DNA of 64,000 nucleotides from Mucilaginibacter sp. GTDB taxonomy: Bacteria; Bacteroidota; Bacteroidia; Sphingobacteriales; Sphingobacteriaceae. The position numbers were made by a program, and so were the translations under genes. The DNA is taken from contig JANXTT010000043.1 in NCBI GenBank assembly GCA_025352225.1, positions 1 through 64,000 on the forward strand. Direction: 5' to 3'. Every line of letters starts with the position of its first letter. Position 1 is the stretch's first letter. This document shows, one piece after another, positions 1-64,000 of the stretch. The notes below the pieces were generated by a model. It saw only the letters and a program-made list of their open reading frames with translations, made no database searches and was not told the origin of the DNA.

Positions 1-1065
1 AAATTCATCGATGTGAGTGTTAGATATTTTACTTGTGAGCCGTCGTAATATTTTGCCAGTATGAGCATCAGCCAGGTATAGATCAATACTGAACAAGCTT
101 TTTTCGGAAAGAAACGTAATGTATTTTCCATCAGGGCTTATTGATGGTGCTACATTCATATCACCCGAGTTTTTATTATCGATGATCCGCTTGCCGTTAG
201 GGATTTGTGCGGTGTCTTTTAAATAAGGTTTATAAGTGGTTTGAATAGAATTCTTCCATAAGTTTGATAAGGTTTTTTCATCATATCCAAACGTTCTGCG
301 TATGCCATAATCTAACCCAAAGCGAGCTGTGTTTTTAAAAAAAGGCACAATAATGGTATCGCCATATGTAGAACCTATGTATGACCAGAACGCTTCACCG
401 TACCGATATGGGAAGTACTTGTTACTTTGTGTCAAATCTTTAATGGTCGGAATATCTTTATTAAGATAGGCATCGCGCATCCACATAGCGGTGTATGCAT
501 CCTTCTTACCCAGTGATAAATACTCGGCCATACCCTCTATCATCCACAATGGCAGATTATTAATTTCCGAAAAATTAGTACTATCGTTATCTAATAGAGA
601 ATGATATTGAAACGCGTGAACCAACTCGTGCCCTATAACATGCCTTGTAGTTTGATTGGTTTCCATAAACGGCATCACAACCCGGTTTTTTAATCCTTCG
701 GTAACACCACCAGTACCAACACTAATTTCGCCATCAATAGCTGTAGTTTGTTGAAAGTCAGGATGGTTGGCATACAGAATTATTGGATTGGGGCGTTTAA
801 ACGTATCACGAAACACTTGCTGATGCAAGGTGTACCACAATTCACTTTCCTGAGCAAAACGTTTTACCAGACTATCATTTTTTATATAATAGTAAATTTC
901 AAAGTGTGGTGTTTTATATACTTTAAAATTAAGGTTTTTATATCTAACCTTATTTTGACCGAATTGTGCTTCTGCACGATATGATGTTAAAAACATACTT
1001 ACCGTGAGCAATAACAATACAAAAATCCGAAGCGTTGCACGTGGAATGGTGTAGCGTTCTATCAT
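1..1065 (-). CDS. secreted gluzincin-like metalloprotease with TolB/PD40 repeats (3' end cut by window)
   Basis: I read this frame directly from the reverse strand: it opens with ATG at 1065 and stays open to the window edge (355 codons seen). Residues 10-33 form a signal peptide ending in AEA. A zinc-binding HELVH lies at residues 146-150, followed about 27 residues later by EGMAEY, which would supply the third ligand of a gluzincin (peptidase MA-like) fold. The visible C-terminal part enters a TolB/PD40-type propeller repeat (SPDGKYITFLS). Families of this build in Bacteroidota are exported or periplasmic proteases of unknown substrate. The missing C-terminus normally carries more propeller blades. 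The family assignment is by motif only. Confidence 0.75.
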   Translation of the reverse strand, partial: MIERYTIPRATLRIFVLLLLTVSMFLTSYRAEAQFGQNKVRYKNLNFKVYKTPHFEIYYYIKNDSLVKRFAQESELWYTLHQQVFRDTFKRPNPIILYANHPDFQQTTAIDGEISVGTGGVTEGLKNRVVMPFMETNQTTRHVIGHELVHAFQYHSLLDNDSTNFSEINNLPLWMIEGMAEYLSLGKKDAYTAMWMRDAYLNKDIPTIKDLTQSNKYFPYRYGEAFWSYIGSTYGDTIIVPFFKNTARFGLDYGIRRTFGYDEKTLSNLWKNSIQTTYKPYLKDTAQIPNGKRIIDNKNSGDMNVAPSISPDGKYITFLSEKSLFSIDLYLADAHTGKILRRLTSKISNTHIDEF

Positions 1066-1148
1066 ATATTTTCTATTTAGGTATCAGAAGTTGTCAATAT
1101 TTGTTTTAAGTTACATATAAACTGAAATACAACGCCGAATTTTTTAAT

Positions 1149-3482
1149 TTATTGGTTAGGAGGCTGATTTTCAGGTATCTTTTTTTCATCAACCGGCGGT
1201 GTAAGTGGCATGGTTAAGGATGTTGTATCAGTACCGAAGCCCATGCTATCAATTGCGGTAGTATCAGCTTTAAATATAGGTGACGCGCACATATATGGTT
1301 TAGTTATTTTTACCCATGGTTTAGGAAATGGCCCATAAGTATATCCTGATTTTGAATCAGCATATACTTTTTCCATAAATCTACCAAAAATGGGTAACGC
1401 GGTATGCGACCCTTCGCCTGATTCGGAAGTTGTAAAATGAACGCTTCTATCATCTGCGCCAACCCAGATTCCTGTTATCAGATCTTTAGTAATACCCATG
1501 TACCACCCATCAACAAAGCCAGACGAAGTACCTGTTTTACCGCCAATTTGGTTTCCTTTTTTCCATAAACCATTATACTCCCACAAAGCCTGTGATGTAC
1601 CTCCGGGTTCTTCCATGCCACCTCTAAACATATAAAGCATTAACCATGCTAATTCTTCGCTTATTACCTTTTCGGTTTTTAATTCAAATTCTTGTAATAC
1701 ATTTCCACTTTGGTCTGTTATTTTAGTAACCAACAATGGGTTTATTTTTTCGCCTTTATTTAAAAAAGTACTGTAGGCACGTACCATCTCATAAACGGAC
1801 ACATCGTTTGTACCCAATGATACCGACGGAACAGATTTTAACGGACTCTCAATACCGCATTTATGCGCATATTCAACAACTTTATTCCAACCTACTTTTT
1901 CAGTAAGTTGTGCCGTTATTGAATTAACAGATTTCCCCATCGCCCAGCGTAACGACATTTCCTGGTAAGAAAAGCTGTAACTAGCGTTTTTAGGCGACCA
2001 GACATCCTGTTTGCCATTATCAGTAAATTTTATCGAAACCGGTTTATCTGTAAATTTGTCACAAGGGCTATAACCATTATCAAGTGCCGTTAAATATGCA
2101 AATGGTTTAAATGTGGAACCTGCCTGACGCTTTGATTGATTAACATGGTCGTAATTAAAATATTTATGATCAATACCGCCTACCCAAACTTTAATTTTAC
2201 CTGTTGTTGGCTCAATCGTCATCATACCGGTGTTCAATAATCGGGCATAATATTTAATCGAGTCCAAACTAGATAGGGTAGTATCCCGTTCGCCATGCCA
2301 GTTGAATACTCTCATCCTTTTTGGACGACTTAGTATGCGTCTTATTGAATCGGTATTACCAGCAAATTTTTTATCCAGGGTTTTATAAATAGCAAGTTTT
2401 TGAGCCGTTTTAAACGCGTAATCGGGTATTTCATTACCGTCAGGGTCTTGCCAAGGGTTTTTATCACCCCATAGGTTATCAAAACGTTTTTGGAGCATTT
2501 TCATTTTTTCGGCAACAGCTTCTTCGGCGTATTGCTGCAAACGGGAGTCTATGGTTGTGTATATTTTCAGGCCATCTTCATACAGATCCATTTCATTATC
2601 CTGACACCATTTTGCCAACCATTTTTCTACAGCCCTACGGATATAAGAATCACCCTGCGACTCCTCTTCTACATAACTCAAATTCAGGGCCAACGGTTTA
2701 TTTATATACTTTGGCAAATCCGTACTAGTCAAATAACCATATTTGGCCATTTGTTTAAGCACTGTATTTCGTCTTTCTACAGATTTTTCGGGATATTTAA
2801 TTGGGTTATATGTGGATGTAGCCTTGAGCATTCCTATTAATGTTGCAGCTTCTGCCGGGTTTACAGCATTTGGGTTTTTATTGAAGTACTTTTTTGATGC
2901 GGTTTTTATGCCATAAGAGTTGTTGCCAAACGGAACAGTATTTAAATACAAGGTTAATATTTGCTGCTTGGTATATACATGTTCAATTTTATAGGCAGTT
3001 ATCCACTCTTTACACTTGAAAACAATGGTTCTGAATACAGGTACACGTTTGATAAACCCCTGAGATTTTTTCTTTCGTGTTTCGAATAAGTTTTTCGCAA
3101 GCTGCTGAGTTATGGTACTTCCCCCACGCCTGTCACCTTTGGCGGTTGATAATAAGCTGCTAAAAAAAGAATAAAAATCAACTCCTCCATGTTTGTAAAA
3201 ACGGGCATCTTCGGTAGCTACAAGGGCATTTATTAAGCTTGGGGAGATCTCTTTAAATTCAACCGGCGACCGATTTTCTTTATAATAACGTCCAATTAGT
3301 TTACCGTCTGATGCGTATACTTCGGAAGAAAGCGACATTATAGGGTTTCGAATATCCTGAAGATCAGGAGAGTACCCAAATAGCCACAAAAAATTTAGTT
3401 CTATTGCGCAGAAAAAAATAATTATGAAGTAGATGGAGATTATGAAATAACGTAGGAATCTGTTTTTTATACGCTTAAACAT
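1149..3482 (-). CDS. mrcA: penicillin-binding protein 1A, bifunctional transglycosylase/transpeptidase
   Basis: Class A PBP that polymerises and cross-links peptidoglycan in the periplasm. The 777-residue protein has one N-terminal membrane anchor (about residues 12-36). Its GT51 domain has the motifs EDARFYKHGGVD and GGSTITQQLAKN. The transpeptidase domain has SxxK in AGSTFKPFAY, SxN in GKSVNS and KTG in GGKTGTSSG. The proline-rich tail (PPVDEKKIPENQPPNQ) is typically disordered. Length and motif order are normal for Bacteroidota PBP1A. It is transcribed alone, divergently from the PPK2 gene. The 83-nt gap to the upstream protease gene suggests possible but unproven co-transcription with it. 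Confidence 0.95.
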   Translation of the reverse strand: MFKRIKNRFLRYFIISIYFIIIFFCAIELNFLWLFGYSPDLQDIRNPIMSLSSEVYASDGKLIGRYYKENRSPVEFKEISPSLINALVATEDARFYKHGGVDFYSFFSSLLSTAKGDRRGGSTITQQLAKNLFETRKKKSQGFIKRVPVFRTIVFKCKEWITAYKIEHVYTKQQILTLYLNTVPFGNNSYGIKTASKKYFNKNPNAVNPAEAATLIGMLKATSTYNPIKYPEKSVERRNTVLKQMAKYGYLTSTDLPKYINKPLALNLSYVEEESQGDSYIRRAVEKWLAKWCQDNEMDLYEDGLKIYTTIDSRLQQYAEEAVAEKMKMLQKRFDNLWGDKNPWQDPDGNEIPDYAFKTAQKLAIYKTLDKKFAGNTDSIRRILSRPKRMRVFNWHGERDTTLSSLDSIKYYARLLNTGMMTIEPTTGKIKVWVGGIDHKYFNYDHVNQSKRQAGSTFKPFAYLTALDNGYSPCDKFTDKPVSIKFTDNGKQDVWSPKNASYSFSYQEMSLRWAMGKSVNSITAQLTEKVGWNKVVEYAHKCGIESPLKSVPSVSLGTNDVSVYEMVRAYSTFLNKGEKINPLLVTKITDQSGNVLQEFELKTEKVISEELAWLMLYMFRGGMEEPGGTSQALWEYNGLWKKGNQIGGKTGTSSGFVDGWYMGITKDLITGIWVGADDRSVHFTTSESGEGSHTALPIFGRFMEKVYADSKSGYTYGPFPKPWVKITKPYMCASPIFKADTTAIDSMGFGTDTTSLTMPLTPPVDEKKIPENQPPNQ

Positions 3483-3595
3483 TGGGTAAAGATGTAAATA
3501 TATGGTAGTAATTCATAGCCAAATAACAAATATTAACAACGCTGGTTTGTTATATAAATTTTAGGTTAATTTTAGAAACAAAAGTATTTCTTACA

Positions 3596-4474
3596 ATGGA
3601 AATTATGGTTAAAAAGTTTAAAATTTCTTCCGGCGATAAATTTGAGTTGAAAGATCACGACACAAATTATTCGGGTGATTATAATAAGGAGGATGCAGAA
3701 GTAATATTGGAAGACTTAAAAACTAAGATCTCTACATTACAAACTGCATTGTACGCTGAAAATAAACAAGCTTTACTGATCATCTTTCAAGCTATGGATG
3801 CCGCCGGAAAGGATAGCGCGATAGCTCATACCATGTCGGGCTTAAACCCTCAGGGATGCCAGGTTTATAGTTTTAAACAACCAAGTACCGAAGAGCTTGA
3901 TCATGATTTTTTATGGCGGCATTATATCGCATTACCCGAAAAGGGCCGGATCGGTATTCATAACAGATCGCATTACGAAAATGTATTGATTTGCAAGGTG
4001 TATCCCGAAATAATACTAAAGCAACGAATTCCGGGAATAAATGCTGTGAAGCAATTAAATGATAAATTCTGGAAAAGCAGATATGAAAGCATCTGCTCGT
4101 TTGAAAAACATTTAATTAACAATGGCACCGTGATTGTTAAATTTTTCCTGAATGTTTCAAAAGAAGAGCAAAAAGAACGGTTTATTAAACGAATTAAAGA
4201 TACGAAAAAGAATTGGAAATTCGCTTCTTCTGACATTGAAGAGCGCAAATATTGGACCGATTATATGCAGGCCTATCAACAAGCAATTATTGAAACGGCA
4301 ACCGACCCGGCGCCCTGGTATGTTATACCAGCAGATAAAAAGTGGTTTACGCGGATAGCAATTTCCACAATTATGCTGAAGGTAATGCAGGATATGAAAT
4401 TAAAATACCCGGTTTTACCAAAGGAAGAAAAATTACTTTTAGACGATGCTGCCAACTTACTTAAACATGAATAG
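3596..4474 (+). CDS. ppk2: PPK2-family polyphosphate:nucleotide phosphotransferase
   Basis: Single-domain PPK2 kinase of 292 residues that moves phosphate between polyphosphate and nucleotides. The Walker A region reads AMDAAGKDS (about residues 66-74), the lid region carries NRSHYENVL, and KFFLNVSKEEQKERF matches the Walker B strand and following helix. Which nucleotide it prefers (GDP, ADP or AMP) cannot be told from the sequence. Two start codons are possible, ATG at 3596 or at 3605; the first is taken. It stands alone between two reverse-strand genes. A polyphosphate-glucokinase-like gene at 60097 is a possible functional relative elsewhere in the window. Confidence 0.92.
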   Translation: MEIMVKKFKISSGDKFELKDHDTNYSGDYNKEDAEVILEDLKTKISTLQTALYAENKQALLIIFQAMDAAGKDSAIAHTMSGLNPQGCQVYSFKQPSTEELDHDFLWRHYIALPEKGRIGIHNRSHYENVLICKVYPEIILKQRIPGINAVKQLNDKFWKSRYESICSFEKHLINNGTVIVKFFLNVSKEEQKERFIKRIKDTKKNWKFASSDIEERKYWTDYMQAYQQAIIETATDPAPWYVIPADKKWFTRIAISTIMLKVMQDMKLKYPVLPKEEKLLLDDAANLLKHE

Positions 4475-4491
4475 ACGAACACTGTATGCCG

Positions 4492-7071
4492 TCAAAATTC
4501 AGTTATCTTGTGACCGCCTTGCACTACAAAACTTGATTTGCCATTTTTTATAGCAATGCATTTTACTGTGGCATTTACAGAAGCGGTTATTGGTTTTGTA
4601 TATAAGTTTGAATTTATGGTAGGCGTAGTACCATCAAGCGTATAATACATTTTAACGCCCTCGTCGGCACACCCCAATGAAATGTTTACCGTAGCCTTCT
4701 TTGCCGGTGATGATGGGTAAATAATATACGGGTTAGGAACTATCTGTTCATCGGTGATTTTAGAGGATGGCTTTTCCAGATCCTGCATAAATAATTTATT
4801 AGGCAGTTTACCGGTAAATACCTCCCAATCACCTCCATTGGCAATGTCGCTATAAGTTAAAAATAGCTTATTGTACGGATTTTTATTTAAATTCATTCCC
4901 TGTAAATAAAAACTTGACGGTGACGAACCCGAACCAGTTATGGTGAATTTTTTACCGTTTTCCAGGTTTATAACAGCTTTGTCAAACGCGGGTAGGCCAA
5001 TTTGATAATCAGGTTGTCCGGGAGCAATGGTGTAAAAGCCTAAAGCACTCATTACATACCAGGCAGACATTTGTCCGCAATCCTCGTTGCCAGCCAGGCC
5101 GTCGGGAGCGTTCTTATACTGCTCCCGCATAATTCTGTTAAGATATAATTGTGTTTTATAGGAATTATCAGTAAAGTTAAATAGATAAGCCATATGATGA
5201 CTTGGTTCATTACCATGCGCATACTGGCCCATTAAGCCGCTTATATCATCAAGTTTACGGCCTGTAAGCTTGGCATTAGTTGTAAATAGTTCTTCTAGTT
5301 TGGCTTCAAACTTATCTTTACCGCCCATGTAGTCAATTACACTTTGCACATCCTGTGGCACCAAAAAAGCATATTGCCATGCATTGCCTTCCGTATAGTT
5401 GTCATTAACATCAGTTGGTAAAAACGGTACAAACCAGCCACCATTTACCCTTGCTCGCATAAACCCAGTTTGATTGTCAAACACGTTTTTCCAGTATTGG
5501 GCACGTTTAATAAATTCTGCATAATCTGCGGGCTTGTTCATCATTTTAGCCATTTGGGCTATGCACCAATCATCAATTGCATATTCCAGCGTTTTTGAAA
5601 CAGATTCTTTTTCATCATCTGCAAGTACAGCACCGTTATCACGGTAAGAGTTTAAACCAAATTGATTGCGGTTAACGGCTGCTTTCATGGCTGTTAAAGC
5701 TTTTTCGGCATCAAAATCTCTGATCCCTTTAGCGTAAGCATCAACAATTACTGGGATAGAGTGGTTGCCTACCATACAGTAGGTTTCGCTGGATGCCAAC
5801 GGCCAGATAGGTAACAGGCCGCCCTGATCGTACATCGCTAAAAAGCTTTTAACAAAATCTAAGGTTCGCTTTTTATTTATAATGGTTTGCAGCGGGTTTT
5901 GGGCGCGGTAAGTATCCCATAATGAAAACACGGTATAATATTCAAAGCCTTCGGCTTTATGTATTTTTTTGTCTAAACCACGGTATTGCCCATCAACATC
6001 ACTGTAAATATTGGGGGCGCACATGGTATGATACAGCGCGGTATAAAATATGGTTTGTTTGATTTTTGCATAATCAACAACAGGAGCTTTTGGCTTGGAT
6101 TGTTGTGCATACGGGTTTCCGTAACCACCCGAACTTTGGTTGTTAGGCACAGGAACCGGTTGAATAACAGGTGCGCCGCCCTCCACTTCAATTTTAGAAA
6201 GCTCGTTTATCCAGTCATTCTTAGCGGCTTTTTGAATTTTTTTAAAATCAAAATCAGGAACTTCGGCGTCCAGGTTATTTAGTGCCCCTTCGGCACTAAC
6301 AGAGGAGATACCCACTTTTGAAACCACTTCGCCGGGATTATCAAACTGAATGTACATTTTTACATTAGTACCCTGCACTTTAGCCATACCTGGTTGCAAT
6401 ACATCGTTTAAAGCGATACCATATGTTTTAAATGGTTTAGAAAATTTAGCGTAAAAATAAACGTATTGATCATCGGCCCATGATTTTGACCGGCGCAGGC
6501 CCCTGACTTCATGGTTGTTAACTACTTCTATCCATGAATCTAATACCTGATCGCGGTGGAGCAGGTCAATAATAATATTAGCTTGCTTGCCACCCGGAAA
6601 GTTGTAGCGATGAACCCCAACACGCTTTGTAGCAGTTAGCTCAACTTCTATGTTATATTTATCAAGCTTTGTTTTATAATAGCCGGGCGAGGCCGATTCA
6701 TTCTTTTTTTTGAATGTAGAACGGTAATCTGTATTTTTTAGTTGAGGCTCGCCTGTTGTAGGCATAAATAAAACATCGCAGTAATCGGCAACGCCTGTTC
6801 CGCTTAAATGTGTGTGCGAAAAACCATAAACTAAACTATCTGTAAAATGGTAGCCGGAGCAGCCATCCCAACCTTCTAATCGTGTATCGGGGCTTAACTG
6901 TACCATCCCGAAAGGAACCAGCGCACCCGGGAAAGTGTGCCCATGCCCACCAGTGCCTATAAAAGGGTCAACCAGAGGGGTAAAGTCTTTCTTTTTTTTT
7001 TGTGCCGATGCTGATAGTGTGGTAACAACCAGGGATAATATTAGTAAGCAAAAACGATAGTTGTATTTCAT
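4492..7071 (-). CDS. GH92 family exo-alpha-mannosidase, secreted
   Basis: Calcium-dependent GH92 enzyme of 859 residues with a Sec signal peptide (about residues 1-23, ending SASA). The start of the mature region, DPFIGTGGHGHTFPGA, and PFGMVQLSPDTR are hallmark GH92 sequences. HGNEPSHH and NEDCGQMSAWYVMSALGFY lie in the catalytic (alpha/alpha)6 barrel. The last 80 residues resemble the chitobiase/beta-hexosaminidase C-terminal domain (YYTLDGTTPT). A Gly/Pro/Gln-rich insertion occurs near residue 305. GH92 enzymes in this phylum trim alpha-1,2/1,3-mannose from N-glycans or yeast mannan. There is no SusC/SusD pair next to it, so it is not in a classical polysaccharide utilisation locus here. 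Confidence 0.95.
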   Translation of the reverse strand: MKYNYRFCLLILSLVVTTLSASAQKKKKDFTPLVDPFIGTGGHGHTFPGALVPFGMVQLSPDTRLEGWDGCSGYHFTDSLVYGFSHTHLSGTGVADYCDVLFMPTTGEPQLKNTDYRSTFKKKNESASPGYYKTKLDKYNIEVELTATKRVGVHRYNFPGGKQANIIIDLLHRDQVLDSWIEVVNNHEVRGLRRSKSWADDQYVYFYAKFSKPFKTYGIALNDVLQPGMAKVQGTNVKMYIQFDNPGEVVSKVGISSVSAEGALNNLDAEVPDFDFKKIQKAAKNDWINELSKIEVEGGAPVIQPVPVPNNQSSGGYGNPYAQQSKPKAPVVDYAKIKQTIFYTALYHTMCAPNIYSDVDGQYRGLDKKIHKAEGFEYYTVFSLWDTYRAQNPLQTIINKKRTLDFVKSFLAMYDQGGLLPIWPLASSETYCMVGNHSIPVIVDAYAKGIRDFDAEKALTAMKAAVNRNQFGLNSYRDNGAVLADDEKESVSKTLEYAIDDWCIAQMAKMMNKPADYAEFIKRAQYWKNVFDNQTGFMRARVNGGWFVPFLPTDVNDNYTEGNAWQYAFLVPQDVQSVIDYMGGKDKFEAKLEELFTTNAKLTGRKLDDISGLMGQYAHGNEPSHHMAYLFNFTDNSYKTQLYLNRIMREQYKNAPDGLAGNEDCGQMSAWYVMSALGFYTIAPGQPDYQIGLPAFDKAVINLENGKKFTITGSGSSPSSFYLQGMNLNKNPYNKLFLTYSDIANGGDWEVFTGKLPNKLFMQDLEKPSSKITDEQIVPNPYIIYPSSPAKKATVNISLGCADEGVKMYYTLDGTTPTINSNLYTKPITASVNATVKCIAIKNGKSSFVVQGGHKITEF

Positions 7072-7125
7072 AGATAGCTAACGATAATTCTATTTATATA
7101 GGTAATATAGGTTTTATTATAATGG

Positions 7126-7905
7126 TTACATTAGAATTTTAAAATTGTCGGCATCAGCTAAAAAAGGCATTGCATTACGTACTTTTATCAATTCTTCTGC
7201 ATTGATAGTAAATGTATAAACGTCCTCTTCGTCGCGTTTATAATAAACAACGTTACCATTAGGGTCAATGCAATTAGAATCACCAGAATGATAAACCTCG
7301 TTTCCATCGTGCCCTACCCGGTTTACGGCCACAATATATGATTGGTTTTCAACTGCTCTGGCAGGTATAAGCGTGCGCCAATGCAGCGACCGTTTTTCGG
7401 GCCAGTTAGCTACAACCAATAAAAGATCATAAACAGCATCTTTATTACGTAAAAAAACTGGGAAGCGTAAATCGTAGCAAATAACAGGGCAAATTTTCCA
7501 TCCTTTTAATTCAACAATCAACCGTTTTTTTCCTGCAGTATAAGTTTGGTGTTCTTTCCCTAATGCAAAAAGGTGTCGTTTATCGTAATACTCAAATGTG
7601 CCATTATTCCGCATCCATATTAAGCGGTTATAAAATTTATTATTTTCAGTAATTATCAAACTGCCGGTAACTACACAATCGTATTTTTTAGCAACAGCTT
7701 CCATCCATTGCATTGTTTTGCCATTCATTGACTCGGCCAATGGGCCAACATTCATGGTGAAACCGGTGTTAAACATTTCGGGCAAAATAATCAGATCTGT
7801 TTTTTCGCGGATGCCAGATAAACGTAAAGAGATGTTTTGCAGATTTTTATCAATATTCTCCCAAAACAAATAACCTTGAAAAACAGTAATTTTTAAATTG
7901 TCCAT
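7126..7905 (-). CDS. carbon-nitrogen hydrolase, omega-amidase (YafV/MtnU-like)
   Basis: Nitrilase-superfamily protein of about 259 residues with the Glu-Lys-Cys triad visible: ILPEMFNTGF, YDKRHLFALGKE and VICYDLRFPVF. Omega-amidases hydrolyse 2-oxoglutaramate and 2-oxosuccinamate, the by-products of glutamine or asparagine transamination. The gene lies 42 nt downstream of an aminotransferase of the type that makes these products, so a joint role in methionine salvage or keto-acid repair is likely. I chose ATG at 7905 (MDNLKITVFQ) because the frame upstream to 7932 would need a TTG start and is not conserved-looking. Confidence 0.9.
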   Translation of the reverse strand: MDNLKITVFQGYLFWENIDKNLQNISLRLSGIREKTDLIILPEMFNTGFTMNVGPLAESMNGKTMQWMEAVAKKYDCVVTGSLIITENNKFYNRLIWMRNNGTFEYYDKRHLFALGKEHQTYTAGKKRLIVELKGWKICPVICYDLRFPVFLRNKDAVYDLLLVVANWPEKRSLHWRTLIPARAVENQSYIVAVNRVGHDGNEVYHSGDSNCIDPNGNVVYYKRDEEDVYTFTINAEELIKVRNAMPFLADADNFKILM

Positions 7906-7947
7906 AAATGTTTTTATTAAGGCTGATAGCAAATCAAATAAATACCA

Positions 7948-9093
7948 TCAAATCTTCATAAGCTTATCAACGGCTTTATCTAAAGTTTCTTGCCTTTTGG
8001 CAAAACAAAACCTTAAAACATGATGATCTGTATTCCTCGAATAAAAAGCTGAAGTGGGTATTGAGGCTACTCCAAACTCTTTAGTTATACGTATAGCAAT
8101 ATCTACATCCTTTTCATCGCTTATATGCCCATATCGAACAGATTGAAAATACGAACCGGAACAGGGCAATAATTCAAACCTGGTTTGTGATAATAATGAT
8201 CTGAAATGATCGCGTTTTTGCTGAAAAAACGATGATATGCTTAAATAATTATTTTCGTCCTTTAAATATTCGGCAATGGCGTATTGCATTGGCGCGTTTA
8301 CACTAAAAACTAAATACTGATGTACTTTTCTAAATTCCTGCATTAAAGGAGCTGGAGCAATGCAGTAGCCCATTTTCCATCCGGTGGTGTGAAAAAGTTT
8401 ACCAAACGAAGCAACAATAAAACTACGTTTACGTAATTCTTCGTAACGGGCCATGCTATGGTGCGTTTGCCCGTCAAAAATCAAATGTTCATAAACCTCG
8501 TCACTCAAAATCATTATATCCTGATTTTTAACAATAGCGATCAGTTCGTCAATATCATTTTGCTGCAGAATAGTAGCCGTAGGGTTGTGAGGCGAGTTTA
8601 AGATGATCATTCTTGTCTTATTGGTGACCAATCTTCTCACCATATCCCATGGAATGCGGTAGTCGGGCGGTGCAAGTTCTAATGATTTAACAATGCCTCC
8701 CATTAATTTAATAGCAGGGGCATAACAATCATAAGCAGGCTCAAAAACAATTACTTCGTCATTTGGCTGTATAACGCAGCAAATGGCAGTAAATATGCCT
8801 TGTGTACCGCCGGCTGTAACAGTAATTTCGATGTCCGGATTGTATGTCGCATCATAAAGTTTTTTTGTTTTTATGCTGATCTGTTCGCGTAAGCTCATTA
8901 AGCCAGGCATGGGCGCATATTGGTTATGGCCATCTTTCATAGCTTTACTAACAAGGTCTATCAACTCTGGCGCACAATCATAATCAGGGAAACCCTGCGA
9001 TAGGTTGATAGCACCAACTTCGTTAGCCAGGGCAGACATGGTCGTAAATATGGTTGTTCCAGTTTGCGGTAGTTTTGAACTTATATGTATCAT
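7948..9093 (-). CDS. PLP-dependent methionine/glutamine aminotransferase (YbdL/KAT-like)
   Basis: Class I/II aminotransferase of 381 residues. It has the substrate-binding N-terminus (LSQGFPDYD), NSPHNPTAT, DEVYEHLIFDG, and the PLP lysine in SFGKLFHTTGWKMGY. The closest characterised types are E. coli YbdL and eukaryotic kynurenine aminotransferase/glutamine transaminase K, which transaminate methionine or 4-methylthio-2-oxobutanoate. It is probably co-transcribed with the omega-amidase gene downstream, which would pull the reversible reaction forward. The exact amino donor is inferred from that neighbour. Confidence 0.9.
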   Translation of the reverse strand: MIHISSKLPQTGTTIFTTMSALANEVGAINLSQGFPDYDCAPELIDLVSKAMKDGHNQYAPMPGLMSLREQISIKTKKLYDATYNPDIEITVTAGGTQGIFTAICCVIQPNDEVIVFEPAYDCYAPAIKLMGGIVKSLELAPPDYRIPWDMVRRLVTNKTRMIILNSPHNPTATILQQNDIDELIAIVKNQDIMILSDEVYEHLIFDGQTHHSMARYEELRKRSFIVASFGKLFHTTGWKMGYCIAPAPLMQEFRKVHQYLVFSVNAPMQYAIAEYLKDENNYLSISSFFQQKRDHFRSLLSQTRFELLPCSGSYFQSVRYGHISDEKDVDIAIRITKEFGVASIPTSAFYSRNTDHHVLRFCFAKRQETLDKAVDKLMKI

Positions 9094-9186
9094 CTATTGC
9101 GAAAATAAGCAAAAACAATTAATCGGTTGACATTAAAAATGATGTAGCGGGATTTGGTTGTATGTTATTTTGTATAAATTAGTAGG

Positions 9187-10170
9187 ATGAATAGTAGGAT
9201 AACGCATACGAGTTTGCTATTGGTTTTTACAATGGCCTTAATGATAGGGGCTTGCCAACAGTCAAAAAAACAAAACATACCTGCCATTGGTTTTGTAGAT
9301 GCATTTGAAGATGAAACCATTGCCAGGGCCAGAATAGGTTTTGCCGACGCGTTGAAGAAAAATGGTTTTAGCGAAGATCAGAAAAATGTAAAAATTATTT
9401 ATCGGAACGCTCAAGGCAGTATTCCAACGCTTACGCAAATAGTTAATTATTTTATTGGCGAAAAGGTTGACCTTTTAGCTACCTGCACCACACTATCAAC
9501 CATAACAGCCATCCAAAAAACCAAAACCATACCTGTTTTTATGATGGTGGCACCTACTCCTAAACTAATGAAGATAGAAGATGCCTCGGGCAAAGCACCT
9601 GCAAATTTATTTGGTGCCGACGAAGACCTGAATTACATTGATACATCATTCTCTATCATCCCCAAACTGGTAAAACCCAAAACTGGTAAAATGGTTATCG
9701 GCATGATATATAATCAATCAGAACCCCAATCTGTTGATGCCATGAACCGCATTAAAACACTGGCAGATAAACTTAATGTAATTGTAATAGCAAGCCCTGT
9801 AAATACCTCGGCCGACGCCAAGTTAGTTACAGAAGCCTTGTTAAACAAAAACCTGGATGCCTTTTTTGCAAATCCGGATAATACCGTATTCGCGTCGTTT
9901 GAAACAATAGTAAAAAGTTGCGACCAGAAACACGTACCCATTTTTACAAGCGAAGCCGGCTTGGTTAAACGCGGCGCAGTAGCGGCCTTTGGGGCTGATA
10001 TTTACCAATGGGGATACCAGGCGGGTGAGCAAGCCGCAATTTATTTAAAGACACATAAAACAGCCGGGCTACAGCCCGAAATGGTGAAAGTAAGGAAGCG
10101 GGTATATAACGCGGCATCGGCAAAAAAATATAATATTACTATTCCGGTAAATTTTGAAGCTGTAAAATAA
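9187..10170 (+). CDS. ABC transporter substrate-binding lipoprotein (TrpX/ABC_sub_bind family)
   Basis: Protein of 327 residues with a lipoprotein signal peptide whose lipobox reads MIGACQQ, so it should be anchored in a membrane. The fold is the periplasmic-binding-protein type seen in the ABC_sub_bind family, with IPAIGFVDAFEDE at the mature start and the pattern around TCTTLSTITAIQKTKTIPVF. Characterised relatives in Firmicutes bind tryptophan or other aromatic or amino compounds. The ligand here is unknown. The stop codon is immediately followed by the permease start, and the ATPase overlaps the permease, so the three genes form one operon. Confidence 0.9.
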   Translation: MNSRITHTSLLLVFTMALMIGACQQSKKQNIPAIGFVDAFEDETIARARIGFADALKKNGFSEDQKNVKIIYRNAQGSIPTLTQIVNYFIGEKVDLLATCTTLSTITAIQKTKTIPVFMMVAPTPKLMKIEDASGKAPANLFGADEDLNYIDTSFSIIPKLVKPKTGKMVIGMIYNQSEPQSVDAMNRIKTLADKLNVIVIASPVNTSADAKLVTEALLNKNLDAFFANPDNTVFASFETIVKSCDQKHVPIFTSEAGLVKRGAVAAFGADIYQWGYQAGEQAAIYLKTHKTAGLQPEMVKVRKRVYNAASAKKYNITIPVNFEAVK

Positions 10171-11040
10171 ATGGATTTCTGGCTTACAGCAATTATACAA
10201 GGGTTATGTTTCTCGGCTATCGCGCTGGGAATATATATATCCATGAAAATATTCAACATTCCCGATATTACCACCGATGGCAGTTATACCTTAGGGGGAG
10301 TTGTTACTGCAATACTAATTACCCACCATTTACCCTATTATATAATTTTACCAGCGGTTGTAATTACAGGAGCTCTGGCAGGAGCATTAACCGGAATAAT
10401 ACATACCAAACTAAAAGTTAATACTTTATTAGCTGGTATATTGGTAATGACTGCCTTATACTCCATTAACTTAACCTTAATGGGTCGGTCAAACCTGCCG
10501 TTAATTAATACGCTTACCTTATTTAACCTGGTCAATATAGTTTCAGGTCTCAATCAAAATACTTTTATGGTGCTTTTATTATTTGTAACCATCATTACCT
10601 TGTTAATTGGCTATTTACTTAAAACAGATTTTGGCATTGCCATGCGTGCCACGGGTAATAGCGAATCAATGATTAAAGCGATGGGTGTTAATACAGATCG
10701 TATGAAGATTACTGGACTCGCGATAGCAAACGCGCTCACGGCTATCAGCGGGTACCTGATAACCCAGTTTCAGGGATTTGCAGATATCAGCATGGGCATT
10801 GGCATTGTGATAATGGGATTGGGATCGGTAATTATAGGAGAAACTATTATAAACTGGCTGTCTGTTACTTCGGTTTGGCAAAGTTTAATGGCGGTGCTAT
10901 TTGGAGCCATAGTATTTCAATTGGTGTTGGCATTAACTTTAAGCATAGGAGTCGATCCTAATTTGCTTAAGGTAGTAACATCTGTTTTTGTGTTGTTAAT
11001 TGTGAGTTTACCGCGTTTATTATCAGCAAAAGGAGCATGA
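10171..11040 (+). CDS. ABC transporter permease (branched-chain amino acid/TrpY-type)
   Basis: Integral membrane protein of 289 residues with about eight hydrophobic segments, belonging to the BPD_transp_2 permease family. KIFNIPDITTDGSYTLGG near residue 25 and GIAMRATGNSESMIKAMGVN (about residues 156-175) are typical; the second is the cytoplasmic coupling loop. It begins on the base after the binding protein stop codon and ends in an ATGA overlap with the ATPase gene, so translation of the three is probably coupled. It forms the membrane channel of the importer. Confidence 0.93.
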   Translation: MDFWLTAIIQGLCFSAIALGIYISMKIFNIPDITTDGSYTLGGVVTAILITHHLPYYIILPAVVITGALAGALTGIIHTKLKVNTLLAGILVMTALYSINLTLMGRSNLPLINTLTLFNLVNIVSGLNQNTFMVLLLFVTIITLLIGYLLKTDFGIAMRATGNSESMIKAMGVNTDRMKITGLAIANALTAISGYLITQFQGFADISMGIGIVIMGLGSVIIGETIINWLSVTSVWQSLMAVLFGAIVFQLVLALTLSIGVDPNLLKVVTSVFVLLIVSLPRLLSAKGA

Positions 11041-11786
11041 TTAATCTTACAGGTCTGCAAAAAGTATTCAACAAGAGTAGGGCCAACCAGGTTATCGCGC
11101 TTAACGGAATTGATCTGGATATAAAAAAAGGTGATTTTTTGGTGGTTGTGGGTTCAAATGGTTCAGGAAAATCTACATTACTGAACATCATTGCAGGCAC
11201 TATATTACCTACACAGGGTACTGTTAGTTTGAATGGCAAAGATGTTAGTAAATTACCTGATTATAGTCGCAGCCAGTGGATAGCACGTGTTTTTCAAAAT
11301 CCGTTAAGTGGTACCGCCCCAGATCTAAGTATTTTAGATAATTTTAGATTAGCCGCGTTACGTACGCAAAAAAAAGGTTTAACTATTGGAATTAACTCAT
11401 CTTTTAGTCAGCTAGTTAAAGATAGGATTTCGATTTTGGGTTTAGGTTTGGAGAATAAAATAAACCAGCCCATGGGTACCTTATCAGGCGGCCAGCGCCA
11501 GGCTTTAACATTATTAATGAGTGTGATGGATACTTGCCAGATACTGCTTCTTGACGAGCCTACCGCGGCGCTCGACCCCCGTTCGGCGCAGATCGTAATG
11601 CAAACGGCAAATAAATTAATAGCGGATTTTAATTTGACCGCTATTTTGATAACACATAACCTCAAAGACGCTTTTACATACGGCAATCGTATTGTGCAGA
11701 TGGCCGAAGGGAAAATTATTCATGATGTTTATGGGGATGATAAACTTTTACTGAAACAGGCAGATTTATTTGAATGGTTTACATGA
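11037..11786 (+). CDS. ABC transporter ATP-binding protein
   Basis: ATPase of 249 residues with Walker A GSNGSGKST, signature LSGGQRQ, Walker B ILLLDEPTAALD and the H-loop ITHNL. It powers the importer encoded by the two preceding genes and overlaps the permease by four bases (ATGA). Sequence around FQNPLSGTAPDLSILDN is typical of the ATPases paired with ABC_sub_bind receptors. Confidence 0.95.
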   Translation: MINLTGLQKVFNKSRANQVIALNGIDLDIKKGDFLVVVGSNGSGKSTLLNIIAGTILPTQGTVSLNGKDVSKLPDYSRSQWIARVFQNPLSGTAPDLSILDNFRLAALRTQKKGLTIGINSSFSQLVKDRISILGLGLENKINQPMGTLSGGQRQALTLLMSVMDTCQILLLDEPTAALDPRSAQIVMQTANKLIADFNLTAILITHNLKDAFTYGNRIVQMAEGKIIHDVYGDDKLLLKQADLFEWFT

Positions 11787-11813
11787 TGGCAAAGTAATTG
11801 ATATGCCTCAAGT

Positions 11814-12077
11814 ATGATAAAAGAGAATAAATTTGAAACCATTTTTGATGCCTATCAATTGTTAGATGGGGCTAAAATACGCGCAAAGCAAAACCCTGAA
11901 GAGTTGTTTATCTTAAAAAATTATGATGCCGAAAAGAAAGGGTATATGATTTATCCTTTTGATGATGGCGTAAATTTTACGGATTTTGGTATATTGATTA
12001 CCGAGGGCGAATTAATAAACGATTATGAGGTTGAAGAGTTGAATGCAACCGTACCCAAAATTGATATAGTTGCTTAA
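11814..12077 (+). CDS. hypothetical protein, 87 residues
   Basis: Small acidic soluble protein without signal peptide or membrane segment. I do not recognise a family. It starts 27 nt after the ABC ATPase stop and so may ride on the importer transcript, but its content (YDAEKKGYMIYPFDDGVNFTDFG) gives no hint of a transport role. Codon use and composition match the neighbours, and the frame is clean, which supports a real gene. Confidence 0.6.
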   Translation: MIKENKFETIFDAYQLLDGAKIRAKQNPEELFILKNYDAEKKGYMIYPFDDGVNFTDFGILITEGELINDYEVEELNATVPKIDIVA

Positions 12078-12088
12078 TTAAGAGCAAT

Positions 12089-13984
12089 TTAGTTAGAGAT
12101 AATTTTAAACTCGGTTCTGCGATTGAGCTGTCGGCCCTCCTCGGTTGTATTAGGTGCAATTGGTTGCGATTTTCCATAGCTTTTATATTTAAGCCGGCCT
12201 GGTTGTATACGTTGAGCTACTAGATATTGAAAAACCGCTTTTGCACGGTTTTCTGATAATATTTTATTGATTATTTCATTACCCACATTATCGGTATGGC
12301 CCGAAATTTCAATATTAACTTTAGGATTATCGTTTAAAAATACGATAAGCTTTTCGAGTTCAGTTTTTGACTGGCGCTTAATTTCAAATTTATCAGTATC
12401 AAAAAAAATATTTTTTAGAATTACTTTATTACCCGCTTCAATTGCTTGTAGGGCAACCTCTACTATAAATGGCTTTTTTAAGCTATTGCCAGATAAAGAA
12501 AAATTTTCGGAATAAAACATATAACCTTGTTTTGATATGTTTACCCCATAATTTTTACCGGCGGTTAATGTGGCTAAAAAACGACCATCCGCATTTAAAG
12601 TATTTTGCAAAACAGGTTTACTGCTTTCCAAATCAATAATTTCCACATTAGCTTTTAAGGGTTGGTTGTTTTTGGCATCTTTAACTATGCCTTTAACATA
12701 GGTAACTATTTGAGGCCTTAAAGTTACCGGCATCTCAAAAGAATAGATATCATAACCGCCATAACCTTTCAATATATTTGATGAAAAATAAGCCAGGTTA
12801 CCCGTAGCGTTTAAAGTTAAACCGCTTTCATCAGCACTGGTATTAATAGGATAGCCCAGGTTTTCGGGTTTTTGCCATTGCCCAGCCTGATCACGCCTGC
12901 TTACAAAAATATCCATATTACCCATGCCCGGCCACCCGTTCGACGAAAAATAGAGGGTGTTATCATCAGGGTGTATAAAGGGAGATTGCTCATCATAAGG
13001 GGTATTTATCTCAGGCCCCAGATTTTCGGGTTCAGACCATCCCTTATCTGTTAAGGTTGATTTCCATATGTCGTAACCTCCGTACCCGCCTTTGCGGTTG
13101 CTCACAAAATAAAGTGTTCGCCCATCAGAGCTGATAGACGGTTGTGATTCCCAGGCTCGTGTATTTACCGGCGCGTTTAAATTATGGGGCTCGTCCCAGT
13201 CGTCGCCATTTCTTTTAGAAACATATATATCGCATTTACCCAGGCTAGTAGGGCGGTCACATCCTGTAAAAAATAGATATTGGCCATCTTGTGTAACAGA
13301 TTGCGCACCTTCGTTAAAGTTTGGTGTATTAATTTGTTCACTTAAATAAACAGCGGTAGTCCATTTTTCATTCTTTTTATTGCTTTTATAAAAATCCTCA
13401 TTATTGTTTACCTTTCTAGTAAATATAAGCTCACTTTCGTCGGCCGTTATAACTGGCATATACTCGTCGTCCGCTGTATTAATTTCGGCACCCATATTAA
13501 CCGGGTTAAAAGGAATAGGGTGTTGAAGAGCATTTAAACTAAATAGGCAGTCATTGATCAATAAATTTGTATATTGTTTTTTTGAAGGAACAATGTTGGG
13601 ATAAGTTAAATATTTCTGTAAATATTTTTTCGCGTTATTGTAATCAGCTAAGTTTATTTCAGATTCGCCAAGGTTAAAATAAACCGACCGGTTGAACTCG
13701 GGGTTCACGGTAATTATTTTTATATAATGTTCCGTCGCGGCTTTATATTGTTTACTTTGTTTTAGCAAATCGGCTAATTGATTATGGGCTTCTAAAAAGC
13801 TAGGGTCGGCTTCAACGGAAAGTTTTAATTGCTTTATTGCTTGTTCATAAAGTTGATAATCAAGGCTTTGCCTGGCCTGTGCATAATAATTTAATGCTTC
13901 TTTATTACTGCTGGTATATTGCCTGCTCTGTCCCTGTAAAAATATGGGATAACAAATTAACAATAGAGCTAACAGCATTCTCAT
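12089..13984 (-). CDS. OmpA-family protein with TPR, PD40 propeller and carboxypeptidase-regulatory-like domain
   Basis: Exported protein of 631 residues. Order of parts: signal peptide (1-19), TPR helices (about 25-150), PD40/WD40-like propeller blades with repeated patterns such as QSPFIHPDDNTLYFSS and SGLTLNATGNLAYFSS (about 165-425), a beta-sandwich regulatory-like domain (about 430-510), and a C-terminal OmpA peptidoglycan-binding domain (GHTDNVGN, SENRAKAV, NRRTEF). Proteins of this build are peptidoglycan-attached envelope components in Bacteroidota; some are associated with type IX secretion or gliding (PorE-like). No other secretion genes are nearby, so its job here is open. Confidence 0.92.
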   Translation of the reverse strand: MRMLLALLLICYPIFLQGQSRQYTSSNKEALNYYAQARQSLDYQLYEQAIKQLKLSVEADPSFLEAHNQLADLLKQSKQYKAATEHYIKIITVNPEFNRSVYFNLGESEINLADYNNAKKYLQKYLTYPNIVPSKKQYTNLLINDCLFSLNALQHPIPFNPVNMGAEINTADDEYMPVITADESELIFTRKVNNNEDFYKSNKKNEKWTTAVYLSEQINTPNFNEGAQSVTQDGQYLFFTGCDRPTSLGKCDIYVSKRNGDDWDEPHNLNAPVNTRAWESQPSISSDGRTLYFVSNRKGGYGGYDIWKSTLTDKGWSEPENLGPEINTPYDEQSPFIHPDDNTLYFSSNGWPGMGNMDIFVSRRDQAGQWQKPENLGYPINTSADESGLTLNATGNLAYFSSNILKGYGGYDIYSFEMPVTLRPQIVTYVKGIVKDAKNNQPLKANVEIIDLESSKPVLQNTLNADGRFLATLTAGKNYGVNISKQGYMFYSENFSLSGNSLKKPFIVEVALQAIEAGNKVILKNIFFDTDKFEIKRQSKTELEKLIVFLNDNPKVNIEISGHTDNVGNEIINKILSENRAKAVFQYLVAQRIQPGRLKYKSYGKSQPIAPNTTEEGRQLNRRTEFKIISN

Positions 13985-14025
13985 CAGTTCAGGCTTGGGA
14001 GTAATAAGTTACAAGTTACGAACTT

Positions 14026-14649
14026 CTATGGAATATTAAGGTATTTATGTGTTTGTAACGAAATTTCCCATTTTGGGTTATTCATAACATATTCTACAAT
14101 TAATGGAGTTGTATCTTTTGCTTTTGACCATTCGGGCTGTAAATATAACTTACAATCGGCCGATACCAATGCCGAATATTGTTCTGCCCATTCAAAATCA
14201 GATTTATTAAAAACAATAACCTTAAGCTCATGGGCAAATGGAGCAACTTCGAGCCGAGGAGATTTGAATTTTTTAGGGGAAAGACATATCCAATCCCATT
14301 TCCCGGAAAGTGGATAAGCACCTGAGGTTTCGATAAAAGTTTTAATACCCTTTTGTTGAAGTTGGTCTGTTAAATAATCCAAATTATATATAAGTGGCTC
14401 ACCACCAGTAATAACAACAGCTTTGGCAGGGTATTTCGAAGCATTTTCAACAATGGTATCTGCAGTAGTTAGCGGATGTATAGAGGCATCCCAGCTTTCT
14501 TTTACATCGCACCAATGGCAACCTACATCGCAACCACCCAGCCTGATAAAATAGGCCGCCTTGCCGGTATTATATCCTTCACCTTGTATCGTGTAAAACT
14601 CTTCCATTAAAGGAAGTAAAGTACCGTCGTCCGGAATTTGATTGATCAT
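14026..14649 (-). CDS. queE: 7-carboxy-7-deazaguanine synthase (radical SAM)
   Basis: QueE converts 6-carboxytetrahydropterin to 7-carboxy-7-deazaguanine in queuosine/preQ0 synthesis. The cluster motif is CDVGCHWC (C-X3-C-X2-C), preceded by EFYTIQGEGYNTGKAAYFIR, both QueE signatures. The length of 207 residues is normal. I place the start at ATG 14649 (MINQIPDD); the frame upstream opens only with TTG at 14661, which falls inside a likely promoter -7 element. No other queuosine genes are next to it. Confidence 0.93.
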   Translation of the reverse strand: MINQIPDDGTLLPLMEEFYTIQGEGYNTGKAAYFIRLGGCDVGCHWCDVKESWDASIHPLTTADTIVENASKYPAKAVVITGGEPLIYNLDYLTDQLQQKGIKTFIETSGAYPLSGKWDWICLSPKKFKSPRLEVAPFAHELKVIVFNKSDFEWAEQYSALVSADCKLYLQPEWSKAKDTTPLIVEYVMNNPKWEISLQTHKYLNIP

Positions 14650-14658
14650 ATAAAAATG

Positions 14659-14666
14659 CAAATATA
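14659..14666 (-). promoter_or_regulatory. Bacteroidota-type -7 promoter element for queE
   Basis: Read on the reverse strand this is TATATTTG, matching TAnnTTTG. Its 3' end is only 9 bases from the chosen start codon, so the transcript would have a very short leader. A convincing -33 TTG was not found. Confidence 0.4.
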
Positions 14667-14718
14667 CGTAAACGTAGGTAAGGATATATTATCACTGTTA
14701 AATACGTTAAAAATCATT

Positions 14719-14726
14719 TAGCTTTG
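14719..14726 (+). promoter_or_regulatory. Bacteroidota-type -7 promoter element for the lipoprotein gene
   Basis: TAGCTTTG matches TAnnTTTG and lies 16 bases upstream of the ATG at 14743. The -33 position carries GTTA rather than TTG, so the match is partial. It is divergent from the queE promoter 50 bp away. Confidence 0.4.
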
Positions 14727-14742
14727 TTTTAATTATACGCGT

Positions 14743-15507
14743 ATGAAAAAAGTTTACTTGTTTTTATTGTGTTTACTGGTAGCTTGCCTCTCCTCATGCG
14801 TAGATGTGGAAGAAACCTATGATTTTCATAATGATGGCTCGTGCAACGTAACCTATAATTTTGATATGAGTAAGGCCATATCAGTACTGGTAAATTTACT
14901 GCCCGACTCGGTTAAACATACCTCTCAGTTTAGTATGATTAAGGATACTACAGTTAACTTTTACAGTATTTTGCCAGATAGCATACACCAGAAAATGGAT
15001 TCGAGCCAGGTTGAGATGGCTAAAGGCAGCGACCTTGTAGTAATGATGAATCTTCAACACAATATAATGACTGCCAGCATACGGCATTCTGCTGATAACG
15101 CCAATGATTTAAGTTATTATCTGACGAATTTCTCAAAGATGACCTCCCAGCAGCATCTAAGCTCGATAATTCAGGATAGGAAAACGATAAAAAATGTTGA
15201 TGAGAAACAACTTTTGGTAAGCCAAAATTATTATAACTATGAAATTACGCCCCATAAATTTTATCGTACAATTGATACCGTTAAATTTAACAGGTATATA
15301 AAAACCAATCAATCCATGTTCAACATGTCAAAAGCCATGCTGATAGAAATGCCTTATAAAATAACGTTAAATTTCCCTCATCCGGTTCTTAAGCTTGATA
15401 ATAAAAAAGCTATTCTTTCGGCAGATAAAAGGTCCGTTATCCTCGAAACTAATATTGAGGATACCTTTAAAAACCCTCAGGTAATGAACTTTAAAATTGA
15501 TTATTAA
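14743..15507 (+). CDS. hypothetical lipoprotein, 254 residues
   Basis: The N-terminus is a lipoprotein signal peptide with the lipobox around LSSCVDVEE (Cys near residue 19). The mature part is soluble, mixed alpha/beta, and starts with a segment rich in Asp/His/Asn (EETYDFHNDGSCNVTYNFD), a form seen in Bacteroidota lipoproteins of unknown function. I cannot name a family. The Rieske gene follows after 6 nt, so the two are probably one transcript. Confidence 0.7.
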   Translation: MKKVYLFLLCLLVACLSSCVDVEETYDFHNDGSCNVTYNFDMSKAISVLVNLLPDSVKHTSQFSMIKDTTVNFYSILPDSIHQKMDSSQVEMAKGSDLVVMMNLQHNIMTASIRHSADNANDLSYYLTNFSKMTSQQHLSSIIQDRKTIKNVDEKQLLVSQNYYNYEITPHKFYRTIDTVKFNRYIKTNQSMFNMSKAMLIEMPYKITLNFPHPVLKLDNKKAILSADKRSVILETNIEDTFKNPQVMNFKIDY

Positions 15508-15513
15508 CGTTAG

Positions 15514-15846
15514 ATGAAGTGGCATAAAGCTTTGGATAATAGTAATTTAACATATCCCTTCATAAAAAAAGCCATCATAGGCCACCGGTCAGTTTGTTTA
15601 ATTGGTGTAGACGAAGAAGTTTATGCTTTATCAGCTCAATGCCCTCATGCCGGGGCCGATATTAGTCAGGGCTGGTGCAAAAACGGCAAGTTGATATGCC
15701 CTTTCCACCGTTATTCTTATGATATTAAGACAGGAAGAGGCAGCCCTGGCCAGGGAGATTATTTACAAACCTATCCTGTAGAAAAACGAGATGATGGTAT
15801 TTATGTAGGCATTACATCTAAATGGGCCTGGTTATTTGGCCAATAG
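15514..15846 (+). CDS. Rieske [2Fe-2S] ferredoxin-like protein
   Basis: Small soluble protein of 110 residues with both Rieske cluster motifs: CPHAGAD (C-X-H) and CPFHRYSYD (C-X2-H). No signal peptide or membrane anchor is present, so it is likely a cytoplasmic electron carrier of the kind linked to NirD or dioxygenase ferredoxins. No oxygenase or reductase partner is adjacent. It follows the hypothetical lipoprotein gene by 6 nt. Confidence 0.93.
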   Translation: MKWHKALDNSNLTYPFIKKAIIGHRSVCLIGVDEEVYALSAQCPHAGADISQGWCKNGKLICPFHRYSYDIKTGRGSPGQGDYLQTYPVEKRDDGIYVGITSKWAWLFGQ

Positions 15847-15882
15847 GTTTCAACTACAGATCAAATAGCTGACCGAAATAGG

Positions 15883-16764
15883 TTAACCATACACTTCCTT
15901 ATTTGCCGAGGCAAGGGTGTTTTTCAATAACCCAATAATCGTCATTAAACCCACGCCGCCGGGTACCGGTGTTATCCACGATGCTTTAGGTGCAACGCTC
16001 TCAAAATCAACATCGCCATATAATTTATAACCCGATTTGGTAAGGGTTGATGTTTCGCGGTTCATGCCTACGTCAATAACTACAACACCATCTTTTACCA
16101 TGTCTGCTGTAACAAAATTCTTTTTACCTATGGCCACAATCAAAATATCGGCTTGCAGCGTATAGCTTTTAATATCAGGCGTGCGGCTATGGCAAATAGT
16201 TACTGTACAGTTTCCTGGTTGGGTATTGCGTGCCATTAATATACTCATTGGCGACCCTACAATATTGCTGCGACCGATAACCACACAATGTTTACCAGCG
16301 GTATCAATACCATATTCCTTAAGCATTAAAGTAATGCCATAAGGTGTTGCCGGAATGAAGGAAGGTAAATTGCGCTGCATACGCCCCAAGTTAATAGGGT
16401 GGAAGCCATCAACATCCTTACGGTGATCAATGCGCTCCGTTACTTTTTCAGGGTCAATATGTTTAGGGAGTGGCAACTGTACTATGATGCCATCAATATC
16501 AGCATCCGCATTCAGTTCGGCAACTTTTGCCAACAGTTCGTCTTCGGTTACCGTATCTTCATATCGCACCAGTGATGACTTAAAGCCTACCTTTTCGCAG
16601 TTTTTCATTTTACTGGCCACATAAGTTTCGCTGCCGCCATCGTGCCCAACCAATACAGCTACCAAATGTGGCTTACGGCCCGTTTTAGCTAAAATTTGAG
16701 CAGCCTCTTCGGCTATCTCCAGTTTTAATTTTTCTGATACGTATTTTCCGTCGAGTAATTGCAT
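15883..16764 (-). CDS. folD: bifunctional methylenetetrahydrofolate dehydrogenase/cyclohydrolase
   Basis: FolD of 293 residues interconverts methylene-, methenyl- and formyl-tetrahydrofolate in one-carbon metabolism. Motifs seen: [13 protein letters not shown] with the catalytic lysine, [17 protein letters not shown], the Rossmann motif GRSNIVGSP and the C-terminal PVPGGVG. Transcribed convergently to the Rieske gene. A short tandem repeat lies directly upstream of its start. Confidence 0.97.
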
Positions 16765-16767
16765 TTA

Positions 16768-16799
16768 GATATGAGTATTGAGAGATATGAGTATTGAGA
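16768..16799. repeat. two exact 16-bp tandem copies just upstream of folD
   Basis: The unit GATATGAGTATTGAGA occurs twice in direct succession. A degraded related stretch in the opposite sense (AGATGTGAGAT-like) lies at about 16890-16920 in the same 170-bp gap. The pattern resembles the GAGATnTGAG-type intergenic minisatellite sequences that I associate with Sphingobacteriaceae genomes. Confidence 0.7.
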
Positions 16800-16934
16800 T
16801 TTTCTATATAAATCTAACAGTCGCGGTTGTTTTTGTTTACTAATATTAAGTGCTAAATGTGAGCTAATGAACAATATAGGATCTAGTGTATCATCTCAGA
16901 TCTAATATCTCACATCTTTTATCTAAACATAAAC

Positions 16935-18722
16935 CTAATCCAGTTTCAGCACCGCCATAAAAGCAGATTGTGGGATCTCCACATTACCTACCTGGCGCAT
17001 ACGTTTTTTTCCTTTTTTCTGTTTCTCCAGCAGTTTACGCTTACGCGATATATCGCCACCATAACATTTGGCGGTAACATCTTTACGTAAAGCTTTAACT
17101 GTTTCGCGGGCTATAATTTTGGCACCTATGGATGCCTGTATAATAATCTCGAATTGTTGACGCGGTATCAATTCTTTCAGCTTCTCGCAAATCTTTTTAC
17201 CAAAATCGTATGAATTACTACGGTGAATTAAGGAAGATAGCGCGTCAACCGGTTCAGCATTCAGGCGGATATCAAGCCTTACCAGATCCGATTGGCGGTA
17301 ACCAATCTGCGTATAATCAAACGAGGCATATCCCTTTGAAATGGTTTTAAGCTTATCGTAAAAATCAAAAACGATCTCACCCATTGGCATCTCAAACACC
17401 AGTTCTACACGATCTGACGTTAGGTAGGATTGATTGACTATTGAACCACGTTTTTGTATACAAAGCGACATTACCGGGCCCACAAACTCCGACTTGGTGA
17501 TGATGTTAGCTTTTATATAAGGCTCTTCTACAAATTCAAGTTTACTTGGGTCTGGAAGGTCGGACGGGTTATTTACCAATAGCTCGTCGCCTTTGGTGGT
17601 ATATGCAATGTACGATACGTTGGGTACGGTAGTTATTACCGTCATATCAAATTCGCGCTCTAAACGCTCCTGGATGATCTCCATGTGCAGCATCCCCAGG
17701 AAACCGCAACGGAAACCAAAACCTAACGCTGCCGATGATTCCGGTTCAAAAACCAGCGAGGCATCATTAAGCTGTAACTTGGCCATTGCTTCGCGCAGTT
17801 CTTCAAACTCATCCGTATCAACCGGGTAAATACCGGCGAACACCATAGGTTTCACTTCTTCAAAACCTTGAATACCAGACTCGCAGGGGCGGGCAATGGT
17901 AGTTATAGTATCGCCAACCTTAACTTCGCGTGCTTCCTTAATACCCGATATGATATAACCTACGTCACCGGTTTTGATCACATCTTTTGGGAGTTGGTTC
18001 AATTTTAGCGTACCTACCTCATCGGCTATATATTGCTTTTCCGTAGCGAAAAACTTTACTTTATCTCCCTTACGGATCTCGCCGTTCACTACCTTAAAAT
18101 AGGCTATTATACCACGGAACGAGTTAAATACTGAATCAAATATCAACGCCTGTAAAGGAGCGTCGGGATCGCCAACAGGTGGCGGAACACGGGCAACTAT
18201 GGCTTCCAGAATTTCATGAACCCCCATCCCGGTTTTACCGGATGCTGCCAAAATATCTTCCCGTTTGCAACCGATCAGGTCAACAATCTGATCTTTAACT
18301 TCCTCGGGCATAGCACCCGGGAGATCCATTTTATTTAGAACCGGAATAATTTCCAGGTCGTTCTCTAAAGCCAGGTACAGGTTTGATATGGTTTGCGCTT
18401 GTATGCCTTGTGACGCGTCAACGATGAGCAGCGCACCTTCGCAAGCGGCAATGGAGCGCGATACCTCGTACGAAAAATCTACGTGACCCGGGGTATCAAT
18501 CAGGTTCAATACGTATTTCTGCCCATTAAGCTCATAATCCATTTGTATGGCATGGCTTTTAATGGTGATACCACGTTCACGCTCAAGGTCCATATCGTCA
18601 AGCAGCTGGGCCTGAGCTTCGCGCTTGGTTATGGTATTGGTATATTCTAACAACCTATCGGCAAGGGTGCTTTTACCGTGGTCGATGTGGGCGATAATAC
18701 AAAAATTACGGATATGCTTCAT
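16935..18722 (-). CDS. lepA: elongation factor 4
   Basis: LepA/EF4 of 595 residues, a ribosome back-translocating GTPase. GTP-binding motifs include [10 protein letters not shown] (G1), [12 protein letters not shown] (G3) and NKMDLPGA (G4). The LepA-specific C-terminus contains [19 protein letters not shown]. Full length and unbroken. It is a single gene between folD and the CPBP pair, all reverse strand but separated by more than 150 bp. Confidence 0.98.
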
Positions 18723-18730
18723 TTGAACCG

Positions 18731-18738
18731 CAAAAATA
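18731..18738 (-). promoter_or_regulatory. possible -7 promoter element for lepA
   Basis: On the reverse strand this reads TATTTTTG (TAnnTTTG), 8 bases from the lepA ATG, implying a nearly leaderless transcript. No good -33 element was seen, so this is tentative. Confidence 0.3.
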
Positions 18739-18882
18739 GTTTTTTAAGCTGATAAATTGGTATATGAGTTTATGAAAGTTTTTCGATTAACTAAACGATG
18801 GGAGCAAAAAGGGAGCTTTACCAGTTATTGTATTTTAATTTATTCTGATTGTGGTATTTGAAGCAGGTTGTTATTGAGTTAT

Positions 18883-19659
18883 TTAAATTACGCCCAATTT
18901 CCATAACTCTAGCACGCATACAGTTAGGTTAAAACAAAAATGCATAAAAACGCCATACCATAACGTGTTTTCTTTAACACGAACATAACCAAGTAATAAA
19001 GCAAATGGAATTAGCCAAAACAGAGAAATAAAGGACATGTGTATAATAGCGAACAAGAATGCGGTGATAAACATAGCCTGCTTTTTATCAACTATATGCA
19101 ATAAATTTTGTAATAAATAACCTCTGTATCCCAATTCTTCGAACAAGGCAGGCATCACAGCTATTGAAAATACCATTAACTCCTTGCCGTATCTATGTTT
19201 CGAATATAAACCATAATAATACATTTCTCTTGAAAAAAGACTCTGATTTAACCAAGTTACACTATAATTTACAATAAGTGAGCCTAAAACAGCTATAGTG
19301 CCATAAGCTATCAGTTTAAGTATGGAGAAATTACGCCATACTAAAATTGATTTATTTTCTGACCAGTTGGAACAAAAAAAAGCAACTGCGATAATTGCCA
19401 TCAATACATCAAAAAACAACGACCAGACCAGGGTTCTAAAAGTGTGAATAAATTGTGCCAGACAGCAAATAGCAATATCAACACTATAGAAAAGTGCTAC
19501 CTGTTTGATCTTATCCCATTTTTTTCCGCTTACTGCTGCATCAGCACTTTGAACACATCCGCAATACTTGCAATACCTGCTGTTAGCAGCAATTGCCTCG
19601 CTGCATTGAACGCAATTTTGTTGATCGGTAATTTCTTGTTCTACAATTATATCATTCAA
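18883..19659 (-). CDS. CPBP-family intramembrane protein with N-terminal zinc ribbon
   Basis: Protein of 258 residues. Residues 17-35 hold a zinc ribbon (CVQCSEAI...YCKYCG), followed by several membrane helices. The CPBP (ABI/CAAX-protease-like) motif EELGYRGYLLQ (EExxxR) is present, with downstream histidines in FAIIHMSF and FMHFCFN that complete the usual glutamate/histidine site. Family members are putative membrane metalloproteases; the substrate is unknown. It overlaps the preceding zinc-ribbon membrane protein gene by 8 nt, so the two are probably translated together. Confidence 0.85.
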   Translation of the reverse strand: MNDIIVEQEITDQQNCVQCSEAIAANSRYCKYCGCVQSADAAVSGKKWDKIKQVALFYSVDIAICCLAQFIHTFRTLVWSLFFDVLMAIIAVAFFCSNWSENKSILVWRNFSILKLIAYGTIAVLGSLIVNYSVTWLNQSLFSREMYYYGLYSKHRYGKELMVFSIAVMPALFEELGYRGYLLQNLLHIVDKKQAMFITAFLFAIIHMSFISLFWLIPFALLLGYVRVKENTLWYGVFMHFCFNLTVCVLELWKLGVI

Positions 19660-20194
19660 TATTCAATTCTTTTTTTAGCTTTTCAATTTCGAGTGCCGAT
19701 TTTATTCCCTTGATAAAATAACCGATGAATAGTATTTTTATAAAGATCCCACTAAAAATACTCATCGGATGGGTAAAGGCCTTTATCAATAAAATGATAA
19801 TATACAATGAAAATCCCGATATAATTGCAGCCAATGGTTTCTTTTTACTCCACACGCCTAAACAAACATATATAATGGCCAAAATAAAATTAATAATAAG
19901 CAAGGCTTTTTTTTCCGAAGGATCATGGGTCGTAGAAGAGAATATAAAGCCCATTATTACCGTACTTCCTGCAATATAATAAAGTGCGAAGCTTGCTTGT
20001 TTTATTTTTTTATTAAATTCTTCAAGGTCAATCGCTTTATTGGTTCGCGTAGTAATAAATGTTTGTTGTTCCATTTCTGTGCCTTTTAACGGGTAACCAC
20101 AGCTATTGCAAAAAGGATCTGTATCGGGTACATGCACCGAGCATGACATACATTGTAGTTCTGATTGAATTGGAGTTGAAGATATTTCTTCCAT
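19652..20194 (-). CDS. zinc-ribbon membrane protein, unknown function
   Basis: Protein of 180 residues with a zinc ribbon at residues 15-35 (CMSCSVHV...FCNSCGYPL) and four hydrophobic segments between about 70 and 165. It has the same architecture, an N-terminal ribbon before membrane helices, as the downstream CPBP protein with which it overlaps by 8 nt. I do not recognise a named family. A shared partner or joint complex is inferred only from gene order and the shared ribbon. Confidence 0.75.
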   Translation of the reverse strand: MEEISSTPIQSELQCMSCSVHVPDTDPFCNSCGYPLKGTEMEQQTFITTRTNKAIDLEEFNKKIKQASFALYYIAGSTVIMGFIFSSTTHDPSEKKALLIINFILAIIYVCLGVWSKKKPLAAIISGFSLYIIILLIKAFTHPMSIFSGIFIKILFIGYFIKGIKSALEIEKLKKELNIE

Positions 20195-20260
20195 GAATTT
20201 GAGATAAGGTTATTACTTGTAATAATAAGTATTAAAACTGAATTTTTAAAATTATTCAAC

Positions 20261-21556
20261 TCAATACCTCGGCTCCGCCGCATAATCCAGATCCGTCAAG
20301 TCTTTAACAGATCCAAAGCCAATCACATCTTTAATCACTTTGGTATCGGTCATTTCAATAGCACGTACCAGCTTGCTTTGGCCAAATTTATCTTTAATCT
20401 CATGCATGGTTTTGCGGGCGGTTTCCTGGCGGTCAACATCTTCAAACAAACTGTACAGCATGTTGCCGTTATTTACAAAATTGGTTACCGCAACACGCAT
20501 ACTGTTAATATTAGTATTCATTACCGGGCCCGATGCTGCCAGGGCTTCAAACTTTGCTATTCGGTTGCGTATCATCCGCATCAGGCTCATGGCATCTTGC
20601 ACTGGTATACTAATAGAAAAGCCATCATCCCAGCGGGTGCCATCCGTATAACGGGCGGTAAAGGCTATGGCTTTGCAATAAAATTTATGTCGTACCATGC
20701 GCTTTTCGAGGGTTAAGCAAAGTGTCATAAAAAGCTGGTCGATATATTCGGGGCTTTGCCGTTTCTCGCCTGATATTTGCCGCATAGCCTGCATGCCCTT
20801 ATAATCGTGCGATGCGATATTGGTTTCAATAAAGTTGAGGCGGTAATGCCAGTATGTTCCTTCTATGCTTTTAAAAACGGCTTTTAAACGGTCGGGTGGG
20901 GTATGGCGCATCTGGAGCGGGGTTGTAATGCCACAGCGCTCTAATCTATAGGCCATATTAGCACCAATCCCCGGAAGGTCGCCCAATTTTAATGGCGTTA
21001 GTATCTTATCAATATTCTGATGGTCGATTAATAAAAGCCCGCCTGTTTTTTTACCCAGGTTGGAGGCCAGCTTAGCTAAAAACGCATTAGGGGCCACACC
21101 TACGGAGCATTCCAGCCAATCACCAACCTTTTGCAGAATATCTTTTTTAATATTTCGTGCAACCACCATTGGGTCGGGGTGTATAAGTTTATAATCAGTA
21201 AGGTTTATAATGGCCTCATCAATGCTTTTCGGTACTACATCCTGGCAATATTCTTTTAAAACGTGGATGATCTTTACATGGTATTCTCGATACCGGGAAG
21301 GGGTGCTTTCTATCGGGACAAGATCCGGGCAAACCAACATGGCATCATTAAGGCGCATGCCCATTTTTACCCCACATGCCTTAGCCTCGGTTGAGAGCGA
21401 GATTACGCAACCATATTTACCCGTATAAACACACACACCAACAGGCCGGCCCCGCAGCCAGTAGTTAACTTGTTGCTCACAGCGGGCAAAAAAACTGTTC
21501 ATATCCACAAACAATACTCTGGCTTCGGTACGTACGGCAATTGAGTTCTGATTCAC
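20261..21556 (-). CDS. Y-family DNA polymerase (DinB/UmuC-like)
   Basis: Translesion polymerase of 431 residues. The palm has VLFVDMNSFFARCEQQ with the first catalytic Asp, and VPKSIDEAIINL with the second acidic pair (SIDE). A helix-hairpin-helix (LGDLPGIGANMAYRLERCGI) and a little-finger domain follow. The start is GTG at 21556, since the next Met lies inside the palm motif. No umuD/lexA-type gene is adjacent. An inverted repeat just upstream could be its operator. Confidence 0.92.
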   Translation of the reverse strand: MNQNSIAVRTEARVLFVDMNSFFARCEQQVNYWLRGRPVGVCVYTGKYGCVISLSTEAKACGVKMGMRLNDAMLVCPDLVPIESTPSRYREYHVKIIHVLKEYCQDVVPKSIDEAIINLTDYKLIHPDPMVVARNIKKDILQKVGDWLECSVGVAPNAFLAKLASNLGKKTGGLLLIDHQNIDKILTPLKLGDLPGIGANMAYRLERCGITTPLQMRHTPPDRLKAVFKSIEGTYWHYRLNFIETNIASHDYKGMQAMRQISGEKRQSPEYIDQLFMTLCLTLEKRMVRHKFYCKAIAFTARYTDGTRWDDGFSISIPVQDAMSLMRMIRNRIAKFEALAASGPVMNTNINSMRVAVTNFVNNGNMLYSLFEDVDRQETARKTMHEIKDKFGQSKLVRAIEMTDTKVIKDVIGFGSVKDLTDLDYAAEPRY

Positions 21557-21565
21557 GATTTAAAA

Positions 21566-21584
21566 TTACTAAAAAAATTAGTAA
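21566..21584. promoter_or_regulatory. inverted repeat upstream of the Y-family polymerase
   Basis: TTACTAA-N5-TTAGTAA: a perfect 7-bp inverted repeat starting 10 bp ahead of the GTG start at 21556. Its position suits a repressor site, but no regulator is identified. Confidence 0.35.
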
Positions 21585-21623
21585 AATTTTAATAATTTAT
21601 AATTATTAAAAGAGGAGGGAGTA

Positions 21624-21656
21624 TTGTGAATAAAAAAGGCAATAAAAATAAATTTG
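21624..21656 (+). promoter_or_regulatory. probable promoter of the HicB-like gene
   Basis: TTG at 21624 followed after 22 bp by TAAATTTG at 21649-21656, close to the Bacteroidota sigma consensus. A palindrome GTAGCA-TTAT-TGCTAC at 21664-21679 sits just downstream of the predicted transcription start, a typical autorepressor site position. Confidence 0.45.
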
Positions 21657-21740
21657 CATAAAAGTAGCATTATTGCTACCTTTATAATATTAAATAAATA
21701 TTAAACAAGGCTATCAATATTAATAAATGATGATGTATTT

Positions 21741-22127
21741 ATGGAAAGGATTAAACTTGATTTAATAATTGAATGGGGTGAAATTGATTTAAAAGGTAAG
21801 GTTAACTATAACAATAAATTAATAATTGATTTTGCGCCAAAAGTTTCTGAAATAGAAAAAAAAATAAAACTATATTTACAGCAGTTTACTAATGTTGACC
21901 CTGAACAAGTAGATTTTGACTATTATTATGATATGCATTCTTTTTTTGAAGTATTTGATTGTATTAATATTAGCAAGTTTGCTAATTATGCAAATATACA
22001 CCCTGGATTAATGCGTCAATATGCATCGGGTGTTAAAAGGCCGGCCTTAAAACAGGTCAGGAAAATAGAAAGTGCTTTAACCCGCCTTTCGCATGAAATT
22101 GAAAAAGTATCCATAAATATTGATTAA
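21741..22127 (+). CDS. HicB-like/XRE-type helix-turn-helix protein
   Basis: Protein of 128 residues. The N-terminal half looks like a HicB-type strand-helix domain (residues 1-55). The C-terminal half has a helix-turn-helix, ISKFANYANIHPGLMRQYAS, followed by GVKRPALKQVRKIESAL. Such proteins are common as solitary regulators in Bacteroidota. There is no HicA toxin next to it: the following gene is larger and lacks HicA features. It has its own palindrome-bearing promoter region, which fits autoregulation. Confidence 0.6.
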   Translation: MERIKLDLIIEWGEIDLKGKVNYNNKLIIDFAPKVSEIEKKIKLYLQQFTNVDPEQVDFDYYYDMHSFFEVFDCINISKFANYANIHPGLMRQYASGVKRPALKQVRKIESALTRLSHEIEKVSINID

Positions 22128-22141
22128 ACCTGTTACAACAT

Positions 22142-22513
22142 ATGTCATTCCAACAAACCTTTAAAGATTATTTAACTACTATTAGTAAAAGGAACCAGCA
22201 GGGGATATGTATTGGATATTTAAAAGCAAATCCGCTAAGTGTAAAAAATCAAACTATAATTGATGCCGAAGTACTTGATGCAGCACTTGATTATGCAATT
22301 AAATTAGATACAGCCTTGTTAGACTATGAAATGCTTGATAAAGAGGTAACCATTTTGGAAAACACATTGAGGGATTTGCTGACTATGGCGGGAGTTGCTC
22401 CAGGCTCAACAGTACGAATAACGATAGATGGCATAATGTATTCGGTTTGCTTTACTAAGTATAACGGTGTTGAAAACATGAAACTATCTTATAAATTAGA
22501 TTACGCAGCCTAA
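22142..22513 (+). CDS. hypothetical protein, 123 residues
   Basis: Soluble protein beginning 14 nt after the HicB-like gene and probably co-transcribed. Residues 45-85 are helical with many Leu/Asp/Glu (LDAALDYAIKLDTALLDYEM) and may form a coiled coil; the C-terminal third is predicted strand. I see no known toxin motif. A toxin-antitoxin partner role is possible from position only. Confidence 0.55.
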   Translation: MSFQQTFKDYLTTISKRNQQGICIGYLKANPLSVKNQTIIDAEVLDAALDYAIKLDTALLDYEMLDKEVTILENTLRDLLTMAGVAPGSTVRITIDGIMYSVCFTKYNGVENMKLSYKLDYAA

Positions 22514-22602
22514 GCTTTTCTATTTCCAAAGGGGAGAGAGCACTCTCAAGTCTACCAGGGCTGTTACAGGTAATTCTGATAAAAGTATTATCCCGTTTTT
22601 GA

Positions 22603-22628
22603 ATTAGTCTCAATATATTGAGACTAAT
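22603..22628. repeat. 26-bp perfect palindrome
   Basis: ATTAGTCTCAATA followed directly by its exact reverse complement, with no spacer. It lies 90 bp after the 123-residue hypothetical gene and about 100 bp before the terminator of the NtrC-type regulator. No T-run follows on either strand, which argues against an intrinsic terminator and for a protein-binding site or cruciform. Confidence 0.75.
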
Positions 22629-22720
22629 CTATTCACTATCTTCATTACTTTTATAATGCCATCCATACCGCGAGGTTTGTATTGTATGTTCTTTGAAGAT
22701 CTATTTGTATTCCGTAAAAC

Positions 22721-22742
22721 AAAAAAGAGCGATTTCTCGCTC
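22721..22742 (-). terminator. intrinsic terminator of the response regulator gene
   Basis: On the reverse strand a GAGCGA stem, GAAA loop and TCGCTC are followed by six T residues, 25 bp beyond the stop codon at 22768. Confidence 0.85.
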
Positions 22743-22767
22743 TCCTATTTAAACTTTAATTTAGTAT

Positions 22768-24141
22768 TTACTCTCCGCGTTTAAGCCCGTATTTTTCAAT
22801 CTTACTGTATAGATGGCTTCGCTGGATATCAATGTCATCAGCTGTTTTTGATACGTTCCAGTTATTTTTCTCCAGCTTAAATTTAATGTACTCTCTTTCG
22901 GCAAAATCCTTATACTCCTGGAAGTTTTTAAACTGTTCAAAATCTGGTTGAGACGATGTAGAAGCTGCCACAATAACTGGTGCCGAAGGATTAGCAAAAG
23001 CTTTCACATCAGCGTCGGTAATGGTTTTATCACTTAAAATAATCAAACGTTCTATCATATTACGCAGTTCGCGTATGTTGCCCGTCCACGGTAATGATCT
23101 TAAAGCCTCTAATGCAGGTTCAGAAATTCGCTTTGCAGGCATTCCATAATCATTGCATATTTCATGCAAAAAGCTTTGTGCTAAAAGGCTTATATCATCT
23201 TTGCGTTCAACTAAAGGCGGCACATGAATAAGGATAACACTTAGCCGATGGTATAAGTCCATCCTGAAATTGCCGGCTTCTATTTCTTTCAACAGGTCCT
23301 TATTGGTGGCCGCAATTACACGTACATCCACATCAATTTCCTTTTCGCCGCCTACACGGGTTATTTTGTTTTCCTGCAAAGCGCGTAGTACTTTAGCCTG
23401 TGCAGATTGGCTCATATCGCCAATTTCGTCTAAAAATAGAGTTCCGCCATTAGCTGATTCAAACTTGCCAATGCGTTGTTTAATAGCCGAAGTAAACGAA
23501 CCTTTTTCGTGTCCAAACAATTCACTTTCAATAAGTTCTGATGGAATGGCCGCGCAGTTAACCTCAATTAAAGGCGCGTTATTACGATGCGATTTTTCGT
23601 GTAACCATCTGGCTACCAGTTCCTTACCGCTACCATTTGCACCTGTAATTAGTACACGGGCATCGGTGGGAGCAACACGGTCAATAGTTTCCTTTATTTT
23701 ACCAATCGCTTGTGATTCGCCTAATATTTCGCGGGTTTTTGAAGCCTTGCGTTTTAATACCTTGGTTTCGGTTACTAACGATCCGCGGTCCAGGGCGTTA
23801 CGTACAGTAATCAATAAACGGTTAAGATCGGGCGGTTTAGATATAAAATCGAAGGCTCCTTTTTTACTGGCTTCGACGGCAGTTTCAACTGTTCCGTGGC
23901 CGGATATCATGATGAAAGGCAGATCGGGTTTAAATGCTAACCCTTCTGACAGTACTTCCATGCCATCCATGCGGTTCATTTTAATATCACAAAGGATCAG
24001 ATCATAATCATTCCTTTGAATCAATTCTAAACCATCGATGCCATTATCAATATCATCAACCTGATAGTCTTCATATTCTAAAATTTCGCGCAATGTGTTA
24101 CGGATAGCCCGTTCATCATCTATTATCAGAATTTTTGCCAT
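22768..24141 (-). CDS. NtrC/NtrX-type response regulator with altered GAFTGA loop
   Basis: Response regulator of 457 residues: receiver domain (1-120; phospho-acceptor in LILCDIKM), AAA+ domain (about 145-380) and a Fis-type helix-turn-helix at the end (NNWNVSKTADDIDIQRSHLY). The Walker A reads GANGSGKE instead of the usual GESGTGKE. The sigma-54 contact loop reads GSFTSA instead of GAFTGA. Walker B GGTLFLDEIGD and the sensor regions look intact. It may act on sigma-54 in a modified way, or act independently of it as some relatives do. No histidine kinase gene is adjacent. Confidence 0.93.
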   Translation of the reverse strand: MAKILIIDDERAIRNTLREILEYEDYQVDDIDNGIDGLELIQRNDYDLILCDIKMNRMDGMEVLSEGLAFKPDLPFIMISGHGTVETAVEASKKGAFDFISKPPDLNRLLITVRNALDRGSLVTETKVLKRKASKTREILGESQAIGKIKETIDRVAPTDARVLITGANGSGKELVARWLHEKSHRNNAPLIEVNCAAIPSELIESELFGHEKGSFTSAIKQRIGKFESANGGTLFLDEIGDMSQSAQAKVLRALQENKITRVGGEKEIDVDVRVIAATNKDLLKEIEAGNFRMDLYHRLSVILIHVPPLVERKDDISLLAQSFLHEICNDYGMPAKRISEPALEALRSLPWTGNIRELRNMIERLIILSDKTITDADVKAFANPSAPVIVAASTSSQPDFEQFKNFQEYKDFAEREYIKFKLEKNNWNVSKTADDIDIQRSHLYSKIEKYGLKRGE

Positions 24142-24243
24142 AGATTATATATAATGTTAAATCAATAGGTTTTGTTTTATTCGGCTAAGATAATAATTGT
24201 ATAGAAAATTAAACACATAGTTATTCAAATAAACTATTTGTCA

Positions 24244-24279
24244 AAAAAAAACCTCTTCCCATTTACGGAAAGAGGTTTA
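24244..24279 (-). terminator. terminator of the RNase P RNA gene
   Basis: Reverse-strand hairpin with an AAACCTCTT-type stem and GAAGAGGTTT partner, followed by a run of T. It lies directly downstream of the rnpB 3' end. Confidence 0.85.
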
Positions 24280-24284
24280 AATTC

Positions 24285-24663
24285 CAGTAGCAGATCTGTA
24301 AGCCGGGTTCTGTGTCCGGTTATCCCGGATCCCTATCATTAATCTATTCCTAACATTGCTGCCAGGCTCTAACAACCTACCCATCCCAACGTTAATGCAA
24401 TGCATCAAACGGAAGCGAGCAGCCTCACTTTCGGGACCTATTTGGTTTTTCAACTCCTGAGGTTTACCGCAATACATGTTACCATGCAAAGCTGTGAGCT
24501 CTTACCTCACATTTTCACCCTTACCCACGTAAACGCGGGCGGTTTATTTTCTGTGGCACTTGCTGTCGCCCACTGGAGGCGCCTTCCCGTTAGGAAGCAG
24601 GATGCTCTGCGTTGCCCGGACTTTCCTCCCCCCGTAAACGGAGAGCGATAGAGCGTTCTGCTT
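24285..24663 (-). ncRNA. rnpB: RNase P RNA, bacterial class A
   Basis: The reverse strand contains the conserved 5' core GGAGGAAAGTCCGGGC (around 24620-24635), an internal AGGCGCC-type P-loop region, and the 3' core element whose complement GTAAGCCGGGTTCTGT is at 24298-24313. These are diagnostic of the catalytic RNA that matures tRNA 5' ends. Ends are estimated from the core motifs, the terminator and the promoter. No protein gene is credible across this stretch. Confidence 0.95.
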
Positions 24664-24667
24664 TATG

Positions 24668-24675
24668 CAAAGATA
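24668..24675 (-). promoter_or_regulatory. -7 promoter element of rnpB
   Basis: Reads TATCTTTG on the reverse strand, a full match to TAnnTTTG, ending a few bases before the expected 5' end of the RNase P RNA. The -33 box is weak. Confidence 0.6.
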
Positions 24676-24791
24676 GCTATTTAGTTTATAAACGAAATTC
24701 CAGACTATCTTGGTTAGCGTGTTTCCCCAAAAATTAGTCGCAAAGGTAATCTGGTAACAGGATTTATATTTTGGGATTTTTAGCATACTGA

Positions 24792-25217
24792 CTAATCAGC
24801 ACATGTTTTCAAATCGGCATCAGCCTGTTGTACATTGGTTACTCCCAGCTTGTTGTTAAACGAGTTGGTTATATAGGTTAATATTTGCGCAATTTCAATG
24901 GGCGCTAAATTGGCTTGCTGTGGCATTTGCTCCATGTATATTTTACCTTTTACAGTAACCGGGCCTTTTAATCCGTATTTAATAAAACAAGCTAACGCGG
25001 TTTTATTACGCTTTAAATAGGCCGAATCAGTAAGTGGGGGTATCAATGCGCCCAAACCACCACCATTAGGGGCATGGCAATTTTGGCAATACGTTTGATA
25101 AAGTACTGCACCCGATGTATAATATCTTTTAAACTCCAGTTCCTGCTCACTTTGGCAGGACACAATGGTAATGGTCAAAATCCCCAAAAAAAGAAACGAG
25201 ATCAAAAGGGCCCTCAT
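24792..25217 (-). CDS. c-type cytochrome lipoprotein
   Basis: Protein of 141 residues with a lipoprotein signal (TIVSCQSEQ) and one haem-attachment motif CQNCH (about residues 44-48), followed by GGGLGALIPPLTDSAYL and a later Met (MEQMPQQ) that would serve as axial ligand. A membrane-anchored mono-haem cytochrome facing the periplasm is expected. It is the last gene of a five-gene reverse operon with SCO1 directly upstream (4-nt gap), suggesting a link to respiratory copper or oxidase chemistry. Confidence 0.9.
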   Translation of the reverse strand: MRALLISFLFLGILTITIVSCQSEQELEFKRYYTSGAVLYQTYCQNCHAPNGGGLGALIPPLTDSAYLKRNKTALACFIKYGLKGPVTVKGKIYMEQMPQQANLAPIEIAQILTYITNSFNNKLGVTNVQQADADLKTCAD

Positions 25218-25221
25218 TATA

Positions 25222-25848
25222 TTATTCTTGTTTGAGGGTTTTAATATCGGCTATTAACTGGTTAACCTGTTTTACATCTGTGCCATCGTAAGCGCCCCTC
25301 ATCCGTTTCTGTTTATCTATCAATACAAACCAACCTTCGTGAATTAAACCATCTTTGCCTTCGTTTACTTTAACTAAATAATGATCATGAGCCAAATTGT
25401 AAACCACTTCTTTTTGCCCTAATAATAACCACCACGAATTACCGGCTATACCAAGTTTATCAGCATAGTTTTTCAAAACAGGTACAGTATCATGTTTGGG
25501 GTCTATCGTATACGATAATATTTTAAAGTTTGTGTCTGCCTTAAACTCCTTATAAACAGTTAGCATGTTGCGTTGCATGCCTGGGCATATGGAGGGGCAA
25601 CTTGTAAAAAAGAAATCTGCCACATAAATTTTACCATCCAAATTTTTATCGGTAATTGTGTTGCCATATTGATTTATAAATTTAAATGCGGGTATAGTAT
25701 TATAAATGGTATCAACTACCTGTTTGCCATCAACCATTTTAGTTACGGTATCCCGATTACCTAAAATTGGCAATATGCGCTTGTTGCCCGAACGATGACA
25801 AGAGTTTAAACAAATGAAAATAATTATAACTAATAGTATTGGTCTCAT
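25222..25848 (-). CDS. SCO1/SenC family copper-metallochaperone-like protein
   Basis: Thioredoxin-fold protein of 208 residues with a lipoprotein-like N-terminus (CLNSCHRSG). The Cu-binding CSICPG-type motif is in FFTSCPSICPGMQRNM (C-X3-C), and the conserved distal histidine is in LAHDHYLV. SCO proteins deliver copper to, or reduce, the CuA site of cytochrome oxidase. The start overlaps the stop of the upstream hypothetical gene by 4 nt, so expression is coupled. No oxidase subunit lies in the window. Confidence 0.93.
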   Translation of the reverse strand: MRPILLVIIIFICLNSCHRSGNKRILPILGNRDTVTKMVDGKQVVDTIYNTIPAFKFINQYGNTITDKNLDGKIYVADFFFTSCPSICPGMQRNMLTVYKEFKADTNFKILSYTIDPKHDTVPVLKNYADKLGIAGNSWWLLLGQKEVVYNLAHDHYLVKVNEGKDGLIHEGWFVLIDKQKRMRGAYDGTDVKQVNQLIADIKTLKQE

Positions 25849-26258
25849 TTTTTAATGCTTTTTTTTATGTAATTGTCAGATTCTGTTATAGCATTTACAT
25901 ATAAGGAATCTATATGTTTCACCTGCACTTTTTGTTGTTTCCAGTAATTCATTATATCATCATGGCTTTTCCCAGCATTATCTAGGTTAAGTTTTCTCAT
26001 CCAATCGCCCATTTTATTAGCTACATCGTTCAGGTTGGCATCTAAAGTTCGAGCTGTTTGTTTGTTTATACTGAGGCTATCTGCTTTAATAAGCAATGTA
26101 TCAAGTTTCATTTTGTTTACCATTGCCTTTTCATCTTCTGCCATAACTTTTTCATGCAGATCTAATACTTCATTTTTCAAAGCATTTTCTTCTTTTTTCT
26201 GATCTGTGCAGGCCGAAAGTATCAGTAAGGTAAATAAACAGTAAGATAATTTTTTCAT
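25845..26258 (-). CDS. hypothetical lipoprotein with helical heptads
   Basis: Protein of 137 residues. A lipobox is seen at LILSACTDQ (Cys about residue 17). The rest is almost wholly helical and charged, with Leu/Met heptads that suggest a coiled coil. Related small lipoproteins of unknown function accompany SCO1 genes in Bacteroidota. It overlaps the SCO1 start by 4 nt and follows the outer membrane protein gene by 2 nt, so it is firmly part of the operon. Confidence 0.75.
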   Translation of the reverse strand: MKKLSYCLFTLLILSACTDQKKEENALKNEVLDLHEKVMAEDEKAMVNKMKLDTLLIKADSLSINKQTARTLDANLNDVANKMGDWMRKLNLDNAGKSHDDIMNYWKQQKVQVKHIDSLYVNAITESDNYIKKSIKK

Positions 26259-26260
26259 AA

Positions 26261-27271
26261 TTAGTTTACTAGGTAATACAACTGTTTAAAACTATAGGTA
26301 ACGCCTAAAACAACTCTACCCGAAGGCTGAGGATGATCGTCTGTCGCGCTCCATGCTTTTGTTTGAACTGCCAGGTTCAAAGATATATTTTTAATAAACA
26401 GGTCGACCCCAAAACCCGACATTAAATTATTCATCACATGTTCGCCTGTTTTTACACCCATAAACTTTTCGCCGCCAGAATATTCATAAGCCAGTTGCGC
26501 CGAGGGTATCATTTTAATATCCTTGCTTAGAGATACATTGTAAAATAAATTTAAATACCCCGTAGTACTATTCGCTATGCCCTCGTGGTTTTTGTTCTGG
26601 CCATTTGCTTTATAGGTACCGCTTATGCTTAGTCCTGCGTTTTTATAACCAGCCAGGTAGTTAAAATACACAAAGCCATCGGTGCTCCCGGTACCTGTTT
26701 GGGTTAAAGTACCATAACGCTCTCCAACATTGTTTGTAAAATCATTTTTGCCGATAGGTAGCTTAATGCCTGCGCCAACAATAAGGCGTTGCTTTAGTAT
26801 TTGCTCAACGGTGTTTAATAAATGGTAGCCTGCATACACATTTACATCGCCAATGCCTGCCAACGTGCTTAAATTGCCATTATAATATTCTGAATTTGAA
26901 TTATAGGGGAGTATTGCATTCACCTCAATACGGCGGCTGATAAATAACCGGGTTCTAAATTCCAATGCCTTGAATATTTCATAGTCATTTGGGTTTCCGT
27001 TATGATCGGTTATCATGCCGGTATGATTATTACGCGCAAGCAAAAACCGTGAGCCCGATGGAAAAAAACTTTGCGGCTGCCCATAGTAACCGTTGAACGA
27101 CCTGTACCTGTACTGTAAAGCAAAGCTGCTTTGATTATCATAAGGTGTTATCCCCATAAAACAACCGCAAATATCACATGCGGAAGCTTTTGTGGGGGCG
27201 AAAAAAGAAAGAATTATTGCAACAGTAACAAGGCTTTTACTAAGAACTATGTTTTTGATTGTTAATTTCAT
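26261..27271 (-). CDS. outer-membrane beta-barrel protein with N-terminal CDICGC motif
   Basis: I choose ATG at 27271 (MKLTIKNIV) because it gives a clean signal peptide ending TKASA; the frame also extends to ATG at 27298. Immediately after the cleavage site comes CDICGCFMGITP, a Cys-rich potential metal site at the mature N-terminus. The remainder alternates hydrophobic and polar residues, as in an outer-membrane beta-barrel (transporter/MetA-pathway-like family). Linkage to SCO1 and a cytochrome c suggests a role in copper or electron transfer at the envelope. The substrate is unknown. Confidence 0.8.
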   Translation of the reverse strand: MKLTIKNIVLSKSLVTVAIILSFFAPTKASACDICGCFMGITPYDNQSSFALQYRYRSFNGYYGQPQSFFPSGSRFLLARNNHTGMITDHNGNPNDYEIFKALEFRTRLFISRRIEVNAILPYNSNSEYYNGNLSTLAGIGDVNVYAGYHLLNTVEQILKQRLIVGAGIKLPIGKNDFTNNVGERYGTLTQTGTGSTDGFVYFNYLAGYKNAGLSISGTYKANGQNKNHEGIANSTTGYLNLFYNVSLSKDIKMIPSAQLAYEYSGGEKFMGVKTGEHVMNNLMSGFGVDLFIKNISLNLAVQTKAWSATDDHPQPSGRVVLGVTYSFKQLYYLVN

Positions 27272-27413
27272 AAGATTTGAATAATGCATTTTTGCCATAT
27301 AAATGGCTGCTAAATAATTACAGGAATCAGCAATAAGTTTGAACTTATACTAATCCATTACGTTCGGCATATTAAAAAGGATGGCCAAGCATTAAAGTAA
27401 ATAAAAACAAAAA

Positions 27414-27782
27414 TTAAACTTGCGGAGGGCGGAATATTGAGGCCGGGTTATTAATACTTGCATGGGAGGAGTAGGGAGTATATATTACCCCTAACAACAT
27501 ATTTGAAAACTTTATACCTGCTGTTTGATGGGGTATAGCATCTTGAAACAAGTTTTTTGCAGCTGATCTTTCCTCGGCTCTCTCTTTTTGTTCGGCCTGT
27601 TGTATTCTCTTTATCAAAAAGCATTTCCCGTTGCAATGCAGCCAGGGTTTAGCACGGTTTTGGCATAAAGTGGTAGCAATATATTTTTGGTTCATCTCGT
27701 AACCGGCATACACAAACAGCTTCGAAAAATTAGCTATGAGCATACAGATCAGCAATAAAAAAATGACCGGCCTTTTGAACAT
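27414..27782 (-). CDS. small membrane-anchored Cys-motif protein, unknown function
   Basis: Protein of 122 residues with one N-terminal hydrophobic segment (about 5-25), then CQNRAKPWLHCNGKCFL, giving three cysteines (C-X9-C-X3-C) close to the membrane, followed by a charged helix and a variable tail. Similar small CxGKC proteins occur beside heavy-metal or SCO1 genes in Bacteroidota, but I know no function for them. It is the first gene of the cytochrome/SCO1 operon. A TAnnTTTG element lies only 8 bp upstream of its ATG. Confidence 0.7.
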   Translation of the reverse strand: MFKRPVIFLLLICMLIANFSKLFVYAGYEMNQKYIATTLCQNRAKPWLHCNGKCFLIKRIQQAEQKERAEERSAAKNLFQDAIPHQTAGIKFSNMLLGVIYTPYSSHASINNPASIFRPPQV

Positions 27783-27789
27783 TATGGCG

Positions 27790-27797
27790 CAAATGTA
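27790..27797 (-). promoter_or_regulatory. possible -7 promoter element of the SCO1/cytochrome operon
   Basis: Reads TACATTTG on the reverse strand, directly upstream of the first gene at 27782. The -33 box is not clear. If used, the transcript would be almost leaderless. Confidence 0.4.
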
Positions 27798-27848
27798 ATA
27801 CTTAATGTGATATGCTTTTATGCCAGGGATTTTTATTTTATAGTTGCG

Positions 27849-28331
27849 CTAGTTAGGGATATTTTCTTCAAACCATCTATACTGCCCTGAAGGGGTGCGT
27901 TCTCCTTCATTTAAAACCCAGTAAATATCGTTAATGAGATCATTTAATATCGATACCGGAAATGGTTTGCGAAATTCCCATGGGAGATATCCAATAAAAA
28001 GTTCCGGAATTTGATTCAAATACTGATTGTCTATGTATTCTCCAAATTCATCAATTCTTGATTTTAATTGGGAGAGCATCAATAAATACCAATCCCTCAA
28101 TGATTTGTCCTCCGATACATCTTGCAGCAATGCCTCTTTATACGAAGAATGCTTTTCAAGTAGTTCAATCTTGTAATGTTGACAAATTTTACTTTCATCA
28201 CTGTTCGGCTTAACCTTTGGTTCAGCAACTTCATTAAAAAAATACATAAAAAGATCAAGATCACCATCTGGGACGCCTACGTTTCTTTCTGTACTTGAAC
28301 TAATTTTCGCGTATATATAAGAGTGTCCCAT
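27849..28331 (-). CDS. hypothetical protein, 160 residues
   Basis: Soluble protein rich in aromatic and acidic residues (SLRDWYLLMLSQLKSRIDEF), with no signal peptide or membrane segment. I do not recognise a family. It is separated from its neighbours by 67 and 248 bp and is likely monocistronic. Composition resembles bacterial immunity-type or domain-of-unknown-function proteins, but nothing nearby supports such a role. Confidence 0.55.
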   Translation of the reverse strand: MGHSYIYAKISSSTERNVGVPDGDLDLFMYFFNEVAEPKVKPNSDESKICQHYKIELLEKHSSYKEALLQDVSEDKSLRDWYLLMLSQLKSRIDEFGEYIDNQYLNQIPELFIGYLPWEFRKPFPVSILNDLINDIYWVLNEGERTPSGQYRWFEENIPN

Positions 28332-28579
28332 ATTATTGAATTAAGTAAGTTTTAGAGGTAGCAATTATATTATAAAAACATGTTGCCCTGTTGTGGTCAT
28401 TTCCGTGATTGATAATATGTAGAAACTCGTCCGATAATTTCGGCATGTAGTTATTTTATTATCTTAGCTAACTATTTACAAAAACTGCATTTTAGGTTAT
28501 GTATAGCCTATTATATACTAAGGGCTTATCGGTTCGAAGATAAATAAAACAGCGGTATTGCATGGGCTAATAACAGATA

Positions 28580-29152
28580 ATGACAACTATAGAAAATGCA
28601 TTGAAACAGAGCAATTTGCTTAGTGTTTCTTCGGCGGCTATTTTAGCTGGTGCGTGGGATAAAAGCAGGCACCTTAATGCAAAAGAATCGTTACTTAAAT
28701 TCAGGGAGAAAGATACCAATTTGTATTTTGTAGCTAGCGGTTGCGTGCGCCTTTTTGTAATTAACTCAAAGGGCGATGAAATAAACCTGGGTTTTGGATA
28801 TGAAAACACATTAATAACCTGTTTTCAATCATTTATTGAAGAAAAACCTTCCCAACTTAGTATTGAGGCAGTTTTAGACACAGCGTTGCTTTATATACCT
28901 AAGATCAGCCTAAACCAATTGATTTTGGGCAATGTAGAGATTGGGCGCTGGTATCAACATATGCTTGAAACCACCCTTATCGGTCATATACAGCGGCAGG
29001 TTGAGCTGCTTACCCTTAGTCCACAGGCTAGATATGCAATATTTATTAAACGAAGCGGGCATTTAGTCAATAGAATACCGCTAAAACAGATAGCATCTTA
29101 TCTCATGATGAAGCCCGAAACGCTTAGTAGGATCAGGTCGAAAATTTCTTGA
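28580..29152 (+). CDS. Crp/Fnr-family transcriptional regulator
   Basis: Protein of 190 residues with a cyclic-nucleotide-binding-like beta-barrel (about 20-115; LYFVASGCVRLFVINSKGDEI) and a C-terminal helix-turn-helix (IPLKQIASYLMMKPETLSRI). The canonical cAMP-contact residues are not evident, as is common in this phylum. The peroxiredoxin gene follows 66 nt later on the same strand and is a candidate target. Confidence 0.88.
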   Translation: MTTIENALKQSNLLSVSSAAILAGAWDKSRHLNAKESLLKFREKDTNLYFVASGCVRLFVINSKGDEINLGFGYENTLITCFQSFIEEKPSQLSIEAVLDTALLYIPKISLNQLILGNVEIGRWYQHMLETTLIGHIQRQVELLTLSPQARYAIFIKRSGHLVNRIPLKQIASYLMMKPETLSRIRSKIS

Positions 29153-29218
29153 TTTCAATCAATTTTAAGCTGTTCTTTTTTCGTCAGATTTGCCCAACAA
29201 CCAATCTGAAAAAAGATC

Positions 29219-29764
29219 ATGAAATTGACAACAGGGCAAAAAGCACCAACGTTTATTAAAAAGGATATTTATGGAAAAAGCATTGATTTAAATGATTTGC
29301 ATGGTGAGCGGATTCTGCTGAGTTTTTTTAGATATGCTGAGTGCGCTATGTGCAATCTCCAAATCTCAAAAATTGTCAAAGCGAAAAGTTTGTTTGCAGC
29401 GCATGATATTAAGTTGATCGCTGTTTTCGAATCCCCAGCAGACAGCCTCAAGCTCAGTATAGCTGATCGGCATCAATTTGATTTCACCATCATTGCAGAT
29501 ACCGAGCGCGAACTTTATTCACTATACAAGGTACACCCATCATGGATAAAAACAGCCCGAACAATGTCCGTAAAAGGGTTCAGCCACGTGGTGGATGCCT
29601 TAAAGCTGGGGTTCAAGATAGGAGGAAAAGTTGAAGGAACATTAAATCAGATTCCGGCAGATTTTTTGATCAGTAAAAATGGAGTGATCGAAATTGCCCA
29701 TTACGGAGATAGCGTGATCGATCATTTGCCGCTTGATAAGGTTTTCGAACATAAGGCTATATAA
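29219..29764 (+). CDS. AhpC/TSA-family peroxiredoxin-like protein
   Basis: Thioredoxin-fold protein of 181 residues. The peroxidatic region reads FFRYAECAMCNLQISKI, with C-X2-C in the position of the peroxiredoxin-like family 2 redox site. It starts with KLTTGQKAPTFIKKDIYGKS, the usual AhpC/TSA opening. There is no signal peptide, so it is cytoplasmic. It lies just downstream of the Crp/Fnr-type regulator and may be controlled by it. Confidence 0.85.
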   Translation: MKLTTGQKAPTFIKKDIYGKSIDLNDLHGERILLSFFRYAECAMCNLQISKIVKAKSLFAAHDIKLIAVFESPADSLKLSIADRHQFDFTIIADTERELYSLYKVHPSWIKTARTMSVKGFSHVVDALKLGFKIGGKVEGTLNQIPADFLISKNGVIEIAHYGDSVIDHLPLDKVFEHKAI

Positions 29765-29781
29765 GCACACATTAAAGCATC

Positions 29782-30234
29782 TTAAGAGCGTATAAAATAA
29801 ATATAATCCAGAGTGGGTAACATTAAGCCTTCTTCTTTCATTAGCACAAGTATGGCCCCCCTGTGATGAGTTCCATGATTGATAACCTGGGTAATGATAT
29901 CCGATAATTTATCTTCGTAATTTTGCCCCTTTAAGTTTTTATATTTAACTACAGTATCAAGGTCGTCATCTTGTAACTGATCAATAAATTCTGTCCACTC
30001 CAAATGGTAATTCTCCAGGTCGTTCTTTAATTCTTCTGGGAAGCGTTCTTTAAATATCTCAACACTTTGAGGCAGGTCCATACACCTGTCTAACCAAATA
30101 CGTTGTGCCGATAGCATGTGTGATAAAAGCTCGTATATGCGAGGGTTTTGAGGGAACTGTTTATCAAATTTATCTAATATATGTTGGGTGGCCCATTTAT
30201 CGTAGATAAACAATTGTTTAAAGTAGGTTTTCAT
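29782..30234 (-). CDS. DinB-family putative metal-dependent hydrolase
   Basis: Four-helix DinB/YfiT-like protein of 150 residues. Candidate metal ligands are histidines in LLSHMLSAQRIW (about residue 38) and the pair in VINHGTHHRGAILVLM (about residues 117-125). Members of the fold are often thiol-dependent transferases of unknown substrate. Convergent to the peroxiredoxin gene. Confidence 0.88.
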   Translation of the reverse strand: MKTYFKQLFIYDKWATQHILDKFDKQFPQNPRIYELLSHMLSAQRIWLDRCMDLPQSVEIFKERFPEELKNDLENYHLEWTEFIDQLQDDDLDTVVKYKNLKGQNYEDKLSDIITQVINHGTHHRGAILVLMKEEGLMLPTLDYIYFIRS

Positions 30235-30295
30235 ATCTTTAAGATCAGATGTAAATATATCGCTAAAACCGCTATTATGACGACATCATCAAGTC

Positions 30296-30736
30296 TTATT
30301 TTATGGGTCTTGTAACCGGATACCCATATTTAGCTCTATAGGCTTTCCGTTCGGCAGTCATGTCCCACCATTGTTTTTTTATGCCAGGATGGTTGGCGTA
30401 ATGCACTATTAACCTAAACTGATCCTCAACACAGGGGTCTGTACAGGCATTAATAAACAGTTCATGTTCGTCCAAAAGCTCTGCGCCTTGCTTATGCTTA
30501 AACTTATCTATCGAATAATATCCCATATCAATAAGATCTTGAGCAAATTTAGGCCCAATAGAAGCAAAGCTTTGAAAATGAATTAAAGCCTGTAACTGTT
30601 TGGCTCTATGGTTAGATATGTGCAATACCTCACAAAGCTCATCAACAGCCAGATCAGCTAGTTTATTTTTGCTGATTTTGTTCTTTTTTAGATGTTCTTT
30701 TTCATCAACGGTCAGATCAAGTTTAAAGGCCTTCAT
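30296..30736 (-). CDS. Cdd1-like helix-hairpin-helix protein
   Basis: Protein of about 146 residues matching the pathogenicity locus Cdd1 family: a helix-hairpin-helix-like segment (LQALIHFQSFASIGPKFAQD) in the middle and the conserved WWDMTAERKAYRAKYGYP end. The function is unknown, with a nucleic-acid role suggested by the fold. I start at ATG 30736 (MKAFKLD). The longer frame to 30769 would need TTG and would overlap the MlaD gene. Confidence 0.8.
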   Translation of the reverse strand: MKAFKLDLTVDEKEHLKKNKISKNKLADLAVDELCEVLHISNHRAKQLQALIHFQSFASIGPKFAQDLIDMGYYSIDKFKHKQGAELLDEHELFINACTDPCVEDQFRLIVHYANHPGIKKQWWDMTAERKAYRAKYGYPVTRPIK

Positions 30737-30752
30737 CTTATCAGGTTCGTTA

Positions 30753-31694
30753 TTATTTTTTACCCCCAAACACTGAGAAACTTACGTAATGTTTTGGATT
30801 AGCTTTAATATCTATCAGAAGCTTATTCAGGTTTGATGATGCATCGTTCAAATTATTATACATCTTATCATCATTCATTAATAAACCCAGGGAGCCTTGT
30901 CCGTTATTTATTTTAGCAATGGCAACTTGCAAATCCGATACCGCTTTATTAGCGTTATCTAATGTTTGTTTAATGTTGGCTTTAGCAACGTCATCGCTTA
31001 TTTTATTAAAATTGGCTAACGTGCCTGTTAAATAAACATTGCTGCTTCGCAAATTAGCTGATATTGCCTCTACATTTGCCAAAATATTGTTTATCCTTGT
31101 GCTTTGCCTGTCTACCAGTTTATCTACCGTTTTTGATGTACCCTCAAGTGCCTGTAAAGTATTTGCTATACTGTTAAAGCTGCGGTCAACATTTTTTTGG
31201 AATTTGGGGTTCATAATATTATTGATGGAAGTCATAATTGAATCCATTTTACCTATAATAATTTCGGCCTTTTTTTGCACCGGTTGTAAGGTTTCAGCTA
31301 TTCCGCCTTTAATATCAGATCTTAAGGTATCGTTGTTTTTAGCGAATTTAGTGTCATTGCCTAATTCAAATACAATAGCTTTACTGCCAAGCAGGTCCGT
31401 ACCCTCCAATTTAGCCAATGTGTTTTTTGGGATGTCGTATTTCTGTTGAACTTTAAACTCTGTAAGCGTTTTTCCGTCCGGCCTTAAAGTCATGTTTGAA
31501 ACACGGCCAATAGGAAAGCCATTTACCAGTACTGGCTTTGATACCGCTAACCCGTTAACGTTATTATATACAGCGAAAAATCTATTTTCACTCGAAAAAA
31601 CATCATTCCCTCGTAAAAAACTATAACCTAGTATTAATATGGTTAATGATATTATGGTTAGTGCCCCTATTTTAGTTTCGTTTGATATTTTCAA
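30753..31694 (-). CDS. MlaD/MCE-family lipid transport protein
   Basis: Protein of 313 residues with one N-terminal membrane helix (about 10-27) and an MCE domain (NGLAVSKPVLVNGFPIGRVSNM, about 45-115), followed by a long helical region. MCE proteins bind phospholipids and bridge membranes for Mla-type transport. The start is TTG at 31694: no ATG precedes it in frame, and MKISNETKIGALT is the normal family N-terminus. The amidase gene is 28 nt upstream, so the two are probably co-transcribed. The MlaE/MlaF partners are not in the window. Confidence 0.9.
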   Translation of the reverse strand: MKISNETKIGALTIISLTILILGYSFLRGNDVFSSENRFFAVYNNVNGLAVSKPVLVNGFPIGRVSNMTLRPDGKTLTEFKVQQKYDIPKNTLAKLEGTDLLGSKAIVFELGNDTKFAKNNDTLRSDIKGGIAETLQPVQKKAEIIIGKMDSIMTSINNIMNPKFQKNVDRSFNSIANTLQALEGTSKTVDKLVDRQSTRINNILANVEAISANLRSSNVYLTGTLANFNKISDDVAKANIKQTLDNANKAVSDLQVAIAKINNGQGSLGLLMNDDKMYNNLNDASSNLNKLLIDIKANPKHYVSFSVFGGKK

Positions 31695-31722
31695 AGTAGT
31701 TTGGTAAGGTAATGATGTATAA

Positions 31723-32571
31723 TTATTGTTCTATTTCTTTTTTATATTCCACAATAGCCCTAACTATAGAAGCTACAATTTCATTTTGTCCATCTTCAGA
31801 GTTTAAATAATCTTCTTCGGCTGGGTTATTAATAAACCCGGTTTCAATTAATACAGCGGGCATGGCACTATGGCATAACACCAAAACACCCTGTTCTTTA
31901 ACCCCGTCGCTACGCCTGCCATCAGTTTCAGTAAACTCATTGTTAACAATATTTGCAAAGCGGATGCTGTTTTTTCTGTATTTGGCTTTAAACGCATTTA
32001 ATAAAATCATGGCAGTGGGGTCATTGGGGTCAAACCCTTCACTTATACCCTTGCCATCTTTCTCTTCAAATAAGTTTTCTCTAAGTGCCGCGGTTTCTTC
32101 TTTATCACGGTGGAATCCGTAAACTAATATTAAAACCCCCTTACCCGACCGATCAGGAACTCTAATGGTTCTGCCATGTACCCGGGATGTCCTATCAGAC
32201 AGTGAATTGCAATGTATTGATATGAACAAATCCCCTTTATTGTTGTTTGCTATCTCTGATCGTGTTTTTAAAGGTACATTAGCCGTGCTGGTACGCGTCA
32301 TAACTACTTTAACACTTGGTACATTTTTTTCAATGGCTTTTTGCAATTTAAGTGCCAATGCAAGCGTTACACTTTCTTCTGTGGAGTACGAACCGAAAGC
32401 ACCTGTATGGCCTCCATGGCCGGCATCAACAATAATGGTGCGCAGCTTAAATCCGTTATTTACAGTGGTATCTTTTTTAGGATGCTCATCAATTTTAAAT
32501 GAACTTTGTACCAATAAAAAAAGTAGTAGTGACAAACAGTAAATGAATCTTTTCAATGCCTTATTTTTCAT
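31723..32571 (-). CDS. N-acetylmuramoyl-L-alanine amidase (Amidase_3)
   Basis: Exported zinc amidase of 282 residues that cleaves the peptide stem from peptidoglycan glycan. A signal segment (about 7-25) is followed by the Amidase_3 fold: zinc His in IVDAGHGGHTGAFG, His in LFISIHCNSLSD, and the catalytic Glu in PAVLIETGFINNP. The AmiC-like form lacks extra repeat domains. It is divergent from the lptD gene. Confidence 0.95.
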   Translation of the reverse strand: MKNKALKRFIYCLSLLLFLLVQSSFKIDEHPKKDTTVNNGFKLRTIIVDAGHGGHTGAFGSYSTEESVTLALALKLQKAIEKNVPSVKVVMTRTSTANVPLKTRSEIANNNKGDLFISIHCNSLSDRTSRVHGRTIRVPDRSGKGVLILVYGFHRDKEETAALRENLFEEKDGKGISEGFDPNDPTAMILLNAFKAKYRKNSIRFANIVNNEFTETDGRRSDGVKEQGVLVLCHSAMPAVLIETGFINNPAEEDYLNSEDGQNEIVASIVRAIVEYKKEIEQ

Positions 32572-32623
32572 TATTTTTGAGCCGCGTTAACTATATCTGC
32601 AAAAATACTATTCATAATCAATT

Positions 32624-35368
32624 TTGAAATTTATATATCTTTTTTTTCTTTTTTTATTTGCCTCTTCATTTCAAGTCTATTCTGCATCGTATCGTTATGC
32701 AAAAGTAAGGTATTATACTGTAGCTGATACTATAATTAAGCTCGATACTGTTAAAGATAGAAAACTATTAAGAAAAAAGCCAATCAAGAAACCTATATTC
32801 CGATCATCTGATACTGTAGAAATTAACGGTGTAAAGAGCTTAACAGATACAAGTAAGAAACCTAAACCCGATGAACTTCAATCACAAATAAAGTCTAAAT
32901 CAGATGATTCCAGCCATATTGACCCTGTAAAAAAGATTGGTTATTACTATGGAAATGCCCGTGTAACTTATCAGGATGTTGAACTTGACGCTGATTTTAT
33001 CCGCGTTGATGAAATAAACCACCTTTTATTTGCCAGTGGATTAAGAGACCCTAAAACAAAACGATATATTGGCCGGCCTATTTTTAAACAAAAGGATGAT
33101 AAACCGCTCATTGCAGATTCATTGGTGTTTAATTATATCACTAAAAAGGGTAAAATATATAATGCAGCTTCTGAGCAGGATGGTAATTTTGTTTCGGGTG
33201 GAACTGCAAAGCGGCTAAATGAAACCGAAGTAGCCTATAAGAATGTTCTTTTTAGTACCTGTGATCTCCCGTATCCGGATACTCATTTTGGAATTGTAAT
33301 AACTAAAGGCATTGCCGAAAAACACCAGATTATTTCAGGCCCCGCTTACCTCGAGATTGAAGGTGTTCCGTTACCTTTGTTTATTCCATTTGGTTTTTTT
33401 CCAAAACCAGATCACCGTTCATCTGGTGTAATATTACCCTCATTTGGCGAAGACCAGCATTTGGGATTCTTTTTGCGTGACTTTGGTTATTACCTAGGCA
33501 TAAGCGATTATGTTGATTTAACTACAATGGGAACCTATTACACCAAGGGCTCATTTGATATAGGTTCAACAGCGCATTATTTAAAAAAATACAAGTTTCA
33601 GGGCACAGCCTCATTCAGATATGGATCACATAAATACGGTTTAGAAAGCGATCCGCCGAGGAAGGATTTTAATATTACCTGGTCACATAGTCAGGATCCC
33701 GCTGCTAACCCCGGTACTACATTTAGTGCTTCTGTAAATGCAGGTACATCTAGTTTTTATTCCAGTTCGCCTTCGCAAACAGGGTACAATTTGCAGGCTT
33801 TAACACAGAATAATTTACGTTCCAGTATTTCTTATGCTAAAACATGGCCGGGTTCACCATTTAATTTAAGTGTAAGCTTGGGCCATTCGCAGGATATCAC
33901 CCGCAAAACCATAACACTTGAACTACCCACATTTAGTTTGAATATGAATACCTTAAGCCCTTTTGATAGTAAAGACCGCATTGGGGAACAAAAATGGTAT
34001 CAACGCATAACAGTTGGCTATAGCTTGCAGGGAACTAATAAATTAAATGATATTCCAGAATCGCAACTATTTACCGCGAATACTTTTTCAAAAAAGCTAC
34101 AAAATGGGTTTCAGCAATCTATTCCCGTAAGTTTAAGCTTAAATATATTGAAATATTTTCAATTCAACTCCAGCATAACTTATCACGAGGTTGATTATTT
34201 CCAAACAGTACGTAAACACTTTGGCAGAGGTAGTATTTCTGGTCAGGATACCATGATAGTTGATACCGTAAAAGGCTTTAAACGAGGCAGCGATTATGGG
34301 ATTTCTACGGGGTTTTCCACCAAAATATATGGAATAATGAATTTTAAAGGTAAGTTGCATGCTATAAGGCATGTAATGAGCCCTTCCGTAAGTTTTCAAT
34401 ACCGTCCAGATTTTTCTGATCCCAGTTATGGTTATTATAACACCATAGTAAGTAACGCTACTATCCCATACCCTTATCAAAAAACCAAATATTCAATTTT
34501 TGACAATAATGTTTACGGTGGCCCCGGAGCCGGAAAATCCGCAGGGTTATCATTCAGTCTGGATAATAGTTTAGAAGCCAAAATACGTCCCGGAGCCAGC
34601 GATACTTCTCAAATGGATAAAAAGATATCTATTCTTCAAGGATTATCATTTTCAAGTTTTTACAACTTTCTCGCAGATTCTATGAAATTATCTGATATAA
34701 GCTTTAATGGCCGTACTGCATTGTTCAATCAAAAACTAGGTATTAATTTTGGAGGCGTATTTCACCCATATGTTACCCAAGTACGCGACTCTGTTTCCAA
34801 CAATCAAATAGTTAGGTACACGCACGATTTAAACCGATTTACCTGGCAAGACGGGCGTTTCCCTATGTTAAGAAGTTTCAACCTTTCTACAGATTTCAAC
34901 CTAAACTCGGCAACCTTATTTCATCCGGCAAATCAAAACAATCAATCGCCAAACGCTAATACATTAAATACAATAAATAAGGCACAGGCAGACAGGCTTG
35001 CCATGGTCAACAGCGACCCCAATGCTTTTGTTGATTTTAATGTAGCGTGGAATATTAACGTGAGCTATAGTTTTTCTTATAATAATGACGGTGTACGGTC
35101 AAATATAAGCAATACCTTAAATTTTAGCGGCGATGTAAATATCACACCCAAGTGGAAAATACAATACAATTCTGGCTATGATATTAAGGCGGGGAGGATT
35201 AATACAACCAGTTTAAACATTTACCGTGATTTGCATTGTTGGGATTTATCATTTCAATGGATCCCTTTTGGCTATTATAAATTTTACAGTGTCGACCTAA
35301 AAGTTAAAGCCTCCATATTACAAGATTTGAAATTAAGTAAGAGAAAAGATTACTACAACAATAATTAA
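32624..35368 (+). CDS. lptD: LptD-like LPS-assembly outer-membrane protein
   Basis: Protein of 914 residues: signal peptide (1-21), a basic linker, an OstA/LptA-like strand domain (about 95-230; YQDVELDADFIRVDE), then a large beta-barrel that extends to the end. The sequence PAYLEIEGVPLPLFIPFGFFP is a hallmark of the Bacteroidota LptD family. It inserts lipopolysaccharide into the outer membrane. The start must be TTG at 32624, since an in-frame stop lies 9 bases upstream and the next Met is far inside the barrel. The stop is 1 base before the cinA start. Confidence 0.9.
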   Translation: MKFIYLFFLFLFASSFQVYSASYRYAKVRYYTVADTIIKLDTVKDRKLLRKKPIKKPIFRSSDTVEINGVKSLTDTSKKPKPDELQSQIKSKSDDSSHIDPVKKIGYYYGNARVTYQDVELDADFIRVDEINHLLFASGLRDPKTKRYIGRPIFKQKDDKPLIADSLVFNYITKKGKIYNAASEQDGNFVSGGTAKRLNETEVAYKNVLFSTCDLPYPDTHFGIVITKGIAEKHQIISGPAYLEIEGVPLPLFIPFGFFPKPDHRSSGVILPSFGEDQHLGFFLRDFGYYLGISDYVDLTTMGTYYTKGSFDIGSTAHYLKKYKFQGTASFRYGSHKYGLESDPPRKDFNITWSHSQDPAANPGTTFSASVNAGTSSFYSSSPSQTGYNLQALTQNNLRSSISYAKTWPGSPFNLSVSLGHSQDITRKTITLELPTFSLNMNTLSPFDSKDRIGEQKWYQRITVGYSLQGTNKLNDIPESQLFTANTFSKKLQNGFQQSIPVSLSLNILKYFQFNSSITYHEVDYFQTVRKHFGRGSISGQDTMIVDTVKGFKRGSDYGISTGFSTKIYGIMNFKGKLHAIRHVMSPSVSFQYRPDFSDPSYGYYNTIVSNATIPYPYQKTKYSIFDNNVYGGPGAGKSAGLSFSLDNSLEAKIRPGASDTSQMDKKISILQGLSFSSFYNFLADSMKLSDISFNGRTALFNQKLGINFGGVFHPYVTQVRDSVSNNQIVRYTHDLNRFTWQDGRFPMLRSFNLSTDFNLNSATLFHPANQNNQSPNANTLNTINKAQADRLAMVNSDPNAFVDFNVAWNINVSYSFSYNNDGVRSNISNTLNFSGDVNITPKWKIQYNSGYDIKAGRINTTSLNIYRDLHCWDLSFQWIPFGYYKFYSVDLKVKASILQDLKLSKRKDYYNNN

Positions 35369-35369
35369 T

Positions 35370-36614
35370 ATGCTTGCAGAAATTATTACCATTGGCGATG
35401 AAATTTTAATCGGTCAGATTATTGATAGTAATTCGGCCTGGATAGCGCAGCAATTAAATTCGATTGGTATTCGTGTTAAACAAATCAGTTCCGTTTCTGA
35501 CAATAAGGACCATATTATGGCGTCGTTAAACGAGGCCCAGAACCGTGCAGATGTGATATTAATTACAGGCGGTTTAGGCCCAACTAAAGATGATATTACA
35601 AAAACAACCCTTGCTGAGTATTTTGGAGTTTCTTTAGTTCAAAATAAAGACGCTTTAGAGAACGTTAGCCGGATATTTGCAAAGTATAACCGGCCTTTAC
35701 TAGAGGTAAATATAAAGCAGGCCGATGTTCCGGAAAATTGCGAAATAATACTAAACAACAATGGTACTGCACCAGGTATGTGGTTCAATCATGGGGGAAA
35801 GATTTTTGTTTCGATGCCCGGCGTACCACACGAAATGATGTATATGATGGAAGAAACAGTGCTTCCTAAACTAAAATCGATATTTAAACTACCTACCATA
35901 GTACATAAAACAATAGTAACAGCTGGCGAAGGCGAATCATTTTTAGCCGAAAAAATAGCTGATATTGAAAATTCGTTACCATCGCATATAAAACTGGCCT
36001 ATTTACCCAAATTAGGTATGGTAAGGCTGCGGCTTAGCGCATATGGAGAAAATGTAATTGAATTAAATAAAGAAGTGGAACAATACGCCAGTAAGCTTAT
36101 TGAGCGTGTGGGTAAAAGCGTGATTACTGATAAAGATATACCCATTGAAAAAGCAATACTAGACGAAATGGATGCAAGTAGGCTCACCCTCTCAATAGCC
36201 GAAAGCTGTACGGGCGGTTATTTGTCTCATTTATTTACCCAGCACTCGGGTTCGTCGCAGGTGTTTTTAGGGAGTGTTGTATCTTATTCTAACAACGCGA
36301 AGGAAACCATTTTAGGGGTTAACCCTGTAACCTTGCAGCAATATGGCGCGGTAAGTAAAGAAACAGTTATAGAAATGGCAGTAGGAGCCCTACATAAATT
36401 TAAATCAGACTATGCTGTGGCTATAACCGGTATTGCAGGGCCTCACGGAGGAACTGCCGATAAACCTGTTGGCACGGTATGGATTGCAGTTGCAAATAAT
36501 CAAAAAACTTATGCACAAATGTTTAAGTTTGGAAACAAGCGAACACAAAACATTGAACGTACGAGTATTACAGCTTTGTCCATGTTGATAAATTCAATAA
36601 GAGAAAACCCGTAA
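35370..36614 (+). CDS. cinA: CinA: ADP-ribose pyrophosphatase/NMN deamidase-like protein
   Basis: Two-domain protein of 414 residues. The N-terminal MoCF/COG1058 domain (ITIGDEILIGQIIDSNSAW) hydrolyses ADP-ribose. The C-terminal PncC domain (SIAESCTGGYLSHL, SYSNNAKE, ITGIAGPHGG) deamidates NMN. Together they recycle pyridine nucleotide breakdown products. It directly follows lptD (1-nt gap), so it is likely co-transcribed. Confidence 0.95.
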   Translation: MLAEIITIGDEILIGQIIDSNSAWIAQQLNSIGIRVKQISSVSDNKDHIMASLNEAQNRADVILITGGLGPTKDDITKTTLAEYFGVSLVQNKDALENVSRIFAKYNRPLLEVNIKQADVPENCEIILNNNGTAPGMWFNHGGKIFVSMPGVPHEMMYMMEETVLPKLKSIFKLPTIVHKTIVTAGEGESFLAEKIADIENSLPSHIKLAYLPKLGMVRLRLSAYGENVIELNKEVEQYASKLIERVGKSVITDKDIPIEKAILDEMDASRLTLSIAESCTGGYLSHLFTQHSGSSQVFLGSVVSYSNNAKETILGVNPVTLQQYGAVSKETVIEMAVGALHKFKSDYAVAITGIAGPHGGTADKPVGTVWIAVANNQKTYAQMFKFGNKRTQNIERTSITALSMLINSIRENP

Positions 36615-36662
36615 TTTTGCATAATTTAACGTATTTTTCCACATTAAGATATTACAATATTT

Positions 36663-38108
36663 ATGTCCCAATATAATCTTCTTTTACCAAAAATGGGTGA
36701 GAGTGTTGCCGAAGCTACCATTATAAAATGGAACAAAGCTGTTGGCGATCGCGTGGAGATTGACGATACTGTAATTGAGATAGCTACAGATAAAGTAGAT
36801 TCAGAAGTACCATCACCTGTTGCAGGTAAATTGATCCGCCAGCTTTATAAGGAGAACGATGTTGTACAAGTGGGAGCTGTAATCGCCATCATTGAAACAG
36901 GCGAAAACTCCGAAAGTGCCCCGGTAATATCCGCACAGCCTGTAGTGGAAGAGAGCCCAAATAAGGGTGATACTCCGCCAATTAATAAAATGATTGACGA
37001 GATACCCGGTGTTGAGCAACTTAAGAATCAATCATCGCCAGGTAATACAAGGTTTTATTCCCCGCTGGTAAAAAATATTGCCAGTCAGGAAAACGTAAGC
37101 TTGCAAGAGTTAGAAACTATAGCCGGAACAGGTATTGAAGGCCGTTTAACAAAAGATGATCTGCTTTTATATGTTAAAGAACGTAAAAAATCTTTTAATA
37201 TATTGACTGAAAATGACGACTTTAAAGAAGATACCGGTGCTAATTTTAGTAGTAGATCTGATATAAAAGAACAGGTTATATCAGAATCAGGGTGGAAAGT
37301 AAGTGCCGAATCAACCGGAAAAGAAACTATCACGTCAAATACCGATAGGTCTAATCCAAATCGTGGTACACAAAATAAACCGGTAAATATTGTTGGCGGT
37401 GGCGATGAAATTATAGAGATGGATAGAATGCGGCGACTGATTGCCGATCATATGTTAGCCAGTGTTCAAACATCACCTCATGTAACATCTTTTATCGAAG
37501 CTGATGTAACCAACCTTGTGCTATGGCGCGAAAAAATAAAAACCAGCTTTGAAAAACGCGAGGGAAATAAAATAACGTTCACACCAATTTTTATTGAAAC
37601 CGTTGCACGGGCGATTAAGGATTTTCCGATGATAAATATCTCGGTTAATGGCACGCAGATCATCAAAAAGAAAGATATTAATATAGGAATGGCAGCAGCC
37701 CTGCCAAGTGGTAATCTTATTGTTCCGGTTATACGCAGAGCCGACGAATTAAATTTAATTGGTTTAACAAAAGCAGTTAATGATTTAGCTAGCCGCGCGC
37801 GTAATAATAAACTCCAACCCGATGAAGTGAAAGATGGAACATTTACAATAACCAATATAGGCTCGTTTGGTAACTTAATGGGCACTCCAATTATAAACCA
37901 ACCTCAGGTTGCCATATTGGCTGTTGGTGCAATTAAGAAAAAGCCTGCCGTTATTGAAACAGAAACAGGTGATATGATAGCTATCAGGCATATGATGTTT
38001 CTTTCGCTATCATATGATCATCGTGTTGTTGACGGCGCATTAGGTGGATTATTTTTGCGAAAAATAGCAGACTATTTGGAGGCTTGGGATATTAACAGGG
38101 AAATTTAA
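36663..38108 (+). CDS. 2-oxo acid dehydrogenase E2 (dihydrolipoamide acyltransferase)
   Basis: Acyltransferase core of a 2-oxo acid dehydrogenase complex, 481 residues. It has a lipoyl domain with the lipoylated Lys in EIATDKVDSEVP (about residue 44), a linker, a peripheral subunit-binding domain (YSPLVKNIASQENVSLQELE), a second long linker and the CAT domain with HRVVDGALGG (HxxxDG catalytic site). The substrate class (branched-chain versus pyruvate) is unclear because no E1 or E3 is adjacent; solitary genes of this form are often the branched-chain type in this phylum. Confidence 0.93.
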   Translation: MSQYNLLLPKMGESVAEATIIKWNKAVGDRVEIDDTVIEIATDKVDSEVPSPVAGKLIRQLYKENDVVQVGAVIAIIETGENSESAPVISAQPVVEESPNKGDTPPINKMIDEIPGVEQLKNQSSPGNTRFYSPLVKNIASQENVSLQELETIAGTGIEGRLTKDDLLLYVKERKKSFNILTENDDFKEDTGANFSSRSDIKEQVISESGWKVSAESTGKETITSNTDRSNPNRGTQNKPVNIVGGGDEIIEMDRMRRLIADHMLASVQTSPHVTSFIEADVTNLVLWREKIKTSFEKREGNKITFTPIFIETVARAIKDFPMINISVNGTQIIKKKDINIGMAAALPSGNLIVPVIRRADELNLIGLTKAVNDLASRARNNKLQPDEVKDGTFTITNIGSFGNLMGTPIINQPQVAILAVGAIKKKPAVIETETGDMIAIRHMMFLSLSYDHRVVDGALGGLFLRKIADYLEAWDINREI

Positions 38109-38139
38109 ACGCGCGGGAATAGCTATTATGCGGGTACAC

Positions 38140-38919
38140 TTATTTTATAATATGCTTAACAAAAGCACCGCTTGTTGAAAAATGGTAACCCTGTTGCTTT
38201 GCCCATGTAATAAAGTTATCAATTCTTTTTTCAAAAACTATTCCAGTGTTTTTCATTACATAACCAGGGAAGCCAAATTTTTCGGGTTGATGCAGATCTG
38301 TAAACTCCCAGGGATGAAAATATAAGTTTAAATAACCATCTTTTCGATAGGTAATTTTACTGAGCCATTTCAAAATCCCCATTGGTAAATTGTGAAATGA
38401 TAACCAAAACAATGGAAAACGTATTAAAGGCGAAACCGATGAAGGCAATTGTACAACACCATCCTGATAGTACCAGGTACGGGGTTTGTTAAAGTTGTTG
38501 TATCTGCCCGGTATAAAAGTGGGATTGATTGACGAGTTGTATTGGTAACCTGCTTTCCGTATCTCGTTTTCGTCCACGGGCATCATTCTGGCCATGCGGT
38601 AACCTTTTATAGTTTGCCCGGATATTTCCTCTAGTACGTCTTTTGATTGTTTTAAATGCGCTGGTTTAAAATCGGAATGGTAATAACCATGTGATGCTAG
38701 CTCGTGTCCCTGATCAATAATTGTAGTTATTATATCACGCCGGTTTAAAGCGTATGTAGCTGTACAATAAAACGTGGCCTTGATATTATACTTACTCAAT
38801 AGAGCCAATATTTTAAGCGTTCCTTCAGTTGATATGGAAAGCTGATCTTCAAATGATATATCTTTGCCATATTCAAAAGGCATATCAAACTCCTCAATAT
38901 CAAAACTTAGCAATATCAT
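38140..38919 (-). CDS. NodB-type polysaccharide deacetylase
   Basis: Protein of 259 residues with the NodB metal motifs ILLSFDIEEFD (catalytic Asp/metal Asp) and ELASHGYYHSDF (H-X3/4-H). It is the last gene of a three-gene operon with two glycosyltransferases, overlapping the GT2 gene by 20 nt, so it probably modifies the same glycan or polyprenyl-linked sugar. It has no signal peptide, consistent with cytoplasmic action like ArnD-type deformylases. Confidence 0.88.
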   Translation of the reverse strand: MILLSFDIEEFDMPFEYGKDISFEDQLSISTEGTLKILALLSKYNIKATFYCTATYALNRRDIITTIIDQGHELASHGYYHSDFKPAHLKQSKDVLEEISGQTIKGYRMARMMPVDENEIRKAGYQYNSSINPTFIPGRYNNFNKPRTWYYQDGVVQLPSSVSPLIRFPLFWLSFHNLPMGILKWLSKITYRKDGYLNLYFHPWEFTDLHQPEKFGFPGYVMKNTGIVFEKRIDNFITWAKQQGYHFSTSGAFVKHIIK

Positions 38920-39853
38920 CCTTTAAATTTATAAGATTTGTTGACCGAATGATGTAATTAGGGCGTTGTTTAGCCTGCATAAACAGTTTACCAAGATACA
39001 TGCCAATTATGCCCAGTACCATTAACTGTATACCTCCAAAAAAAACAATAGTTGCTAGCAATGACGCCCAACCCGAAACTACATGTCCATAAAAATAACT
39101 TATCAATACATAAGGTATGTATAAGACTGACAGGAATGAAAAAAATACACCTATACCTGTTGCAATGTACAGAGGCCGTACACTAAAAGCTGTAATGCCT
39201 TCAATGGCAAATTTTAGCATTCTTTTAATAGTATATTTACTTTTGCCCGAAAAACGTGCATCAGCCTGATAATGAATTGCATATTGCTTAAAACCCAACC
39301 ATTTTATCAAGCCACGCATAAACAGCCCATTCTCGTTCAATTGGGTTAATACATTGGCAACTTTACGGTCAATCAACCTAAAATCAGCAGTTCCCTTTTC
39401 GAGTTTGGTATCCGAGAGCGAATTGATCATTTTATAAAAGAGATCCGATGTTTTGGTTTTAAATATCGTGGTATCATCCTTGTACTCTCTGCAGGAATAG
39501 ACTACATCATACCCTTCTTCCCATTTTTCAATAAATTGAGTGATCAGCTCGGGCGGGTGTTGCATATCACCATCCATGCTGATGATACAATCTCCCGTTG
39601 CGAAATCATATCCGGCTTTTAATGCATTTTGATGGCCAAAATTTCTGGAAAGTTCCAGGTAATATAAATTGTCGTCAAGTTGGCCCAGTGTTTTTAGTTT
39701 AACAAGCGTGTTGTCCGAGCTTCCGTCATCGATAAAAATAACCTCATAACTGTAAGGAAACGTTTTTAAAACGGCTAATAACCTCGAAGCCAAATGCTCA
39801 ATATTTCCTTCTTCGTTAAAAGAGGGTACAACTACTGAAATCTTTCCTTTCAT
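38900..39853 (-). CDS. GT2 polyprenyl-phosphate glycosyltransferase (DPM1/GtrB-like)
   Basis: Protein of 317 residues: GT-A domain with VVPSFNEEGNIEHLA, IDDGSSDNT and the metal motif DGDMQHPPE, then two C-terminal membrane helices (about 230-300). This is the GtrB/ArnC form that loads a sugar onto undecaprenyl phosphate. It overlaps the GT-C gene by an ATGA and the deacetylase gene by 20 nt, pointing to a single lipid-linked sugar pathway. Confidence 0.92.
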   Translation of the reverse strand: MKGKISVVVPSFNEEGNIEHLASRLLAVLKTFPYSYEVIFIDDGSSDNTLVKLKTLGQLDDNLYYLELSRNFGHQNALKAGYDFATGDCIISMDGDMQHPPELITQFIEKWEEGYDVVYSCREYKDDTTIFKTKTSDLFYKMINSLSDTKLEKGTADFRLIDRKVANVLTQLNENGLFMRGLIKWLGFKQYAIHYQADARFSGKSKYTIKRMLKFAIEGITAFSVRPLYIATGIGVFFSFLSVLYIPYVLISYFYGHVVSGWASLLATIVFFGGIQLMVLGIIGMYLGKLFMQAKQRPNYIIRSTNLINLKDDIAKF

Positions 39854-41049
39854 TGTGTGACTATCGTATTAGTTGGCCTTAATTCAAAATTCCTTGTCCA
39901 TGTTTCGTACACTATTTTGAGCCATATTATAAAACAAGGCAAGGCTTTTAATCCGTACTTTTTAACAATAAGTTTACTGATAACTTTTGGAAACAGATCT
40001 GATGGTGAAAAGCTGGTGATAATTATCGCAAATACCAATAAAAATATTTCGAAAGAAGTAACTGGCCTGTCTAAATTTATGTACCATATGGCAACACCAA
40101 CAAATGCTATGATATAAGTAGGCGACTCCGAACTACTGCTATATATTATAGGAAAAATTAGGGTAGAGGCCAGTATCAGTATTTGAAATTGTGTAATCTT
40201 GAAATTTTTAAAGCGTAAATACGAAGATAAGAATACTAAAACTGCCGGGATTATTACCCATATATTTGATAGCTGTACATCAAATATTCTTCGGATCATT
40301 CCTTTTACACAGATATCCTGCATATCCGACGTGGAATTTTGCACATCTTTTGCTGATAGACTAGTATACCAATCGTGATATGATTGTACAACAAAATTAG
40401 GAGCGGATAGGGCCATAGGCAATATAAAAAGTATAATGGCCCAAAATACCATACTCAAACTAAACTTAATTTTATTATCTGAGAAAAAGAAAAAAGCCAG
40501 GCCTACAATACCGTATAGTTTAATGTAAGTGCCTAAAATTATAAGTGCCGCCGCCCAAAAGTCTTTTTGATTTTTTATGAGGATAAAACTCAATATAATT
40601 AATGCGGTTATTAACGGATTAACCTGAACACTGAAAGAGGAAGTCATTAATTCATGCGCGCATATCAATAATACAATCAACTGTTTTTGCGGATCAATAG
40701 GCAATAAAGTGATAGCTTTATATAACGCGAACGAATTAAACGCGCTCCATAGCAAAACGGCAAAGGTATCTGGCAACCATGCAAATGGCGCAATAATTAA
40801 ACCGAATATTGGTCCGTAATGATTACTATCTGAATAAAATTGTGGGTATTGAAGGTATAGGTTATGTTGATGAATCAGATTATAAAAAGTGTACTTATAA
40901 ATGTAATAATTATTAATCTGGTGCAATAACAACATTTTTGTAACAGCAATTAAGCTTAGGCCAAACCATAAACTTATTATAAAATATTTGTTAGTGAAAA
41001 GTTTTTTAATTGATGCTACCAAAGCGGAGATATAAGTTATAAGCCCCAA
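39850..41049 (-). CDS. GT87-like integral-membrane glycosyltransferase (GT-C)
   Basis: Polytopic protein of 399 residues with about ten membrane segments. It looks like the GT87/mannosyltransferase group that takes sugar from a polyprenyl-phosphate donor. Candidate loop residues are in LYLQYPQFYSDSNHYGP near residue 66. The start is uncertain: the frame opens with TTG at 41049 and has no early ATG. It heads the operon with GtrB-like and NodB-like genes. The acceptor is unknown. Confidence 0.75.
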   Translation of the reverse strand: MGLITYISALVASIKKLFTNKYFIISLWFGLSLIAVTKMLLLHQINNYYIYKYTFYNLIHQHNLYLQYPQFYSDSNHYGPIFGLIIAPFAWLPDTFAVLLWSAFNSFALYKAITLLPIDPQKQLIVLLICAHELMTSSFSVQVNPLITALIILSFILIKNQKDFWAAALIILGTYIKLYGIVGLAFFFFSDNKIKFSLSMVFWAIILFILPMALSAPNFVVQSYHDWYTSLSAKDVQNSTSDMQDICVKGMIRRIFDVQLSNIWVIIPAVLVFLSSYLRFKNFKITQFQILILASTLIFPIIYSSSSESPTYIIAFVGVAIWYINLDRPVTSFEIFLLVFAIIITSFSPSDLFPKVISKLIVKKYGLKALPCFIIWLKIVYETWTRNFELRPTNTIVTQ

Positions 41050-41155
41050 AAATATAAATAAATAACAATTTAAACAGAGGTAATTATTAAGCAGGAATAA
41101 TCAATAGTACTTGAGTTATGCAATCTAACGCATTCTTATTAAAACATGTTTAAAT

Positions 41156-41184
41156 AATTAAGGCTCCCTTAAGGAGCCTTAATT
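41156..41184. terminator. strong symmetric hairpin, 12-bp stem
   Basis: AATTAAGGCTCC, a 5-nt loop, and its exact complement. It lies between metX (ending 41323) and the start of the glycosyltransferase operon. It may act as a terminator for metX readthrough; the U-tract is poor (ATTATTTAAAC on the reverse strand). Confidence 0.5.
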
Positions 41185-41322
41185 TAACCGAAGAAATCCA
41201 CTACAAAAACTCCGGTCATCACTTCATTTAACATTACCAATTCAAAACCTTCATTAACCTAACCACAGTAATGAAGTTGTTTATAATTGATATACGATAT
41301 AATTTTACCCTTGGTTTTATTT

Positions 41323-42375
41323 TTATGCAGTTTGCATTTTTATAACCTTACCATTAAAATTACTACCTAAAAAAGAGTCGATAATTTTACTGATTGTTTT
41401 GGTTTCAATTAAGAAACTATCATGCCCATATACCGATTCAAACTCAACATATAATGCATTTGGTATATGTTTAGCTAAATATTGCTGCTCTGCAACCGGG
41501 AATAAAATATCTGATTTTACACCTACCACCAATGTTTTAGCCTTAACCAGGCTTAAAGCTTTTTCTAAACTCTCGCGCCCACGGCCCACGTTATGCGAAT
41601 CCATAGTTTTGGTTAAGTACCAATAACTGTATGCGTTAAAGCGTTTAACTAATTTTTCGCCCTGATAATTTTGATATGATGAAGCTCTGTAATTTTCCAG
41701 CTTCCCGCTTTCATTATCCTGTTGTGTAAGGTCATAGGTTTCATACCCTCTGTAAGATAATAGTGCAAAACTCCTGGCTGCCTTTAAACCTTTGCTACCG
41801 CCATCAGGCGTGTTGGCGTAAAACGTACGGTCTGTACTGATAGCAAGTCGTTGCGATTCATTAAATGCAATTCCCCATGGCGAGTGTTTAGCATTTGTTG
41901 CTAACAACACGAGGTTATTTATTCTTTCAGGCTCAATTATTGACCATTCTAAAGCTTGTTGGCCGCCTAACGAGCCGCCAATAATTACGTTTATTTGATC
42001 GACACCTAAATATTGAGCCAGTAATTGATGCGCATGTACAATATCTCTGATAGTAAATTGGGGAAACGAAAGGTAATAAGGTTGCCCTGTAAGCGGGTTA
42101 ACGCTTAAAGGATTAACTGTTCCGTAAGGAGAGCCTAAAATATTTGCACATACAATATAATGTTCGTCGGGATTAAAAAGGTCATCTTTCCCAAAAAGGC
42201 CATGCCACCAATCCATTACATCTGAGTTGGCTGTTAATGCATGGCAAACCCATATTACATTATTACAGCTCTTATTTAATTTGCCATATGTATGATATCC
42301 AACTTCGAGCCCTGGTAATTTTTTACCGCACTCCAGTGTAAACGTTTTTGGATATTTAAATGTCTCTATACTCAT
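41323..42375 (-). CDS. metX: homoserine O-acetyltransferase
   Basis: Alpha/beta hydrolase of 350 residues that acetylates homoserine in methionine synthesis. The nucleophile elbow is GGSLGGQQALEW, with the Asp in VGVKSDILFP and the His in VYGHDSFLIE; CHALTANSDV is the family oxyanion region. It lies 51 bp downstream of metY in the same operon, with a hairpin in the gap. The product O-acetylhomoserine is the substrate of MetY upstream. Confidence 0.95.
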   Translation of the reverse strand: MSIETFKYPKTFTLECGKKLPGLEVGYHTYGKLNKSCNNVIWVCHALTANSDVMDWWHGLFGKDDLFNPDEHYIVCANILGSPYGTVNPLSVNPLTGQPYYLSFPQFTIRDIVHAHQLLAQYLGVDQINVIIGGSLGGQQALEWSIIEPERINNLVLLATNAKHSPWGIAFNESQRLAISTDRTFYANTPDGGSKGLKAARSFALLSYRGYETYDLTQQDNESGKLENYRASSYQNYQGEKLVKRFNAYSYWYLTKTMDSHNVGRGRESLEKALSLVKAKTLVVGVKSDILFPVAEQQYLAKHIPNALYVEFESVYGHDSFLIETKTISKIIDSFLGSNFNGKVIKMQTA

Positions 42376-42385
42376 TTGCTTTATT

Positions 42386-42413
42386 AAGCCCCCTCTTATA
42401 AAAGAGAGGGCTT
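42386..42413 (-). promoter_or_regulatory. hairpin directly upstream of the metX start
   Basis: On the reverse-strand transcript AAGCCCTCTC pairs with GAGGGGGCTT (10 bp, one G-U) around an 8-nt loop, ending 10 nt before the metX ATG. There is no T-run downstream in this direction, so it is more likely to affect translation start or mRNA processing than to terminate. In the opposite direction it looks like a terminator with seven T, but no forward gene ends there. Confidence 0.55.
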
Positions 42414-42426
42414 TTTTTATATTAAT

Positions 42427-43773
<1,347 letters not shown>

Positions 43774-43872
43774 TTATTGATGTTAACGGATGAAACACAT
43801 TCAGGATAATGATCCCTTAGGGATTTGTACACAAATATTTTCTATGCTTATGAAAATAAGGGAATACCGCGT

Positions 43873-43983
43873 TTAGCAACAGCAGTTACACATATAACCT
43901 TTTGAGATAGGGGCTAATGCATATTCGGCACGGAACTTTGTCCGGCAGTTAACAAGATCTAAAAGAAAAAATAGCATTTTCAT
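43873..43983 (-). CDS. short Cys-rich leader-type reading frame between the SAM riboswitch and metY
   Basis: A 36-codon frame with ATG at 43983, stop at 43873-43875, starting 9 bases after the riboswitch. The peptide begins MKMLFFLLDLVNC and ends YMCNCCC, with four of its five cysteines in the last five residues. It lies 120 nt upstream of metY in the same transcript. Clustered codons for one amino acid at the end of a short leader frame are the mark of translation-dependent attenuators; poly-Cys leaders are known ahead of sulfur genes in mycobacteria. The frame could be fortuitous, but the Cys run next to a sulfur operon makes chance less likely. Confidence 0.55.
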   Translation of the reverse strand: MKMLFFLLDLVNCRTKFRAEYALAPISKGYMCNCCC

Positions 43984-43991
43984 GGTTCTTT

Positions 43992-44100
43992 ATTTATATT
44001 CCCCGATGATCCATTCACCGGGCCAGGATTTGGCACCTTCTCCACCCGGAGGGTTGCCAGTGGGTTAATGAGCCTGATCTCTCGCCACTTCTTTATAAAT
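43992..44100 (-). promoter_or_regulatory. SAM-I (S-box) riboswitch upstream of metYX
   Basis: The reverse strand carries the S-box core: GCGAGAGATCAGGC, CCCACTGGCAACC and GGTGCCAAATCCTGGCC. A terminal P1 helix can form from ATTTATA (44094-44100) with TATAAAT (43992-43998). An 8-bp stem CCCGGTGA/TCATCGGG follows the GGTGCC element. SAM binding should turn down the metYX operon. No classic terminator follows directly, so control is probably at translation or through the leader frame. Confidence 0.9.
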
Positions 44101-44138
44101 CAAACCTTTTTGAAGGGTATTGATTATTGTAATTGTTT

Positions 44139-44169
44139 CAAAGATATAATACAAACACCATTTTTACAA
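44139..44169 (-). promoter_or_regulatory. promoter of the SAM-riboswitch/metYX transcript
   Basis: On the reverse strand, TTG (44167-44169), 20-bp spacer, TATCTTTG (44139-44146): a full match to the Bacteroidota TTG-N20-TAnnTTTG consensus. Transcription would begin near 44132, giving the riboswitch a short upstream leader. It lies 19 bp beyond the 3' end of the neighbouring PLP-enzyme gene. Confidence 0.8.
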
Positions 44170-44187
44170 CATAATATTGGATTGTTT

Positions 44188-45309
44188 TTATATATTGTTG
44201 ATAGCCAGTGATATATCTTCAATTAAATCGTCTATATTTTCTAATCCAACAGATACGCGAAGTAAGTTTTGCGGGGTTTTGGTATCCTGCCCTTCAATTG
44301 ATGCCCTGTGTTCAATTAAGCTTTCAACCCCGCCTAAACTAGTAGCTTGGGTAAAAACTTTAACAGCATTCACAACTCGGAGAGCTTCTTCGGCACCACC
44401 TTTAACACAAAAAGATAACATTCCGCCAAAGCTTAGCATTTGTTGTTTGGCAATTTGATGCTGCGGATGTGATTCCAATCCGGGGTACATTACACTGTCC
44501 ACTTTAGGGTGTTTTTCTAAAAATTGCGCTAGTAATTTTGCATTATTTACATGCCCTTTCATGCGGTAGGGCAAGGTTTTAATACTCCGAACCAGCATAT
44601 AGCAATCCTGTGGAGAGGGTATGGCACCACCCATTTCCTGCACCTGTTTTATTTTTTGCCACCATTCATTTTTTTCGGCAGTTATTAAGGCACCACCCAT
44701 TAAGTCGCTATGGCCTCCAAAATATTTGGTGGTAGAATGCATTACCAAATCGGCCCCCATGCTTAAAGGTTGCTGGCATATAGGTGTAGCAAATGTATTA
44801 TCGCAAACCACCAAAAGCTGGTGTTGTTTAGCTATAGTGACAACTTGCTTAATATCTGTTACTTTTAATAGCGGATTTGAGGGCGTTTCGAGCCATATTA
44901 ACCTGGTGTTTGCTTTAATATAAGACTGCAACACATCGGTATTATTAACATCAACAAAATCGAATTCCAAAATACCCGCGAATAAAATTTTCAACTGGTT
45001 ACGCAGGCCATGGTACATATCGTCGGGTGCTATGATATGGCTGCCCGGGGGTAATGATTGAAAAACAGCCATTCCCGCTGCGTTACCTGATGAAAAAGCA
45101 GCAGCGTCAACACCGCCTTCCAGTTTGGCCAATACATTTTCGAGCGAGGTACGATTTGGATTGCCTGCCCTGCTATAAATATATCCTCCGGGATACCCAC
45201 CATCTAGGCCACGTTTAAAGGTAGTTGACAAGGTGATGGGTTGAATTACGGAACCGGATAGTTCATTAGCCATGTTTCCGGCGTGAATTGCAATGGTTTC
45301 AATTTTCAT
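44188..45309 (-). CDS. trans-sulfuration PLP enzyme (cystathionine gamma-synthase/gamma-lyase type)
   Basis: Cys/Met metabolism PLP enzyme of 373 residues with the PLP lysine in MHSTTKYFGGHSDLMGG and SRAGNPNRTSLENVLAKLEG near the start. Length is typical for cystathionine gamma-synthase, beta-lyase or gamma-lyase; these cannot be told apart confidently by eye. Since metY provides direct sulfhydrylation, a lyase role linking homocysteine and cysteine is plausible. It has its own upstream region with an 11-bp inverted repeat and no SAM riboswitch of its own. Confidence 0.9.
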   Translation of the reverse strand: MKIETIAIHAGNMANELSGSVIQPITLSTTFKRGLDGGYPGGYIYSRAGNPNRTSLENVLAKLEGGVDAAAFSSGNAAGMAVFQSLPPGSHIIAPDDMYHGLRNQLKILFAGILEFDFVDVNNTDVLQSYIKANTRLIWLETPSNPLLKVTDIKQVVTIAKQHQLLVVCDNTFATPICQQPLSMGADLVMHSTTKYFGGHSDLMGGALITAEKNEWWQKIKQVQEMGGAIPSPQDCYMLVRSIKTLPYRMKGHVNNAKLLAQFLEKHPKVDSVMYPGLESHPQHQIAKQQMLSFGGMLSFCVKGGAEEALRVVNAVKVFTQATSLGGVESLIEHRASIEGQDTKTPQNLLRVSVGLENIDDLIEDISLAINNI

Positions 45310-45312
45310 AGC

Positions 45313-45353
45313 GGCTTAAACCTTATATGTTACTAAATTAAGAGGTTTAAGCC
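45313..45353. promoter_or_regulatory. 11-bp perfect inverted repeat abutting the PLP enzyme start
   Basis: GGCTTAAACCT at 45313-45323 and its exact complement at 45343-45353, 19 bp apart. The inner arm ends 3 bases from the ATG at 45309. It could fold into an RNA hairpin hiding the ribosome site or be bound by a dimeric repressor. Confidence 0.6.
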
Positions 45354-45496
45354 ACTTCGCCTAAAACATCTGATAATATTAGTTTTTGCCAGCGAGTTTT
45401 AGAACCTAATAACAGGCATCTGTAAAATTACTGTCAATTACACCAAAGGATCTGTATTCTTCAATACAGTACGGTTAGCTAATTTAAGCTTTTTAT

Positions 45497-45504
45497 TACC
45501 TTTG
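45497..45504 (+). promoter_or_regulatory. -7 promoter element of mqnE
   Basis: TACCTTTG matches TAnnTTTG, 14 bp before the mqnE ATG. About 20 bp further upstream is GGTTAG rather than a clean TTG. Confidence 0.5.
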
Positions 45505-45518
45505 CATAAATTAAAATA

Positions 45519-46712
45519 ATGGATACTTCTGCAAAATTCAAGGTGCTGTTAAATAATCCGCATTTATTGCCCGAACTAAGAAATATTGCCGAAAAGGTTT
45601 ATAATAACCAGCGTATAAACTTTGATGAGGGTGTTTTACTCTTTGAAAAAGGCGAATTAGCATATTTGGGAACCCTGGCAAATTATATCCGCGAAAAGCG
45701 GCATGGAGATACCACTTATTTTAACCGTAATTTTCATATTGAGCCAACAAACCTTTGCGTGTATGATTGTAAATTCTGTTCCTATTCGCGGTTAATTAAG
45801 GAGCGGGCACAAGGGTGGGAGTATACTATGGATGAGATGCTAAGCATTGTAAAAAAATATGATGCCGAACCCGTAACGGAAGTACATATAGTGGGTGGTG
45901 TATTGCCGCAGTATGATGTTGCATTCTATACGGAGTTATTTCGGAAAATTAAGCAGCACAGGCCAGAACTCCACGTTAAGGCACTTACGCCTGTTGAATA
46001 TCATTACATCTTTAAAAAAGAAAAAATAGATTATGCCACCGGGATGAAATTAATGAAAGATGCAGGCTTAGAATCAATGCCGGGTGGTGGGGCGGAAATA
46101 TTTCACCCCGAAATAAGGGAACAAATTGCTAAAGACAAGTGCACTGCCGACCAATGGTTAGAGATACACCACGAATGGCATAAGTTGGGTATGCGATCAA
46201 ACGCGACGATGTTATACGGGCATATTGAAAAATTTTGGCACCGGGTTGATCATATGGAAAGGCTCCGCCAGTTACAGGATAAAACAGGCGGCTTTCAAAC
46301 TTTTATACCGCTAAAGTTCCGTAACCATGACAATCAAATGTCGCACATTGCGGAGTCAACAGTAGTTGAAGATCTTCGCAATTATGCCATCTCGCGCATA
46401 TATCTTGATAATTTTAATCATATAAAAGCTTATTGGGCCATGATAAGCCGCACTACGGCTCAACTTTCGTTAAACTTCGGTGTAGATGATATTGACGGAA
46501 CACTGGATGATACCACCAAAATTTATTCGATGGCTGGAGCCGAAGAACAAAATCCACGCATGTCTACCAGAGAGTTGGTTGAATTAATTAAGCAAGTAGG
46601 CAGGCATCCAATTGAGCGGGATACATTATATCATATTATTACCGACTATAATGATTTTGAATTTGCTGACGCACCTAAGCCACAATTTTATAAACTGCCG
46701 GTAATCAATTAA
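45519..46712 (+). CDS. mqnE: aminofutalosine synthase (radical SAM)
   Basis: Protein of 397 residues with the radical SAM motif CVYDCKFC (C-X3-C-X2-C), and MPGGGAEIFHPEIRE and RSNATMLYGHIE, which are typical for MqnE rather than the later MqnC. It joins adenosyl and the chorismate-derived enolpyruvyl benzoate in futalosine-route menaquinone synthesis. Together with mqnA 650 bp downstream it shows that this organism makes menaquinone by the futalosine pathway. The histidine phosphatase gene between them is 23 nt away. Confidence 0.92.
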   Translation: MDTSAKFKVLLNNPHLLPELRNIAEKVYNNQRINFDEGVLLFEKGELAYLGTLANYIREKRHGDTTYFNRNFHIEPTNLCVYDCKFCSYSRLIKERAQGWEYTMDEMLSIVKKYDAEPVTEVHIVGGVLPQYDVAFYTELFRKIKQHRPELHVKALTPVEYHYIFKKEKIDYATGMKLMKDAGLESMPGGGAEIFHPEIREQIAKDKCTADQWLEIHHEWHKLGMRSNATMLYGHIEKFWHRVDHMERLRQLQDKTGGFQTFIPLKFRNHDNQMSHIAESTVVEDLRNYAISRIYLDNFNHIKAYWAMISRTTAQLSLNFGVDDIDGTLDDTTKIYSMAGAEEQNPRMSTRELVELIKQVGRHPIERDTLYHIITDYNDFEFADAPKPQFYKLPVIN

Positions 46713-46735
46713 TTACGATTGCCTTATATATACTA

Positions 46736-47368
46736 ATGATAAAAAAAACACTCTACATCATCCGCCACGGGCAAACAGATTTAAACAAACAAGGTATAAT
46801 ACAAGGCCGGGGTATAGATGCCGATTTAAACAATACAGGACGTAAACAAGGTGCTGCTTTTTTTGATGCTTACAATGCCGTTCCGTTTGATAAAATATAT
46901 GTATCAAGTTTAAAACGCACCCAGCAAACAATTCAAAAATTTATTGATCTAGGTATACCTTTCGTAAAGCTATCTGGTTTGGATGAGTTAGCATGGGGCA
47001 TACACGAAGGACAGCCCAGCACGTCGGAAAATCGAGCGGTATTTTTAAAAATAATGCGCGACTGGCTAGACGGGAGGCTTGATAAAAAATTTGAAGGCGG
47101 CGAAAGCCCTAACGAAGTTTTACAACGACAAAAGGAGGCATTGGAGATTATTATGAGCCATCCCGAAGAAAAAAACATATTGATATGTATGCATGGCAGG
47201 GCCATGCGGTTGTTTTTATGTCTATTAACAGGAGTCGAGCTCACTAAAATGGAAAATTTTCCGCATCAAAATGTTATACTTTATAAGGTAGTATTTGATG
47301 GGGATCATTTTGAAATTGTAGTGTTTAATAACTCCGATCATTTGAAAAATATTGTTACCGATCTGTGA
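46736..47368 (+). CDS. histidine phosphatase-family protein
   Basis: Phosphoglycerate-mutase-like phosphatase of 210 residues. The catalytic loop is YIIRHGQTDLNKQG (RHG), with the second histidine in LICMHGRAMRLFL. The substrate is unknown; members act on sugar phosphates, nucleotides or cofactors. Placement between mqnE and mqnA, with GTGA overlap to mqnA, makes it part of the menaquinone operon and suggests it might serve that pathway. Confidence 0.88.
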   Translation: MIKKTLYIIRHGQTDLNKQGIIQGRGIDADLNNTGRKQGAAFFDAYNAVPFDKIYVSSLKRTQQTIQKFIDLGIPFVKLSGLDELAWGIHEGQPSTSENRAVFLKIMRDWLDGRLDKKFEGGESPNEVLQRQKEALEIIMSHPEEKNILICMHGRAMRLFLCLLTGVELTKMENFPHQNVILYKVVFDGDHFEIVVFNNSDHLKNIVTDL

Positions 47369-48108
47369 AAAAGATAAGAATTTCTGCTGTTAGCTATACC
47401 AATACTAAACCCTTTATTTACGGATTACAGCATTGTGAGATAATTGATAAGATAGATCTGAGTTTAGATACCCCAGCGGACTGTGCCCAAAAACTGATTA
47501 ATCATGAGGCGGATATTGGATTAATTCCCGTTACTGGTGTATTAGATATCCCAAATTGGCATATTGTGGCCGATTATTGTATTGGTGCAAGTGGCGCTGT
47601 GAACTCCGTATTTATTTTTAGCAATTGCGAAATCGAACACATTAAAGTATTGCAACTTGATCCGCAATCTCTTACATCAAACAACTTGGCGCAAGTATTA
47701 TTAAAAAACTATTGGAAGCTAAACCCAGAATTAATTGTTAATGCTGTTGATTATAGCCGATCAGAAAGCGCATTTACAGCTTTTGTACAAATAGGAGACC
47801 GTACGTTTGGTAAAAAAAACGATTATAAATTTGCATATGACTTGGCAGAAATTTGGCAGAAATTAACAGGTTTACCTTTTATATTTGCTGCATGGGTAGC
47901 GAATAAACCAATAGATAACAATTTTATTATTGAATTTAATAAAGCTTTAAAGTACGGATTAGACAACAGAAATCAACTAATAGAAGAAATGCCAAAACAT
48001 CCCAATTTTGATTTGGAAGATTACCTTTTGCGCAAAATAGACTTTGAGATTACCGAAGACAAGAAAAAAGCGATGCGTCTTTTTTTAGATTACATTAACC
48101 TGCTTTAA
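47365..48108 (+). CDS. mqnA: chorismate dehydratase
   Basis: MqnA of 247 residues, periplasmic-binding-protein fold, removes water from chorismate as the first step of the futalosine pathway. The N-terminus KIRISAVSYTNTKPFIYGL and DIGLIPVTGV are family features. The start codon is GTG at 47365, overlapping the stop of the preceding gene by 4 bases. Length is slightly short but normal for Bacteroidota. Convergent with the receiver gene, whose 3' end overlaps by 14 bp. Confidence 0.9.
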   Translation: MKKIRISAVSYTNTKPFIYGLQHCEIIDKIDLSLDTPADCAQKLINHEADIGLIPVTGVLDIPNWHIVADYCIGASGAVNSVFIFSNCEIEHIKVLQLDPQSLTSNNLAQVLLKNYWKLNPELIVNAVDYSRSESAFTAFVQIGDRTFGKKNDYKFAYDLAEIWQKLTGLPFIFAAWVANKPIDNNFIIEFNKALKYGLDNRNQLIEEMPKHPNFDLEDYLLRKIDFEITEDKKKAMRLFLDYINLL

Positions 48109-48463
48109 GTAACTGATGTTCTATTTTTTCTAATAGCTGAAAAATATCAAAAGGTTTGGATACAAAATCATTGGCTCCGGCTTCTTTTACCGATTGTGAT
48201 AAATAAGGAGTAGCCGAAATCATAATCACCGGTATTTTATTGGTTTCTACATTAGCTTTAATTTCTCTGCAAATTTCCCGGCCATCCATACCAGAGAGCA
48301 TAATGTCTAAAAGTATAATATCTGGGACATATTCGTATATTTTATTAAACACTTCTTCACCTTTTGGTGTAGTATCTACATCATACCCCGAATATTTTAA
48401 CAGCTCAACTAACGCATCTAAAATATAAGGGTCATCATCAACAGCAAGGACTTTTTTTAACAT
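48095..48463 (-). CDS. stand-alone receiver-domain response regulator
   Basis: CheY-like protein of 122 residues: acidic pocket VDDDPY, phospho-acceptor Asp in DIILLDIMLSGMDG, Thr/Ser in MISATPY and Lys in FVSKPFD. It has no output domain and must act by protein contact. No kinase is adjacent. The last 14 bp overlap the 3' end of mqnA on the opposite strand. Confidence 0.9.
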   Translation of the reverse strand: MLKKVLAVDDDPYILDALVELLKYSGYDVDTTPKGEEVFNKIYEYVPDIILLDIMLSGMDGREICREIKANVETNKIPVIMISATPYLSQSVKEAGANDFVSKPFDIFQLLEKIEHQLLKAG

Positions 48464-48763
48464 TAGTATGGATATAATGCAAATAAATATTGTTTAAACA
48501 TGTTTTTAAATACGCCTATTTATTTATACTCCTTATTATAAATGTACAGCGATAACATAAACTTTAATATAATTAGGTTTATTAATGCTAATAATTCAAT
48601 ACTTATGCCATAGTTAATTACTTGTTAAAATTTTTTAAACATTTTGTTGTAAAATGTATTATCCTTTGTCAAAAGTTAAATTAATGCTAAAACATTTTTA
48701 TGTAATTGATTTTAATATAGTAAATCGTTATATATTGATACTTTAACCTTAAAGAATTTTAAA
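48464..48763. other. AT-rich divergent intergenic region, no gene seen
   Basis: 300 bp between the receiver gene and the SDR gene, more than three quarters A/T. It should hold both promoters, but I found no complete TTG-N20-TAnnTTTG match, RNA gene or repeat. Confidence 0.5.
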
Positions 48764-49567
48764 ATGAACCAAAAACTAAAAGATCAAATAGCATTGGTAA
48801 CAGGTGCCGATAGTGGCATAGGGAAAGGTGTAGCACTTGAACTGGCAAAAGAAGGAGCCCGGGTTGTGGTAAATTATCACCATAATAAGGTTGCCGCAGA
48901 TGAGGTTGTAACAGAGATTAAAGCTTTGGGAGGCGAAGCGATAGCTTTTCAGGCTGATGTAAGTAAAGAACCTGAAGTTTTAGCCATGTTTACCGAAACC
49001 ATTAAACAATATGGTACAATTGATATTTTGATTAATAACTCGGGTTTGCAAAAGGATTCCAAATTTGTAGACATGAGCCTTGCTGATTGGCAAATGGTTA
49101 TTGATATTAATTTAACCGGGCAGTTTTTATGCTCGCGCGAGGCCGCCAAAGAGTTTATACGCAGGGGAGTAGTTGATACCAAAAGCAGAGCTGCAGGTAA
49201 AATAATCTGTATGAGTAGCGTACACGAGGTTATACCATGGGGCGGGCATGTTAATTATGCTACCAGTAAAGGAGGGGTAATGATGTTAATGAAAAGCATG
49301 GCGCAAGAACTTGCACCTCATAAAATACGCGTAATGGGTATTGGGCCAGGTGCGATACAAACGCCTATCAATAAAGCAGCTTGGGAAACTCCTGAGGCAT
49401 TACAGAAGCTTTTAAAACTTGTACCCTATAACCGAATAGGTTTACCCGAAGATATAGGCAAATTAGCAACCTGGCTTGTTTCTGATGAAGCTGATTACAT
49501 TACAGGAACAACAACTTTCATTGATGGTGGGATGACATTGTATCCTGGTTTCGCTGATAATGGATAA
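48764..49567 (+). CDS. short-chain dehydrogenase (glucose 1-dehydrogenase-like)
   Basis: Classical SDR of 267 residues with TGADSGIGKGVA (nucleotide binding), NNSG, catalytic Ser in ICMSSVHEVIPW and YATSK (Tyr/Lys). The N-terminus NQKLKDQIALVTGADSG and the end DGGMTLYPGF are typical for glucose 1-dehydrogenase-like SDRs, but substrate cannot be set from sequence. It is monocistronic. Confidence 0.9.
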   Translation: MNQKLKDQIALVTGADSGIGKGVALELAKEGARVVVNYHHNKVAADEVVTEIKALGGEAIAFQADVSKEPEVLAMFTETIKQYGTIDILINNSGLQKDSKFVDMSLADWQMVIDINLTGQFLCSREAAKEFIRRGVVDTKSRAAGKIICMSSVHEVIPWGGHVNYATSKGGVMMLMKSMAQELAPHKIRVMGIGPGAIQTPINKAAWETPEALQKLLKLVPYNRIGLPEDIGKLATWLVSDEADYITGTTTFIDGGMTLYPGFADNG

Positions 49568-49692
49568 ATGTTGATATGAAAATTTTTAAAATTGACATAT
49601 TGTCAAAAATACACTATGTGAATTCTTTTAAATTAAAAATTTTAAAATTATTATGCTTTTGTTATGAATATTTCATAAAAATTCAAATTTTG

Positions 49693-49723
49693 TTGCCAGT
49701 ATATTAATATATATCTAAATTTG
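49693..49723 (+). promoter_or_regulatory. promoter of the 171-residue secreted protein gene
   Basis: TTG (49693-49695), 20-bp spacer, TAAATTTG (49716-49723): full match to the Bacteroidota consensus, 23 bp ahead of the ATG. Confidence 0.75.
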
Positions 49724-49746
49724 TTGCATAATTTAATTTTATCAAC

Positions 49747-50262
49747 ATGAAAAAGACATTAATCGCAGCCATATTAGTTTCAGGTTTATCAGTTAGTGTA
49801 GTATTTGCAGCAGGTGGCGGCAAAAAAAGCAAAACAAACACTACAACTTCAGTTTCATATACAGTATTAAATCAGTTTGCCTATGATTTTAAAGACGCCA
49901 AATATGTAATATGGACAGTTAATAAAAATTGCCAGAAAGCTGACTTTACATTAAATGGTCAAAAAATGACAGCTTTTTATTCTTTATCCGGCGAATACAT
50001 TGGTGTTACACATATTATTGCTTTTGAAAAATTGCCTATAGCAGCTCAAAAACAAATTACTGTTGAATATAAAGATTATAAAGTTGGAGATGTAATAGAA
50101 TTGCAACCCAATCAATCTGAACAGAGTTCGGGTTATTTTTCTACTGCAACCTATTCTGACGGTAGTAAAGTTGATTTTGTTGACTTAAAAAATGACAAAG
50201 AAGAGCTTTTATTAAAAGTAACAAATGATTCAGAGGTGTCTTTCTTTAAACAAGTTAAATAA
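49747..50262 (+). CDS. hypothetical secreted protein, 171 residues
   Basis: Sec signal peptide (1-21, ending VFA) followed by a Gly/Lys/Thr-rich linker and a beta-rich domain with repeated Tyr and Phe. FKDAKYVIWTVNKNCQKADF recalls the PepSY-like/BLIP-type small periplasmic folds found in Sphingobacteriaceae, but I cannot name the family. It has a strong promoter and its own terminator, so it is a monocistronic, probably well expressed gene. Confidence 0.7.
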   Translation: MKKTLIAAILVSGLSVSVVFAAGGGKKSKTNTTTSVSYTVLNQFAYDFKDAKYVIWTVNKNCQKADFTLNGQKMTAFYSLSGEYIGVTHIIAFEKLPIAAQKQITVEYKDYKVGDVIELQPNQSEQSSGYFSTATYSDGSKVDFVDLKNDKEELLLKVTNDSEVSFFKQVK

Positions 50263-50320
50263 TTTTATATTAAACGTTGTCTTCTGAAAAGATTGACCTA
50301 TTTGGAGGCAATTATTATTA

Positions 50321-50358
50321 AAAAGTCGAACATCCCCTAAAGGTGTTTGACTTTTTTT
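50321..50358 (+). terminator. intrinsic terminator after the secreted protein gene
   Basis: AAAGTCGAACA pairs with TGTTTGACTTT (one G-U) around a CCCCTAAAGG-type loop, followed by seven T. Confidence 0.85.
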
Positions 50359-50394
50359 GTTATAAGCATTTTTTTTTCCAGAAACTTTTTAACG

Positions 50395-50545
50395 CCCAAC
50401 TCGGAACCCGCAACTTGATTAGTCGCTCATGGCCGCGGGGGCCTAGTTCTTTTTGTCTTGGCCACAAAAGAACCAAAAGGCAAGTAGGCAGAGAGGCTTC
50501 TTGGCCGCACATGGCCTTTACGCACAAAGATGCGAACAAATAAAA
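50395..50545. repeat. GC-rich intergenic repeat-like element
   Basis: Contains GGCC-N5-GGCC (50431-50443 region), an 8-bp inverted pair GTTCTTTT (50446-50453)/AAAAGAAC (50466-50473) around GTCTTGGCCAC, and several CTTGG/CCAAG-like words. It is much richer in G+C than its flanks. This TTTTTGTCTTGG-ACAAAAG-ACCAAAAGGCAAG style matches intergenic repeats that I associate with Sphingobacteriaceae genomes. A 72-codon reverse-strand frame across it is read as a by-product. Confidence 0.55.
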
Positions 50546-50597
50546 CCCATTTAATAGTACTTTACCATTTTTGTACACAAACTACAGGCAACCTGAG

Positions 50598-50760
50598 TCA
50601 AAACGCTTCTTTATACTTGGGGTATCTATCATATAACTCGGTTTTCTTATTATCGAGCCAAGAATTCATTTCCACTTTTTCCAAAAACTTTTTATAAGCT
50701 TGCTACCATCTTTTTCTGCTATAAGAATCAAAGGAATAGTGTGTAGCAAATTGCACAACT
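50598..50760 (-). pseudogene. decayed C-terminal coding fragment
   Basis: One reverse frame reads VVQFATHYSFDSYSRKRW, a stop, then QAYKKFLEKVEMNSW and DNKKTELYDRYPKYKEAF before a final stop at 50598-50600. Amino-acid composition is convincingly protein-like on both sides of the internal TAG (near 50704). It has no start and no match I can name. It is best explained as a gene remnant beside the repeat element. Confidence 0.4.
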
Positions 50761-51003
50761 TAATAGATGCCTCATTAGTATTTTCCTAAGTATGAGTTCT
50801 TATTTCTATAAATGCACTATAAATACGTACAATAAAAAGTCTTTTTCCATTATCAAGGTTTTAGGCGGTTCTTTTAAATTGGAGTCATCAAATGCAGAGT
50901 TGACAGGGAGTATCTCTAACAACAGGTACTTTACTATCTCTCCATTTTGTTTACTGTTGTGTAAACTTATTTCAAGACAAGACACTTTTAATTAAAGCGT
51001 CTT

Positions 51004-54000
51004 TTATTTTTTCACAATTAACCGTAAAACATCAATAAAAAGTTCAAGATTTATTGGTTTTGTAATGTAATCGTTCATTCCGGCTTTCATGCAAGCGTCC
51101 CTATCTTCCGTTAATGCATTTGCTGTCATGGCAATTATTGCTGGTTGATATACATGATTTTTTCTGATATAACGCGTGGCTTCAAGTCCGTCCATTTCGG
51201 GCATTTGTATATCCATCAATACCACATGATAGGCTTTTTGTTCTAGCATATCTACCGCCTCTCTTCCGTTATTAGCTAAGGCTGGTTTATAACCAAGTTT
51301 AGTTAATATTCTCATTGCAAGTTTTTGATTGATTAGGTTATCTTCAACTAAAAGAATGTCTAATGGGTATTGCAGCGCAAAGGTTTCCGAAAGCAAAGGT
51401 TGTTTTTTTTCTAGTTGCTTATCATTTTGCAACTGATGTTTAAGCTCCGTTTGTACCAGATTGAATAATAATTGTTGTTTAACAGGTTTTGTTAATACCG
51501 AATTAAATAAGTGTGGATATTTAGACCGGGTTTCATCGCCAATAGAGCTTAATAGAATAATTGGGATATATGGAATCTTTTCTTTTATAGCCTTCGCTAA
51601 CTCAATCCCATCCATTTCGGGCATTTGCATATCTGTAATTATCAACTGGAATTGCGTACCGGTTGAAATAATTTCTAAAGCTTGTTTGCCTGACGATGCC
51701 AAAACGGGAGTTAATTTCCACAATTCTAACTGTGATTTGAGAATAGACAGGTTAGTTACATTGTCATCAATTACCAATACTTTTTTTCCCTCGTTTCCAT
51801 TGATATTAAAATTCGCATATTGCCTTTTGGAATCCTTGCCAAATTTGCTTGTAATTGTAAAGCTAAATGTAGACCCTTTACCCACAATACTATTTACAAT
51901 AATGTTACCTCCCATAAGCTTAATAAGTCGTTGGCTAATTACTAAACCCAAGCCTGTGCCCCCGTATTTACGTGTTGTAGAAGAATCTACCTGCGAAAAA
52001 GCTTGAAACAACCGTGGGAGTTTTTCTTTTGGTATACCCATGCCCGTATCATTAACATCAAAACGTAATTCAATGTTTTCTTTATCAGCTTTTGCAACAC
52101 TTACTTTAACAAATACCTCACCTTTATGTGTAAACTTTAAGGCATTACTTACTAAATTGATCAGTATTTGCCTTAAGCGCATACTATCATTAATGATTTG
52201 AGCCGGAACCAAGTGGTCAATCTGGTAAACCAGATCTAAACCCTGAGCTGCGGCTTTGCCGGCAAATAAATCCATTATCTGCTCTATACATTGACGAAGA
52301 TCAAAATCATGGTGCTCAAGCTCCATGTTACCCGATTCAATTTTAGAGAAATCCAAAATATCATTTATAACAGTAAGTAACGCATCTCCACTTGTTCTAA
52401 TAACATCAACATATTCTTGTTGTTCATCATTTAATGATGTTTCTTCAAGTAAAGAAGTCATTCCGATAACCCCGTTCATAGGCGTTCTGATTTCATGGCT
52501 CATTGTTGCTAAAAAAATACTTTTAGCCTGGTTTGCTTTTTCGGCTTTTTCTCTTTCCTCCTGCAAAGCAATGTTTATATCTTTTAATTGTTCAGTTTGA
52601 ATTTGTAACTCTTTAGCCTGTTTTACAACTTCTTCGGTACGTTCAAATACCTGTTTCTCCAGTTCGGCTTTTTGAGTACTGATTGTATTGACACGATAAT
52701 TATAAAACCACAAGATGCCAAAAATTACCATCAAAACAACAAATATTCTGAACCACCATGTCATCCAGTATGGGGGTACGATAATGATTTTTATGCTTGT
52801 GCCGTTTTTATTCCATATCCCATCGTTATTAGTTGCTTTAACTTTAAAATCGTATTCACCAGGAGGGATATTTGTATATGATGCATTCCTTTTTGTTCCA
52901 ACATAAATCCAATCTTTATCAAAACCATCTAGTTTATAAGCATATTGATTGTCTTTAGTTCGGGAAAAGTTCAGAGCCACAAAGTCGAACGAAAATTCTG
53001 ACTGCTTATAAGAGAGTTCAATCTGAGTAGCTTCATTTATTACCTGATTTAACGGCGATTCTTTATCGGCAGGAATTATTGATTTGTTAAATAACTTAAA
53101 ATCTGTAATAAAAATAGTTGGTACTTGTTTATTAGTAGCTAGTTTCTGCGGGTTAAACATGTTAAATCCATTCAACCCGCCAAAAATCATTTCTCCATTT
53201 TTTAATCTAAATGCTGATCTGGATAAAAATTCATTATCATCAAACCCGTTATTAATATTGAAGTTTTTAAACAATTTAGTTGAGATATTGAATTTTGAAA
53301 TCCCACTATTCGTACTTAGCCATAAATAACCTTTTTTGTCTTCCAGTATGCTGTTAATGAAATTATTAGCCAATCCATTCTTTTCAGAGTAATGTGTAAA
53401 CGTATTATCGCTATTTAACAAATTTAAACCTGTTTGAGTACCTACCCATAGGTTGCCTATTTTATCTTCGTAAATATTTGATATAAAATTATCGCTTATG
53501 CTTTTCGAATCTTTAGGATCGTTTTCAAAAGTTTTATATATCCCCTTATCTTTGTTGATTTTTATTAAGCCGTAGAGGTTAGATCCCAGCCATAAGTTGT
53601 TTTTACTATCAATATAAAAACTGGTAATGCCAAAATCAGGAATATTTTTTCCTTCCCAGCGTAGGTGATAGAACTTATTTTGCTTTCTGTTAAACTTATA
53701 TACACCACTACTGAAAGAAGAAATGTAAAGCTCTCCCTTTTTATCTTCATTTATAAACCAAATATCCCGAATGGGGGCTTTGTAATTTGTGGCTGAATCT
53801 ATTCCTTCGTAAACCTCATATTTATTTTTATCTATGTCAACAGCAATCACACCTTGTTCAAAAGTGCCAATCCAAAGTTTTTTGTACTTATCTTCAAACA
53901 TAGAAGTAACAGTACCTATGGATGTTCCATTAGGCTGTACTCTATAATGTTCAAACGTTTTTGCTTGCTGATTGAATAAATCAAATCCGGCTCTTAAACC

Positions 54001-55179
54001 CACCCAAACACGGTTTTTAGAGTCTTGATAAATGCTGAATACTTCCCTGCTTCCTAAACCGGCAGGTATGCCAGGGTTATAAGATATACAAGGGAATTTT
54101 GAGGTAATAGATTCTTTAATTGAAAGTCCGGCTATACTACCCACCCATATATTGTCTTCATTGTCTGCGTAAATAGTATTAAGGCCATTATCTATTAACG
54201 AATCGTAATCAAACGGGGCATTTTGATAATTTGTGAAGGTGTTGTTTTTTTTATTAAATACACTTATACCATAGTTTGTGGCTACCCAAATCATACCATC
54301 CTTTGTTTCGCATATTTTAGGAACATAATCTCCTAACAAACTGTTCGGATCGTTTTTATTGTGGTAAAAGTGGATAAAGGATTTATTTTTTTTATTGAAC
54401 AAGTTTAGCCCACCAAATGCAGTACCTACCCAAATACTTCCTTCAGAATCAACAAAAATAGTTCTTATAACATCTGTGCTTAAACTATTAGGATTATTTG
54501 TATGGGCATAATGAGTAAATGCATTCCGGTATTTATTAATTACTGTGATGCCACAATCTGCACCGATCCATAAATTACCTTCCTTATCTTCTTTTATAGC
54601 TCTAATTACATTACATATAAGTTGGTTATAGCCCTTGTATACCGATTTGAACTTTTTTGTTTTGCGATCAAATATATTGAGTCCGCCATCTTCAGTGCCC
54701 ACATAAAAAACCGCTTTACTATCTTCAAAAAAACAGGTAACCCTATTAGAACTTAAGCTTTGATTATCTTTTGGGTTATGTTTATAAACCGTAAACGTAT
54801 CTTGTTTAGAATCGTATATATTTACGCCTCCATTATCTGTCCCTACATACAATGTGCCGTTTTTATCAATGTATGTAGTTATAATATTGCTATTACTAAG
54901 TGCTCCCTTTACTTTAGAGTTGCTTCTGTATACTTTAAAAGTATAGCCATCGTATTTATTTAAACCATCAGAAGTTCCAATCCACACAAAACCATTATTA
55001 TCCTTGACTATATTTCTGATATAACTTTGCGAAAGGCCATCTCTTGAAGTTTTTCTACTGAACTTAGTTGCGTCTTGTGAATATAAATTATTGATAAATG
55101 GTGAAAATACACCTATGAGGAATATAACAATTGAATGTTTTTGTAGCATGTAAAATCTTTTGTTATCAGATAAAAGCAC
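51004..55179 (-). CDS. hybrid histidine kinase with periplasmic propeller sensor (HTCS-like, no HTH)
   Basis: Protein of 1391 residues. Signal/anchor at the N-terminus, then two seven-bladed reg_prop propellers (about 40-700; repeated [17 protein letters not shown] and the like), a Y_Y_Y domain (about 730-810; [16 protein letters not shown]), a membrane helix (about 820-840), a coiled coil, HisKA with [11 protein letters not shown], HATPase with [17 protein letters not shown] and GGTGLGL, then two receiver domains (DMQMPEMDG and DIQMPEMDG, each with a downstream SKP/TKP-type Lys). Unlike classical polysaccharide hybrids it has no AraC output domain, so it must signal through another protein. 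It is divergent from the MNIO cluster. Confidence 0.93.
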
Positions 55180-55771
55180 AACATTAGTATTTAAAACACC
55201 TTGAAAATGTGAGATATACTTGTTCTTATTAATTAAGTATGGTGTTTAGTTTTACGTAACTTTTGTATAAAAGTTTAATAAATATGGATTATGAAAGGCA
55301 TTCCAATATTTCTTTCGGGATATAGGAATATTAAAAGAAATGAATTGGAACTTGCGTGATACACCATAATACAAATCGTACGTCAACACAAATGATATGA
55401 ATCGTAATTATTATCCATTGATTGATTCGGAAGTAACGTTGAATTTTCATTGCCGGTAAATAACAATTCGAAATACAATAAAGCTGTTTTTTAGAGATAG
55501 CAATTAAAAGCCTTAATATAAGGCAATTATTTTAATTTTATAAAAAACATGATTTTATAACTAGCAGGTAATAGTGAGAGTTTAAAGCATCATATAATTG
55601 TTATCATTCTTAAAATTTACTTTTTATCAAAAGTATTATATACATTTAAGCTTTATTAAAACCAAGACTATCCTAATTACCTAGTATTATACAGAAGTTA
55701 ATTTAATTTCATAAATTAATATTTTAGTAAAAAGCAAGAAATAACATATTTAGATAATAAACCATATACCT
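55180..55771. other. 592-bp divergent intergenic region, no gene seen
   Basis: AT-rich, between the hybrid kinase and the ferritin-like gene. A stem of 5+8 bp (CCAAT-ATTTCTTT at 55303-55315 with AAAGAAAT-GA-ATTGG at 55334-55348) is the only clear structure. I found no full-consensus promoter and no intact reading frame of note. Regulatory sites for the MNIO operon would be expected here. Confidence 0.6.
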
Positions 55772-57157
55772 ATGTCACAAACAGCGTTTTTTAGTAAGAA
55801 CAGCGAGGTAACGCCTGATAATCTGGGCGCGGCCATTCAGCAGGCTATTGAAATTGAAATTTCAACCATCCCTATTTATCTCTATACCTATTATTCCATT
55901 AATCGTTCACCCGATCAGGATTCAATTAGCGGTTTTTTGGTACAACAATTACTGAAGCATGGAAAGTCGCTTACGGAGGCAAGCGCGATTGCTTTAGAAT
56001 TATCTGCCGAGATTATGGTTTACGCCAACAAGGCAGGTGCCTTGATTATGAGTGTCGCGATAGAAGAGATGTTGCATATGGCATTGTCTTCTAACTTAAA
56101 GCAAGCGCTTGCAGGGTTGCCGCAACTGGTTGGTAAATCACCTAGCGTGTGGCCAGCCTGCCTACCGGGGCACGAGCCTGTGTTTTGGATTAACAGAGCA
56201 AAGTTTTCGCTCGACCAGTTAATGACTTTTTTAAAAATAGAAAGTCCAGATCCGCTGCCTGACCCTAAACTACTTAAGGCGCCAATACCGTATAAAACAA
56301 TTGGTGAATTTTATGGAATGATAATTAATTGCATTGAAACAAATGATTTGCAATATAACACGCACTCGCCACAGTTAATACCTGGAAAAGGTTATTACGC
56401 CCAGAATAATATAGATACTATTTACTATGATAAACACCATAAACCTGTATACACTAACGCAGCCGACAGCGGAGACCTGGTATGTGTGTTCGATAGCGCA
56501 TCGGCAATACAGGCCATCACGTTTATTGTAGATCAGGGCGAAGGCAGTAAAGGCGCTCCGGGGCTCAATAAGGACGGTACAGTTGATTGCGGAGCCGTTG
56601 TTCCACCAGATTATGACGATCCTGAAAAGAAAGAGTTATCGCATTTTGAAAAGTTTGCGCAGATATATTGCACTTATAAAACCTTATCGGATAAATTTAA
56701 TCAGCTAGGTATCGGAGACATTGACATTAGTACATACTTTGTTATGGATGTGCCAACAAACCCCTCTACTGCTCAATATCCAAATCATATAAAACCCGTA
56801 TCCAACTTACTGAACGCTGTATATACATATATATTTGTTATGGTAGAAAATTGCTATTTAAAATCGGGAAGCACACAGTATGAGATTTTTATGTTTGGTA
56901 TTCACAAATCCATGATATTTATTCTCAATTCACTTTGTGGCGATATAATGAAACTCAAATATAAGGGCTCAGACAATGTAGAATATTTTGCAGCTCCAAC
57001 ATTTGAAGATTATCCCTTTGGTTTAGTGTCCAGCCCTAAATCACAATTAACAGACCTTTTTACTTTAGCCGTAACAGCATATCCAACCATACAATACCTT
57101 CAACAAAGAATATTGGACCTTCCGGATGTTCCATTGCAAATTGAGGGTAAATTTTAA
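55772..57157 (+). CDS. VioB-like ferritin-fold protein (iminophenyl-pyruvate dimer synthase-like domain)
   Basis: Protein of 461 residues without signal peptide. The N-terminal 200 residues form a ferritin-like four-helix bundle: AIEIEISTIPIYLYTYYSI (Glu27/Glu29) and SVAIEEMLHM (Glu98, Glu99, His102) supply the ExxH-type ligands of a non-haem di-iron site. This pattern is that of the ferritin-like domain in VioB/RebD-type enzymes, which are much longer. The C-terminal half (about 210-461) has no family I recognise. It is first in a four-gene cluster with a Cys-rich protein, a DUF692 enzyme and a DUF2063 protein. A second oxidative tailoring role is inferred from that context. Confidence 0.75.
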   Translation: MSQTAFFSKNSEVTPDNLGAAIQQAIEIEISTIPIYLYTYYSINRSPDQDSISGFLVQQLLKHGKSLTEASAIALELSAEIMVYANKAGALIMSVAIEEMLHMALSSNLKQALAGLPQLVGKSPSVWPACLPGHEPVFWINRAKFSLDQLMTFLKIESPDPLPDPKLLKAPIPYKTIGEFYGMIINCIETNDLQYNTHSPQLIPGKGYYAQNNIDTIYYDKHHKPVYTNAADSGDLVCVFDSASAIQAITFIVDQGEGSKGAPGLNKDGTVDCGAVVPPDYDDPEKKELSHFEKFAQIYCTYKTLSDKFNQLGIGDIDISTYFVMDVPTNPSTAQYPNHIKPVSNLLNAVYTYIFVMVENCYLKSGSTQYEIFMFGIHKSMIFILNSLCGDIMKLKYKGSDNVEYFAAPTFEDYPFGLVSSPKSQLTDLFTLAVTAYPTIQYLQQRILDLPDVPLQIEGKF

Positions 57158-57193
57158 AATAAATTTTAATTAAAAATATTAAACTGCAATATT

Positions 57194-57781
57194 ATGGCTA
57201 AGATAAATTATACGCCCAACGCATCACTTTGTGGTGGAAGTGGACCCGCACCAGCAGTTCCTGGCGCCGCTGCCAGCGTTAAACCCGCTATAGAACTTCA
57301 TGTTTGCATGGGCCTAAATGCCTGTAAGGGGCATGATCGTACCGGAACCAATAATTGCGCCGGCACTGGTTATTGTGCTACAGCAGAGCAACATAACTGC
57401 AAAACATTAAATAATTGCCGGGGGCAGGGTGGATGCGGGCTCTATGGGGATGCGCAAGAGCAAATGGTTCCGGGTGCAAACGACTGTGCATGGCAGGGTA
57501 GCTGCGCCGTACCCATACAAGCAGAACGTTTTAGTACATTAGGCGAAAATAAAGGCAAAAGTACATGGTTGCTGGCGCGTAAATTATTTGAAGAAAGAAT
57601 GGCAAAAGCGAATAGAAATGTAGGTTCTTCGCCTTTTCCATGTGGCCCACCTGAAAACTGGCTGACTACAGTGCTAGGCTCATATGATTCATGTGGAAAT
57701 AGCGGCGACAAGCGTTGTTCATTTGGTTTTAACAATCCGGATGTAAATGCTAAAGATCTTTGCGACGGAAAAGGGGACTAG
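57194..57781 (+). CDS. Cys-rich protein with five C-X5-C units, candidate MNIO substrate
   Basis: Protein of 195 residues with 14 cysteines and no signal peptide. C-X5-C spacing occurs five times: Cys38/44 (CMGLNAC), 55/61 (CAGTGYC), 69/75 (CKTLNNC), 75/81 (CRGQGGC) and 98/104 (CAWQGSC). Further cysteines are at 13, 150, 167, 175 and 190. The units are set in Gly/Asn-rich loops with motifs such as TNNCAG and GANDCAWQGSC that recall the Cys motifs of DUF2282/bufferin precursors. It lies 36 nt after the ferritin-like gene and 22 nt before the DUF692 gene. Cys to oxazolone/thioamide or thiooxazole chemistry by the MNIO enzyme is plausible but not shown. It could also be a metal-binding scaffold. 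Confidence 0.75.
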   Translation: MAKINYTPNASLCGGSGPAPAVPGAAASVKPAIELHVCMGLNACKGHDRTGTNNCAGTGYCATAEQHNCKTLNNCRGQGGCGLYGDAQEQMVPGANDCAWQGSCAVPIQAERFSTLGENKGKSTWLLARKLFEERMAKANRNVGSSPFPCGPPENWLTTVLGSYDSCGNSGDKRCSFGFNNPDVNAKDLCDGKGD

Positions 57782-57803
57782 TAGCATAAGCTTAAATAAA
57801 ACA

Positions 57804-58745
57804 ATGAGTGAAAAGAGGGGTGTATACCAGGATATAATTGAAAATTTGCCCAACCCAGGGCTTGGGTTGGGCCTGCGGAGCAAGCACTTTAATTATATCC
57901 TTGAACATAAACCTAGTGTGGATTGGTTTGAAGTGATATCAGAGAACTTTATGGACTCGGGCGGCAGGCCGCGCCATGTATTAAACCAGTTGGCCGAACA
58001 GTATGCTTTAGTAATGCATGGTGTATCGCTTTCTATCGGCAGTACCGATCTGCTAAATATTACATATCTTACCAAGTTAAAAATGTTGGCGAAAGAAGTA
58101 AATCCACTTTGGATCAGTGATCATTTATGCTGGACAGGGGTGAATAGCCTTAATACACACGATCTGCTGCCAGTAGTGCTTAATGAAGAATCATTAAAAC
58201 ATATCTGTATCCGTATTAACGAAGTGCAGGATTTTTTAGAACGCCCGGTTGTTTTTGAAAATCCAAGCACTTATCTTACATTCCGCCAATCTACTATTAA
58301 CGAATGGGATTTTTTACGATACATGACTGAAGAGACCGGTTGTGGTTTATTGCTTGATGTGAATAACGTGTATGTATCTGGTTTTAATAACGATTTTGAT
58401 CCAATACATTATATAGAGCAGTTACCGCATAAATCAATTGTGCAAATGCATATAGCCGGGCATCAACACTGCGGGAATTATATTATTGATACACACGATA
58501 GGAATGTAGTACAGGAAGTTTGGAAGTTATTTACGCTGGCCTGGCAATTAACAGGTGGGGTTGCCACTTTACTGGAGTGGGACAGCAATATTCCGGATTT
58601 TGAGGATTATCATAGCGAACTTTTAAAAGCCAGGAATTATATGAGCGCTATTTTCGATCAGCATATAATACCTGAAAAACAGGATTATAAGCACGCGGCT
58701 GTATCAAACCCAGTAAATTTTTTAGTAAATGATATTAAATGGTAA
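57804..58745 (+). CDS. DUF692 multinuclear non-haem iron oxygenase (MNIO)
   Basis: TIM-barrel enzyme of 313 residues in the MbnB/TglH/BufB family. Candidate iron ligands: His72 (VMHGVSLSIGS), Asp106/His107 (WISDHLCWTG), Glu152/Asn153 (FENPSTY), Asp185/Asn187 (LLDVNNVYV), His216/His220 (QMHIAGHQ), Asp229/His231 and Glu258/Asp260 (LLEWDSNIP). MNIO enzymes use O2 and two or three iron atoms to modify peptide cysteines. I start at ATG 57804 (MSEKRGVYQD): a longer frame from 57747 would overlap the preceding gene and begins with unrelated sequence. It precedes its DUF2063 partner by 37 nt. Confidence 0.92.
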   Translation: MSEKRGVYQDIIENLPNPGLGLGLRSKHFNYILEHKPSVDWFEVISENFMDSGGRPRHVLNQLAEQYALVMHGVSLSIGSTDLLNITYLTKLKMLAKEVNPLWISDHLCWTGVNSLNTHDLLPVVLNEESLKHICIRINEVQDFLERPVVFENPSTYLTFRQSTINEWDFLRYMTEETGCGLLLDVNNVYVSGFNNDFDPIHYIEQLPHKSIVQMHIAGHQHCGNYIIDTHDRNVVQEVWKLFTLAWQLTGGVATLLEWDSNIPDFEDYHSELLKARNYMSAIFDQHIIPEKQDYKHAAVSNPVNFLVNDIKW

Positions 58746-58782
58746 ATTGTAAACAGACAAATAATTGTACGGCCAATAAGAA

Positions 58783-59592
58783 ATGGAAAGAGACGGTTTT
58801 TCGTTAGGTCAAATACAAAATTGGATGCAATCCATATTATTAAAGGATGTAGCAGCAGTAGATAGTATTGCAGCAAATACTACCGTGGACGATATAGTTC
58901 ATTGTTCGAAACGGTTAAATGCAATTGGGCATCTTGATATTTACCGACATAGTTATATTGCCAGGCTCAGAGCCTGTATGCAAAATCAATTTAGTGCCTT
59001 GGCCTATGCATTGGGTAATGATTTGTTTGAGTTGTTTGCTGATCAATATCTGGCTGCCCATCCTTCTGATAGCTATACATTAAATACACTTGGAGAAAAA
59101 TTCCCTTCCTTTTTGGAGGAGACGCGGCCTGATGCTAGTGACGAACAAAAAGAAACTTGGCCAGATTTTATGATAGAGCTCGCGCGTTTTGAATACTCAC
59201 TCTCAGTTATTTTTGATCAAAATGAAAATGATGATAATCATCTATCAGAAGGCATCCCCGATGAAATGCTGAAACTAACTAGTGTATTTCATTTGTTTCA
59301 TCATCGTTTCCCTATTTGTGATTATTATTTGAACTTTAGCCAGCAGAACAAGCCCGAACTACCCTTTCCTGAAGAAAGTTTTTGCGTGGTTACACGTTTA
59401 AAATATAGGCTGGGGTTGTTTAATATTAAAAAAGCCCAATACTATTTTTTGGCAAGTATGCAACAAGGCAAATCTGTTGAAGAAGCCAAGCATGATCTTA
59501 TCCAACGCTTTAACTTCGACAAGATAGAACTAGATAATGTTTGGCTCGAATGGCGGTTGAGTTTTATTGCATCTGGCTTTTTCTGTACCTGA
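58783..59592 (+). CDS. DUF2063 (BufC/HvfC-like) partner of the MNIO enzyme
   Basis: Protein of 269 residues. The N-terminal 100 residues match the DUF2063 domain (LDIYRHSYIARLRACMQNQFSALAYALG), named putative DNA-binding but known in MbnC and BufC-type proteins as a substrate-recruiting partner that complexes with the DUF692 enzyme. The C-terminal half is a mixed domain (about 130-269), possibly for peptide recognition. It is the last gene of the cluster; the following 500 bp are non-coding. Confidence 0.85.
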   Translation: MERDGFSLGQIQNWMQSILLKDVAAVDSIAANTTVDDIVHCSKRLNAIGHLDIYRHSYIARLRACMQNQFSALAYALGNDLFELFADQYLAAHPSDSYTLNTLGEKFPSFLEETRPDASDEQKETWPDFMIELARFEYSLSVIFDQNENDDNHLSEGIPDEMLKLTSVFHLFHHRFPICDYYLNFSQQNKPELPFPEESFCVVTRLKYRLGLFNIKKAQYYFLASMQQGKSVEEAKHDLIQRFNFDKIELDNVWLEWRLSFIASGFFCT

Positions 59593-60096
59593 AGCAATTG
59601 AATCTAAATCAACTGAACGCAGGAATCAGTATACGAAAATATATTCCGTGTTAAAAATTGTTATCATCATTGTCTATTTATGATTTTTTGATCAAGTTAG
59701 TTTATCCTTAAAATTATTTTTTCGCCATTTTGTATCCTTTTATATTTGTATTTATATATACTGACCCAAAAAAAGCCGCTAGTTAATTTTATTCATTAAA
59801 TTATTAGCAATTGTTAAAAAAAACATATCTCATTATTAATTTAATCGCCTAAATATTTACTTAATGAGGATTATTTCTCAATATATGCATCTTAATTTGG
59901 TAAAATATATGATTTATGTCATATTTGCATTAAATAGATGGTTATTTAAGTGGTTTGGTAACGAACAACTATTTACAATAAAATGTCTATTAGGTTTGGT
60001 TATCTTATTAAATTGTCAAACCTTTATCCTGCAAAACCGAATGCATTATTAATTGAAAAATGTAACGCGATTTAATATAAGCAGGACTTAAATATT
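59593..60096. other. 504-bp intergenic region, no supported gene
   Basis: Strongly AT-rich. A 62-codon frame at 59864-60052 (start MRIISQYMHLNLVK) is hydrophobic and low in complexity and is not supported. No terminator with a good stem, RNA gene or full promoter consensus was found, although the MNIO operon end and the start signals of the sugar-phosphate operon must lie here. Confidence 0.5.
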
Positions 60097-60849
60097 ATGA
60101 AACAAACATCACAAGGTAATAAAATACTCTCTATTGATATTGGGGGCTCACATATTAAAGCAACTATACTAGATGAGCAAGGTGCTTTGATAATGGATTA
60201 TCAAAAAATTGTAACCCCAGAAGTTCCTGCACCAAAGCAACTTATTACCGCTATCCAAACACTCATTAAAGATTTTCCGTCGTACGATAAAGTATCTGTC
60301 GGATTTCCGGGTTATGTAAAAAACGGTGTTATTTTTACTGCGCCGAATTTAGGTACAGATGCATGGAAAGGTTTTGATTTGGCAAAAAACTTAGAAGCCA
60401 CACTAGGCAAACCAACAAAAGTAGTTAATGATGCCGATATGCAGGGCCTTGGGGTGGTAGATGGTAAAGGCTTCGAATTGGTTTTAACGCTTGGAACAGG
60501 TTTTGGAACAGCATTACTTATGGATGGAGCTTTGTTGCCACATCTGGAAATGGCACATCATCCTGTAACAAAAAGCAAAACTTATGATATTTTTATTGGC
60601 GAAAAGGCATTAGAAAAAGAGGGTGAAAAGGAATGGAACGAGCGGCTTAAACATGTGCTAGGTATTTTGAAAACCGTATTTAACTACGATAAATTGTATA
60701 TAGGAGGCGGAAATTCAAGTAAAATTAATTTTAAATTGGATGATAATATCCGTGTGGTTTCTAATCGCGACGGTATAAAAGGTGGTTCAAGATTATGGCA
60801 ATATGATGATCGCCACGATCTGATCACCGCAGTAAGTCATAAAGAATAA
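60097..60849 (+). CDS. polyphosphate glucokinase-like ROK-family kinase
   Basis: Sugar kinase of 250 residues of the ROK/PPGK group: phosphate-1 motif LSIDIGGSHIKATI, SVGFPGYVKNG, catalytic VVNDADMQGLG and LTLGTGFGTALLMDG. The short length and VVNDADMQG match the polyphosphate glucokinase branch, which phosphorylates glucose with polyphosphate or ATP. A PPK2 gene elsewhere in the window would fit polyphosphate use. It lies 25 nt before transketolase, so it may feed glucose 6-phosphate into the pentose-phosphate operon. Confidence 0.88.
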   Translation: MKQTSQGNKILSIDIGGSHIKATILDEQGALIMDYQKIVTPEVPAPKQLITAIQTLIKDFPSYDKVSVGFPGYVKNGVIFTAPNLGTDAWKGFDLAKNLEATLGKPTKVVNDADMQGLGVVDGKGFELVLTLGTGFGTALLMDGALLPHLEMAHHPVTKSKTYDIFIGEKALEKEGEKEWNERLKHVLGILKTVFNYDKLYIGGGNSSKINFKLDDNIRVVSNRDGIKGGSRLWQYDDRHDLITAVSHKE

Positions 60850-60874
60850 AATACATTACGATCATAAAAAACAT

Positions 60875-62884
60875 ATGGATACTACAACAAAGAGCATAGA
60901 GCAACAAGGCATTGATACTATTAGGGTATTATCGGCGGATGCCGTTCAAAAAGCTAACTCCGGTCATCCCGGTACAGCAATGGCACTTGCACCAATGGCT
61001 CACATACTGTGGAAAGAGTTTTTGAATTATAATCCTAAAAACACACATTGGGCAAACCGCGATAGGTTTATCTTATCTGCCGGGCATGCATGTATGTTGC
61101 AGTACAGTATTCTATACCTTACCGGATATGATATTAGTTTAGACGATATTAAAAACTTCCGCCAGTTAAACAGCAAAACTGCCGGCCATCCTGAATATGG
61201 TTTAACGCCCGGTATCGATGTAACAACGGGCCCATTGGGGGCAGGTTTTGCAAATGGAGTTGGTTTTGCCATTGGTCAGAAATATTTAGCCGCTCAATAT
61301 AACAAACCTGGTTTTGATCTTTTTAATTACCATGTTTATGCTATATGTAGTGATGGTGACATGATGGAAGGTGTTACTTCAGAAGCGGCTTCGTTAGCGG
61401 GCCATTTAGAGTTGGGTAATATTATTTATTTGTACGATGATAACAAGATATCAATTGAGGGCAGTACTGATATTGCCTTTAACGAAGATGTAAACAAACG
61501 CTTTGAGGCTTACGGCTGGCATGTACAAACAGTTGATGATGTAAACGATGTTCACGCGTTGCAATTAGCCTTAACCAATGCCAAAGCAGAGAAGCAAAAG
61601 CCATCATTGATTCGTGTACGGTCGCTTATCGCGTACGGCAGCCCAAATAAATCGGGTACAGCAGGTTCACATGGTGCTCCGCTTGGTGCAGATGAAATGA
61701 AACTGGTTAAGGAATTTTTTGGATTTGATCCTGAAGAATCATTCGTTGTAGCTGAAGAGGTATTGGAGTATTACCATAAAGCCGGAGAAAAAGGCATAGC
61801 GACTGAAGACAAATGGAATAAGCTATTTGCAGATTATAAAGTAAAATTTCCAGAGCTTGCCGCCGAATATGAAACAGCAAGCAGTGGTAAGTTGCCCGAG
61901 GGCTGGTTAGATGCATTGCCGGTATTTAAAGGATCTGATCCTAAAATGGCAACCCGCCAGGCTTCGGGTAAGGTATTGAATGCCATAGCCGCAAAAATCC
62001 CCGGATTGATAGGTGGCGCGGCTGATTTGGCTCCGTCAACAGAAACTAATTTAAAAGAATTTGAGTCTTTTACCCCAGAGAATAGGAGTGGGCGCAACTT
62101 CCATTTCGGTATTCGCGAACACGCTATGGGGTCAGCTTTAAATGGTATGGCATTAACGCCCGGAATTATTCCATTTGGGGCAACTTTCCTCATATTTTCT
62201 GAATATATGCGTCCGCCGATCCGTTTGGCTGCCATTATGAAGATCCGCCCGATATTTGTTTATACACACGATAGCATCGGTTTAGGCGAGGATGGCACAA
62301 CGCATCAACCTGTTGAACAATTAATTTCATTACGCTCAATACCTAATATAACGGTTATCCGCCCCGCTGATGCTAACGAAACAGCTCAGTCATGGAAGGT
62401 TGCCCTAGAGCATACAACTGGCCCGGTAGTGTTGGTATTCACCCGTCAGGGATTGCCAATTCTTGATCAGGAAAAATATGGTAGTGCTACTAACCTTGTT
62501 AAAGGGGCATATGTCTTATCCGATTCAGAAACAACACCTCAATTGATATTGATAGGTACGGGATCAGAAGTTGATCTGGCAATGAAAGCTCAGGCCAAAT
62601 TAAAAGAAGAAGGTATCTCCAGTCGCGTTGTAAGCATGCCATCGTGGGAATTATTTGAAAAACAAGATGCGGCTTATAAAGAAAGTGTATTACCTAAGGC
62701 TATCAAAAAACGTTTGGCTATAGAAGCAGGCTCGCCGTTAGGCTGGCATAAATATGTTACCGACGAAGGCGATATAGTAGCTATGCCTGGCTTTGGAGAA
62801 TCAGCTCCGGCCGAGGAGCTTAATAAAGTGTTTGGCTTTACTGTTGACAATGTAGTTGCTAAGGCTAAGGCTCTTTTAGCTTAA
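60875..62884 (+). CDS. tkt: transketolase
   Basis: Full-length TPP enzyme of 669 residues. N-terminal domain: ANSGHPGTAMALAPMAH and the TPP motif GDGDMMEGVTSEAASLAGH...N (GDG-type, ICSDGDMMEG). Middle: SHGAPLG. Pyrimidine domain: FGIREHAMGSALNG and GLGEDGTTHQPVEQL. It transfers two-carbon units in the non-oxidative pentose-phosphate pathway. Second in the operon with the kinase, rpiB and the transaldolase gene. Confidence 0.97.
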   Translation: MDTTTKSIEQQGIDTIRVLSADAVQKANSGHPGTAMALAPMAHILWKEFLNYNPKNTHWANRDRFILSAGHACMLQYSILYLTGYDISLDDIKNFRQLNSKTAGHPEYGLTPGIDVTTGPLGAGFANGVGFAIGQKYLAAQYNKPGFDLFNYHVYAICSDGDMMEGVTSEAASLAGHLELGNIIYLYDDNKISIEGSTDIAFNEDVNKRFEAYGWHVQTVDDVNDVHALQLALTNAKAEKQKPSLIRVRSLIAYGSPNKSGTAGSHGAPLGADEMKLVKEFFGFDPEESFVVAEEVLEYYHKAGEKGIATEDKWNKLFADYKVKFPELAAEYETASSGKLPEGWLDALPVFKGSDPKMATRQASGKVLNAIAAKIPGLIGGAADLAPSTETNLKEFESFTPENRSGRNFHFGIREHAMGSALNGMALTPGIIPFGATFLIFSEYMRPPIRLAAIMKIRPIFVYTHDSIGLGEDGTTHQPVEQLISLRSIPNITVIRPADANETAQSWKVALEHTTGPVVLVFTRQGLPILDQEKYGSATNLVKGAYVLSDSETTPQLILIGTGSEVDLAMKAQAKLKEEGISSRVVSMPSWELFEKQDAAYKESVLPKAIKKRLAIEAGSPLGWHKYVTDEGDIVAMPGFGESAPAEELNKVFGFTVDNVVAKAKALLA

Positions 62885-62904
62885 TAATTATAAACAATAC
62901 AAAG

Positions 62905-63348
62905 ATGAAGATAGGCATCGCTTCTGATCATGGTGGTTTTGAGTTGAAAGAGGTCATTCATCCTTTTTTAACTTCGATAGGGCATGAGGTTATTGATTAT
63001 GGAGCCTATAGTTTAGATAACGCGGATGATTATCCCGACTATGTTATTCCGTTGGCACAGGCTTTAGCCGCAGGTGAGTTAGACAGAGGTATAGCCATAT
63101 GCGGTAGCGGGGTAGGCGCGTCAATTGCGGCCAACAAAGTAAAGGGAGTGCGGGCGGCATTAATTAACGATCATTTTTCTGCACATCAGGGAGTTGAAGA
63201 TGATGATATGAATCTGCTTTGCCTAGGTGGGCGAGTAACAGGTTTTATGGCTGCCGAAGAATTGATCATTGCGTTTTTAAATGCTAAATTTACAGCGGCC
63301 GAAAGACATGTACGCAGGTTGCAAAAGGTACAAAACCTGGAACAATAA
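62905..63348 (+). CDS. rpiB: ribose-5-phosphate isomerase B
   Basis: LacAB/RpiB-family protein of 147 residues: IGIASDHGGFELKE at the N-terminus, catalytic Cys in IAICGSGVGASIAANKVKGVRAAL and the usual DDDMNLLCLGGRV. It interconverts ribulose 5-phosphate and ribose 5-phosphate. It sits 20 nt after transketolase and 30 nt before the transaldolase gene. Confidence 0.95.
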   Translation: MKIGIASDHGGFELKEVIHPFLTSIGHEVIDYGAYSLDNADDYPDYVIPLAQALAAGELDRGIAICGSGVGASIAANKVKGVRAALINDHFSAHQGVEDDDMNLLCLGGRVTGFMAAEELIIAFLNAKFTAAERHVRRLQKVQNLEQ

Positions 63349-63378
63349 AATTAAACACAACATTAATAAAAAAATACA

Positions 63379-64000
63379 ATGGCAAGTAATAACGTAAAAC
63401 AGATACACAGTTTTGGACAAAGCATTTGGCTTGATTTTATTGATCGTGAGATCATGACCTCTGGTAAACTGCAAAAACTGATTGATGAGGATGGTATAAG
63501 AGGTGTAACTTCAAACCCGGCAATATTTGAAAAAGCGATAACAAGCAGTTCTGATTATGATAACGACATCAGAACATTAGCCGATGGTGATAAAAGTAAT
63601 GAAGATATATTTTTCGGTTTAGCTATAACAGATATAAAAAATGCTGCCGATCTGTTTAAAGGTGTTTATAATGAGGATAAAGGGGTTGATGGTTATGTGA
63701 GTTTAGAGGTATCCCCATTTTTGGCTTTGGATACTGAAGGTACAACCAAACAAGCTTTAGAATTATGGAAACTGGTTGAACGCGAGAACGTGATGATCAA
63801 AATTCCAGGTACTAAGCCAGGTTTACCTGCCATTCGCACAGCTATAAGCGAAGGTGTTAACATCAATGTAACGCTATTATTTGGTTTAGAACGTTACGAA
63901 GCAGTTGCCGAGGCATATATTGCTGGTTTGGAAGATAGGTTAGCTGCAGGCAAGTCTATAGAAAACATTGCTTCTGTAGCAAGTTTCTTTTTAAGCCGTA
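63379..64000 (+). CDS. tal: transaldolase (3' end cut by window)
   Basis: I read this frame from ATG at 63379 to the window edge (207 codons). SIWLDFIDREIMTSGKL and GVTSNPAIFEKAI are transaldolase signatures, and the Schiff-base Lys is in VMIKIPGTKPGLPAI. It matches the transaldolase subfamily of about 360-370 residues (some members fused to glucose-6-phosphate isomerase), so the C-terminus is missing here. It completes the non-oxidative pentose-phosphate operon with tkt and rpiB. Confidence 0.92.
   Translation, partial: MASNNVKQIHSFGQSIWLDFIDREIMTSGKLQKLIDEDGIRGVTSNPAIFEKAITSSSDYDNDIRTLADGDKSNEDIFFGLAITDIKNAADLFKGVYNEDKGVDGYVSLEVSPFLALDTEGTTKQALELWKLVERENVMIKIPGTKPGLPAIRTAISEGVNINVTLLFGLERYEAVAEAYIAGLEDRLAAGKSIENIASVASFFLSR

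Follow-up and report, generated by a model that had tools for sequence, protein, structure and literature searches.

A conserved gene module associates a candidate signal-less, Buf2-like precursor with a ferritin-like protein in Mucilaginibacter

Introduction

The locus described here raises the question of why a ferritin-like protein should be encoded together with a putative peptide-modifying enzyme and its partner, and what becomes of the Cys-rich protein encoded between them. Bufferins and oxazolins, made by related systems, are exported copper chelators. Their maturation involves MNIO enzymes, which are multinuclear iron enzymes (Antoine et al. 2025, PMC12452194); the same paper reports a 305 nm absorption band for bufferins. 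The window analysed in our study is a stretch of 64,000 nucleotides from Mucilaginibacter sp. (contig JANXTT010000043.1), in which the initial annotation had proposed an undescribed MNIO cluster.

Results

Four co-directional genes on the forward strand span positions 55772-59592 with gaps of 36, 22 and 37 nt, as had been claimed. The first gene (FER; 55772-57157) encodes a ferritin-like protein of 461 aa (PF12902, E 5.9e-36) and the second (57194-57781) a Cys-rich protein of 195 aa with 14 Cys, the proposed MNIO substrate, in which a Buf2-homologous core marked by invariant alignment columns (residues 38-104; 57305-57505) is combined with C-x5-C units. The third (57804-58745) encodes an MNIO of the bufferin-maturase type (313 aa; PF05114, E 1.4e-103) and the fourth (58783-59592) its partner, a DUF2063 protein of PME-type 1 (269 aa; PF09836, E 3.3e-16). 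The identities first assigned to these genes (ferritin-fold, 14-Cys, DUF692 or MNIO, and DUF2063) were upheld by Pfam, the Cys count and the fold match. The MNIO start was taken as 57804 in preference to an earlier in-frame ATG at 57747, which would give 332 aa, because close homologues align from residue 1 there. The ORF list shows no transporter within the four genes, as the initial annotation had stated, and no protease or exporter. A scan of 55000-60200 gave no riboswitch at gathering score. Among 15 upstream regions compared for a shared motif, more than 4 never had an exact 9-mer in common, and, as regards plasmid carriage, there was no tblastn match of P0002 at E ≤ 1e-3 across 72,556 plasmid records. 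The genome itself has one PF05114 match and none to PF10048 (Buf1).

Linkage was assessed in 57 loci, comprising the window locus and 56 loci retrieved with the Cys-rich gene as the sole query. An MNIO homologue was found close by in 57/57 (one, L054, being a remnant), a FER gene in 56/57 and a DUF2063 gene in 55/57, and the module spans four phyla. The initial annotation had staked its proposal on recurrent four-gene linkage, as against Cys-rich homologues lying mostly away from DUF692 genes, and it is the linkage that was found. Since no other gene was used to retrieve these loci, its recurrence exceeds chance and marks the four genes as a real conserved module. All 7 Cys-rich family members among 395 Bacteroidota genomes are accompanied by the complete four-gene set, as are all 13 among 149 genomes of the window's genus, and the FER subfamily (E < 1e-130) occurs 7 times in the 395 Bacteroidota genomes, every time inside the operon. 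The statement that FER leads the operon is true of the window but not of every locus, as the gene is last in seven actinomycete loci and fused in two lineages. Beyond the four genes, ORF clusters found in at least 4 of the 57 loci were, by eye, from close relatives only or antisense ORFs. An Nramp transporter gene lies convergently behind nine Mucilaginibacter-type operons (PF01566 for L002).

The Cys-rich protein has no Pfam match, its AF2 model is poor (pLDDT 57.5) and its profile has no sequence match to a solved structure at E ≤ 1. The regular C-x5-C pattern described earlier was confirmed (C38-C44, C55-C61, C69-C75, C75-C81 and C98-C104), and the eight Cys of the core are invariant in 54/54 aligned homologues, an alignment of the 57 loci without L054 and the near-copies L013 and L038. 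Across 56 members (L054 left out, start codons chosen by rule) the family ranges over 155-277 residues and 8-22 Cys. NGC[GS] motifs stand ahead of the core in 20/56 members, and 16/56 have no Cys before the core, yet have an MNIO homologue beside them. The claim that the protein lacks a Sec signal is consistent with hydropathy, by which no strongly hydrophobic N-terminus is visible. The best 12-residue hydropathy had a median of 1.14 in the 56 family members versus 2.16 in 29 BufA2 proteins, a proxy that overlaps between the sets (values reach 1.95 in the family, for an uncertain start, and fall to 1.59 in BufA2) and was taken over unequal stretches (first 55 versus first 40 residues).

Profile comparison of the family with Buf2, represented by 29 domains kept by their Cys-spacing pattern, gave an hhalign probability of 96.9 (E 1.6e-10, score 57.6), compared with a score of 25.3 (32% probability) for the reversed control and 20.6 for the best of 30 Cys-fixed shuffles. 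The BufA2 model matches 52/54 family members at E ≤ 1 (best E 5.9e-7), the window's own member scoring 22.5 bits, below the 60-bit cut-off. Judged by these profiles the core is homologous to Buf2 bufferins, so that the protein is not unrelated to them, a departure from the initial interpretation.

FER scores 124.8 bits on PF12902 (cut-off 22.3), and its AF2 model (pLDDT 88.3) has as its best PDB match 3hl1 (Z 23.5), with ferritin/Dps folds next (Z 9-11). This nearest solved structure, CC_0557 of Caulobacter, shares with FER the PF12902 family, the fold and the candidate ligand positions, but differs in length (317 residues for the 3hl1 chain), and it is FER that is tied to an MNIO system. The candidate di-metal ligands of FER are E29, E99-xx-H102, E257 and E288-xx-H291; in an alignment of 51 of the 57 loci, E288 is kept in 50/51 homologues and the other five in 51/51. 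PF12902 includes the biosynthetic enzyme VioB. The earlier description of FER as VioB-like proved marginal, and a VioB-type pathway was rejected, the VioB equivalog model (TIGR04492) giving 19.2 bits against a cut-off of 1250.

A FER-Cys fusion of ~700 aa was found in 27 of the 149 Mucilaginibacter genomes. An MNIO gene adjoins it in 27/27, and a DUF2063 gene is present in all 20 cases for which the retrieved sequence was long enough to include it; for fusion protein P0005, PF12902 is matched with E 3.6e-20 and PF09836, in the neighbour, with E 3.5e-15. The fused Cys part aligns with the Cys-rich family (hhalign 97.75, score 80.5; reversed 16.3), based upon a profile of 13 of 15 sequences, two having been missed by the motif. 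The Cys domain is C-terminal in the fusions, with similar further sequence following it in the 13 C-termini examined. A separate 675-aa FER-CYS frame is present in Pleionea (L046). No genome among the 149 carries both the stand-alone and the fused version, which is no more than suggestive (probability of 0 by chance, 0.066). Cys-rich and FER distances correlate (Mantel r 0.877; 0/999 permutations as high), a correlation also expected from shared descent. Taken together, the fusions, the linkage and the correlated divergence support a joint action of FER and the Cys-rich protein. An MFS transporter gene lies convergently just behind fusion operons L145 and L146 (PF07690 for L145), where export is possible.

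The window MNIO scores 346.2 bits on PF05114 (cut-off 25) and 347.4 bits on the NCBIfam MNIO_BufB model (cut-off 310), which matches 37/37 operon MNIOs at E ≤ 1e-5 in an alignment holding 37 of the 57 loci. Many His, Asp and Glu columns are invariant in these rows, and some of them may bind iron. In the larger of two trees, operon, fusion-linked and three short-peptide-linked MNIOs together formed one branch side (SH-aLRT 99), whereas operon and fusion MNIOs alone did not (2 changes). Both trees were quick, with SH-aLRT support only and Buf1-linked outgroups of 3 and 2 rows; the first left out short pieces, duplicates, L054 and L055, and the larger also L072, L038 and L062, using 16 of the 27 fusion-linked MNIOs. 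The third short-peptide-linked locus is L147. The DUF2063 partner scores 59.8 bits on PF09836 (cut-off 27.2), which matches 40/40 partner homologues at E ≤ 0.01 in an alignment holding 40 of the 57 loci, and its profile has no sequence match to a solved structure at E ≤ 1.

Discussion

Our study retains from the initial interpretation a conserved module of MNIO, DUF2063, Cys-rich and FER genes with a signal-less candidate substrate, while the distance from bufferins, the VioB likeness and the fixed leading position of FER fell away. We give roughly even chances to the operon being derived from the bufferin system but working in the cytosol, in association with the ferritin-like protein. Judging from their families, the MNIO and DUF2063 proteins would oxidise some conserved Cys of the Buf2-like protein to metal-binding groups of the bufferin type, e.g. 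thiooxazoles. The product would then stay in the cytosol at full length, because no signal peptide is visible and there is no protease or transporter ORF in the four genes, and would function together with the ferritin-like di-metal protein, either as a separate partner or as one of its own domains. FER would probably oxidise or store metal, iron or copper, held or delivered by the modified domain. A more tentative version, which we hold to be rather less probable than even, is that MNIO chemistry builds a protein-derived metal cofactor here and not a released peptide. The bufferin-like domain, modified in place, would belong permanently to a ferritin-like di-iron oxidase as its subunit for metal loading or redox chemistry; in four phyla it would be a protein of its own, and in many Mucilaginibacter it would share one polypeptide with the oxidase.

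Several points stand against a ferritin-associated bufferin derivative. Among them are the poor model of the Cys-rich protein, the 32% probability reached by the reversed Buf2 control, the correlation of distances that shared descent would also give, the convergent MFS and Nramp genes, and the tree in which operon and fusion MNIOs alone are not one branch side. The partner is a DUF2063 protein, whereas Antoine et al. (PMC12452194) report, as a proposed rule, PME-type 2 partners for signal-less precursors. In addition, the fusions and linkage speak for joint action but not for use of the product by FER, which might itself be an enzyme acting on the Cys-rich protein. This last reading is a strong rival, although we consider it less likely than not: FER would be a di-iron oxygenase or oxidase that tailors the MNIO-treated protein further, and the fusions would join enzyme to substrate, as borosins do. 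Linkage, fusion and correlated divergence fit it too, the substrate would be C-terminal in the fusions, and VioB belongs to the same family, though its match to FER is weak. In five fungal cases a PF12902 gene lies near lodA/lodB, an oxidase system with post-translational modification (PMC4417212). However, nothing in the operon would release a tailored peptide, neither protease nor exporter, and in the 13 C-termini examined the fused protein runs on past the Cys domain with similar sequence.

It is improbable that the eight invariant Cys form an unmodified Fe-S, Zn or Cu site, with the MNIO acting on something else or on variable Cys-Gly motifs outside the core. Their complete invariance, the NGC[GS] motifs and the spread in total Cys would suit such a site, but the core is the Buf2-homologous part, preliminary work on Buf2 reports a mass loss per Cys (PMC12452194), and members with no Cys before the core still have an adjacent MNIO homologue. 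We regard as very improbable that FER only serves the MNIO, as a source of iron for its multi-iron cofactor or a scavenger of oxygen or peroxide on its behalf, and that the Cys-rich protein is a plain metal buffer acting on its own. For all that the ferritin fold and the multinuclear iron enzyme suit this, what FER is fused to is the Cys-rich protein and not the MNIO, and the bufferin core as described (precursor, MNIO, DUF2063 and DoxX genes; PMC12452194) has no ferritin gene.

The locus thus offers a homologous Cys core with no visible signal, tied to a ferritin-like protein and fused with it in two lineages. If the modification is true, the products of MNIO enzymes would include functional components of metalloproteins inside the cell, RiPP-type modification would be linked to iron or copper storage or oxidase chemistry, and the system would be an exception to the proposed partner rule. 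The fusion version is a compact test system, with one polypeptide and two maturation proteins. In the open-access literature, we found no paper linking MNIO and ferritin-like genes.

In comparison with known systems, the operon resembles Buf2 bufferins (BufA2 or Buf_6/12Cys) with BufB-BufC: C38, C44, C61, C69 and C75 are the counterparts of the first five of the six Buf2 Cys, the MNIO is of the bufferin-maturase type with a DUF2063 partner, and the gene order is likewise precursor-MNIO-DUF2063. It differs in lacking a visible Sec signal, in its ferritin-like partner, sometimes fused, and in Cys number (8-22, where 90% of Buf2 proteins have 6 and the others 12; PMC12452194), while lengths overlap. 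Buf_EGKCG proteins/oxazolins (HvfABC) likewise pair MNIO and DUF2063 with a Cys-rich protein, some precursors being long, but are described as having EGKCG repeats and Sec signals, and the HvfB model, with a cut-off of 360 bits, gives the window MNIO only 245.7. The precursor may already be listed as adjamnio-I, uncharacterised putative precursors that are signal-less, encoded before the MNIO and of 122-293 residues with 8-21 Cys (Antoine et al. 2025, PMC12452194). Compared by description only, size and Cys count fit, the upper count of 22 here being one above that range, whereas partner type does not, the reported PME-type 2 partner having no DUF2063 signature and DUF2063 being present in all aligned partners here. 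Nowhere does the main text of that paper mention ferritin, and if the precursor is adjamnio-I, the ferritin link and the fusions remain as the new part.

Organization and recurrence of the operon

The operon consists of four head-to-tail genes on the forward strand, encoding a PF12902 ferritin-like protein (FER; 55772-57157), a Cys-rich protein of 195 residues and 14 Cys without a Pfam match (CYS; 57194-57781), an MNIO enzyme (PF05114, DUF692; 57804-58745) and a DUF2063 protein (PF09836; 58783-59592), with intergenic gaps of 36, 22 and 37 nt. Coordinates, strand and Pfam assignments confirmed the arrangement and gene identities proposed in the initial annotation. A hybrid two-component sensor gene lies upstream on the opposite strand, and a ROK-family gene lies downstream.

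When 84 980 species genomes were scanned by pattern with the Cys-rich protein as sole query, 56 relatives were recovered, giving 57 loci with its own, distributed among Bacteroidota, Pseudomonadota, Acidobacteriota and Actinomycetota. The expected four-gene linkage recurred, as an MNIO homologue was found near the Cys-rich gene in 57/57 loci, a ferritin-like gene in 56 and DUF2063 in 55. DUF2063 was missing from L020, at a contig end, and from the Kitasatospora locus L054, where the ferritin-like gene was also not found, only a remnant of the MNIO gene persists and the Cys-rich frame continues into its tail; L054 is apparently a deletion remnant. Most gaps between the genes are short, a few loci having spacings of up to several hundred nt, and the ferritin-like gene comes last in the seven intact actinomycete loci.

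Among 395 Bacteroidota genomes, the Cys-rich family profile gave eight matches. Seven were family members accompanied by the other three genes, and the eighth (L110) was a short protein with a signal-like N-terminus. The ferritin-like subfamily (E <1e-130) occurred seven times, always in the operon setting, and two of six weaker matches were FER-Cys fusions. MNIO homologues (E ≤1e-20) were present in 20/395 genomes, comprising seven operons, two fusions, three enzymes beside short peptides and eight genomes whose only homologues were more distant. In the window's genus, the stand-alone Cys-rich gene was carried by 13/149 genomes, and the other three genes by 13/13 of these. Ignoring kinship, the pairwise distances of the four proteins correlated across 36 loci (r 0.66 to 0.89; CYS-FER 0.877; CYS-MNIO lowest, 0.664), and 0/999 permutations reached the observed value for any pair. 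It is near certain that the four genes constitute one module.

A convergent Nramp metal transporter gene was seen downstream of the operon in nine Mucilaginibacter-type loci, including L002:8522-9814 (PF01566, E 3.8e-74), and was not found at the corresponding place in the window.

Fusion of the ferritin-like and Cys-rich proteins

Two MNIO relatives in the window's genus were preceded by an ORF of ~700 aa (L145:2596-4686; also at L153-L167 and L190-L194), of which the N-terminal part is PF12902 (E 3.6e-20, fused protein P0005) and the C-terminus is Cys-rich. By eye, the ligand positions of the ferritin-like part are occupied by ELFTIP, EMLH, QGEG and HF motifs. The fused Cys part aligned with the stand-alone family at a probability of 97.75 and a score of 80.5, against 16.3 when reversed (13/15 sequences used). 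The fusion was found in 27/149 genus genomes, every match extending to the C-terminal end of the query, and an MNIO gene adjoined it in 27/27 (15 genomes via L153-L167, 7 via L179-L189, then the last 5). DUF2063 was present at all 20 fusion loci whose fetched stretch reaches far enough. One fusion (L194) has an additional Cys/Gly-rich stretch inside its Cys-rich part, and a convergent MFS transporter gene lies directly behind the fusion operons at L145:6454-7662 (PF07690) and L146:6497-7699. In Pleionea sediminis, a single 675-aa frame (L046:4468-6495) encodes both the ferritin-like protein and a Cys-rich domain of the stand-alone type, a fusion separate from those of Mucilaginibacter. No export signal was seen by eye in the L145, L146 and L046 fusions.

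MNIO trees were inferred by a quick method with a small outgroup and with long branches flagged. In a tree of 93 enzymes, a branch with SH-aLRT 85 separated the 59 operon enzymes from the rest, with Buf2-linked enzymes as their neighbours. In a tree of 108, the operon and fusion enzymes formed one side of a branch together with three short-peptide-linked enzymes (SH-aLRT 99), and did not do so without these three (2 changes). The 16 fusion-linked enzymes fell within a branch that also contains the non-actinomycete operon enzymes (SH-aLRT 99), so that the fusion seems to be derived from the four-gene form.

The short peptides, from other Bacteroidota, are Lys/Cys-rich and CKG-type with a signal-like N-terminus, and lie near MNIOs 57-58 % identical to that of the window (L147:2352-2594, reverse strand; L148:2123-2365; L149:3220-3519). 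A DoxX gene (PF07681, E 2.3e-20) is also present at L148, and no DUF2063 match was found at L149. Another Bacteroidota locus, by appearance an oxazolin-type cluster, encodes a protein with repeated GKCG motifs, a signal-like N-terminus and no Pfam match (L151:2063-2494) ahead of a distant MNIO, and includes a sigma-factor-like ORF.

The Cys-rich protein and its proposed maturation

The window's MNIO scored 347.4 bits on the NCBIfam bufferin maturase model, above the cut-off of 310. The window's Cys-rich protein matched the BufA2 model below threshold (22.5 of 60 bits), and this model matched 52/54 family members at E ≤1. The 56 members are 155-277 aa long and contain 8-22 Cys; Cys 38, 44, 61, 69, 75, 81, 98 and 104, as well as H36 and H67, are conserved in all 54 aligned sequences. 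Profile alignment with 29 Buf2 domains gave a probability of 96.9 (E 1.6e-10, score 57.6), compared to a score of 25.3 (32 % probability) for the reversed profile and at most 20.6 in 30 shuffles with Cys columns fixed. Five of the six Buf2 Cys land on C38, C44, C61, C69 and C75. The most likely reading of the core is a relative of Buf2 extended by extra C-x5-C units. The Cys-rich protein is the likely substrate of the MNIO.

N-terminal to the core, NGC[GS] motifs occur in 20/56 members and Cys is absent from 16/56. Repeated NGCGSS-type motifs in Kordia and Aquimarina (L026, L028, L029, L030) account for totals of up to 22 Cys. The actinomycete proteins (L048-L053) have a Cys-free, by eye leader-like N-terminus (e.g. 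LANLEDIPVLIAGG) in place of the Cys/Gly/Pro-rich form. In line with the proposed lack of a Sec signal, median N-terminal hydropathy was 1.14 against 2.16 in the more hydrophobic Buf2, with some overlap of the two ranges.

Role of the ferritin-like protein

Among solved structures, the AF2 model of the ferritin-like protein (pLDDT 88.3) best matched the Caulobacter protein CC_0557 (3hl1; Z 23.5, rmsd 2.8 over 261 residues; Foldseek E 5.9e-4). Bacterioferritins and Dps came next with Z of 9-11, scores that unrelated helical bundles can also attain. E29, E99, H102, E257 and H291 were invariant in 51 sequences, and E288 was present in 50/51; judging from the fold, these are candidate iron ligands. 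PF12902 also occurs in a different genomic context at L150:144-5223 in another Bacteroidota genome (E 4e-51), between an ORF that by eye resembles a GMC oxidoreductase and a further large ORF. A second PF12902 protein on another contig of the window's genome (G000:C99:54600-55271) scored 221.6 bits, against 125.8 for that of the operon.

The matured product may stay bound up with the ferritin-like protein as its lasting partner in handling metal, a reading to which we give roughly even chances. The main competing reading makes the ferritin-like protein a second tailoring enzyme. Lasting partnership is favoured over tailoring by the fusions and by the lack of a signal and of exporter and protease genes in the operon, but tailoring is also plausible.

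Comparison with known systems

The ferritin-linked branch of the bufferin world is real and recurrent and, as far as the literature was searched, undescribed. In line with the suggestion of an undescribed cluster, no paper joining MNIO with ferritin, or DUF692 with ferritin-like genes, was found in the literature searched, the papers on MNIO and ferritin being judged by titles and abstracts. In the portions consulted, the word ferritin was absent from PMC12668002, and PMC8224329, in which DUF692 genes are among the copper-induced genes of Caulobacter, had 'ferritin-like' in a reference only. One published class for comparison is adjamnio-I, with 100 putative precursors of 122-293 aa and 8-21 Cys, without a signal and encoded ahead of the MNIO (Antoine et al. 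2025, PMC12452194). The main text of that paper, as far as consulted, does not contain the word ferritin; its clustering rule admitted unrelated genes only within 10 bp, and a gene 36 nt away could therefore have been missed. The length and Cys number of adjamnio-I fit those of the Cys-rich family, but the paper assigns it a PME-type 2 partner, whereas the operon partners described here carry DUF2063 (40/40).
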